From contig JAFTJI010000060.1 of assembly GCA_017456495.1 (NCBI GenBank), positions 1-34,633 of the forward strand: a stretch of DNA of 34,633 nt. The letters run 5' to 3'. This document shows positions 1 through 34,633 of this stretch, one piece after another. How positions within the stretch are numbered: the stretch's first letter is position 1; the number at the start of each line of letters is the position of its first letter. This stretch comes from Lentisphaeria bacterium. Lineage in GTDB: Bacteria > Verrucomicrobiota > Lentisphaeria > Victivallales > UBA1829. The notes below the pieces were generated by a model that ran no database searches, was not told where the DNA came from, and was given only the letters and a program-made list of their open reading frames with translations. The translations under genes were made by a program, and so were the position numbers.

Positions 1-118
1 ATTTGCTGTATCTGCGGTCATAAGGGTGGATCATCTGTAAGACTTTTTCTTCCATTGTCAGGGAGTCCATAACGGAATCTGCCCAACTCTGCTGTTTTTC
101 GTTCAGAGGAAAGTACAT
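1..118 (-). CDS. Probable GH3-family beta-glycosidase, N-terminal fragment
   Basis: An open frame of 39 codons runs from an ATG at 118 off the left edge of the window. The peptide starts MYFPLNEKQQSWADSVMDSL and continues with TMEEKVLQMIHPYDRRYSK. The pattern of a Trp, then a short helix, then 'SLTMEEKVLQM' resembles the N-terminus of glycoside hydrolase family 3 enzymes (usual form 'MTLEEKxxQM'). There is no signal peptide, so a cytoplasmic glycosidase would be expected. An AAGGA-like ribosome-binding site lies about 10 nt upstream. The gene is divergent from the aromatic operon. The family call rests on fewer than 40 residues, so another enzyme with a similar N-terminus is possible. Confidence 0.55.
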   Translation of the reverse strand, partial: MYFPLNEKQQSWADSVMDSLTMEEKVLQMIHPYDRRYSK

Positions 119-172
119 GATAGGAAAATCCTTTTTTTGCGGTTGTCAGTATCAAGTGATTTCAATTGGGAG

Positions 173-200
173 AATATAATGGATTTTTGAAAAAAATCAA
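173..200 (-). promoter_or_regulatory. Candidate promoter of the GH3-like gene
   Basis: Read on the minus strand, TTGATT (195-200) and TATATT (173-178) are separated by 16 bp. This places the start of transcription about 45-50 nt before the ATG at 118. The rest of 119-296 is AT-rich with no other structure recognised. Confidence 0.45.
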
Positions 201-296
201 GCGTTTTAAGTTTTTCTTTTTCTTGAAAAATCCGTTTTTTTTGAGTGAAAACAACAGCTTCCTGTTAAAAAAATGGAATTTTTTCAGAAAGTTCTC

Positions 297-325
297 TTGA
301 ATATTTTACGGATGAGGTGTATTTT
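297..325 (+). promoter_or_regulatory. Candidate promoter of the aro leader and operon
   Basis: TTGAAT (297-302) and TATTTT (320-325) are separated by 17 bp. The expected transcription start, near 332, lies just before the leader-peptide ribosome-binding site GAAGG (337-341), giving a short untranslated lead as in other attenuated biosynthetic operons. Confidence 0.5.
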
Positions 326-350
326 ATTTGAAGAAAGAAGGTTTACAGCC

Positions 351-443
351 ATGAAATTGAACAGCTTTTATTTCCGATTTTATTTTTACGCTGCTTTTTA
401 CTTTAGAAAGCGGGCGTTTGCTGCTGTTCCGATGCCGTGTTAA
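351..443 (+). CDS. Phe/Tyr-rich attenuation leader peptide of the aro operon
   Basis: A 30-codon ORF starts at ATG 351, with GAAGG 9 nt upstream, and ends at TAA 441-443. Residues 1-18 read MKLNSFYFRFYFYAAFYF, followed by RKRAFAAVPMPC. Seven residues are Phe and four are Tyr; ten of the thirteen residues at positions 6-18 are aromatic. Such a run just upstream of a DAHP synthase gene is the hallmark of a ribosome-stalling leader peptide, comparable in principle to PheL of enteric bacteria. Its proposed job is to sense charged Phe- and Tyr-tRNA: a ribosome starved at codons 6-18 covers RNA segment 388-397 and shifts the downstream RNA into the antiterminator fold. The peptide itself probably has no other function. 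Sequence, start and structure are seen directly; the regulatory role is inferred. Confidence 0.9.
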   Translation: MKLNSFYFRFYFYAAFYFRKRAFAAVPMPC

Positions 444-506
444 AACCTGAACAACAAATGATATGCAATACGCCCGCTTCCGAATTGAGGTTGCGGGCTT
501 TTTTTT
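388..506 (+). promoter_or_regulatory. Transcription attenuator (1:2, 2:3 and 3:4 stems) before aroF
   Basis: Four segments can pair in competing ways. Segment 1 (388-397, ACGCTGCTTT) lies within the Phe/Tyr codons and pairs with segment 2 (407-417, AAAGCGGGCGT): 4 bp, a T-G wobble, one bulged G, then 5 bp, with a 9-nt loop. Segment 2 (408-417) also pairs perfectly over 10 bp with segment 3 (470-479, ACGCCCGCTT). Segment 3 (472-477, GCCCGC) also pairs with segment 4 (493-498, GCGGGC), which is followed by eight T residues. Thus 1:2 with 3:4 gives termination, and 2:3 gives readthrough. A ribosome stalled at Phe or Tyr codons would mask segment 1 and favour 2:3. A further 7-bp pairing (359-365 with 423-429) is possible. 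Confidence 0.85.
472..506 (+). terminator. Attenuator terminator hairpin
   Basis: GCCCGC (472-477) pairs with GCGGGC (493-498); two inner C-G pairs (480-481 with 489-490) can close part of the loop. T residues at 499-506 complete an intrinsic terminator. It lies 24 nt before the aroF start codon, so termination here removes the whole aro operon transcript. Confidence 0.8.
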
Positions 507-530
507 GATAACAAACGAAAGGATTGAAAC

Positions 531-1541
531 ATGATAGTAATCTTGAGAGAAAACCCGGATCAGCAGCAGCTGAACCATCTTACAAATTGGCTGAAAGAAC
601 AGAATATTTCCGTTCACCGTACCGAAGGGGTGCACCAGACGATCCTCGGGCTGGTCGGAGATACTTCCCATGTTGATATCGACCGGATCCGTCAGATGTC
701 TATTGTAGAGTCTGTCAAACGTGTTCAGGAACCGTTCAAGAACGCAAACCGGAAATTCCATCCGCTTGATACGGAGATCCGTGTCGGCAGTGCATTGATC
801 GGTGACGGTTCTCTTACCGTGATCGCAGGTCCCTGTTCCGTGGAATCTGAAGAGCAGATTATCACCATTGCGGAGAGTGTCAAGAAATCAGGCGCAAAAC
901 TTCTGCGCGGCGGTGCATTCAAACCCAGAACTTCCCCTTATGCGTTCCAGGGGTTGCGTGATGAAGGACTCAAACTGCTCCTTGAAGCGAAAAAAGTGAC
1001 CGGTCTGCCTGTCGTTTCTGAAATCATGGATCTTTCCCATCTTGATCTTTTTGCTGATGTCGACGTGATCCAGGTCGGCGCAAGAAATATGCAGAACTTC
1101 GAGCTTCTGAAACAGCTCGGAAGGTCTGATAAGCCGGTCCTGCTCAAGCGCGGTCTTGCCAATACCTACTGGGAACTGCTCATGAGTGCCGAATATATTC
1201 TTGCTTCCGGTAACGAAAAAGTGATTCTCTGCGAACGCGGGATCCGTACATTCGAAACATACGTCCGGAATACTCTTGACATTACCGCTATTCCGGCATT
1301 GAAGACGCTTTCCCACTTGCCTGTGGTGATCGACCCCAGCCATGCAGCAGGCGTTTCCACTTTCGTTCTGCCGCTTTCTATGGCAGCAGTCGCAGCCGGT
1401 GCAGACGGACTGATCATTGAGGTTCATAACGATCCTCCTCACGCACTCTGTGACGGTCTGCAGTCCCTGACCATGCAGGAGTTCGACAAGACGATGAACC
1501 GTCTGATTCCTCTGAAAGCAACCTGCGGAAAGATTTACTGA
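531..1541 (+). CDS. aroF: 3-deoxy-7-phosphoheptulonate (DAHP) synthase, AroF/type I-beta with N-terminal regulatory domain
   Basis: Condenses phosphoenolpyruvate and erythrose 4-phosphate to DAHP, the first step of the shikimate pathway, in the cytoplasm. The 336-residue protein has an N-terminal ferredoxin-like domain of about 70 residues (starting MIVILRENPDQQQ), as in the Thermotoga-type enzyme, where it mediates Tyr/Phe feedback inhibition. The TIM barrel follows: GPCSVES near residue 99, KPRTSPYAFQG, the lysine of VLLKRGL and DPSHAAG near the C-terminus. The start ATG has AAAGG 9 nt upstream. It is first in an operon with shikimate kinase (2-nt gap) and chorismate synthase. A Phe/Tyr attenuator precedes it, so both transcription and enzyme activity probably respond to aromatic amino acids. 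Family assignment is firm; feedback ligands are inferred from the family. Confidence 0.95.
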   Translation: MIVILRENPDQQQLNHLTNWLKEQNISVHRTEGVHQTILGLVGDTSHVDIDRIRQMSIVESVKRVQEPFKNANRKFHPLDTEIRVGSALIGDGSLTVIAGPCSVESEEQIITIAESVKKSGAKLLRGGAFKPRTSPYAFQGLRDEGLKLLLEAKKVTGLPVVSEIMDLSHLDLFADVDVIQVGARNMQNFELLKQLGRSDKPVLLKRGLANTYWELLMSAEYILASGNEKVILCERGIRTFETYVRNTLDITAIPALKTLSHLPVVIDPSHAAGVSTFVLPLSMAAVAAGADGLIIEVHNDPPHALCDGLQSLTMQEFDKTMNRLIPLKATCGKIY

Positions 1542-1543
1542 TC

Positions 1544-2110
1544 ATGAAAACACCGTCCCGGAAAAATATTACGCTCTGCGGAATCAAACATGCAGGGAAA
1601 ACCTCTGCGGCAAAGGCACTTTCTGCTTTGACAGGAATGCCTTTTGCTGATTCCGATGATACCTTGAAAGAGCTTTACGGAAAAGAGACCGGAACAGATT
1701 TGACTGTCCGGGAGATTTTTCAGACTCTTGGCGAAAGCGGATTCCGGCAGCTTGAGGTCCGGGCTTTGCGGGAACTCTTTTCCGGGAACAGCGGTGTTAT
1801 CATTGCATTGGGCGGCGGTGTGCTTTCCAATCCTTTCCTGACTGATAATGACCGGAAGAATTTCGGTTTCCTCTGCTGTCTGGATGTTCAGGATGAAGTT
1901 GCTTATCAGCGGATCATTCAGAATGGTCTGCCGCCGTTCCTGAAAGATAAGCCGGATCCATTTCAGGCATTGTGCGAGATGAACTTGAACCGCCGGGAAA
2001 TGTTCCGGAAATATGCTGATTTTATTGTAGATGCCGGAGAGGCAAAAGATGCGACTCCGGAGAAAACTGCGGAAAAAATTCTTGCCGCTTACAGGGAGAA
2101 TGTTCTATGA
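1544..2110 (+). CDS. aroK: Shikimate kinase
   Basis: Phosphorylates shikimate at the 3-position using ATP, in the cytoplasm. The 188-residue protein has a Walker A loop (GIKHAGKTSAAKAL, residues 13-26), the shikimate-binding acidic motif FADSDD (about 34-39), the binding Arg in ESGFRQLE, and the ALGGGV loop near residue 90. The C-terminal half, with its lid region and Arg residues, is less conserved, and the protein is slightly longer than typical AroK (about 170 residues). It starts 2 nt after the DAHP synthase stop and its stop overlaps the chorismate synthase start by 4 nt (ATGA), which suggests translational coupling. No separate aroB, aroD, aroE or aroA is present in the window. The aroK versus aroL distinction cannot be made from sequence. 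Confidence 0.93.
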   Translation: MKTPSRKNITLCGIKHAGKTSAAKALSALTGMPFADSDDTLKELYGKETGTDLTVREIFQTLGESGFRQLEVRALRELFSGNSGVIIALGGGVLSNPFLTDNDRKNFGFLCCLDVQDEVAYQRIIQNGLPPFLKDKPDPFQALCEMNLNRREMFRKYADFIVDAGEAKDATPEKTAEKILAAYRENVL

Positions 2111-3168
2111 ATAACTCGTTTGGAGAACTTTTCAGGATTACTACTTTCGGGGAATCCCACGGTGCTGCGCTGGGTGTCGTGATCGATGGTGTTCCTGCCG
2201 GTTTGGAAATTGATACAGATTTTATTGCTTCCGAAATGGCGCGCCGCAGACCGGGACAATCCGATGTTTCAACTGCCCGGAATGAGGCAGATGCTCCGGA
2301 GATCCTTTCCGGCGTTTTTGAAGGAAAATCAACCGGAACCCCGCTGACACTTCTCATCCGCAACAGCAATCAGCACTCTTCGGACTATTCCAATATCATG
2401 AATCTCTACCGTCCGGGACATGCGGATTACACCTTTGATAAGAAGTATGGGATCCGCGACTATCGCGGCGGCGGAAGATCTTCCGGAAGAGAGACTTGTG
2501 CAAGAGTTGCCGCCGGTGCGGTCGCAAAGCTTCTGCTCCGTCAATTCGGAATTTCTGTCCGCGCCTGTACGATCCAAATCGGTTCTGTAAAAGCGGAAAA
2601 ACGGGATTGGTCGATCGTTGAAACAAATCCTGTCCGCTGCGCAGATGCTTCCGCTGCAGAAGCGATGCACGAAGAGATCCGTTCCGCAGCCTCCCGTTCT
2701 GACAGCGTCGGCGGAATGATCCATTGCGAGATCCTTGGTGTTCCCGCCGGATTGGGAGAACCGGTTTTCGATAAGTTTGATGCTCTCCTTGCACACGCCA
2801 TGCTCTCGATCGGCGGAGTAAAAGGCTTTGAACTCGGGCGCGGGTTCGGGGTCGCAGAACAATACGGTTCCACAAATAATGACGGTATGACACCGGAAGG
2901 ATTCCTCAGCAATCATGCCGGCGGGATCCTCGGAGGCATTTCCAACGGGAATGTGATAGATTTCCGGATCGCAGTGAAGCCGACACCTTCGATTTTCCTT
3001 CCGCAACAGACTGTTGACCGTGATGGCAACCAGGTGGAAGCGAAGATCCGCGGGCGGCATGATCCCTGTCTGGTACCCCGGATCGTTCCGGTTGCTGAGG
3101 CTATGGCTGCTCTGGTCACGGCGGATTTGTTCCTCCGCAGCCGTATCAACCGGATGGATCAGCTCTGA
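2107..3168 (+). CDS. aroC: Chorismate synthase
   Basis: Converts 5-enolpyruvylshikimate 3-phosphate to chorismate, using reduced FMN as a catalyst; the last common step to Phe, Tyr and Trp. The 353-residue length is typical. Conserved signatures are visible: FGELFRITTFGESHG at the N-terminus (His in GESHG), the YRPGHADYTFDKKYGIRDYRGGGRSSGRETCARVAAGAVAK-type block at about residues 101-140, and the C-terminal RGRHDPCLVPRIVPVAEAM segment near 320, with the RHDP motif. It overlaps aroK by 4 nt and is the last gene of the attenuated aro operon; a weak hairpin at 3187-3204 follows. It is placed under the same Phe/Tyr control as aroF by position. Confidence 0.97.
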   Translation: MNNSFGELFRITTFGESHGAALGVVIDGVPAGLEIDTDFIASEMARRRPGQSDVSTARNEADAPEILSGVFEGKSTGTPLTLLIRNSNQHSSDYSNIMNLYRPGHADYTFDKKYGIRDYRGGGRSSGRETCARVAAGAVAKLLLRQFGISVRACTIQIGSVKAEKRDWSIVETNPVRCADASAAEAMHEEIRSAASRSDSVGGMIHCEILGVPAGLGEPVFDKFDALLAHAMLSIGGVKGFELGRGFGVAEQYGSTNNDGMTPEGFLSNHAGGILGGISNGNVIDFRIAVKPTPSIFLPQQTVDRDGNQVEAKIRGRHDPCLVPRIVPVAEAMAALVTADLFLRSRINRMDQL

Positions 3169-3186
3169 TTTTTACAGAACTTTTTT

Positions 3187-3216
3187 CAGATTTTCTTCAA
3201 TCTGTTAAAATTTTTT
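3187..3216 (+). terminator. Weak candidate terminator after aroC
   Basis: CAGATT (3187-3192) and AATCTG (3199-3204) form a 6-bp stem with a 6-nt loop, followed by TTAAAATTTTTT. The stem is AT-rich and short, so efficiency is doubtful and some readthrough into the ftsQ-like gene is possible. Confidence 0.35.
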
Positions 3217-3217
3217 C

Positions 3218-3245
3218 TGGAAAAATTCTGAAAGTGGTGTATATT
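3218..3245 (+). promoter_or_regulatory. Candidate promoter of ftsQ-like gene
   Basis: A TATATT -10 (3240-3245), identical to that of several other genes here, lies 39 nt before the ATG at 3284. The -35 at 16 bp spacing is poor (TGGAAA, 3218-3223). Confidence 0.35.
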
Positions 3246-3283
3246 TTCTCCGGAAAACAAAAGAAATCAGGAGATTTGAAGAT

Positions 3284-4195
3284 ATGTCAACGATAAAAAT
3301 GCCAAAGGTGAAGATGTCCCGAAAAACGAAAATCATAATCGGGGTGTTTATAACAATAGCTCTTTTGTGCGGAATTGTGATCGGTTTGTTCCTTGCATGG
3401 AGAAATATGTTCCGTCAGAATGACCGTTTTCTTGTGCTTCGCGTTAACGTGACAAGTGCGGAAGGGCAGGGAAAATGGCACGGAAACGTGAAAGAAGTCA
3501 TGCCGCATGTGATCAATTCCAAGAAAGATGTCAATGATGGAAAAGGTTCTAAAGATGGCAAAGACGGAAAAGACGGAAAACAAAAGATCCCTGCGAAAAA
3601 AGCCAGGCAGGCAGAATTGCTGAATATCTTTGATCTTGACTTGAAACTTTTGCGTGAGAAACTTGAAAAAGTTCCTGAAATCGAAAGAGTTGAGATCCGG
3701 CGGGTTCTTCCTGACACCCTGGATATTCAAATTACCGAACGGATTCCCGTGGCGTTTATTAATCAGATGAACGGGGCATATCTTGTTGATAAAGAAGGTG
3801 TCGTGATCCGGAGAAGCCATGCGATTAATATCTCCGGAGTGATCCCGGTGATCGTAACGCATAAGAAGAAACTTCCGAAACCGGGAGAAATCTTTGATGA
3901 AGTGCAGCCTGTTCTGGAGTTTATTCAGCTGACAAAGAAAGTACCTGATTATTCCGTTTTACGGATCGTAAGAATGGAGCTTGTCAAAGATGATTTTGTT
4001 ACTATGCAGATCCACTATGGCGGAGATGCCGACGATTGGTATGTGATCAAAAATGTTCCCATTGAGAAACCTTCGGAGGGAATGGACCGTATTGTTTCCG
4101 GTATTGAACTCGCCAAAAAGGAAAATCGTCGGGAAGTGAACCTCCGTTACGCAAAACAGGCTGTCCTGACAAATAAGCCTGAGGCAGAAGAATGA
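3284..4195 (+). CDS. ftsQ: FtsQ/DivIB-like cell division protein with a Lys/Gly-rich insert
   Basis: Likely an inner-membrane divisome protein linking early and late division proteins. The 303-residue sequence has a basic cytoplasmic tail, one membrane helix (about residues 15-38), and a periplasmic POTRA-like region: 'FLVLRVNV', then 'NIFDLDLKLLREKLEKVPEIERVEIRRVLPDTLDIQITERIPVAFI' in the usual FtsQ arrangement, and a second 'YLVDKEGVVI' block. Between the first POTRA strand and helix is an unusual low-complexity stretch with KDG repeats (about 80-105) that typical FtsQ proteins lack. GGAGA 9 nt upstream supports the start. The gene overlaps rsmE by 4 nt and is not in a division/cell-wall cluster, so the name rests on the domain, not on context. 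Confidence 0.75.
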   Translation: MSTIKMPKVKMSRKTKIIIGVFITIALLCGIVIGLFLAWRNMFRQNDRFLVLRVNVTSAEGQGKWHGNVKEVMPHVINSKKDVNDGKGSKDGKDGKDGKQKIPAKKARQAELLNIFDLDLKLLREKLEKVPEIERVEIRRVLPDTLDIQITERIPVAFINQMNGAYLVDKEGVVIRRSHAINISGVIPVIVTHKKKLPKPGEIFDEVQPVLEFIQLTKKVPDYSVLRIVRMELVKDDFVTMQIHYGGDADDWYVIKNVPIEKPSEGMDRIVSGIELAKKENRREVNLRYAKQAVLTNKPEAEE

Positions 4196-4878
4196 GTCTG
4201 CGGAATTTCCGTTTCGATGCTCTGAAAGATGCGGAAATCTCTTCTCCGGTCGTATTGGAGCGGGCTGAACACAATCATCTTTTCCGTGTATTGCGCGCCC
4301 GGGCTGGTGAAGTCGTCGGCTTGCTGGACGGCTGTGGCTGGAAAGGAATCGCACAAGTCGAAAAGGGAAATGTTTTAACGCTGCTTACCAAAGAACATGC
4401 GATGCTTCCGGAGAAACGTATTCATCTTTATATTGCTCCACCCAGACGGCAGAAAATGGATTCCATTCTGAAGCAGGCGGCAGAGCTTGGTGTGTTCCGG
4501 ATCGTTCCCGTCCTTTGTGAATATGCAGTTTCAGAACCGGGCGAAAATGCTGTGGCCGGACGCTGGAGAGATCTTCTTTTTGAAGCGTGCAAGCAGTCGG
4601 CGAATCCCTATCTTCCGCAAATTTTCCCCATGATCCCATTCCGGGAAGCATTGGAAGATGCTCAGAAAAATTGTCAGTTTCTTGCGTTCGGTTCTGTTCG
4701 TGAGAATGGTTCTTTCTCCTTTGATTCCGGAGATGCCGCATGGTTTGTCGGACCCGAGGGCGGCTACTCACCTGAAGAGTTGGCTGAATTGGAAAAAATC
4801 GCTCATCCCATCCGTTTGGGATCATATATTTTACGCGTGGAAACCGCTGCGATCGCAGGAATCGCAAAACTTGTTTAG
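4192..4878 (+). CDS. rsmE: 16S rRNA (uracil-1498-N3)-methyltransferase
   Basis: Methylates N3 of U1498 in 16S rRNA of the small subunit with S-adenosylmethionine; a SPOUT-class, knotted methyltransferase. The 228-residue protein has an N-terminal PUA-like domain (MSLRNFRFDAL to about residue 70; 'HLFRVLRARAGE' is characteristic) and the C-terminal SPOUT domain, with 'QKMDSILKQAAELGV' near 90, 'FVGPEGGYSPEEL' near 180 and the knot motif 'RLGSYILRVETAA' near the C-terminus. Its start overlaps the ftsQ-like stop (ATGA) and thiI follows after 9 nt, so these three genes form an operon. The pairing with thiI puts two RNA-modifying enzymes together. Length is slightly shorter than the usual 240-245. 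Confidence 0.95.
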   Translation: MSLRNFRFDALKDAEISSPVVLERAEHNHLFRVLRARAGEVVGLLDGCGWKGIAQVEKGNVLTLLTKEHAMLPEKRIHLYIAPPRRQKMDSILKQAAELGVFRIVPVLCEYAVSEPGENAVAGRWRDLLFEACKQSANPYLPQIFPMIPFREALEDAQKNCQFLAFGSVRENGSFSFDSGDAAWFVGPEGGYSPEELAELEKIAHPIRLGSYILRVETAAIAGIAKLV

Positions 4879-4887
4879 GAACTCAAT

Positions 4888-6096
4888 ATGTACACCTGTT
4901 TTATTTGCCGTTATCATGAGATTGCCACAAAAGGCGACAACCGCAGAATGTTTGAAGAAAAATTGATCGACAATCTGCGTTATCAGTGTCAGACGCTGGA
5001 AGAACTGTCCGGGTTGACCTTTCCCCGGGTGCGCGGCAGAATTTACGTCCGCAGGGAAGATAAAGCTGCTTTTACCGAAGAACAGGTGGAAAAGATCAAG
5101 TCTGCTCTTGCAAGATGTTCGGGCTTGGAAAATTTTTCTCCCGCTCTGGAATGTGAACCGGATATCGAACAGATCCTGAATCTTGTCCGGAATAGTGCCG
5201 GAGAACAGCTGCAGTCAGTGATTGAGCAGAAAGGCCGCGTGAAGTTCCGTATTCGCGCAAGAAGAAGCGATAAACGGTTTCCCCTGATGTCAAAAGATAT
5301 CGAAATCGCTGCTGCAACCACGATTTCCGAAATGTTCCCGAAAGAGCAGCTGGAAGTCGACCTGACCCATCCGGAGGTTTCTGTCGGGATAGAAGTCCGT
5401 GATATCAACGCTCTGATTTACTATCAGGTTTTCCCCGGACCGGGCGGTTTGCCCACTGGAAGCAACAGCCCCGTACTGGCTCTGCTCTCAGGCGGAATCG
5501 ATTCTCCTGTCGCCTGCCAGATGATCATGAACCGCGGCTGCCATGTTGATTTTCTTACTTTCCACAGCTATCCTTATACTCCGATGGCATCGCTGGAAAA
5601 GGTTCAGAAAATTGCCGCAAAACTGAACACTTTTCAGAAGCCCGGGACCCTTTATGCCTGCAATCTTTCCGAGATCCAGAAACAGATCCGGGATCTCTGT
5701 ACCGAAAAATTCCGGACAGTTCTTTACCGCCGCATGATGATGAGGATCGCTAACATGATCTGCCGCCGGAAAAAATTGAATGCAATCGTTACAGGCGAAG
5801 CCGTCGGGCAGGTGGCGAGTCAGACGATCATTAACCTCGGCACCATTGATGCCGCTGCTGATTTTGTCATGCTCCGTCCTCTTTGCGGTATGGATAAACT
5901 GGAAACTATCCGCCGCGCGGAAAAACTTGGAACTTACGAGTTATCCATTGATCCCCAGCCGGACAGCTGTACCGTTTTTGCTCCGCCGTCTCCCTCTGTC
6001 GCCGCAAAATTATTTGACATTGAACGGGAAGAGGCGAAGCTGGGTGATATTCAGCCTCTGCTTGAAAAAGCGTATGAGGAAATGATCATAAGCTGA
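4888..6096 (+). CDS. thiI: tRNA 4-thiouridine synthase ThiI (no rhodanese domain)
   Basis: Adenylates U8 of tRNA and transfers sulfur to give 4-thiouridine; in some bacteria also feeds sulfur to thiamine thiazole synthesis. The 402-residue protein has the N-terminal ferredoxin-like and THUMP domains (about 1-165; 'VKFRIRARRSDKRFPLMSKDIE'), then the PP-loop ATPase domain with ALLSGGIDSPVA (SGGIDS near residue 200) and 'TGEAVGQVASQTIINL' near 305. 'PDSCTVFAPPSPS' near the C-terminus carries the conserved family cysteine. It lacks the C-terminal rhodanese extension of E. coli ThiI, as in many bacteria, so a separate sulfurtransferase would supply sulfur. It lies 9 nt after rsmE and converges on the DUF190 gene. 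Confidence 0.95.
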   Translation: MYTCFICRYHEIATKGDNRRMFEEKLIDNLRYQCQTLEELSGLTFPRVRGRIYVRREDKAAFTEEQVEKIKSALARCSGLENFSPALECEPDIEQILNLVRNSAGEQLQSVIEQKGRVKFRIRARRSDKRFPLMSKDIEIAAATTISEMFPKEQLEVDLTHPEVSVGIEVRDINALIYYQVFPGPGGLPTGSNSPVLALLSGGIDSPVACQMIMNRGCHVDFLTFHSYPYTPMASLEKVQKIAAKLNTFQKPGTLYACNLSEIQKQIRDLCTEKFRTVLYRRMMMRIANMICRRKKLNAIVTGEAVGQVASQTIINLGTIDAAADFVMLRPLCGMDKLETIRRAEKLGTYELSIDPQPDSCTVFAPPSPSVAAKLFDIEREEAKLGDIQPLLEKAYEEMIIS

Positions 6097-6138
6097 TATC
6101 GTGCCAGCTTATTTTCCTTTTGTCTCCCCGATCACGAA

Positions 6139-6504
6139 TCAACCCTGATTGGGAATTGTGCATTTCTTTTTTCCATAATACCGGACTGCGACAGGCTGCA
6201 AAGTCATCAGACCCCGTGGGATCGTATCTTCTATGCTCTTGATAAAATGTTCCAAATCATCCAGTTTATCAATGATCTCAATTACAACCGGCTGATTGAT
6301 CTGGATCTGATGAAACTGGGGAGCCAGAACCGGATTACCCAGGCAATATCCGCCGATCCCGCGGAAAACCGTTGCTCCGGCAAGACCGTAACTGCATGCC
6401 TGCTGCACGATCCATTCGTAAAAGGGGAGTCCTTCAAAGTGATCCTTTTCAGCTGTATAGATCCTTAAAACAGCCATTCCTTCAGAAAAAAAATCGTCAG
6501 TCAT
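6139..6504 (-). CDS. DUF190 protein (GlnB/CutA-like fold)
   Basis: A 121-residue protein of the DUF190 (PF02641) group, small ferredoxin-fold proteins resembling PII; function unknown, often found near fluoride or potassium transport genes, which are not seen here. Characteristic segments are 'VLRIYTAEKDHFEGLPFYEWIVQQACSYGLAGATVFRGIGGYC' (residues about 11-55) and 'QPVVIEIIDKLDDLEHFIKSI'. The ATG at 6504 is chosen because GGAAAGGAG lies 7 nt upstream. A longer open frame reaches 6690, but its extra 62 residues come from the promoter and the neighbouring repeat element. A promoter is visible at 6533-6561. The gene converges on thiI. Confidence 0.85.
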   Translation of the reverse strand: MTDDFFSEGMAVLRIYTAEKDHFEGLPFYEWIVQQACSYGLAGATVFRGIGGYCLGNPVLAPQFHQIQINQPVVIEIIDKLDDLEHFIKSIEDTIPRGLMTLQPVAVRYYGKKKCTIPNQG

Positions 6505-6532
6505 AAGAAAACTCCTTTCCGTTTTTTGAGAG

Positions 6533-6561
6533 AATATATCCCGGAAAAAGGAAAAAAGCAA
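6533..6561 (-). promoter_or_regulatory. Promoter of the DUF190 gene
   Basis: On the minus strand TTGCTT (6556-6561) and TATATT (6533-6538) are 17 bp apart, 28 nt before the ATG at 6504. Its position downstream of the long upstream in-frame ATG-like codon supports the short start. Confidence 0.55.
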
Positions 6562-6607
6562 GCCGCAAATGCAATTTTTTCGGGCATATTCATCTTGTTC
6601 CTTTATA

Positions 6608-6791
6608 GAGGTAATTTCAAAAGTCTTCAAAAATGTCAGAAAATTCTTGTTGCGATCTGTAAAATGGGGCGTTTTCGGTTTATCCTCCATAGCTTCAGCG
6701 AAGGAGGATGGCAGCCACGCTCAACCTGCCATTTTCAGCTCATCAACAATTCTTTTTCAGCCAAATTTTGCCGGACTTTTGAAATTATCTC
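6608..6791. repeat. MITE-like foldback element, copy 1 (184 bp)
   Basis: Begins GAGGTAATTTCAAAAGTC and ends with its near-complement GACTTTTGAAATTATCTC; one mismatch in 18 bp. It is flanked by the direct repeat TATA (6604-6607 and 6792-6795), a 4-bp target duplication. The inner sequence continues as an imperfect inverted repeat, so the whole element can fold into one long hairpin. The apex (about 6685-6712) is a distinct hairpin with TCCTCC paired to GGAGGA. No coding region. The rest of the 6505-6909 gap holds the DUF190 promoter and about 115 AT-rich nt before the kinase, in which no clear promoter was recognised. Confidence 0.9.
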
Positions 6792-6909
6792 TATAGACAA
6801 AATAAAAATAATTATGTTTTTTGCAGGATTGATTTGCAAAACATGATAAGATGTATTAAGTTATGCACCGATATACGGAATTTTATAACACATTAACAGG
6901 TAAAGATAC

Positions 6910-7917
6910 ATGGAAGTTGGCGAGAAGATAAAGGGACAGTCAGAATATTTGATTCTTGAAAAGATCGCTTCTGGCGGTATGGGATCCGTTTTGAAAGCAA
7001 AGATGCTTGGTGTTGAAGGATTTGAAAAAATTGTAGCGATCAAAACAATTTTGTCCAAATATGCTTCGAATGAAATCTTTGTCAAACGTTTTGTTTTTGA
7101 AGCAAAGCTGGTCGCGTCTCTTGTTCATGAAAACATTGTACAGATCTACCAGCTGGACAAGCGCAGAAAAGAGTATTTTTTTGTTCAGGAATATGTCGAC
7201 GGGATCACACTTTATGATTTTATGGAATTTCATAAAAAGGTGAAGTTGACCCTTCCGATAGAATTGGCAGTATTTATTGCTTCGCGCATTGCCCGTGGAT
7301 TGGCATTTGCTCACAGCCGTTATTCACCTCAGGGAGAACCTTTGAATATTATCCATTGCGACATCTGTTCTCATAATTTGATAATCAACCGGGAAGGTGT
7401 GCCCAAGATCACAGATTTCGGGATCGCTAAGGCGGCAACGATGCAGAGAACAGGAAAAATTTCCGGAAAATTGGCTTTCATGTCGCCGGAACAGTATTCA
7501 GATCCGGACAGTATGACCGCCCAATCTGATATTTATTCTCTGGGCGTTGTACTCTTTTATATGCTGAGTCTTGAGCATACCCGGGATCTTAATGCGGATA
7601 AGGCGAATCTCGTTGAGCAGATCAAGACAAATTATATCAACTGGAGTGTTCTGCCGGATACTGTGCCGGATAAACTCAGAGAAATTTTGAGCAAGATGCT
7701 CTCCTTCAACCCTGCCGATCGTTTCAGCAACAGTGCCGAATTGGCGAAGACTCTGGAGTATTATATCTATAAGGATGGCTACGGTCCTACAATTGTGAGT
7801 TTGGCTGAGTATATGAAAAGAACCATGCCTGGCTTTTTTTGTCAGCCGTACGATGGCGATTTTCTGACAGTTCCGCCCCATTGCATTGCTTCCAATGAGA
7901 AGACAATCATCATATGA
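6910..7917 (+). CDS. Soluble Ser/Thr protein kinase (Hanks type) with HCD in place of HRD
   Basis: A 335-residue protein consisting almost only of a bacterial PknB-type kinase domain. Visible elements are the Gly-rich loop GGMGSV (22-27), VAIK with Lys45, the helix-C Glu in FEAKLVASL (about 69), catalytic loop HCDICSHN (His149, Asp151), DFG (Asp169), and SPEQ in place of APE, followed by 'DIYSLGVVLFYML'. The catalytic Asp, Asn and Lys45 are present, so activity is plausible, but the Arg of HRD is Cys150 and the loop Lys is Cys153. There is no transmembrane helix or extracellular sensor, unlike many PknB proteins. It is monocistronic between the repeat element and carB; substrates are unknown. 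Confidence 0.92.
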   Translation: MEVGEKIKGQSEYLILEKIASGGMGSVLKAKMLGVEGFEKIVAIKTILSKYASNEIFVKRFVFEAKLVASLVHENIVQIYQLDKRRKEYFFVQEYVDGITLYDFMEFHKKVKLTLPIELAVFIASRIARGLAFAHSRYSPQGEPLNIIHCDICSHNLIINREGVPKITDFGIAKAATMQRTGKISGKLAFMSPEQYSDPDSMTAQSDIYSLGVVLFYMLSLEHTRDLNADKANLVEQIKTNYINWSVLPDTVPDKLREILSKMLSFNPADRFSNSAELAKTLEYYIYKDGYGPTIVSLAEYMKRTMPGFFCQPYDGDFLTVPPHCIASNEKTIII

Positions 7918-8004
7918 TATTGGAAAGAATCGCATTGTAACTCTATGTAAAAAACGTTCTTTCAAAAGAAATTCAGAAAAAGCAAAAAAATAGCTGATTT
8001 CGTA

Positions 8005-8032
8005 TTGCATTTTCTGAAAAATGTGATATATT
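8005..8032 (+). promoter_or_regulatory. Promoter of carB
   Basis: TTGCAT (8005-8010) and TATATT (8027-8032) are 16 bp apart, leaving a leader of about 38 nt to the ATG at 8077. No attenuator or leader peptide was seen in 7918-8076. Confidence 0.55.
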
Positions 8033-8076
8033 AAGGTTCCGATTACTGAAGAGCAAGTCAGGAAAGGAAACAGACA

Positions 8077-11000
8077 ATGCCGAAACGCACGGACATCAAG
8101 AAGATCTTGATCATCGGATCAGGTCCTATCATCATCGGTCAGGCATGTGAGTTCGATTATTCCGGAACTCAAGCATGCAAGGCACTCCGCAAACTTGGTT
8201 ATGAAATCGTTCTCGTGAACTCCAACCCTGCAACGATCATGACCGACCCCGGAACTGCTGATCACACCTACATCGAACCTCTTACTGTCGACAGACTGGA
8301 AAAGATCATCGAAAAAGAACGTCCGGATGCACTTCTGCCCAACTTGGGCGGTCAGACCGCTCTGAACCTTTCCACCGCACTTCATGAAGAAGGCATTCTC
8401 AAGAAATACGGCGTGAAAGTTATCGGTGTTGACCTTGATGCCATTCAGCGTGGCGAGGACCGCATCATCTTCAAGGAAACCATGAAAAAAATCGGCGTGC
8501 CTATGGCAAAGTCCGAACCCTGTACTTCCCTGGAAGAAGCTGAAAAAATCGCAAATGACTTCGGCTATCCTGTCGTTCTCCGTCCCGCTTACACCATGGG
8601 CGGAACAGGCGGCGGTATCGTTTACAACGTGGAAGAACTCCGCGAAGTCTGCGCACGCGGTCTGGAAGCAAGTTTGATTCATCAGGTGCTCATCGAAGAG
8701 TGTGTCACCGGTTGGATGGAACTGGAACTCGAAGTCGTCCGCGATGCCGAAGGCAACAAAATCACCGTTTGTTTCATTGAAAACGTTGACCCCATGGGAA
8801 CCCATACCGGCGACAGCTTCTGCGTTGCTCCCATGCTCACCGTTCCGGAATCCCTGCAGAAGCGTTTGCAGGACTATGCTTACAGAATCGTTGATGAAGT
8901 CGGTATCACCGGCGGCGGAAACGTTCAGTTCTCCTACAATCCCGCTGATGACCGTATCATCGTTATTGAAATCAACCCCAGAACCTCCCGTTCCTCTGCA
9001 TTGGCATCCAAAGCAACCGGATTCCCCATTGCAAGTGTTTCCACCCTGCTCGCGGCAGGTCTCACTCTGAAAGAACTGCCCTACTGGAAAGAAGGTACTC
9101 TGGAAAAATATGTCCCCACCGGCGATTATGTCGTTGTGAAGTTCGCACGCTGGGCTTTTGAGAAATTCCCGCAGGCTGCTGACTGCCTCGGAACCCAGAT
9201 GAAGGCTGTCGGTGAAATGATGAGTATCGGACAGAACTTCAAGGAAGCGTTCCAGAAAGGGATCCGCTCTCTCGAAATCGGCAGATACGGTCTCGGCTTT
9301 GTCAAAAAGATCGAAAAACTTTCTGCTGAAGAGCTGAAACAGAAGATCGTCACCCCCAACAGCCAGCGTTTCTTCCAGATCTATGAAGCAATGAAGAAAG
9401 GCGTGACCGTCGACGAAGTCGTCAAGGCAACCAAGATCACCCGTTACTTCATCGAACAGATGTATGAACTGGTTCAGTCCGAACTTGATATGATCGCAAA
9501 AGGCTGGAACGGAATCACCGATGCTGAACTCGTTCAGGCAAAACGCGATGGTTTCGCAGATAAATATCTCGCACGGATCTTCAATGTGACTGAAATCGAA
9601 GTCCGCAACCGCAGACGCGCTGCCGGTGCAAAGGCTGTCTTCCGCGCGATCCCCGTTTCCGGCGTGGAAAATCAGGAATACTACTACTCCACCTATGCTG
9701 ATGTCGAAGACAATGTGAAAGTTTCCGACAAGCGCAAGATCATGATCCTCGGCGGCGGACCCAACCGTATCGGTCAGGGAATCGAATTCGACTACACATG
9801 CGTCCATGCAGCATTTGCTCTGCGCGATGAAAACTGCGAATCCGTGATGATCAACTGCAACCCCGAAACAGTTTCCACCGACTATGACACCAGCAACAAG
9901 CTCTATTTTGAGCCGCTCACCGTGGAAGATGTGCTGGCAATCTATGAAAAAGAACAGCCGGAAGGCGTGATCGTCCAGTTCGGCGGTCAGACTCCGCTGA
10001 ATATCGCTCAGGAACTGAAAGATGCAGGTCTGAACATCCTCGGAACCCAGCCGGAAGGAATCCGTCTTGCAGAAGACCGTGAATACTTCCGTGAACGCAT
10101 GATCGCACTGGGAATCCCGCAGCCGAAGAGCGGAACAGCCATTTCTCTCGAAGAAGCGATCGCGCTCGGAAACGAAGTCGGATATCCAGTTATGGTTCGT
10201 CCTTCCTTCGTTCTCGGCGGACGCGGTATGGCAGTTCTCCACAACGAAGAAGAGCTCAAGAAATATGCTGTAGAAGCAATTCAGGTCAGCCCGGAATATC
10301 CCATGCTGATCGACCGTTTCCTCGATAATGCAACCGAATGTGAAGTGGATGCTCTCTCCGATGGAAAGACCACCTTCCTTGCCACTGTGATGGAACACAT
10401 CGAACTTGCCGGTATCCACTCCGGAGACTCCGCCTGTGCAATTCCTCCTGTGACTCTGAAGCAGGAACATCTCGACACAATCGAACGCTACTCTGCCGCA
10501 ATCGCAGCAGACTTCAAGGTGGAAGGTATCCTGAACGTTCAGTATGCTGTTTGCGACGATGTGGTTTACATCATCGAAGCCAACCCGCGAGCATCCAGAA
10601 CCGTGCCTCTGGTGGCAAAAGTCACAGGCGTGCCTCTGGCAAGAATCGCAACCGGTTTGATGCTCGGTCATCCCATGGAAGAGTTCAAGCCCCTGCTGAA
10701 ACGCAAATCTTCCAACTACTACGGTGTGAAGGAAGCTGTCTTCCCGTTCAATATGTTCCCTGAAGTTGACCCGATCCTCGGACCGGAAATGCGTGCGACC
10801 GGTGAAGTTATGGGCTTGGCTGACAACTTTGGTCTGGCTTACTTCAAGGCTCAGGAAGCTGCCGGCGGAAAACTCCCGCTGGAAGGAACCGCTTTGATCT
10901 CTGTCAACAAGAAGGAACGTCAGTATCTTCTCCCTGTTGCTCAAGGCTTGAAAGCTCTCGGTTTCCCGATCTATGCAACGGAAGGCACCAGCAAGTATCT

Positions 11001-11283
11001 TGCAGAAAACGGTATTGAAAACACCATGATCAACAAGATCGGCGAAGGCCGTCCTGATGTCAGCGACCTGATCAAGAACCACACGGTCAACCTGATCATC
11101 AACACGCCGAAGGACAAGACCGAAAAGCGTGATGACAGCTATATCCGTATGATGGCGATCCAGTATAAGATCCCGTTCATGACCACGATCGCAGCAGCCA
11201 AAGCAACGATCTCCGGTATTGAAGCTGCACGGAAACAGGCGATTCCGCCGAAGTCCCTGCAGGAATACCATTCCGGAAAATAA
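8077..11283 (+). CDS. carB: Carbamoyl-phosphate synthase large subunit
   Basis: Makes carbamoyl phosphate from bicarbonate, ammonia (from the glutaminase subunit CarA) and two ATP, for pyrimidine and arginine synthesis. The 1,068 residues match the family length. The N-terminal half has 'MPKRTDIKKILIIGSGPIIIGQACEFDYSG', the ATP-grasp core with 'RPAYTMGGTGGG' near 170 and 'EINPRTSRSSALASKATG' near 300. The second half repeats this: 'ILGGGPNRIGQGIEFDYTC', 'VRPSFVLGGRGM', 'EANPRASRTVPLVAKVTG'. A methylglyoxal-synthase-like allosteric domain closes the C-terminus. AGGAAAGGAAAC precedes the start. carA is not adjacent, so the small subunit is encoded elsewhere. Codons end in C more often than in neighbouring genes, consistent with high expression. 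A strong terminator follows. Confidence 0.98.
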   Translation: MPKRTDIKKILIIGSGPIIIGQACEFDYSGTQACKALRKLGYEIVLVNSNPATIMTDPGTADHTYIEPLTVDRLEKIIEKERPDALLPNLGGQTALNLSTALHEEGILKKYGVKVIGVDLDAIQRGEDRIIFKETMKKIGVPMAKSEPCTSLEEAEKIANDFGYPVVLRPAYTMGGTGGGIVYNVEELREVCARGLEASLIHQVLIEECVTGWMELELEVVRDAEGNKITVCFIENVDPMGTHTGDSFCVAPMLTVPESLQKRLQDYAYRIVDEVGITGGGNVQFSYNPADDRIIVIEINPRTSRSSALASKATGFPIASVSTLLAAGLTLKELPYWKEGTLEKYVPTGDYVVVKFARWAFEKFPQAADCLGTQMKAVGEMMSIGQNFKEAFQKGIRSLEIGRYGLGFVKKIEKLSAEELKQKIVTPNSQRFFQIYEAMKKGVTVDEVVKATKITRYFIEQMYELVQSELDMIAKGWNGITDAELVQAKRDGFADKYLARIFNVTEIEVRNRRRAAGAKAVFRAIPVSGVENQEYYYSTYADVEDNVKVSDKRKIMILGGGPNRIGQGIEFDYTCVHAAFALRDENCESVMINCNPETVSTDYDTSNKLYFEPLTVEDVLAIYEKEQPEGVIVQFGGQTPLNIAQELKDAGLNILGTQPEGIRLAEDREYFRERMIALGIPQPKSGTAISLEEAIALGNEVGYPVMVRPSFVLGGRGMAVLHNEEELKKYAVEAIQVSPEYPMLIDRFLDNATECEVDALSDGKTTFLATVMEHIELAGIHSGDSACAIPPVTLKQEHLDTIERYSAAIAADFKVEGILNVQYAVCDDVVYIIEANPRASRTVPLVAKVTGVPLARIATGLMLGHPMEEFKPLLKRKSSNYYGVKEAVFPFNMFPEVDPILGPEMRATGEVMGLADNFGLAYFKAQEAAGGKLPLEGTALISVNKKERQYLLPVAQGLKALGFPIYATEGTSKYLAENGIENTMINKIGEGRPDVSDLIKNHTVNLIINTPKDKTEKRDDSYIRMMAIQYKIPFMTTIAAAKATISGIEAARKQAIPPKSLQEYHSGK

Positions 11284-11300
11284 TCGTCCGTGATATCCAA

Positions 11301-11330
11301 CGCCGGAGTTGTTTTGACTCCGGCGTTTTT
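11301..11330 (+). terminator. Intrinsic terminator of carB
   Basis: CGCCGGAGT (11301-11309) pairs perfectly with ACTCCGGCG (11317-11325) around a 7-nt loop, followed by TTTTTCTTTTG. It lies 18 nt after the carB stop and only about 22 nt before the permease start, so the permease either relies on readthrough or on a promoter inside carB. Confidence 0.9.
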
Positions 11331-11351
11331 CTTTTGTTTGAAAGGTTTGAA

Positions 11352-12977
11352 ATGTTAGTTTTCTGTGCGGTTTTTCCAATTCTTCTTGCATTGGTTCTGA
11401 TGACCGGTTTCAAAGTGTCCCCCGGCAAGGCTCTTCCCTGTTCATTTCTTGCTTCTGCGGTCTCTGCTTATTTTTTCTGGAAACTGCAGATCCCGGATAT
11501 TCTCTCCTACACTCTGCTTGGAGCGATTAAAGCACTTGATATTATTCTGATTATTGCCTGTGCGATCTTTCTGCTGAATATTCTGCGCAGAACGGGTGCG
11601 TTGGAAGTGATCAAGTCCACTTTCAGCGGGATTTCCCCGGACCGGCGGATCCAGGTGATCGTGATTGCCTGGTTTTTCAGCAACTTTATTGAGGGGGTTG
11701 CGGGGTTTGGTGCTGCTCCTGCATTGGCGGCTCCCCTGCTTGTCGGAATGGGATTCCCGGCGGTAACAGCTGTGGTTGCTGCATTGATTTGCAACACGCT
11801 TCCGGTTCCTTTTGGCGGGGCAGGGATCGCCTTTATGACATCCTGCAATGCTGTTTCGGGTGAGGTGGAAAAACTTGGTATGAACGTTTCTCAGTTTAAC
11901 CATGATGCGTTGAGCTGTTTTACGACATTTTCCAGTATCTCCGGAGCATTTGTTCCTCTTACGGCTGTTGCGGCGATGATTCTGATTTCCGGAGGAAAAG
12001 GAAAACTCCGTTCCATTCTGGAAATCGTTCCGCTATGTCTGTTCAGCGGGCTCTTGTATGTTGCGGTATGGAAAATCGCCGCAATGATCCTTGGTCCTGA
12101 GCTGCCTTCTGTTCTTGGATCCCTGATCTCTTATCCGATCTTTTATCTTGCCTTGAAACTGCATTTTCTTGTGCCGTCAAGAGTCTGGGATTTTCCGGAG
12201 GAAACAACGGTTATGAAACCAGTTCAACCGGCAGAATTGACCCCGGTTCCGGTTTGGAAAGCATGGCTTCCGTATCTGAGCATTGCTTTTCTGCTTGTGA
12301 TTACAAGGATTCCCTATCTTCCCATACGCGGCTGGCTGGGAAGTTTCTGCCGGCTGAAGATCACAGAAATTTTTTCGACACCCGGGACGATGCATCAGTG
12401 GTCGATTTTAGCCAATCCGGGCGTGTTTCCGTTTCTTCCGGTTGCAATTATATTTGCATTGATCTTGGGATTGAAATGGAAAGACATTTTTCAAGTTGCG
12501 CGGGAATCTGAGAAACAGATCCGTTTTTCCGCATTTGCAATTGTTTCTGCATTTGCAATGGTGCAAATCATGGTCTCTTCAGCTTATAACGATGCAGATT
12601 TACCGGGGATGCTGACTCTGATTGCGGAAAAAGTTGTTCATTCCACGGGCAGAGGATATTTGGTGATTGCGCCCGTTGTAGGATGCTTCGGAACCTTTTT
12701 TGCCGGATCGTGTACGGTTTCCAATATTCTGTTCTGTCCGATCCAGTTCAATGCTGCAGGATTGCTTGATTTTCCGGAAGTTCAGATGATTGCGCTTCAG
12801 AATACCGGTGGAGGGATCGGCAGTATGCTGAGGTTATCCGGAATCGTTGCGACTTGTGCCACGGTGAATGCAAGCGGAAAAGAAGGGAAGATCATTCTTC
12901 TGAATTTACTTCCCGCTCTGTTTCTGCTCATGCTGACCCTGTTGGGGGCATATTGTTATAATCTCTGGTTTCTCTGA
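11352..12977 (+). CDS. LctP-family L-lactate/glycolate permease
   Basis: A 541-residue inner-membrane transporter of the lactate permease family (TC 2.A.14), which import lactate or glycolate with protons. It is hydrophobic throughout, with about 12-14 predicted membrane segments. The signature 'FFSNFIEGVAGFGAAPALAAPLLVGMGFP' is near residue 105-135 and 'LPVPFGGAGIAF' follows; late in the protein 'GCFGTFFAGSCTVSNILF' and 'QNTGGGIGSML' match the family. ATG 11352 is preferred over an upstream in-frame TTG (11334) because AAAGG lies 8 nt upstream of it. Its stop codon directly abuts the stop of the convergent thioesterase gene with no gap. No lactate dehydrogenase genes are nearby, so the substrate is inferred from family only. 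Confidence 0.88.
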   Translation: MLVFCAVFPILLALVLMTGFKVSPGKALPCSFLASAVSAYFFWKLQIPDILSYTLLGAIKALDIILIIACAIFLLNILRRTGALEVIKSTFSGISPDRRIQVIVIAWFFSNFIEGVAGFGAAPALAAPLLVGMGFPAVTAVVAALICNTLPVPFGGAGIAFMTSCNAVSGEVEKLGMNVSQFNHDALSCFTTFSSISGAFVPLTAVAAMILISGGKGKLRSILEIVPLCLFSGLLYVAVWKIAAMILGPELPSVLGSLISYPIFYLALKLHFLVPSRVWDFPEETTVMKPVQPAELTPVPVWKAWLPYLSIAFLLVITRIPYLPIRGWLGSFCRLKITEIFSTPGTMHQWSILANPGVFPFLPVAIIFALILGLKWKDIFQVARESEKQIRFSAFAIVSAFAMVQIMVSSAYNDADLPGMLTLIAEKVVHSTGRGYLVIAPVVGCFGTFFAGSCTVSNILFCPIQFNAAGLLDFPEVQMIALQNTGGGIGSMLRLSGIVATCATVNASGKEGKIILLNLLPALFLLMLTLLGAYCYNLWFL

Positions 12978-13382
12978 TCACTGTTTGTCAAGCATGAATC
13001 CCTGAAAGGTTCCTGTTGCGATAAGTTTGTTCTGATCGTTGAAGACATCCACGCTGCTGAGACATGTTTTTCTTCCGGCGTGGATGATTTTTGCGACAGC
13101 TTTCAGCTTTGTTCCTGTCCCGGGGCGGAGGTAATTGATATTTGATGCCGAACCGATGCAGCGTCGGTCATCTTTGTTGGCGTTGGAAGCCCCGGCAAAG
13201 GCGAAGTCTGCGAGGGTGTAGATTGCACCTCCCTGAACGACATCCAGCCCATTTAATTTGTTATCGCTGATTGGCATTTCCGCTTCTGCGTAGCCTTCAG
13301 AAATAACGGTGATCTTCATATCGTTCGCAACACAAAAACGGTCACTGGTATTGAGATATTCTTTGATATTTTCCAAGTTCAT
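12978..13382 (-). CDS. PaaI-like hotdog-fold thioesterase
   Basis: A 134-residue cytoplasmic hotdog protein of the PaaI/YbgC-type thioesterases, which hydrolyse acyl-CoA thioesters. The helix motif 'VVQGGAIYTLADFAFAGASN' (about 50-69) matches the usual HGGxxxxLxD signature, with Gln replacing the His and Asp at the conserved end. The later 'SINYLRPGTG'-type strand is present as 'NINYLRPGTGTKLKAVAKIIHAGRKT'. AAAGGA 8 nt before the ATG supports the start. It lies 38 nt downstream of the AsmA-like gene on the same strand, so the two are probably cotranscribed. The acyl substrate cannot be deduced. Confidence 0.88.
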   Translation of the reverse strand: MNLENIKEYLNTSDRFCVANDMKITVISEGYAEAEMPISDNKLNGLDVVQGGAIYTLADFAFAGASNANKDDRRCIGSASNINYLRPGTGTKLKAVAKIIHAGRKTCLSSVDVFNDQNKLIATGTFQGFMLDKQ

Positions 13383-13420
13383 GGCAGTTCCTTTCTATGT
13401 AAAATCAAACGTTCATGATA

Positions 13421-16255
13421 TTATTTTTTCTGCTGTTTCGGCAGAGTATATTTTCCTTTGAAATTTTTTTTCATCATCCAGGAAATTGGTTTGAGCACAG
13501 TTGATACAGCGTTGAACGGCAACGCCGATTTGAGCAGAACCGCCTGAACCGTGACATCATATATTCCGGTATTCCATGAAAATTCACCGTCGGCATCAAT
13601 GGAAACGACGCTTCCGTTTGCCTGTACTTTGTTGATAACAGCCTTATCCCCTTTGAAAAGGATCTCGCTGGAGATTTGCGTGATTCCGGGATTTCCGATT
13701 GTCCATGCTTTTGTGAAATATTTCATAAAATCATTCAAGATGGGAATGTTCCAGAGTTCTTCTCCGGAAAGCTGCAGATCACCATTTCCATTAATAAACA
13801 GAGAATTGTCTGGTTTGCTTTCAAACGTTCCCTGAGAACTGAAGTTGATTTTTCCGTTACCGGTTCCTTTCGGGATAAATTTGCTGGTCTTGAATTCTTT
13901 CATTGTCTCAAAAAGATCTGCTCCTTCCAGTTTTTGTCTGAACGTTCCTTTCCCGGTTTCAAAGTTGTATTTGAAATCTGCCTGGCACGATCCTTTGCAG
14001 AATGTCATTTCCGCATTGCTGAAGGATATTTCATGATTCTGGAAATGAATTACAGAATCAATATCAGTGACTTTAGCTCCGGCAAATGTGCATGAGCCGT
14101 TTTTAACGATTGCTTTAATCGTTGTTTTTTTCTGGTCTGTGTAGTTGATAAAGCCTTCCGCATTGACTTCCAGCGGGAACGGGAAATCCACAAGTTCGGG
14201 TCTGTAGCCTTTTGTAAAAATGATCAGAAGATCATTCCCGCTGATTGAACTGTTCAGTTTGAAATAAAGCAGCTCATCACCGGTCTTTTCTTCCTTGAGG
14301 AAATAGATTGATTCCAGACGCATGACGTGATCTTTGGTTTTGAGAATAAGCTCTGGTATGATCAATCTGTCATTGGAATCTGTAATAAATCTTGCTGCGC
14401 CGTATTGGAAGGGGATTCCCATGTAAGTCGGATTCCGCATGACGACATTTCCGCAAATCTGATAGAACCGTTTTTCTCCGTAGTCGGCAAAAAGTTCCAT
14501 ATCTGTTTCAGCGATTCCATTCGGATCGGTACTGGAGATATCTTTTGCCAGTGGCATCAGGGAATCTGTCTGCCAGATCGTATCAAAGGATTTTGCCAGG
14601 TTAACCGGGACACCGGAGGTAATGATTTTGGCTGTAATATGTTTTTTCTGCAAATCAAATTGTACGGATCCGGAAAAAACAGAACCATCGGTACTTTTTG
14701 CGGAGATCTTTGAGAAATGGATCTGTTCAGGCGAGAATTCCATTTCTGCCTTGATATCGCGGATTTCCACACCATTCAGGCAGATGTGGGAATATTTGAC
14801 AGAAACTTGACCGGAATACTGATTTTTCCTGCGGGTATCAGCGCGGAATTTCCCTGAAAATTCAATGGGGGACTCAGGGCGCAGATAGGAAACTTTCTTC
14901 TCAATAAATATTCTTGCTTCTTCCGGGAAAGCGTGCTGAAACGTTTTCAGGTATGCTCTTCCCTGCAGATCACAGAATATTTCGCCGGACTCTTCAACAA
15001 CAAATGTTCCGGAGATTTCACAATCATCCGTTTCTGCATGATGAATTTCCCCAAACAGGTGTTTTTCATTTGCGTTGACAGATAATTTCACATTTTTCAT
15101 AGTCAGTCCGTTTACCATAATTTCAGGAATTGTCAGATCAATCTTTCCTTTATATCGATTCCCGGAAACGGAAAAATGTTCCAGAATTCCGGCAAAAGTG
15201 ACTTTTTTATTATCAAAAATAATATTATTCCGGATTTCCTCAGTCAGACTGCTTTCGAAAAAATACATAAGATCTGTTATCAGACAGTTTCCTTTCATCT
15301 TACCGGTAAACAGGCTTTTTTCGTCATAATATGTTCCCTCTGCCGTGATTGACGCTCCATTTCCGAGATCAAAGGTAACTTCTTTTAGTGTGAGAATACC
15401 GTTTTTCAGTGATATTTGCTCCTTTATCCCGCAAATTTTCAGTTTGTTGAACTGAAATGCCGGAAGTTCGATCTCAGAAGTGATTTCACAACTTTTGAAA
15501 TCGTTTACATCCAGAAGAAAATCAATATTGCATTTCAGTTGAGATTGCATTTTCAGCTGTTCAATTTGCCGATGAGCCAGCATAAATTTTTTCCGGATTT
15601 CCAGCGGGAACATCTGCATAAGTCCATAAGGATATTTTCTTTTTTTCCATTTGTTGCCTGATTTATCCTTTTCCCAGTATTCCGACATGATATTTTCAGC
15701 AATGATATGAAGGAGATTGTTGATTTTTCCTTTCATTTTTACTGAGAGATTTCCGATATCAGCAGAGGCTTTTTCAACCTGAAAATAACCGGATCTTCCA
15801 TGGATGACAGCAGAAAGACCTGTAATATGAAGACAATCATTTTTTCCTTCTGCTCCGGTTTCCGGAAGGATCGGCAGCGTTGCCGTCGCATTATTGAGAG
15901 TTATGGATACGGGACAGGAGACTCCTTTGAAAATTCTCAGCGGATGAAAGTCGATATACAAATCAGGGGCATGCAGTCGGATTCCGCTTTTGTCTTCGCT
16001 GTAGTTCAGTTTTCTTATGAAGATCCCGTCTGTAAAGCTGAAAAGGACTTGTTCAGCTTTGATTCGATAACCGGCTTTGTTCAAAGGTTCTGCAATGCAA
16101 TTGAGGAGCCATCCGGGAACGCCCTTGACAGCGCAGTAATGGTTGAACCACCATAACGTCAGCAGAAAAGATGTGCATAAGGCAAAAAGAATATTGCGGC
16201 AGATGCGCTTTCTTCTTTGCTTTTTTATTTCTTTTCTGACGATTTCTTTCTCCAT
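13421..16255 (-). CDS. Large AsmA-like / DUF3971-type envelope protein
   Basis: A 944-residue protein with one N-terminal membrane helix ('ICRNILFALCTSFLLTLWWF', about residues 18-37) and a long beta-rich periplasmic region. The C-terminal quarter ('GNGDLQLSGEELWNIPILNDF', then 'INKVQANGSVVSIDADGEFSW' and 'VLKPISWMMKKNFKGKYTLP') resembles the AsmA-like C-terminal domain of AsmA, YhdP and TamB relatives, which are thought to move phospholipids between the inner and outer membranes. This implies a Gram-negative envelope. ATG 16255 is chosen because GGAG lies 9 nt upstream; an upstream in-frame TTG extension would begin inside the repeat element. A thioesterase gene follows at 38 nt. Family placement is good; lipid transport is inferred. 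Confidence 0.8.
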   Translation of the reverse strand: MEKEIVRKEIKKQRRKRICRNILFALCTSFLLTLWWFNHYCAVKGVPGWLLNCIAEPLNKAGYRIKAEQVLFSFTDGIFIRKLNYSEDKSGIRLHAPDLYIDFHPLRIFKGVSCPVSITLNNATATLPILPETGAEGKNDCLHITGLSAVIHGRSGYFQVEKASADIGNLSVKMKGKINNLLHIIAENIMSEYWEKDKSGNKWKKRKYPYGLMQMFPLEIRKKFMLAHRQIEQLKMQSQLKCNIDFLLDVNDFKSCEITSEIELPAFQFNKLKICGIKEQISLKNGILTLKEVTFDLGNGASITAEGTYYDEKSLFTGKMKGNCLITDLMYFFESSLTEEIRNNIIFDNKKVTFAGILEHFSVSGNRYKGKIDLTIPEIMVNGLTMKNVKLSVNANEKHLFGEIHHAETDDCEISGTFVVEESGEIFCDLQGRAYLKTFQHAFPEEARIFIEKKVSYLRPESPIEFSGKFRADTRRKNQYSGQVSVKYSHICLNGVEIRDIKAEMEFSPEQIHFSKISAKSTDGSVFSGSVQFDLQKKHITAKIITSGVPVNLAKSFDTIWQTDSLMPLAKDISSTDPNGIAETDMELFADYGEKRFYQICGNVVMRNPTYMGIPFQYGAARFITDSNDRLIIPELILKTKDHVMRLESIYFLKEEKTGDELLYFKLNSSISGNDLLIIFTKGYRPELVDFPFPLEVNAEGFINYTDQKKTTIKAIVKNGSCTFAGAKVTDIDSVIHFQNHEISFSNAEMTFCKGSCQADFKYNFETGKGTFRQKLEGADLFETMKEFKTSKFIPKGTGNGKINFSSQGTFESKPDNSLFINGNGDLQLSGEELWNIPILNDFMKYFTKAWTIGNPGITQISSEILFKGDKAVINKVQANGSVVSIDADGEFSWNTGIYDVTVQAVLLKSALPFNAVSTVLKPISWMMKKNFKGKYTLPKQQKK

Positions 16256-16296
16256 ATACACGGTCTCCGGATGAGAAAATTCATTTTCAGTCTGTA

Positions 16297-16420
16297 GAGG
16301 CAATTTCAAAAGTCGCCAAAAATGTCAGAAAATCCTTGTCGCGCCCTGTAAAATGGAGCGTTTTCAGCTCATCAACAATCTTTTTTCAGCCAAATTTTGC
16401 CGGACTTTTGAAATTACCTC
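16297..16420. repeat. MITE-like foldback element, copy 2 (124 bp, short form)
   Basis: Starts GAGGCAATTTCAAAAGTC and ends GACTTTTGAAATTACCTC; one mismatch in the 18-bp termini. It is flanked by TGTA (16293-16296 and 16421-16424). Relative to copy 3 it lacks exactly the 42-nt apical hairpin, which in copy 3 is bounded by TTTTC repeats, as expected from a slippage deletion. It lies between the divergent AsmA-like and DUF2062 genes. Confidence 0.9.
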
Positions 16421-16461
16421 TGTAATTAGGATATTATAAGCCATTTTTTTGAAAAGTCAAT

Positions 16462-16489
16462 TTGAAAAATTGAATAATTGGCATATATT
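16462..16489 (+). promoter_or_regulatory. Promoter of the DUF2062 gene
   Basis: TTGAAA (16462-16467) and TATATT (16484-16489) are 16 bp apart. The predicted start of transcription, near 16496, precedes the GTG start by about 73 nt. Confidence 0.5.
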
Positions 16490-16568
16490 TCACTTATGCC
16501 GGTATTATCACTAAAAAGTGATTATCAATAACGGTTCATTTTCTTGTTTCATAGCAGGAGGCTTGAGT

Positions 16569-17081
16569 GTGAAAAAGAAAAAAAATTGGATGCAAAAACA
16601 ATCGAAATGGCTTTACAACAAAATTGTCCGGGAAAAGGCAACTCCGGAGTATATCGCCCGCGGCTGGGCAATCGGCATGTTTTATGGCTGTCTGATCCCC
16701 TTTGGGCTGCAGCTTGTATGTTCTATTCCGACAGCTTTTTTGCTCAAGGGAAGTAAAATCGGAGCAAGCGTTGGAACGTTTCTTACAAACCCGGTTTCAA
16801 TTTTCTTTATCTATCCGGTTCAGTGCTGGTTCGGCGGAAAATTGATCGGGAGGGAACTCTCCTATGAACGGGTCGATGCCAGTATGAGACATGTTCTCAG
16901 TCATGAAGGACCCTGGTATGAAACTTACCGGGTTCTGGCTGCAGAAGGGCTGGATATCATTTTGGCATTTTTTGCCGGCGGAGCTCTGTTGACTCTTATC
17001 ATGACTCCGATCACCTATTTCGTTGTCCTGTCTATTACAAAACGTTACCGGGCGATGAAAGAGAAAAAATCAATGGCTTGA
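16569..17081 (+). CDS. DUF2062 membrane protein
   Basis: A 170-residue inner-membrane protein of the DUF2062 group, function unknown. The basic N-terminus (KKKKNWMQKQSKWLYNKIVREKATPE) is followed by 'IARGWAIGMFYGCLIPFGLQLV', a helix pair with 'GTFLTNPVSIFFIYPVQCWFGG', the most characteristic segment of the family, and a final helix 'IILAFFAGGALLTLIMTPITYFVVLSI'. The start is a GTG at 16569: AGGAGG (16556-16561) lies 7 nt upstream, an ideal distance. A longer frame from GTG 16518 would place that ribosome-binding site inside the gene and is not preferred. A bidirectional terminator follows at 17104. Confidence 0.85.
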   Translation: MKKKKNWMQKQSKWLYNKIVREKATPEYIARGWAIGMFYGCLIPFGLQLVCSIPTAFLLKGSKIGASVGTFLTNPVSIFFIYPVQCWFGGKLIGRELSYERVDASMRHVLSHEGPWYETYRVLAAEGLDIILAFFAGGALLTLIMTPITYFVVLSITKRYRAMKEKKSMA

Positions 17082-17103
17082 TTTTATTTTCTGCATTACA
17101 TAA

Positions 17104-17137
17104 AAAAGGGCGGCTGTTTGGATTCAGCCGCCCTTTT
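17104..17137. terminator. Bidirectional intrinsic terminator
   Basis: AAAAGGGCGGCTG (17104-17116) pairs perfectly with CAGCCGCCCTTTT (17125-17137) around an 8-nt loop. It serves the DUF2062 gene on the plus strand and the antiporter gene, whose stop is at 17157, on the minus strand. Confidence 0.9.
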
Positions 17138-17156
17138 GTTTTTCAGCCTGTCGATT

Positions 17157-19265
17157 TTATTTCGCAGAACTTTCCCGGAAGATTTCTCTGATCTGTTCCG
17201 GAGTTTCGGCATTCATGATCGCTTCAACATTTTCTTTCCGAGCCAGAATCTTTGCCACATGGGCAACGAATTGCAGATAGGGTTGAGCGGAAGTTTTCGG
17301 ACACAGACTCAGTACATAGATATGCACTTTTTCATCCGGTTTCAGGGTGGATGCACAACCTTTTCTGGAAATACCGACTGCTGCGATCAGTTTTTCGGCA
17401 CCCTCTGTTTTTGCGTGGGGCAGGGCAATTCCGCCGGGAACGCAGGTGGAAACAATGCTTTCCCGCTTCAGGACATCTTCTTTGCAAAGCTCAATATCTT
17501 TCAGCGCATTGTTTTCGCCGAGCTTTGCAATCAGCTCAAGAATGGCATCTTTATGATTTTCTGATTGAAGATCAAGGATGATTCCATTTTCCGGAATGAC
17601 CCGGTTGACTTTGGCAGGAGCTTTTCCAATTTTTTCCTGTTCGCTTTCTTCCATGCTGAACTCATGCTGTTCAGGAAGAGTGAACTCTTTCAGATCACTT
17701 GTGATCCGGCGTATTTCAACAAAGGTTTCATACATGACCGCGCGGATCATCATAGCTTCTTTTGCACTGGATTCAAAGTCAAAACGGTTGTTTTCCACAG
17801 TAAGAGAAAATGTAGTGGCATCTTTGCGGAAACGGGAGACTCCGCCTTCCCGTCCCAGTGGTTCGTGACGGAATCCTTCCTGACTGAAGTTTTCCAGCAT
17901 TGTTTCTCTGACCAGGTCTTTGATAATTTCAGAGGGCAGGTCGTAGACGATATGGACCGATTTTGTATCAATGACCTCTTTACGGACACCTTTTTTCTTG
18001 ATGGAGAGAATCATGGAAAGCAGCGGCGGTGCTGCAATCGTAGTAATAAGAGTCATAATGATTGCGATACCGAACAGCTGAGCATTGATGATGGGAACTT
18101 CCTGCCCATTGAGAGTCATCATTGTAGTAGAACCGATTCCGGCAATGATCAGCGCGACTTCTCCGCGGGGGATCATTCCCATGCCGATTCGCACGGATCC
18201 CAGGAAATTGAAGTTCATAAAGAATGCCGGGAACGCGCAGCCGATAATCTTGGCAATGATTGCGAGGATGGCATAAATCAGACCGAATTTCAGAACGGTC
18301 GGCTCCTGGAACACACGGACATCCACCAGCATACCCATGACCACAAAGAAGATCGGTACGAGGAAATTGTAAATCCCGGTCAGGTTCCGTTCAATGGAAA
18401 ATGCGATATCTGTCTTGGAGAGAGAAAGCCCCATAACGTAAGCACCGACGATCATGGCAAGTCCAGCCTGTTCAAACAGACCGGCAACGATCAATGCCAA
18501 ACCGAATGCAAGGATGGAGAATGTTTTTGACGGCGGGAACCATTTCAGAACCTGAGCGATCCTGTGTGCCAGAGCAAGCCCGACAGCCGTGATACCAAGC
18601 CAGATCCCGAAGCTCTTCAGTGCGATAATACCGATTTTTCCCCAGTCAACAGAGCCTCCCTGAGAGCCGGAAACGCCCACAATCCCCATGACAATGGCAA
18701 GCGCAATGATCCCGAGAACGTCGTCAATCACTGCCGCAGCAAGAATCGTGGTCCCTTCAGGAGAGTCAATGGATTTCTTTTCGGAAAGGATTCTGGCTGT
18801 GATACCGACGGATGTTGCGGTACAGAGAATCCCGAGGAATAGACATCTGGGATCCATGAACCCGGTTTTCAGCATCCACATTCCGAGCCAGTCACCGAAG
18901 AGGAACGAAACGATCGCTCCACCGAATCCTACAAGCGTTCCGGCGATGGAGTAACGGAAAAACTGGTTCAAGTCTGTTTCAAGACCGGACATGAAAAGCA
19001 GAATGATAGAACCGATCGTAGCAATGGCATAGAGAGGAAGGGAGACAGAAATAGAAGCTCCTTCCATAATCGGGAACAGACCGTTCTCGAAACCGTGGAT
19101 CCCGATACCGATTCCGCCTAGAACGTAAGGACCGATAACGATACCCGCGACCAGTTCTCCCAGAACCGCCGGGATCCGGAGTTTATTTGCAATTTTTCCA
19201 AAAATCCGTGCTGCAAAGAGAATTACTCCTATTTGCAGTGCCAACACAGCAATTTGCGCTGCCAT
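17157..19265 (-). CDS. CPA2-family cation/proton antiporter fused to a PTS EIIA(Fru)-like domain
   Basis: A 702-residue protein. The first 420 residues form a Kef/NapA-type Na+(K+)/H+ antiporter with about 12-13 membrane segments: 'LRIPAVLGELVAGIVIGPYVLGG', 'LFMSGLETDLNQF', the ion-binding 'AAVIDDVLGIIALA' and 'GMIPRGEVALIIAGIG'. A cytoplasmic linker of about 140 residues of unknown fold follows, then a C-terminal PTS IIA type-2 domain with the phosphorylation motif GGIALPHAKT (His617). No TrkA-N/RCK domain is present, so the EIIA domain probably replaces it as the control module. Other PTS genes are not seen. ATG 19265 is supported by AGAGGTG about 7 nt upstream and by the promoter at 19313-19340. 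Ion specificity is not deducible. Confidence 0.9.
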   Translation of the reverse strand: MAAQIAVLALQIGVILFAARIFGKIANKLRIPAVLGELVAGIVIGPYVLGGIGIGIHGFENGLFPIMEGASISVSLPLYAIATIGSIILLFMSGLETDLNQFFRYSIAGTLVGFGGAIVSFLFGDWLGMWMLKTGFMDPRCLFLGILCTATSVGITARILSEKKSIDSPEGTTILAAAVIDDVLGIIALAIVMGIVGVSGSQGGSVDWGKIGIIALKSFGIWLGITAVGLALAHRIAQVLKWFPPSKTFSILAFGLALIVAGLFEQAGLAMIVGAYVMGLSLSKTDIAFSIERNLTGIYNFLVPIFFVVMGMLVDVRVFQEPTVLKFGLIYAILAIIAKIIGCAFPAFFMNFNFLGSVRIGMGMIPRGEVALIIAGIGSTTMMTLNGQEVPIINAQLFGIAIIMTLITTIAAPPLLSMILSIKKKGVRKEVIDTKSVHIVYDLPSEIIKDLVRETMLENFSQEGFRHEPLGREGGVSRFRKDATTFSLTVENNRFDFESSAKEAMMIRAVMYETFVEIRRITSDLKEFTLPEQHEFSMEESEQEKIGKAPAKVNRVIPENGIILDLQSENHKDAILELIAKLGENNALKDIELCKEDVLKRESIVSTCVPGGIALPHAKTEGAEKLIAAVGISRKGCASTLKPDEKVHIYVLSLCPKTSAQPYLQFVAHVAKILARKENVEAIMNAETPEQIREIFRESSAK

Positions 19266-19312
19266 AGTGTCACCTCTTAGTTCCTGTGAGTTTTTAAAGA
19301 TTACTCTTTGGT

Positions 19313-19340
19313 AATATACACTGCTTTTTCTTTTTTTCAA
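19313..19340 (-). promoter_or_regulatory. Promoter of the antiporter-EIIA gene
   Basis: On the minus strand TTGAAA (19335-19340) and TATATT (19313-19318) are 16 bp apart, 47 nt before the ATG at 19265. Confidence 0.55.
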
Positions 19341-19395
19341 GAGTAATCATTATATTTTATATCTTTAGAAAATCAGATTTTTTGAGCTTGTAAAC

Positions 19396-19423
19396 TTGAT
19401 TTTTTTTCACCGGGAGATATATT
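19396..19423 (+). promoter_or_regulatory. Promoter of the sugar isomerase/epimerase gene
   Basis: TTGATT (19396-19401) and TATATT (19418-19423) are 16 bp apart, 62 nt before the ATG at 19486. It is divergent from the antiporter promoter, separated by about 55 bp. Confidence 0.55.
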
Positions 19424-19485
19424 GTAAAGGCAAGCAGCTTGATATTTTTACAAAATCCCAAACCCTAAAGAAAAGGAATAAAAGC

Positions 19486-20373
19486 ATGGTACCTCTGACT
19501 TATCTGGTGGATTTTGCCGCCGCAAGTGAACAGTCTTATCCTTATATTATGAAAGAGTTCGCTGCAAACGGAGCAAAAAATCTTGTTCTTACAGATTATC
19601 TCATTTCCCGAATCTTTCAGACTTACGGGTATGCCGATATTCTGAAAAATCAGATGAATGATAATGGTCTGAAGTTTGTGGATTCCCACGCCATGTTCGG
19701 TCCAAGACTTGACCTTTGTACAGCACTTCCCCATGACCGGAAAATTGCGATTCTCCGTCTTCAGATGACGCTTGAAATTCTGGCTTACATGGGCGTTGAT
19801 ACCATTACAGTGCATGTTGGAAACAATACCAGACAGCCGGAAGGGTATCAGTCTCTGGAACAGAATATTGACCGGATCGAAGAAGCTCTTTCCCAGATCC
19901 TGCCAACTGCAGAAAAATCAGGAATCACGATTTGTATTGAAAATATCTGGTTCCCGACCAACACGCCGGAAGTCCTGCTGGGGATCAAAGAACATTTCCC
20001 GACGGATGCCCTTGGCTTCTGCTGGGATAGCGGTCATGCAAATCTTTGCGAAAAGGGATATCTTCACGAAAACGGCGGAGCACATGGTCAAGTCTGGAAA
20101 AACTTCTTTGGAAAAGATCCTGTCTGGGATGATAAGATCTGTGAAAAGATGCTGCCGCATATCGTAAACTGCCATCTCCATGATAACGATGGCAATACAG
20201 ACCAGCACAAGTGTCCGGGCAATGGAAATATCGACTGGGACAAAACCGTTTCTCTCTTAAGAAAAGCACCCCGCCTGAAATGTATTCAGAGCGAGGTGAT
20301 TACCACCCGGGACGATGTTTCCATCAGAACTCTCTGTGAAACCTTCCAGAGACTTTTCCCGGAGTGTGAATGA
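19486..20373 (+). CDS. Sugar phosphate isomerase/epimerase-like TIM-barrel protein
   Basis: A 295-residue cytoplasmic protein of the xylose-isomerase-like TIM-barrel superfamily (AP endonuclease 2 type), which includes sugar epimerases, isomerases and inositol catabolic enzymes. The metal-site pattern is visible: 'TITVHVGNN' (His), 'ITICIENIWFPTN' (Glu), 'GFCWDSGHANL' (Asp and His), 'HIVNCHLHDNDG' (two His) and 'CIQSEVI' (Glu). The start is ATG 19486 with AAAAGGAA about 8 nt upstream; an upstream extension would overlap the promoter. It is monocistronic and converges on the esterase gene. The substrate cannot be named, but its closeness to the carbohydrate region makes sugar catabolism reasonable. 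Confidence 0.8.
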   Translation: MVPLTYLVDFAAASEQSYPYIMKEFAANGAKNLVLTDYLISRIFQTYGYADILKNQMNDNGLKFVDSHAMFGPRLDLCTALPHDRKIAILRLQMTLEILAYMGVDTITVHVGNNTRQPEGYQSLEQNIDRIEEALSQILPTAEKSGITICIENIWFPTNTPEVLLGIKEHFPTDALGFCWDSGHANLCEKGYLHENGGAHGQVWKNFFGKDPVWDDKICEKMLPHIVNCHLHDNDGNTDQHKCPGNGNIDWDKTVSLLRKAPRLKCIQSEVITTRDDVSIRTLCETFQRLFPECE

Positions 20374-20380
20374 AATGGTA

Positions 20381-20417
20381 ACGGGGGACTCTTACTTCAG
20401 GAGTTCCCGTAATTTTT
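20381..20417 (+). terminator. Candidate terminator of the isomerase gene
   Basis: ACGGGGGACTC (20381-20391) pairs with GAGTTCCCGT (20401-20410), with one bulged G and one G-T pair, followed by AATTTTT. The right arm lies within the last codons of the convergent esterase gene. Confidence 0.55.
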
Positions 20418-21240
20418 CATTGGCATAGTCGGGCATGGTTTTCTTCTGCGACCAGAGTTTAGCCTGAATGGTGTTATATTCACCAACTTTGAAATAGCCG
20501 AAGCCGCGGACATGCCAGTTGAGCTTCTGCCATTCCTGTTCCGCTTTGGCGATTTGAGCAGCATCGAGTCCGAATGCTTTCAGGATCTCTCTTGCCATCA
20601 TTGCATTTCCGAGCGTATCCATGTGAACACCGTCAACAGTCAGAAAGACAGTATTGACCCCGGGATATTTTGCTCTCATTGCGGCAACTTCCTGCTGCAT
20701 GACAGCGTTCAAGTCGATAAGAGGGAGATTTTTTTCACTGGCAAGTTCACGGAGAAACTGGTTATATTCCCCAAGTTTCTGATTGTTTGCATGAAACTGA
20801 TTTTCTCCGATCATGGTTGCGGTCATGATATAAACCCGGATTCCTGCAGCAGTTGCTTTGTCTACGATCTGGCGGATATTCTTTTTGTAATCTTCCAATT
20901 TGACACCACGCTTGCCATGCCAGACATCATTGACCCCGCAGCTGAGAGTCATGACCTGGGGGTTTTTGGAGATAACATCCCGGTCAAGACGGGCGAGCAT
21001 ATGTGTTGATCTGTTTCCGCTGATCCCGGCTTTGACAAAATCAGCCTTGATTCCGTTGACTTTCAGACCGATCATGACCATGTTCACGTAGCCGGCAGCA
21101 TAATTGTGCCCGAACTGGGTGATGGAGTCTCCCATGAATGCGATTTTATTTCCGTCTTTGATTTTTACCTGTGCTGAAAGAGATGCTGTTCCCATAAGAA
21201 CCGCACAGCCAAGCAACGCCAATGTTTTTCTAAAATTCAT
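20392..21240 (-). CDS. Secreted SGNH/GDSL-family esterase
   Basis: A 282-residue hydrolase with an N-terminal signal peptide (MNFRKTLALLGCAVLMGTAS, cut probably after LSA-Q near residue 23). SGNH blocks are visible: block I 'AFMGDSITQFG' (nucleophile Ser39), block II Gly in 'GISGNRSTHML', block III 'SCGVNDVWHG' (Asn), and block V 'DGVHMD' (Asp203, His206). Such enzymes remove acetyl or other acyl groups from polysaccharides, which fits the adjacent glycosidases. ATG 21240 is preferred because TGGAGG lies about 8 nt upstream; the 12-residue upstream extension is encoded by the repeat element. Without that element the gap to the GH95-like gene would be 28 nt, so the two were probably one operon. 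Confidence 0.88.
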   Translation of the reverse strand: MNFRKTLALLGCAVLMGTASLSAQVKIKDGNKIAFMGDSITQFGHNYAAGYVNMVMIGLKVNGIKADFVKAGISGNRSTHMLARLDRDVISKNPQVMTLSCGVNDVWHGKRGVKLEDYKKNIRQIVDKATAAGIRVYIMTATMIGENQFHANNQKLGEYNQFLRELASEKNLPLIDLNAVMQQEVAAMRAKYPGVNTVFLTVDGVHMDTLGNAMMAREILKAFGLDAAQIAKAEQEWQKLNWHVRGFGYFKVGEYNTIQAKLWSQKKTMPDYANEKLRELLK

Positions 21241-21253
21241 TTTTTTACCTCCA

Positions 21254-21419
21254 GAGGTAATTTCAAAAGTCTTCAAAAATGTCAGAAAATTCTTGTTGCG
21301 ATCTGTAAAATGGGGCGTTTTCGGTGGTTACCCTGTGGGTAGCCACGCTCAACCTACCATTTTCAGCTCATCAACAATCCTTTTTCAGCCAAATTTTGCC
21401 GGACTTTTGAAATTACCTC
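21254..21419. repeat. MITE-like foldback element, copy 3 (166 bp)
   Basis: Starts GAGGTAATTTCAAAAGTC and ends with the exact complement GACTTTTGAAATTACCTC. It is flanked by TCCA (21250-21253 and 21420-21423). The apical hairpin is GTGG-TTACCC-TGT-GGGTAG-CCAC. Inserted between the GH95-like gene and the esterase gene; the left duplication forms part of the esterase ribosome-binding site (minus strand TGGA followed by GG). Confidence 0.92.
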
Positions 21420-21438
21420 TCCAGTTGGTATTTTGAGA

Positions 21439-24042
21439 TTAACGTAATCTTCTTGTCCGGATCTGTTCCAGACCGGTGTAATATTCTGCCGGAGCAGGTT
21501 TCCCGAGAAATGCGCCGCGGCATCCTTCAACCATGATCAAGTGCGCCTTTGCTCCTTCCAATCGTTTTTCCTCCTGCGGCGGGAGTTCCGGTCCGATGGT
21601 TAGAATCAATTCTTCACCATCCTCAAGCGTGAAACTGTGATGATGTTCCAGAATGACCGGGTTTCCGTTCAGATAAACTGTTTTTCCCTCTTCCCACGGG
21701 TTCAGGAGCTGGAATGTTTGAGCTTGCAGAGCTTTGATTTTTACATATTGAACGATACCGTTCTTTTTTGCTGCAGAAACAAGCAGCGAACCTTCTGCCC
21801 GGAGATTTTTGAATGCAGCATCCCGTTGATCCGGAAAGGCGGGGAACAGACGGATCAGACCGTGATATCCCTGCATCAGCATCTCGCTGACCAGCTGAAG
21901 ATAAATAGCAGGTCCTTCGAGAACCGGATACATTTTTTCTTTGCATTCCGGATCTTCCGTGGCATCTTCTTCGCTGCGTCCGGATGAGACTTCTGCGATG
22001 GAGACCGGATCGCCGCCGCTGCCGTGTTCGATTTCCATATCGTCCGGAATATTTTCAACATTCTTTTCGCTGAGAGAGGTATCGACAAGCTGCGCCATAT
22101 TGTGCGCGATCAGACCATTGGGTTTGACGCATCCGGTGATCAGGTCACAAAGACTCTTCCAGGCAACATCTTTTGCACCAAGACGGCAGGCAGCGATCCC
22201 TTTGTGGAAAACCTTGCCAGTCCACCCCTCTGTAAAACCGTCGTTGCAGCAGTAGGAGAACATGAAGCCTTTCCAAGTCGGATTATAAAGTTCTTTTTTT
22301 GCATCTTCCAACTGACCGCAGGGGAATTCCGGATCAAGTTCCCCCACAGGGAAAACCGGCCCCAGAGTCCGGGAGTGGTTGATATGATTTTCCGGCAACC
22401 CTCTCAGCGGTGAAAAACCGAACCGGTTGACAGGATAGGCTGGGAAATGATCCAGAACATGCTGCCACTTTTTCCGGTCATCCGGATCACAGTCAAACAG
22501 AATGGAACATTCCACCCCGGCATTGAAAGCACCTTTCACAAAAGCCAGAGTATCAATGGGATCCGGCAGATTCAGATAGAAAAGCTCGGAATTCTGACTG
22601 CAACGGAGATGATAACACTGTTCCGCTTCTTCCCATTCCAGATATTCCGCATAGAAACGGCAGACTTCCCGGATCACATCATAACCATATTTTTTCAGGA
22701 ACTCTTTGTCTTTTGTATAGCGGTAATGACGATAGATCAAGGTGCTCCAATAGGGACCGCTCATCATGCAGAACCGGTAAGGACCGCTGGAACACTCTTT
22801 CCCATCCGGACCGCAGCTGAGGGGATAATACGCACCGGGAAGCCCGAAATATTCCGCATTTTTCCGGGCATTTTCCAGCTGGACCCAAATCATTTTGAAG
22901 GTGCCCTCCGCAAGTTCCGGATGATTGATGACCGGCAGCGGCATGACCGGAGACTGGGCATTGTAATTATTGGTGAAATAGCCGAACCAGGGCAATCTTT
23001 GAGTCGGGTTGCAGGTACGCCCGAACCAGGGACCGCAAAGCCCCCACGCCGGAGTACAGCTTTCCGCGACCTTCATGTGATAATTGCTCAAATACCAGAG
23101 TTGTTCCAACCCCCGGTCGGAAAGTTCAACTTCATTGCCTTTCCAGAAATCGTTCCAGTGCTGTTTGTGATCTTCCAAAAAATTTTCGCTGCCTGCTTCT
23201 GATTCGTTCCGGAGTTCTGCAATCAGCTCTTCCGGAGTTCCGGTAACGCTTATACTCATATAAATATCATAGTTCCCGCATGCGGAAATTACAGCACTGT
23301 CACCATCTTGCATGGAGCTTATAACCCGTTGCGGGGCAGGGGCAGAGGAGGAACGGATATTCTTTTTGTAGAGATCAACGAAACAGACCGGCTGATCCGG
23401 ACGGCTTTTGACCAGAATCGCTGCCGTATATTCCATGGTTCCGATCTTCAAATGGAACGCCGCCGCATCCGGTTCAAGATAAAATTCCGGCACTTCATAC
23501 TCCGGCTGCGCTTCCCGGAACAGACGGATCCGCTGGTGATATGCCGTCATGCAGGAGATGTTCCGCACCTGAACCACCATGATATCTTTGTCCGGACAGA
23601 CAAAACTGTTGATCACCGGATGGGAAAGATGACGGGACAAATCAGTTTCCAGAACACCGTCGAACAGATGCAGGTGCCGTGTGATCCTGTGTGACGGAGC
23701 CATTGTCGCAGAGTGTCCGGATTCCAGTCTCAGCTGGGCACCGTACACCGGAACCGGAACGATCCGTTCTCCTGACGGGTTTTCTTTTGACATCTCTTCC
23801 AGAAAAGAGAGCTCTCCTGCTGCGACCTTGCGGACATGTTCCAGCGGAAGACGATTGAACCCGGAGCAGCGTTCATCCCAGAGCTTGTTATGGTTGACCA
23901 GCCATTCCGGAAAGACATTTCCGGCATCATACGCCAACGCACACATGCTTCCGTTGCCGATAGAGATTCCATCAAGCCAGCCGCGCGCCGGAGCCTGATA
24001 GACCAAGTCATATTCTGAAATAATATCCCGTAATTCCTGCAT
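21439..24042 (-). CDS. GH95-like glycosidase (fucosidase/galactosidase clan)
   Basis: An 867-residue protein resembling glycoside hydrolase family 95 (alpha-L-fucosidases and alpha-L-galactosidases; inverting, (alpha/alpha)6 barrel). The N-terminal beta domain begins 'YQAPARGWLDGISIGNGSMCALAY', where the 'W...PIGNG'-type motif is typical, and 'VNHNKLWDERC' matches the family 'LNEDTLWSG' region. The barrel contains 'GYFTNNYNAQSP' (Asn358, Asn359, Asn361), comparable to the N-x-N water-activating pair, and a C-terminal beta domain follows. There is no signal peptide, so it probably acts in the cytoplasm on imported oligosaccharides. Its own promoter and a palindromic operator lie at 24068-24100. 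Similarity is remote and the exact sugar is uncertain. Confidence 0.7.
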   Translation of the reverse strand: MQELRDIISEYDLVYQAPARGWLDGISIGNGSMCALAYDAGNVFPEWLVNHNKLWDERCSGFNRLPLEHVRKVAAGELSFLEEMSKENPSGERIVPVPVYGAQLRLESGHSATMAPSHRITRHLHLFDGVLETDLSRHLSHPVINSFVCPDKDIMVVQVRNISCMTAYHQRIRLFREAQPEYEVPEFYLEPDAAAFHLKIGTMEYTAAILVKSRPDQPVCFVDLYKKNIRSSSAPAPQRVISSMQDGDSAVISACGNYDIYMSISVTGTPEELIAELRNESEAGSENFLEDHKQHWNDFWKGNEVELSDRGLEQLWYLSNYHMKVAESCTPAWGLCGPWFGRTCNPTQRLPWFGYFTNNYNAQSPVMPLPVINHPELAEGTFKMIWVQLENARKNAEYFGLPGAYYPLSCGPDGKECSSGPYRFCMMSGPYWSTLIYRHYRYTKDKEFLKKYGYDVIREVCRFYAEYLEWEEAEQCYHLRCSQNSELFYLNLPDPIDTLAFVKGAFNAGVECSILFDCDPDDRKKWQHVLDHFPAYPVNRFGFSPLRGLPENHINHSRTLGPVFPVGELDPEFPCGQLEDAKKELYNPTWKGFMFSYCCNDGFTEGWTGKVFHKGIAACRLGAKDVAWKSLCDLITGCVKPNGLIAHNMAQLVDTSLSEKNVENIPDDMEIEHGSGGDPVSIAEVSSGRSEEDATEDPECKEKMYPVLEGPAIYLQLVSEMLMQGYHGLIRLFPAFPDQRDAAFKNLRAEGSLLVSAAKKNGIVQYVKIKALQAQTFQLLNPWEEGKTVYLNGNPVILEHHHSFTLEDGEELILTIGPELPPQEEKRLEGAKAHLIMVEGCRGAFLGKPAPAEYYTGLEQIRTRRLR

Positions 24043-24067
24043 AAAAACCTCATGATGTTTTATTTTT

Positions 24068-24100
24068 TTATAACATAACTGTTATAATGAGGTTTTTCAA
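24068..24100 (-). promoter_or_regulatory. Promoter with overlapping 20-bp palindromic operator
   Basis: TTATAACA-TAAC-TGTTATAA (24068-24087) is a perfect inverted repeat with 8-bp arms. On the minus strand, TTGAAA (24095-24100) and TATGTT (24072-24077) with a 17-bp spacer form a promoter that the palindrome overlaps from spacer to -10. A repressor bound there would block the GH95-like gene. The centre differs from the CG-centred LacI site at 34336, so a different regulator may be involved. Confidence 0.55.
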
Positions 24101-24141
24101 CAGAAAACAGAAAATTATTCAGAAAAAAATGAGCAGACTTT

Positions 24142-27100
24142 TTATTTCAGAAGAAACCCGGCTTCTGCACGAAGCCCCGTCGTATGTTCCCGAACGGTGA
24201 TTTTCCAGTTCCCCGAGGGCGCATCAAGCCCGATCCTGACCGGAATAACAACTCTTCCTTCTTCCATGACATACCATCCGGTTTCATCGGTATTGTTCCC
24301 TCTGCCATCCGTGATGGTTGCATAGATGATCTGCCGTCCGGGTGCAAACTTTCCATTCTTATCTTTCAGAGAGAGTTCCGCAAAAGAGATTTTTCCTTTG
24401 GTTGGAACAGTCTTGATTTTCATGGTCAAATGAGTCAACGGTTCGGGATAAATACAGAACAGTTCAGCATTTCCCGGCAGCAGAGAGGTTTCAAACACTG
24501 CTTTATCTCCGTCTTTCCGGAAAGTTATCTTTTTTCCGGTCCTGAAGTGATAGATCTGCTGATTTGCAGCATGTTCCACAATGATTTTTGCGCCCTGTGC
24601 CACTCCTTTCGGCTGAAGTTTGAAACCGCGCGGTTTCTTGTCGATCGCACATGCAGAGATCTCGTCTTCCTGCCAGTGATTATTTATGACCAGAAGATAA
24701 CGGACACCTTTATGGATCCGTTCAAAGTACATGACATCTCCTTTTGATCCGACCGCCCGGAAACTTCTTCCGGTTCCCTGCTGTTCCAGCTCTTTGAGAA
24801 ACGGGATCACGGTATTGAAGGTGGATTGGTCGTAAGGCCGTCCGGGATTGTGTTTATAATCCAGTTTCAGCATTCCGGGATAAGTACGCGGACAATCTTT
24901 ATCAACAACGATTCTTGTTTCCGGAGTCATGGCGAGCAATCTCTGATGAAGCTCTTTGGAAACATATTTCATCATGGGAATGATCAACGTTTTGTAAGAT
25001 TCCGGCTTGCGGTGATGCGGGGAATCCGCTGTGATTACATCAAAATGGATATTGTATAAGGCAAGATTCCGTTCCCACATGCAGGTCGCACGGTAGAGGT
25101 TCCAGCTTTTTTCAGAATAAACTGCGCTTTCCGGGGGAAGATAAAGAGCAACCGTTGCCTGCGGTTCTTTTGTGTCCCGGAGCAGTAATGCTGCCGGATA
25201 AAACTCCTCCCGCATGAATTTCCCAAAGGGGTTGCTCAGGTTTTTCGACGGAATGTAGTCTCTGTTTTCCACTTCGGAATCGTACCATGCGTAGGCATTG
25301 AAAAAGCAGAGATCGTGCATTCCGACAGCCCCCGCAGCCGCCCAGCAGTTACTCTTCAGCTGATCTACAGAACGGATCAGAAAGTACTCTTTTCCTTTGT
25401 AATTTGCCCGCTCTTTGCTGTTGATCCAGTAATACATGGTAAGAGTCGGCTGAATATAAGGACAGCCCGCCTGACTGATGGTCGACCATTCCCGTCGCAG
25501 TTTTCCCACAACTTCCTGAAGTGTAATGATATAAGTCCAGACACCGCCCATATCCATTCCTTTGAATTGTCCGGCGGAAAAAGGCGGTTCCACCCAGACA
25601 AGATTTGCAGGATCAATGCCGGAAATCAATTTTTTCGCAGCGGCGTTCAGCCCGATCACCGGAGTCGCTTCATTTTTGTACCACTTCAGAAAATGATACC
25701 CGGGTCCGGGTTTTTCATAAATCCCGAGAGCATCCGGTTTCGGATTCAGTTCGTCCGGTTTTACCATATGCGGGCTGACCCGGATCATGCTCAGATCCGG
25801 AAATGGATCAAACTTTTTCCGGGCAAGATTGTAGAGATACGGAGCGGTATCCTTCCATGAAGTGAAATGATTCCAGTACATATATGCTTCGGAATTCAGC
25901 ATGGTTCCGTACCAATTGTATTGTCCGCGCATTTTCCGGATCCCGTCAGCAGTTGCATTCATGGTTTTCGGAATATCAAAATTGTTCCGGACAAGTTCCT
26001 TATGATTCCGGAAATCAAGGTTGACCAGCATTCCGAGCTTTGTCGCTTCAGCCATGTCGCGCTCCGGCGTTGTGTTGATCGCATTCACACCCAGTGACTG
26101 CAAATAAGAGAGCGGAGTCGGACGATATCCGCCCCAGCTGAGAACCCGCATCAATTCACGCCGGATCGCTTTGTGGATCGTATATTCTGATTCATAGTTC
26201 AAAAATGTTCCTTCCGGGCTGTTCAGAGTGATTTTCAGTTTTCCCTTTCCCGGTGACATCTTTGCCGGGTGGAATGGCAGAGTGATTTGGTTCAGCCCCT
26301 TTTGCAAGGGAAACTCACAGCGAACCGTTTCGAACGAGACGATCTCAGCTGTGATCCTGCACTCTTTTTCTGATTCGATTTCCATATAAATTCCGGCGTT
26401 CGGATCGTCGCGGAAAAATGGCGGGATCGAAAACGGTTTTACCCGGAACGGACTTTTCTTTGCTGAAGCCGTTTTTTGTTTCTGAAGAACAGCCTTGATC
26501 TCTTTTTCTGAAAGAGCTTTTCCGAAAATCATGAAATCATCCAGGATCCCGTCCGCACTTTCTGTTGTCCACTGTGTTCTCCCGATTGTCAGAATATATT
26601 TTTCTTTTCCGTTGACCGGCGCAGTTTTCCGGACGGATGAAGTCATCAGTTTTCCATCAAGATAAAGAGAACTTCTCTTCTGATCCCACGTCATCGTTAC
26701 ATGAACCCATTTATTGTGAGGGATCCCTTTTTTCAGGTAGATCCCTGTTTTCAGTCCTGTGGACCCGGCATTGTTCCTCAGGGTCCACATGGGGTGCCGC
26801 CAGCCGCGGGCAAAACCGAAATAGGATCCGTCAGACCGTTTCAGCTGAGGATCTGATGGCAGATAAATCCAGAACATGACTGATCCGTTATCGTAAGGAA
26901 AGTTGTTCTGAAGCCACGATTCTGCAATCCTGATTCCTGAGGCATCCTGCTCTCTGGAAGTTTTACCCCGAAGAAATGACGTCGGCGCATATGACTTGTA
27001 AGGATAGCGCATGGTATGTTCCGCTTGAAATTTCCTCAGACAGAACACCTGTCTGCTGCTGCAGGAGATCTCTATCGCTGCATACCGTCCGGAAACTGTG

Positions 27101-27684
27101 CGGGAATCCAGCTCTGCATACGCTGAAATTCTCTGCCAGTCACCGGTAAGAACATATGTCATGGAAACGGTTTTATCTTCAATGACCGGATGTTTTTTTC
27201 TGGACTTGTCAAGGATTTTCTTTTTCTCTTTTTCCGAACGGTTCCACGGGGTGAGTTTGACCGTGATCGTAACTTTTGTACCTTTGGGTCCTTTGATCTC
27301 ACAGCTTCCGGTCAGAGCATTTGTGTTATAAATAAAATCCTGCTTCATATCGGTCAGAAACGGACGGACTGTCAAACGGTTTCCGGTTAGGATCAATGTT
27401 CCGTTGTTCAGCTTGATTTCAGATCCGTCGCCCGGCTGGAAGTTGGCTGGATTCGTTGGGATCGCCGCATCTGCCGGCAGAAAATTCGTTGCCGGTCTTT
27501 CAAAGAAATATCCTTTTCCGGATTTTCCCGGGACATAGCCGGATTCCGGCAGAACGATCTTTTTCTCAAATGTACCGATCTTCGCGGGTGAATCAAAATC
27601 CATACGGAAGATTGGCTCCTGTGCATTGCTTGCCGTCAGGAAAAAGAAACCGGAAAAAAGAGCGGGCAGCAGATATTTTTTCAT
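24142..27684 (-). CDS. Large secreted LamG-like/TIM-barrel glycosidase-like protein, family not recognised
   Basis: 1,180 residues with a signal peptide (MKKYLLPALFSGFFFLTASNA-Q). A beta-sandwich N-terminal region is followed by a LamG/concanavalin-like domain (about 265-410: 'SVMFWIYLPSD', 'WVHVTMTWD', 'SSLYLDGKLM', 'ILDDFMIFGKALSEKEI'). From about 530 to 820 a TIM-barrel-like region follows ('VLSWGGYRPTPLSYLQSLGVNAINTTPERDM'), where Glu599 in 'NSEAYMYW' and Glu699 in 'VWVEPPF' are 100 residues apart, a spacing seen for acid/base and nucleophile of clan GH-A enzymes. A glutamine-amidotransferase-like or beta-galactosidase-trimerisation-like segment and beta domains end the protein. AGGAGA 7 nt upstream fixes the start, 10 nt after the preceding stop. 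Activity is inferred only. Confidence 0.72.
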   Translation of the reverse strand: MKKYLLPALFSGFFFLTASNAQEPIFRMDFDSPAKIGTFEKKIVLPESGYVPGKSGKGYFFERPATNFLPADAAIPTNPANFQPGDGSEIKLNNGTLILTGNRLTVRPFLTDMKQDFIYNTNALTGSCEIKGPKGTKVTITVKLTPWNRSEKEKKKILDKSRKKHPVIEDKTVSMTYVLTGDWQRISAYAELDSRTVSGRYAAIEISCSSRQVFCLRKFQAEHTMRYPYKSYAPTSFLRGKTSREQDASGIRIAESWLQNNFPYDNGSVMFWIYLPSDPQLKRSDGSYFGFARGWRHPMWTLRNNAGSTGLKTGIYLKKGIPHNKWVHVTMTWDQKRSSLYLDGKLMTSSVRKTAPVNGKEKYILTIGRTQWTTESADGILDDFMIFGKALSEKEIKAVLQKQKTASAKKSPFRVKPFSIPPFFRDDPNAGIYMEIESEKECRITAEIVSFETVRCEFPLQKGLNQITLPFHPAKMSPGKGKLKITLNSPEGTFLNYESEYTIHKAIRRELMRVLSWGGYRPTPLSYLQSLGVNAINTTPERDMAEATKLGMLVNLDFRNHKELVRNNFDIPKTMNATADGIRKMRGQYNWYGTMLNSEAYMYWNHFTSWKDTAPYLYNLARKKFDPFPDLSMIRVSPHMVKPDELNPKPDALGIYEKPGPGYHFLKWYKNEATPVIGLNAAAKKLISGIDPANLVWVEPPFSAGQFKGMDMGGVWTYIITLQEVVGKLRREWSTISQAGCPYIQPTLTMYYWINSKERANYKGKEYFLIRSVDQLKSNCWAAAGAVGMHDLCFFNAYAWYDSEVENRDYIPSKNLSNPFGKFMREEFYPAALLLRDTKEPQATVALYLPPESAVYSEKSWNLYRATCMWERNLALYNIHFDVITADSPHHRKPESYKTLIIPMMKYVSKELHQRLLAMTPETRIVVDKDCPRTYPGMLKLDYKHNPGRPYDQSTFNTVIPFLKELEQQGTGRSFRAVGSKGDVMYFERIHKGVRYLLVINNHWQEDEISACAIDKKPRGFKLQPKGVAQGAKIIVEHAANQQIYHFRTGKKITFRKDGDKAVFETSLLPGNAELFCIYPEPLTHLTMKIKTVPTKGKISFAELSLKDKNGKFAPGRQIIYATITDGRGNNTDETGWYVMEEGRVVIPVRIGLDAPSGNWKITVREHTTGLRAEAGFLLK

Positions 27685-27694
27685 ACAGATTCTC

Positions 27695-30600
27695 CTATTC
27701 AGTGAAGATAAATTCAAACCAGAGTTCCGGATTTGTGTTGTAATTGACCATTGCACCGGCAAAGTAAGAAAGCTCACCCACAAAGTAGAGGACGTCCTTG
27801 AATCCGCGGGCATCGAAATTCGTCATGGAAAGACGGAATCCGCTGCCCGGCTTGATCTTCAGCGGAAGCAACGACTCTGCCGGATATGCAACTTCATAAA
27901 TATAACCGTCTTTTGTCCTTCTGATTGCCGCTTTTGCGCCAGCCGGAGTTGACGGACCGCCAGCAGGAACATATTTGCCTTCACGATATTCCGCAACCGT
28001 TCCGTCTTTATAAAAACCGATGTGTTCCCGGTAATATCCGGCGTTAAGTTTTTCTCCATGAGCCGTCCGCCAGGGATATAAGCCGATGAGAATATTATCG
28101 TCCATCCAGAAATTGACGTCCATCCGCCGTGATTGCGGGGTGGAATCTTTGACTTTTACAGCAAAGTAAAGGGTGTTTCCGTGCCATACGGCATAACATT
28201 CTGCCGGACTTTTCCGGTTTCGCGGCACCGGATCACTCAAGTTTTCCGAGCGCACCCGGTCAAAGGGGATCGGTTTCAGATTTTTCAAATCCCAATCATC
28301 AAGATTCCCGTCAATGACAGGTGCTTTTTTTGCTTGCGGAACACCCCGGAAATGGATTCGTCCGGAGACTTTCCGGGTAGAACCGTCTTTGAACCGGATC
28401 GTTACAGGGATGATCTCGTTGAAGTTCATCTGCACGAACTCTTCTGCGACAGGGAAGAAGACCGTTTGTTCTCCGCCTGCCTTGACAAAAAACGGTTTTT
28501 TATGCGTAACAGGACGGTTCCCGGAAGAGAAAAATTGATCTTCGAACTCCACCTCTCCGGAATAGGATTCGGCAGAGGCATTTCTGAAAATAACTTCGAT
28601 CCCGCTCTCTTTTCCTTTCCGGTAAACTTTCGGCTGTACTTCAATTTTCAAAGGTTCTCCGATGAGCACTTCCGTATGCAGTATTCCGCAGACATCATTT
28701 CCATGACGGAGGAATGCCCGCAAAGTCCGCTTCCCGGTTTTGATCTCTGCGGGGATCGCCAGCTTGACAGTTGTTCTTTTTGCGCCGCAGGCAGCTTTTT
28801 TCCGCAAGCCTTCCGCTCCGGAAAGATGCACTTCAAAACTCATATTCTGCTCATTCAGCAGCGTTGGAACAGTGACCTCTAGCTCCGCTCCGGCTGTGCA
28901 GCGGGAGAGTTGAAGAGAACCTTTTTTACAGACCGCAAATTTAGGATCGATCGGCTTTTCAAACAGCAGTGTAACCGGATATTTTCCGATTTGCAGGTAC
29001 GAAATCCCGTTTTGCGGCACGATCCGTGTCTTTCTGCCGAGAAGATCCTGACAGATATAAGGGACATTGGCTCTTACTTCCAGAATTTGATCGGTACTTC
29101 CCGGGAGCATCTCAAGTCCGCAAACCGTTCTTGTTTTATCTCCAAAGTAATAAATTCTGACTCCTCCGCACAACCGGGTTCTGCGGTAAGAGAGAAAATC
29201 GACATTTTTGATGAGGTTGATATAAGCCATTGTTGCCGGAGTCGGCATGATGGAACAGCCCGCACCGCCGGCATGATTGGAGATCCACCGCCATTTTTTC
29301 CGTTTCCCGTGCATGACAAGTTCCGGTGCAACGATGGGACGCGCAACCAGCTGGACAAAACGGTAGTTATCATAACTTGCGCCTTTCGGATCCGGCGTGA
29401 GATTGTCCGTAACATCCGGGTCGCTCAGCGGAGCCATGTTCCGTTGGTGATAGTAGTAAAAACCGGAGAATTTTCCAGCTATCAGACTCCATATTCCGCT
29501 GACCGTTCCCGAGGCGTAATTGAGATATCCCGGCGGCGGACGCATTGCGCCTTCTGTCATTGTAAACGGCGGCAGCTTTTTCTTCAATTTCTGTCTGTAA
29601 AGGTCTCTGTACGGCGTAACAGTGGTTTCAATGGGAAATGAAATCGCGGAACCGTACATGTGAGTATTCAGAAAATCAACATAATTGTAAAGCTCATGTT
29701 TCAGGAAAAGTTCAGGCGTGACGAAGTTGATGGAAAGCCCGATCTGAAGTTTCGGATCAAACTTTTTCAGTTCGGTATAAACTTTTTTCTGCAGGATGAG
29801 CACCCGGTTGGAGAATGGGCGTTCCAGCCCCGCAGGGATCACATGGCTGATCGCATGACGGTTTTTTTTGACATATTCGATGATAAAATCCGCATACGCA
29901 TCGGCATTATAATCGTACATCAGACGGTTTTTCCGTCCTGCGTAATAAGTCGGCGTTTTCTCTCTGAATTTCGCCCCTTCCGGGATCATTTTCCCCTGTC
30001 TGACCTGTTCGATATTCGGCATGTAAAGATGGATCGGTGATGCCGGAAGAAGTTCCGGGATCCTGATAGGCCCCGGATAAACTTTCTGATATTTGCTCCA
30101 ATGATAAGAAAGGTCCAGCGAGGCGCACCGGTGCGAATTTGTTTTCGCTGTGAAATCCTGTCCCTCAACAGATTTTTCTCCGGATGACAAACCGTCATAA
30201 TACATCATCCCCTGATCCCGGGTGAAAAAGTAACTTTTCTCCGGATTTTTCACCGTTTTGAACGGATCGGTCACACCGTATAAAATCGTATCCTGAGCAA
30301 GAATTTTTCCTCTGGAGAGTAAACGGACATTCAAGAGAAAAAGGATCCCGGTCTCTTTTGCTGCCGGATCATTCAGAACCAAACGGAAAACTCCATGATT
30401 CCGGGGCGTGATCCTGTTCTTTTCCGCAAACTCAGAACGGAAAAATTCCGGATCCTGAACCCGGCTGAGTTTCCCCCGTTTCTCCCTTCCGGAGAAGAGA
30501 ATGTTCTGTTCATAATCCGATATGGTGATCTGCAATTCGCACTCTTCCGGAATGGCGATCTCCCGGCTGTTCGCATCATAAAGAAGCGCATCGAACCGCA

Positions 30601-31264
30601 AGGAATCTTTTGCGAAGAAAACACCGCCCGGGGCAGGGGTGCTCAACAGCATTTTCAAACCTGCTGTCTTTGCAGGAACTTTTTCTGTTTTGAGCCCGGT
30701 TTCATTCTCTTCCGTAACGCAAACTTCCGATAAATAACATCTTCCGCGGACAAATGCTCCACGGAAATCAAAGTTCAGCCGGATATAATCATGTCCGGGA
30801 CCGATCTTCAATTCATAATATTTCCAGATCAGATTTTTCTCGGTACGCACGCCCCACATATAAGGACTTACAAGCGAATTGTCCCATTCCGTATAAACCT
30901 TGCCCAGCTCGGCAGAGGTATTCCCGTTTTTATCGCATGCCTTGACGGAAAAACCGCCGGAGTAGGAATAATCCTGCTGTTGAAGATAGTTGTCTGCAGC
31001 ATAAAAGGATATTTTTACAGCTTTTCCATTCAGCCGGATCACCGGAGATTGCCACGATGGAAGAGAATCGTTATCTTTTTCGTAAGCGATGACCAGAGAG
31101 CCGCAACCGTTTTTCCGGGCGGCTCTGCTCCATGCCGCATTCCCTTTTGCTGTCCAGTTTTCCGGAGAAGCGGCAAAGTTATTCTGATAGATGATTTCTC
31201 CGGAAATAAGGAGAAATGTCAGATTCAGAAGAACGAAAATGCTTAAAATTTTCCTGCTTATCAT
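27695..31264 (-). CDS. Large secreted TIM-barrel protein with C-terminal CBM9-like domain, family not recognised
   Basis: 1,189 residues with a signal peptide (MISRKILSIFVLLNLTFLLIS-G). An N-terminal beta-sandwich (about 20-210, carbohydrate-binding-like: 'YQNNFAASPENWTAKGNAAWS') and another beta domain precede a TIM-barrel-like region of about 360-700. Glu481 in 'AGLERPFSN' and Glu571 in 'FTMTEGAMRPP' are possible acid/base and nucleophile, 90 residues apart. After further beta domains, residues 984-1189 ('VIDGNLDDWD' onward) form a CBM9/DOMON-like carbohydrate-binding domain. The start at 31264 overlaps the stop of the six-hairpin gene by 4 nt (ATGA). It is followed after 10 nt by the other giant protein, so both are probably made together for extracellular polysaccharide breakdown. 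Confidence 0.75.
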   Translation of the reverse strand: MISRKILSIFVLLNLTFLLISGEIIYQNNFAASPENWTAKGNAAWSRAARKNGCGSLVIAYEKDNDSLPSWQSPVIRLNGKAVKISFYAADNYLQQQDYSYSGGFSVKACDKNGNTSAELGKVYTEWDNSLVSPYMWGVRTEKNLIWKYYELKIGPGHDYIRLNFDFRGAFVRGRCYLSEVCVTEENETGLKTEKVPAKTAGLKMLLSTPAPGGVFFAKDSLRFDALLYDANSREIAIPEECELQITISDYEQNILFSGREKRGKLSRVQDPEFFRSEFAEKNRITPRNHGVFRLVLNDPAAKETGILFLLNVRLLSRGKILAQDTILYGVTDPFKTVKNPEKSYFFTRDQGMMYYDGLSSGEKSVEGQDFTAKTNSHRCASLDLSYHWSKYQKVYPGPIRIPELLPASPIHLYMPNIEQVRQGKMIPEGAKFREKTPTYYAGRKNRLMYDYNADAYADFIIEYVKKNRHAISHVIPAGLERPFSNRVLILQKKVYTELKKFDPKLQIGLSINFVTPELFLKHELYNYVDFLNTHMYGSAISFPIETTVTPYRDLYRQKLKKKLPPFTMTEGAMRPPPGYLNYASGTVSGIWSLIAGKFSGFYYYHQRNMAPLSDPDVTDNLTPDPKGASYDNYRFVQLVARPIVAPELVMHGKRKKWRWISNHAGGAGCSIMPTPATMAYINLIKNVDFLSYRRTRLCGGVRIYYFGDKTRTVCGLEMLPGSTDQILEVRANVPYICQDLLGRKTRIVPQNGISYLQIGKYPVTLLFEKPIDPKFAVCKKGSLQLSRCTAGAELEVTVPTLLNEQNMSFEVHLSGAEGLRKKAACGAKRTTVKLAIPAEIKTGKRTLRAFLRHGNDVCGILHTEVLIGEPLKIEVQPKVYRKGKESGIEVIFRNASAESYSGEVEFEDQFFSSGNRPVTHKKPFFVKAGGEQTVFFPVAEEFVQMNFNEIIPVTIRFKDGSTRKVSGRIHFRGVPQAKKAPVIDGNLDDWDLKNLKPIPFDRVRSENLSDPVPRNRKSPAECYAVWHGNTLYFAVKVKDSTPQSRRMDVNFWMDDNILIGLYPWRTAHGEKLNAGYYREHIGFYKDGTVAEYREGKYVPAGGPSTPAGAKAAIRRTKDGYIYEVAYPAESLLPLKIKPGSGFRLSMTNFDARGFKDVLYFVGELSYFAGAMVNYNTNPELWFEFIFTE

Positions 31265-32481
31265 AAAGGAGCCTCTGCTTCCTCTGCAGAGATCGCTCCG
31301 CAGGCTCTTCCTTTCCAGTAAGCGGCAGCGGCATACAAAACACCGGAGTTGGCGCACTGATCAAAATCAATTTCAGCCATCCGGGAGAACATCAGTTTTT
31401 TCTGGAAGTCGCTGAACTGCCAACCGGGAGCCATAAACTGCACGATCACTGTTTCGAAAGAGTTCCGCAGAACTTCAAAAGCCCGTTTGATTTCCGGTGC
31501 AAAAAGCGGGATGCGGTGGGGCGGTTCCCCGTAAAAATCTTTCGCTTCCCGCCAGTCTGTATGGAGAATGGAAAAATCAGTTTTTTCTTCCTGATGCCGG
31601 GTCTGCCAGGCATAAAAAACACCCAGTTCCGCAACCATACGCATAGCTTTTTCACATTTCTTGCGGAGCGGTTCATCTCCGACAGCGACATCCCGGATCA
31701 CTTCCAGCGAGCACTGGATCTGATACTGCAGGAACCCTTCAATTGTGATCGTCGGCATCGTCAGTGTACGGTCAACGGCTTCGTTGGCATATTCTTCAAA
31801 TTTCTGACGGTACTTTTCTTCTCCGGTGGTTGCCCATGCGGCGGCATAGAACATTGGGAGACGGGCATCTGCCCAGGCGTTCCGGTTCCAGACTTTACAG
31901 ATCCCGCAGGCGGGTTTCCCATCGGAAGTTGCGAACGTATAATCTGTTTCCGGCGTGACGGTTTCGGTCATGAAATCACAGAATGCGGAGAGCATCTCCC
32001 TGATCTCCTGCCGTTCAGATTCTGTACAAAGCGGGCTGTTGTAGAACCGGTAAAGTCCCTGAACAATGTGGGTATATTGATCCCGTGAGCTTTCGGGATA
32101 AAAACTCTTGCCGTCGAAAGGGGAAACGGAACGTGCGAGGAATCCGCGGACAGGTGAGATATGAGTGCAGGTGCGGATCCCTTTGAAGATTTCCAGTGCA
32201 GCCTCCCGCATTTCCGGTTCATGCGTGACCTGATAACGGTTAATCACTGCCTCAAGCATGATTCCGGCGTTGATGCTGGAATCTTCCATTCCGGCATTCC
32301 AGCTTGTCCGGTTCGGGATCTCATTTGCAATCTCTTCGGGTGTCGGGAGATGAGCATATCTTTTTGCCGGATCGTTATCTGTCAGATAATCATAAAATAA
32401 GTGGGTGTCATAAGAGAAAAACTTTTCCCATGAACATTTCCATGCTGCATTTGCCTGTTTTTCAAGAGAACTGTAGATCAT
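31261..32481 (-). CDS. Six-hairpin ((alpha/alpha)6-barrel) glycosidase-like protein
   Basis: A 406-residue protein without a signal peptide. Helix-rich sequence with repeated Trp/Tyr/Asn motifs of six-hairpin glycosidases: 'WNAGMEDSSINAGIMLEAVINRY' near 60, 'SRDQYTHIVQGLYRFYNS' near 130, 'GICKVWNRNAWADARLPMFYAAAWATTG' near 195, 'FLQYQIQCSLEVIRDVAV'. These resemble unsaturated-uronyl hydrolases or related glycan-processing proteins, but no family-specific catalytic motif was recognised. ATG 32481 has GGAGGA 7 nt upstream. It lies 16 nt after the pseudopilin gene and overlaps the next gene by 4 nt. A cytoplasmic role on released oligosaccharides is possible; the function is open. Confidence 0.6.
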   Translation of the reverse strand: MIYSSLEKQANAAWKCSWEKFFSYDTHLFYDYLTDNDPAKRYAHLPTPEEIANEIPNRTSWNAGMEDSSINAGIMLEAVINRYQVTHEPEMREAALEIFKGIRTCTHISPVRGFLARSVSPFDGKSFYPESSRDQYTHIVQGLYRFYNSPLCTESERQEIREMLSAFCDFMTETVTPETDYTFATSDGKPACGICKVWNRNAWADARLPMFYAAAWATTGEEKYRQKFEEYANEAVDRTLTMPTITIEGFLQYQIQCSLEVIRDVAVGDEPLRKKCEKAMRMVAELGVFYAWQTRHQEEKTDFSILHTDWREAKDFYGEPPHRIPLFAPEIKRAFEVLRNSFETVIVQFMAPGWQFSDFQKKLMFSRMAEIDFDQCANSGVLYAAAAYWKGRACGAISAEEAEAPL

Positions 32482-32497
32482 CGATGTTCCTCCAATA

Positions 32498-33256
32498 TTA
32501 AATCATGTCAAGTCTTCCGAAAAATATGTCATTCGTCGGAAACGGACGCGGCGAGAGCGTATGCAGCTGAGTTCGCTCCGGAAAATAGTTCTGTTTATAC
32601 ATCACATGACCATCGAACATAACTGCATTGAAGCCGCTTCCGTGGGCATTGAAAAAATTGTGTCCGTCGTAGGAAAATACCGTTGATGTTCCGTCTGCCA
32701 TCATTCCGATGCTTGAAGCTTTTCCCCGCATCCTGGAGAGTTTCATGTTGTCGACAGGATAAAGTGCATTGGGTGTCTGGCGGATGTAGGTGAACATATG
32801 CTGATTTCCTGCGTAGCTGTGGGTAAAGAAATTGGCACTTCCGGGATTGTACCAGATGCGCATGCTGGCATTGTCTCCGGTGTTTGCCCAGAGATAACTC
32901 GGACAGGTGATCTGAGAGTTCATGGAACCTTCGAACGGAGTCCGTGGAAGACCTTTTCCGTAGTTCGTCTCTTTTTCGGACGTTTTCAGATAGTTGATCA
33001 CAACGACAAGATGATTCACTTTATAGGAATCTCCGGTATTCTGACTTTTTGTCAGCATATCGTCATGATCTCCGGCATACAGTACATGAGCCATCCCGGC
33101 TTGTTTCAGATTGTTGCTGCAGGAAGATCTTCTTGCACTTTTTCTTGCAGAGTTTAATGCCGGAAGAAGCATTCCCGCAAGAATGGCGATAATTGCAATT
33201 ACAACAAGCAATTCGATCAGAGTAAACGAGGCACGATTTGACAACATACGTTTCAT
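32498..33256 (-). CDS. Prepilin-like protein with N-terminal methylation motif and H-X9-DG tail
   Basis: A 252-residue protein. The N-terminus ([20 protein letters not shown], then [21 protein letters not shown]) is a type IV prepilin-like leader and hydrophobic helix; prepilin peptidase would cut in the NRA-SFTLIE region, after which the Phe is methylated, and Glu5 of the mature form is present. The C-terminal part has conserved Cys near residue 46 and the H-X9-DG motif '[12 protein letters not shown]'. Such proteins are multiplied in Lentisphaerota and Planctomycetota genomes and may form a type II secretion-like or surface pseudopilus. Its place between the LacI regulator and glycosidase genes, with 16-nt gaps on both sides, suggests a substrate-specific role. 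GGGAG 7 nt upstream supports the start. Confidence 0.87.
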
Positions 33257-33272
33257 AACTTTCTCCCTGTGG

Positions 33273-34313
33273 TTAAATTGTTTTTCCTGTCTTGAACTTG
33301 CTTGATAACAGATATTCTTTTCCCCGGGTGTTTCCGTTCAGCCCGAGACACCTTTTTGCTGCATATTCCCCCAGCTCAGAAGCCGGGATCGGAAAGTGGG
33401 ATAATTCCGGCAGGATCTCTTCCGAAACATCCAGATCATCCGAACACCCGATCATTGCGATTTCTCCGGGAACAGCTGTGCCATGCCGTTGGAAATACGC
33501 AAGGAGCCCGTAGGCAAGAGAGTTCGCACAGACAATGATTCCGGTCGGGCGATCCGGCATTTTCATGATCTGCTCCCCTAAACGGATCCCGTAGGAGATA
33601 TAATTTCTGGTAAGACCTTTCGAGGTTGTGCAGATGATTTCAGCCGGAAGATTTCTATTTTCCATATTTCTGATGTATTCCTGCGCCAGAAGATAATTGC
33701 TGCCGCCGAGAAGGATATCATTATAGTTGTCAAAGGCTGCAAGGACGATTTTTTTATGCCCGGTCTGTAATAACGTTTCGATCGCGGAATCGACGATTGC
33801 TGAAAAATCCCTTCCGACATAAGGCAATTTATCTGAAATCCTGTGCAGAATCTGGATCACCGGGATCCCTTCCGCTGCATATTTTTCATAAAGATCCAGG
33901 TTTCCATCGCCGGCATCGGGCAGGGGAAGCGTCAGGATCCCATCCGGATTCCGCCGGTGCGCAGCAAGCAGGTTTTTCCGTTCCATTTCCACATTGTCGC
34001 AGGGATAAAAAAGCAGTTCATATTCATTATCATAACAAACTGCCCGGATGCCTTTTACGATCCTGTCCATGATGCTCCAGCCCTGACTGTTGAAAATCAA
34101 TGCAATGAGATAAGATTTTCCAGCCTGAAATGCCCGGGCTGTCAGGTTTGGAGCGTATCCGCATGCGTTTGCAACGTCCAGGATTTTCTGTTTTGTTTCT
34201 GGAGCCAGACGGGAACTGGTTCGTTTTTTTGAGAAAGCCGCGCTCACCGCGCTGACAGATACCCCTGCCATTGCGGCAACACTTTTGATCGTTACCATTT
34301 TTTTCTGCTTCAT
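33273..34313 (-). CDS. LacI-family transcriptional regulator
   Basis: A 346-residue repressor. The N-terminal helix-turn-helix (about 8-27: '[20 protein letters not shown]') and hinge ('[26 protein letters not shown]') precede the periplasmic-binding-protein-like sugar-sensing domain ('[22 protein letters not shown]', '[15 protein letters not shown]', '[32 protein letters not shown]'). The latter is the usual C-terminal ligand domain. The gene precedes the pseudopilin and glycosidase genes on the same strand. A perfect palindrome (34336-34349) lies downstream of its promoter, so it likely represses itself and the operon. GGGGAA about 8 nt before the ATG is a weak ribosome-binding site; a second ATG five codons in is possible. 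The effector sugar is not deducible. Confidence 0.92.
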
Positions 34314-34335
34314 GACCGTTCCCCGGTTATGTTTA

Positions 34336-34390
34336 ATGTAACGTTACATCATTCTGTTATTATTTTATATCATATATCTTGAAAAGTCAA
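34336..34390 (-). promoter_or_regulatory. LacI-type operator and promoter of the polysaccharide operon
   Basis: On the minus strand TTGACT (34385-34390) and TAAAAT (34362-34367) are 17 bp apart, a near-consensus promoter. ATGTAACGTTACAT (34336-34349) is a perfect 14-bp palindrome with the central CG typical of LacI-family operators, placed just downstream of the expected transcription start, where a bound repressor would block elongation. No further structure was recognised in 34391-34493. Confidence 0.72.
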
Positions 34391-34493
34391 GCAAAAAAAT
34401 AAGAAAAATCACAGCTTTTTATGCTTATTGAATCAAATTATGCTTGAAAACAGAAAATAGAGATGTATTTTAACAAAAAATAATTATTAAAAG

Positions 34494-34633
34494 GAGGCAA
34501 TTTCAAAAGTCTTCAAAAATGGCAGAAAATTCTTGTTGCGATCTGCAAATGGAGCGTTTTCGGTGGTTACCCTGTTGGTAGCCACGCTCAAACTACCATT
34601 TCCAACTCATCAACAATCTTTTTTCAGCCAAAT
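34494..34633. repeat. MITE-like foldback element, copy 4 (truncated by the window edge)
   Basis: Starts GAGGCAATTTCAAAAGTC and follows copy 3 closely, including the apical hairpin GTGG-TTACCC-TGT-TGGTAG-CCAC, with the last base pair weakened (G to T). The right end lies beyond the window. The 4 bases at the left (AAAG, 34490-34493) do not fit the TNNA pattern of the other copies. Confidence 0.85.

Follow-up and report, generated by a model that had tools for sequence, protein, structure and literature searches.

A predicted leader-peptide attenuator for phenylalanine and tyrosine upstream of aroF in Lentisphaerota and Clostridia

Results

The window, that is, the whole 34,633-nt stretch of DNA from a Lentisphaeria bacterium analysed here, very probably carries a ribosome-mediated transcription attenuator of aroF(-aroK-aroC), which would sense charged tRNA-Phe and tRNA-Tyr. 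The leader ORF (351-443, + strand) comprises 30 codons, starts with ATG at 351-353, ends with the stop codon TAA at 441-443 and encodes MKLNSFYFRFYFYAAFYFRKRAFAAVPMPC. Phe or Tyr is found at codons 6, 7, 8, 10, 11, 12, 13, 16, 17 and 18, and the control codons 6-18 (366-404, +) are aromatic at 10 of 13 positions. An earlier note, made from the sequence of the window, had reported a 30-residue ORF with ten aromatic residues in positions 6-18, and reading of the sequence bore this out. The ORF was conserved in L083, L084, L085, L086, L095, L096 and many other leaders.

A promoter was predicted by eye at 297-325 (+), with TTGAAT at 297-302, a 17-nt spacer and TATTTT at 320-325; it was missed by a promoter consensus scan. 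From its position, the transcript would be expected to start near 331-333. TTGCAA-17-TATTTT was present at the corresponding place in the same-genus genome G011 (L084), and the TATTTT box (-10) was kept in both same-genus genomes, G010 (L083) and G011. The Shine-Dalgarno-like AAGAAGG (335-341, +) lies 9 nt before the ATG at 351, and a similar purine tract was also found in L083 and L084; with this start, the leader ORF is predicted to be translated. Another in-frame start candidate, the ATG at 273 (56 aa), was dismissed because it lies upstream of the predicted promoter and the conserved peptide starts at 351.

Three genes on the + strand follow the leader: aroF (531-1541), aroK (1544-2110) and aroC (2107-3168). 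The first encodes a type I-beta DAHP synthase with an N-terminal ferredoxin-like (FXD) domain (PF00793, PF18152, NF006421; homologues 4grs, 1rzm, 3pg9), the second shikimate kinase (PF01202), and the third chorismate synthase (TIGR00033, PF01264). As aroK begins 2 nt past aroF and overlaps aroC by 4 nt, the three genes are predicted to be transcribed jointly. Tyr/Phe feedback on the AroF enzyme is plausible, given the FXD domain (PF18152). The sole candidate gene upstream of the leader is on the opposite strand, and therefore the terminator described below does not mark where a different transcription unit ends. Elsewhere in the window, carB (carbamoyl-phosphate synthase large chain; 8077-11283, +) was nearly wholly overlapped by a 1090-aa minus-strand frame (8119-11391), which is most likely a shadow ORF.

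The leader contains three competing stems. Segment 1 (ACGCTGCTTT, 388-397, +) pairs with segment 2, AAAGCGGGCGT (407-417, +), in 9 bp with a small internal loop, forming the inner 1:2 stem. Segment 2 sits within the aromatic ORF, and its part AAGCGGGCGT (408-417) also forms the 5' arm of a perfect 10-bp antiterminator with segment 3, ACGCCCGCTT (470-479, +). Segment 3 contains the 5' arm of the intrinsic terminator (472-506, +; -16.0 kcal/mol), in which GCCCGC (472-477) pairs with GCGGGC (493-498) across a loop of 15, followed by eight T at 499-506. A simple terminator scan overlooked this terminator, since the loop limit of the scan was 8. All coordinates that the earlier note had given for the three stems and the eight T were right, and the arrangement is far beyond chance. 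To its list we add an outer 1:2 stem, in which GAACAGC (359-365, +) pairs with GCTGTTC (423-429, +); analogous outer stems were found in relatives, for example L028 (TTTACAGCGG/CCGCTGTAAA) and L037. The whole leader folded into the 1:2 hairpin and the terminator, and 398-506 folded alone gave the antiterminator in their place.

Fold switching was modelled by equilibrium folding around a ribosome. Its footprint was taken to reach 14 nt, counted from the first base in the A-site, and all RNA 5' of that point was masked. In the window, the terminator had a probability of 1.00 without a ribosome and of 0.50-0.75 while the A-site lay on codons 1-8. The probability was 0.19 for codon 9, 0.76 for codon 10 and 0.05-0.15 for codons 11-15; it then climbed to 0.33 for codon 16 and returned to 1.00 for codon 17 and beyond. 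Among the seven A-site positions spanning codons 9-15, six thus gave 0.05-0.19. G010 and G011 showed the same drop and return, but their early codons differed. Masking by a modelled ribosome at the aromatic codons flipped the predicted fold. The earlier note had placed segment 1 at the very site that a starved ribosome would mask; this held for stalls at about codons 10-16, but not at codons 6-8, because the footprint there ends before nt 388. A stall at codons 6-8 brought the probability of the terminator in the window to only about 0.5 and gave different values in G010 and G011, which speaks against the proposed mechanism. A ribosome at codons 6-8 would break the outer 1:2 stem only, whereas one at about codons 10-16 would break the inner stem too, so a graded response would be possible. 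These models support the view that the position of the ribosome at the control codons would decide the fold in the genus of the window. For long-terminator leaders of other genera, the full RNA was in most cases predicted to hold the terminator at equilibrium, whatever the ribosome position. Antitermination in these relatives must therefore be kinetic, and the antiterminator would have to be in place before segment 4 is transcribed. Folding of truncated RNA was partly circular: its drop in pairing past the aromatic run was partly built in, because masking more RNA can only lower pairing.

The leader peptides of the two same-genus genomes were MNLNSFYFRFYFYAAFYFRKRAFAAVPMPC (G010, L083) and MNLNSVYFRFYFYAAFYFRKRAFIAVLIP (G011, L084). 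Within leader codons 7-23, the window and G011 differed at four positions, all synonymous, and the non-synonymous differences fell outside these codons. Across the genus, changes in the aromatic codons were nearly all synonymous. The leader was also found in the family and beyond (L085, L086, L095, L096, L003, L008, L023 and L028). The features that the earlier note had suggested looking for in related genomes, a run of aromatic residues and competing stems, were thus kept in both same-genus genomes, other genera and other families, with compensatory changes. In a phylum sample of 289 genomes, leaders were present in families f1, f2 and f9 of the class of the window, and also in family f34, which belongs to another class; aroF in these families was about 59% or more identical, and no leader was found at any sampled aroF gene with an identity of at most 52%. 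Neither genus g9, which is in the family of the window, nor distant aroF copies (45-52% identity) had a leader, and leader presence therefore follows the aroF clade. In g9 (L087-L094 and L098), aroF is immediately preceded by a promoter-like sequence of the TTGAAA...TACATT type with a short 5' UTR, and the attenuator appears to have been lost or never gained there. Five genomes of family f2 (G064, G088, G125, G168 and G224) have two aroF copies each, usually one with and one without a leader; in G224, both copies have one.

The leader was also common in Clostridia (many of L004-L082), and an independent Clostridia sample had it in 43 of 68 aroF upstream regions. The gap from the leader stop codon to the terminator was narrow (19-46 nt, 5-95% range), and 73 of the 88 scored leaders had a terminator below -10 kcal/mol. 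The automatic leader score gives a few false positives (L089, L101). Trp was found in the aromatic run of 9 of the 88 scored leaders, among them L023, L048, L180, L182 (...FYFYYGYWWF), L184, L188 and L189, which suggests that all three aromatic amino acids are sensed in some lineages; Trp codons in aroF leaders would fit an enzyme of the common pathway. A tail past the run, GYFCCKK or GSFCC, was repeated in L019, L041, L065, L256, L261, L272 and other Clostridia leaders, and still others showed a FAAEYFYF...FGKA...LA pattern. The codons of these recurring tails may be conserved RNA-pairing segments.

In Lentisphaerota, the antiterminator was built from the codons immediately past the aromatic run. 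Its arms were GCGGGCGT/ACGCCCGC in the window, GCGGAGC/GCTCCGC in L085, GCGGGGGTCG/CGATCCCCGC in L095 and GCGGAGTCCT/AGGACTCCGC in L158. A matched two-sided change between relatives was seen in L157 (GCGGGGTTTGC/GCAAACTCCGT) and L161 (GCGGGGCTTGC/GCAAGCTCCGT). Many Clostridia leaders pair from a slightly later segment, for example L006 (CGTTTGGCTG/CAGCTAAACG); L016 has 14 pairs. MAFFT misaligned the terminator arms when applied to whole leaders, and therefore register-aligned segments and own-versus-mismatched pairing were used for the structure tests. In the register-aligned segments (alignment A2, 18 distinct sequences), which were chosen by pairing and so are biased towards structure, two-sided changes occurred at 8 of the 10 pairs in the antiterminator and at 4 of the 7 in the terminator. 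None of 500 shuffles reached the covariation scores of these 18 sequences, and the signal vanished once the partner was shifted by 1-3 columns. Because the A2 segments were picked by pairing, the own-versus-mismatched test, which compares segment 2 x terminator duplex energies over fixed regions, is the stronger one. Across 73 leaders, the energy was -19.4 kcal/mol for own and -14.4 kcal/mol for mismatched pairs, and none of 20,000 permutations matched the observed value. The same result (0/20,000) was obtained for the phylum of the window alone (33 leaders; Lentisphaerota and relatives) and for 39 leaders of the independent Clostridia sample. The predicted antiterminator is mutually exclusive with the terminator and is backed by covariation.

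We considered whether an AT-rich intergenic region could by chance give Phe codons (TTT) beside an ordinary terminator hairpin. The region is T-rich, and F/Y scores of 5-6 were fairly frequent in shuffles; however, when the 400 nt upstream of aroF in the window were dinucleotide-shuffled 4000 times, a short ORF with 9 or more F/Y per 12 residues arose only 4 times. Of 102 aroF upstream regions, 51 (50%) held a short ORF in which 7 or more of 12 residues were aromatic; such ORFs arose in 0.8% of dinucleotide shuffles and in 1 of 449 upstream regions of other genes from the same loci. The whole genome of the window had 28 FY-run codon-pattern sites, about the same number as the reversed-pattern control, and the aroF site was the only one of the 28 in a short ORF with a strong terminator after it. 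In the same genome, no Trp-run leader was found, and the His runs lay in a long frame, a frame with no start codon or a short ORF lacking a strong terminator. Relatives conserved the aromatic run and the stems, the run changed synonymously only between the window and G011, the stems covaried, and the pattern was replicated in independent genomes, so the probability of a chance origin is negligible.

An arrest peptide is very unlikely. Here, the nascent chain would, on binding free Phe or Tyr inside the exit tunnel, stall the ribosome in a TnaC-like manner, instead of through codon starvation, and a basic or small-residue stretch (KR, GKA, GR) does often follow the run. Against this, peptide sequence and length varied widely while aromatic content and RNA pairing were kept, and Phe and Tyr codons interchanged freely. 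In Lentisphaerota, moreover, the basic codons coincide with segment 2, and RNA pairing therefore accounts for them. The terminator and antiterminator pair alone would equally suit a ligand riboswitch, a T-box or a protein-bound antiterminator with an incidental ORF. This reading is extremely unlikely, as neither the window (gathering scores) nor its aroF locus and seven relatives (E<=1) had an Rfam match, T-box included, and the aromatic ORF was kept together with the switch, with segment 2 inside the ORF in the window. Ribosome-mediated attenuation at Phe and Tyr codons remains the preferred explanation, and the enteric-type logic that the earlier note had proposed is supported by conservation, covariation and modelled fold switching.

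Discussion

The leader is proposed to act as follows. With ample Phe and Tyr, the ribosome would pass the aromatic codons and cover segment 2, or it would leave and the 1:2 hairpin (359-365:423-429; 388-397:407-417) would re-form. Segment 3 would thus be free, the terminator would form, and transcription would end at about 506. When Phe or Tyr is short, the ribosome would linger on the aromatic codons and block the 1:2 pairing; segment 2 (408-417) would then pair with segment 3 (470-479), no terminator would form, and aroF-aroK-aroC would be transcribed. We infer ribosome stalling and the sign of the response, and the evidence throughout is drawn from sequence.

Enterobacterial pheA (pheL) and pheST have leader-peptide attenuators, represented in Rfam by Phe_leader. 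The aroF leader resembles them in its short ORF rich in control codons, its 1:2 / 2:3 / 3:4 logic and an intrinsic terminator before a biosynthetic gene. It differs in that the target is aroF, a gene of the common pathway, with its operon, in that Phe and Tyr codons are mixed, with Trp too in some relatives, and in that it occurs in Clostridia and Lentisphaerota and has no detectable sequence match. The trp, his, leu and ilv attenuators of Proteobacteria and Actinobacteria share the mechanism but differ in sensed amino acid, target gene and lineage. The enterobacterial pheA and pheST are cited as Phe attenuators in PMC1262725, and a suggestion of attenuation for some Firmicutes operons, for example hisZ, is given in PMC4833913. 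The mechanism has a precedent at aroF: an attenuator with a Phe-codon uORF before aroF was proposed in Acholeplasma in 2021 (PMC8632094). There, the uORF of uORFC-13-1, with at least one Phe residue, immediately precedes an intrinsic terminator and aroF, and the 24 sequences come only from Acholeplasma and environmental sequences. It shares the Phe-codon uORF, the intrinsic terminator and aroF with the leader described here, whereas Tyr codons and a 2:3 antiterminator are absent from its description in the available text. Compared by that description, uORFC-13-1 could be a distant relative.

The Rfam 15 families, among them any for Phe leaders and T-boxes, gave no match to the whole window at gathering scores, or to its aroF locus and seven relatives at E<=1. 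The papers searched included none on leader-peptide attenuation in Lentisphaerota, as the earlier note had expected, and none on such control of aroF in Clostridia or Lentisphaerota, although subscription literature may already list some Clostridia cases. The element is, however, not special to Lentisphaerota, being common in Clostridia and present in another class of the phylum. The kind of regulator is textbook, and the aroF leader is probably a widespread, uncatalogued case of a known type.

In a tree of 102 aroF proteins, the leader-bearing Lentisphaerota were placed amid Clostridia and apart from the leaderless 45%-identity group; the tree was built by a quick method from rows picked by closeness to the window protein, and many of its forks are weak. 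As a lead, it would fit transfer of aroF and its leader between phyla. Our confidence is evenly divided on whether leader and aroF form one old regulatory cassette, shared by Clostridia, Lentisphaerota and another class in the phylum of the window and carried from phylum to phylum with the gene, with Trp codons added in some lineages for all three aromatics, as a widespread uncatalogued attenuator class.

The leader is absent from Rfam 15, and its clear covariation signal would serve a new family entry. Angelakisella massiliensis, Yanshouia hominis and Aminicella lysinilytica are examples of cultured hosts suited to testing the leader. For a large share of Clostridia and for Lentisphaerota, the leader offers a prediction of how aromatic amino-acid synthesis would be controlled at its first step.
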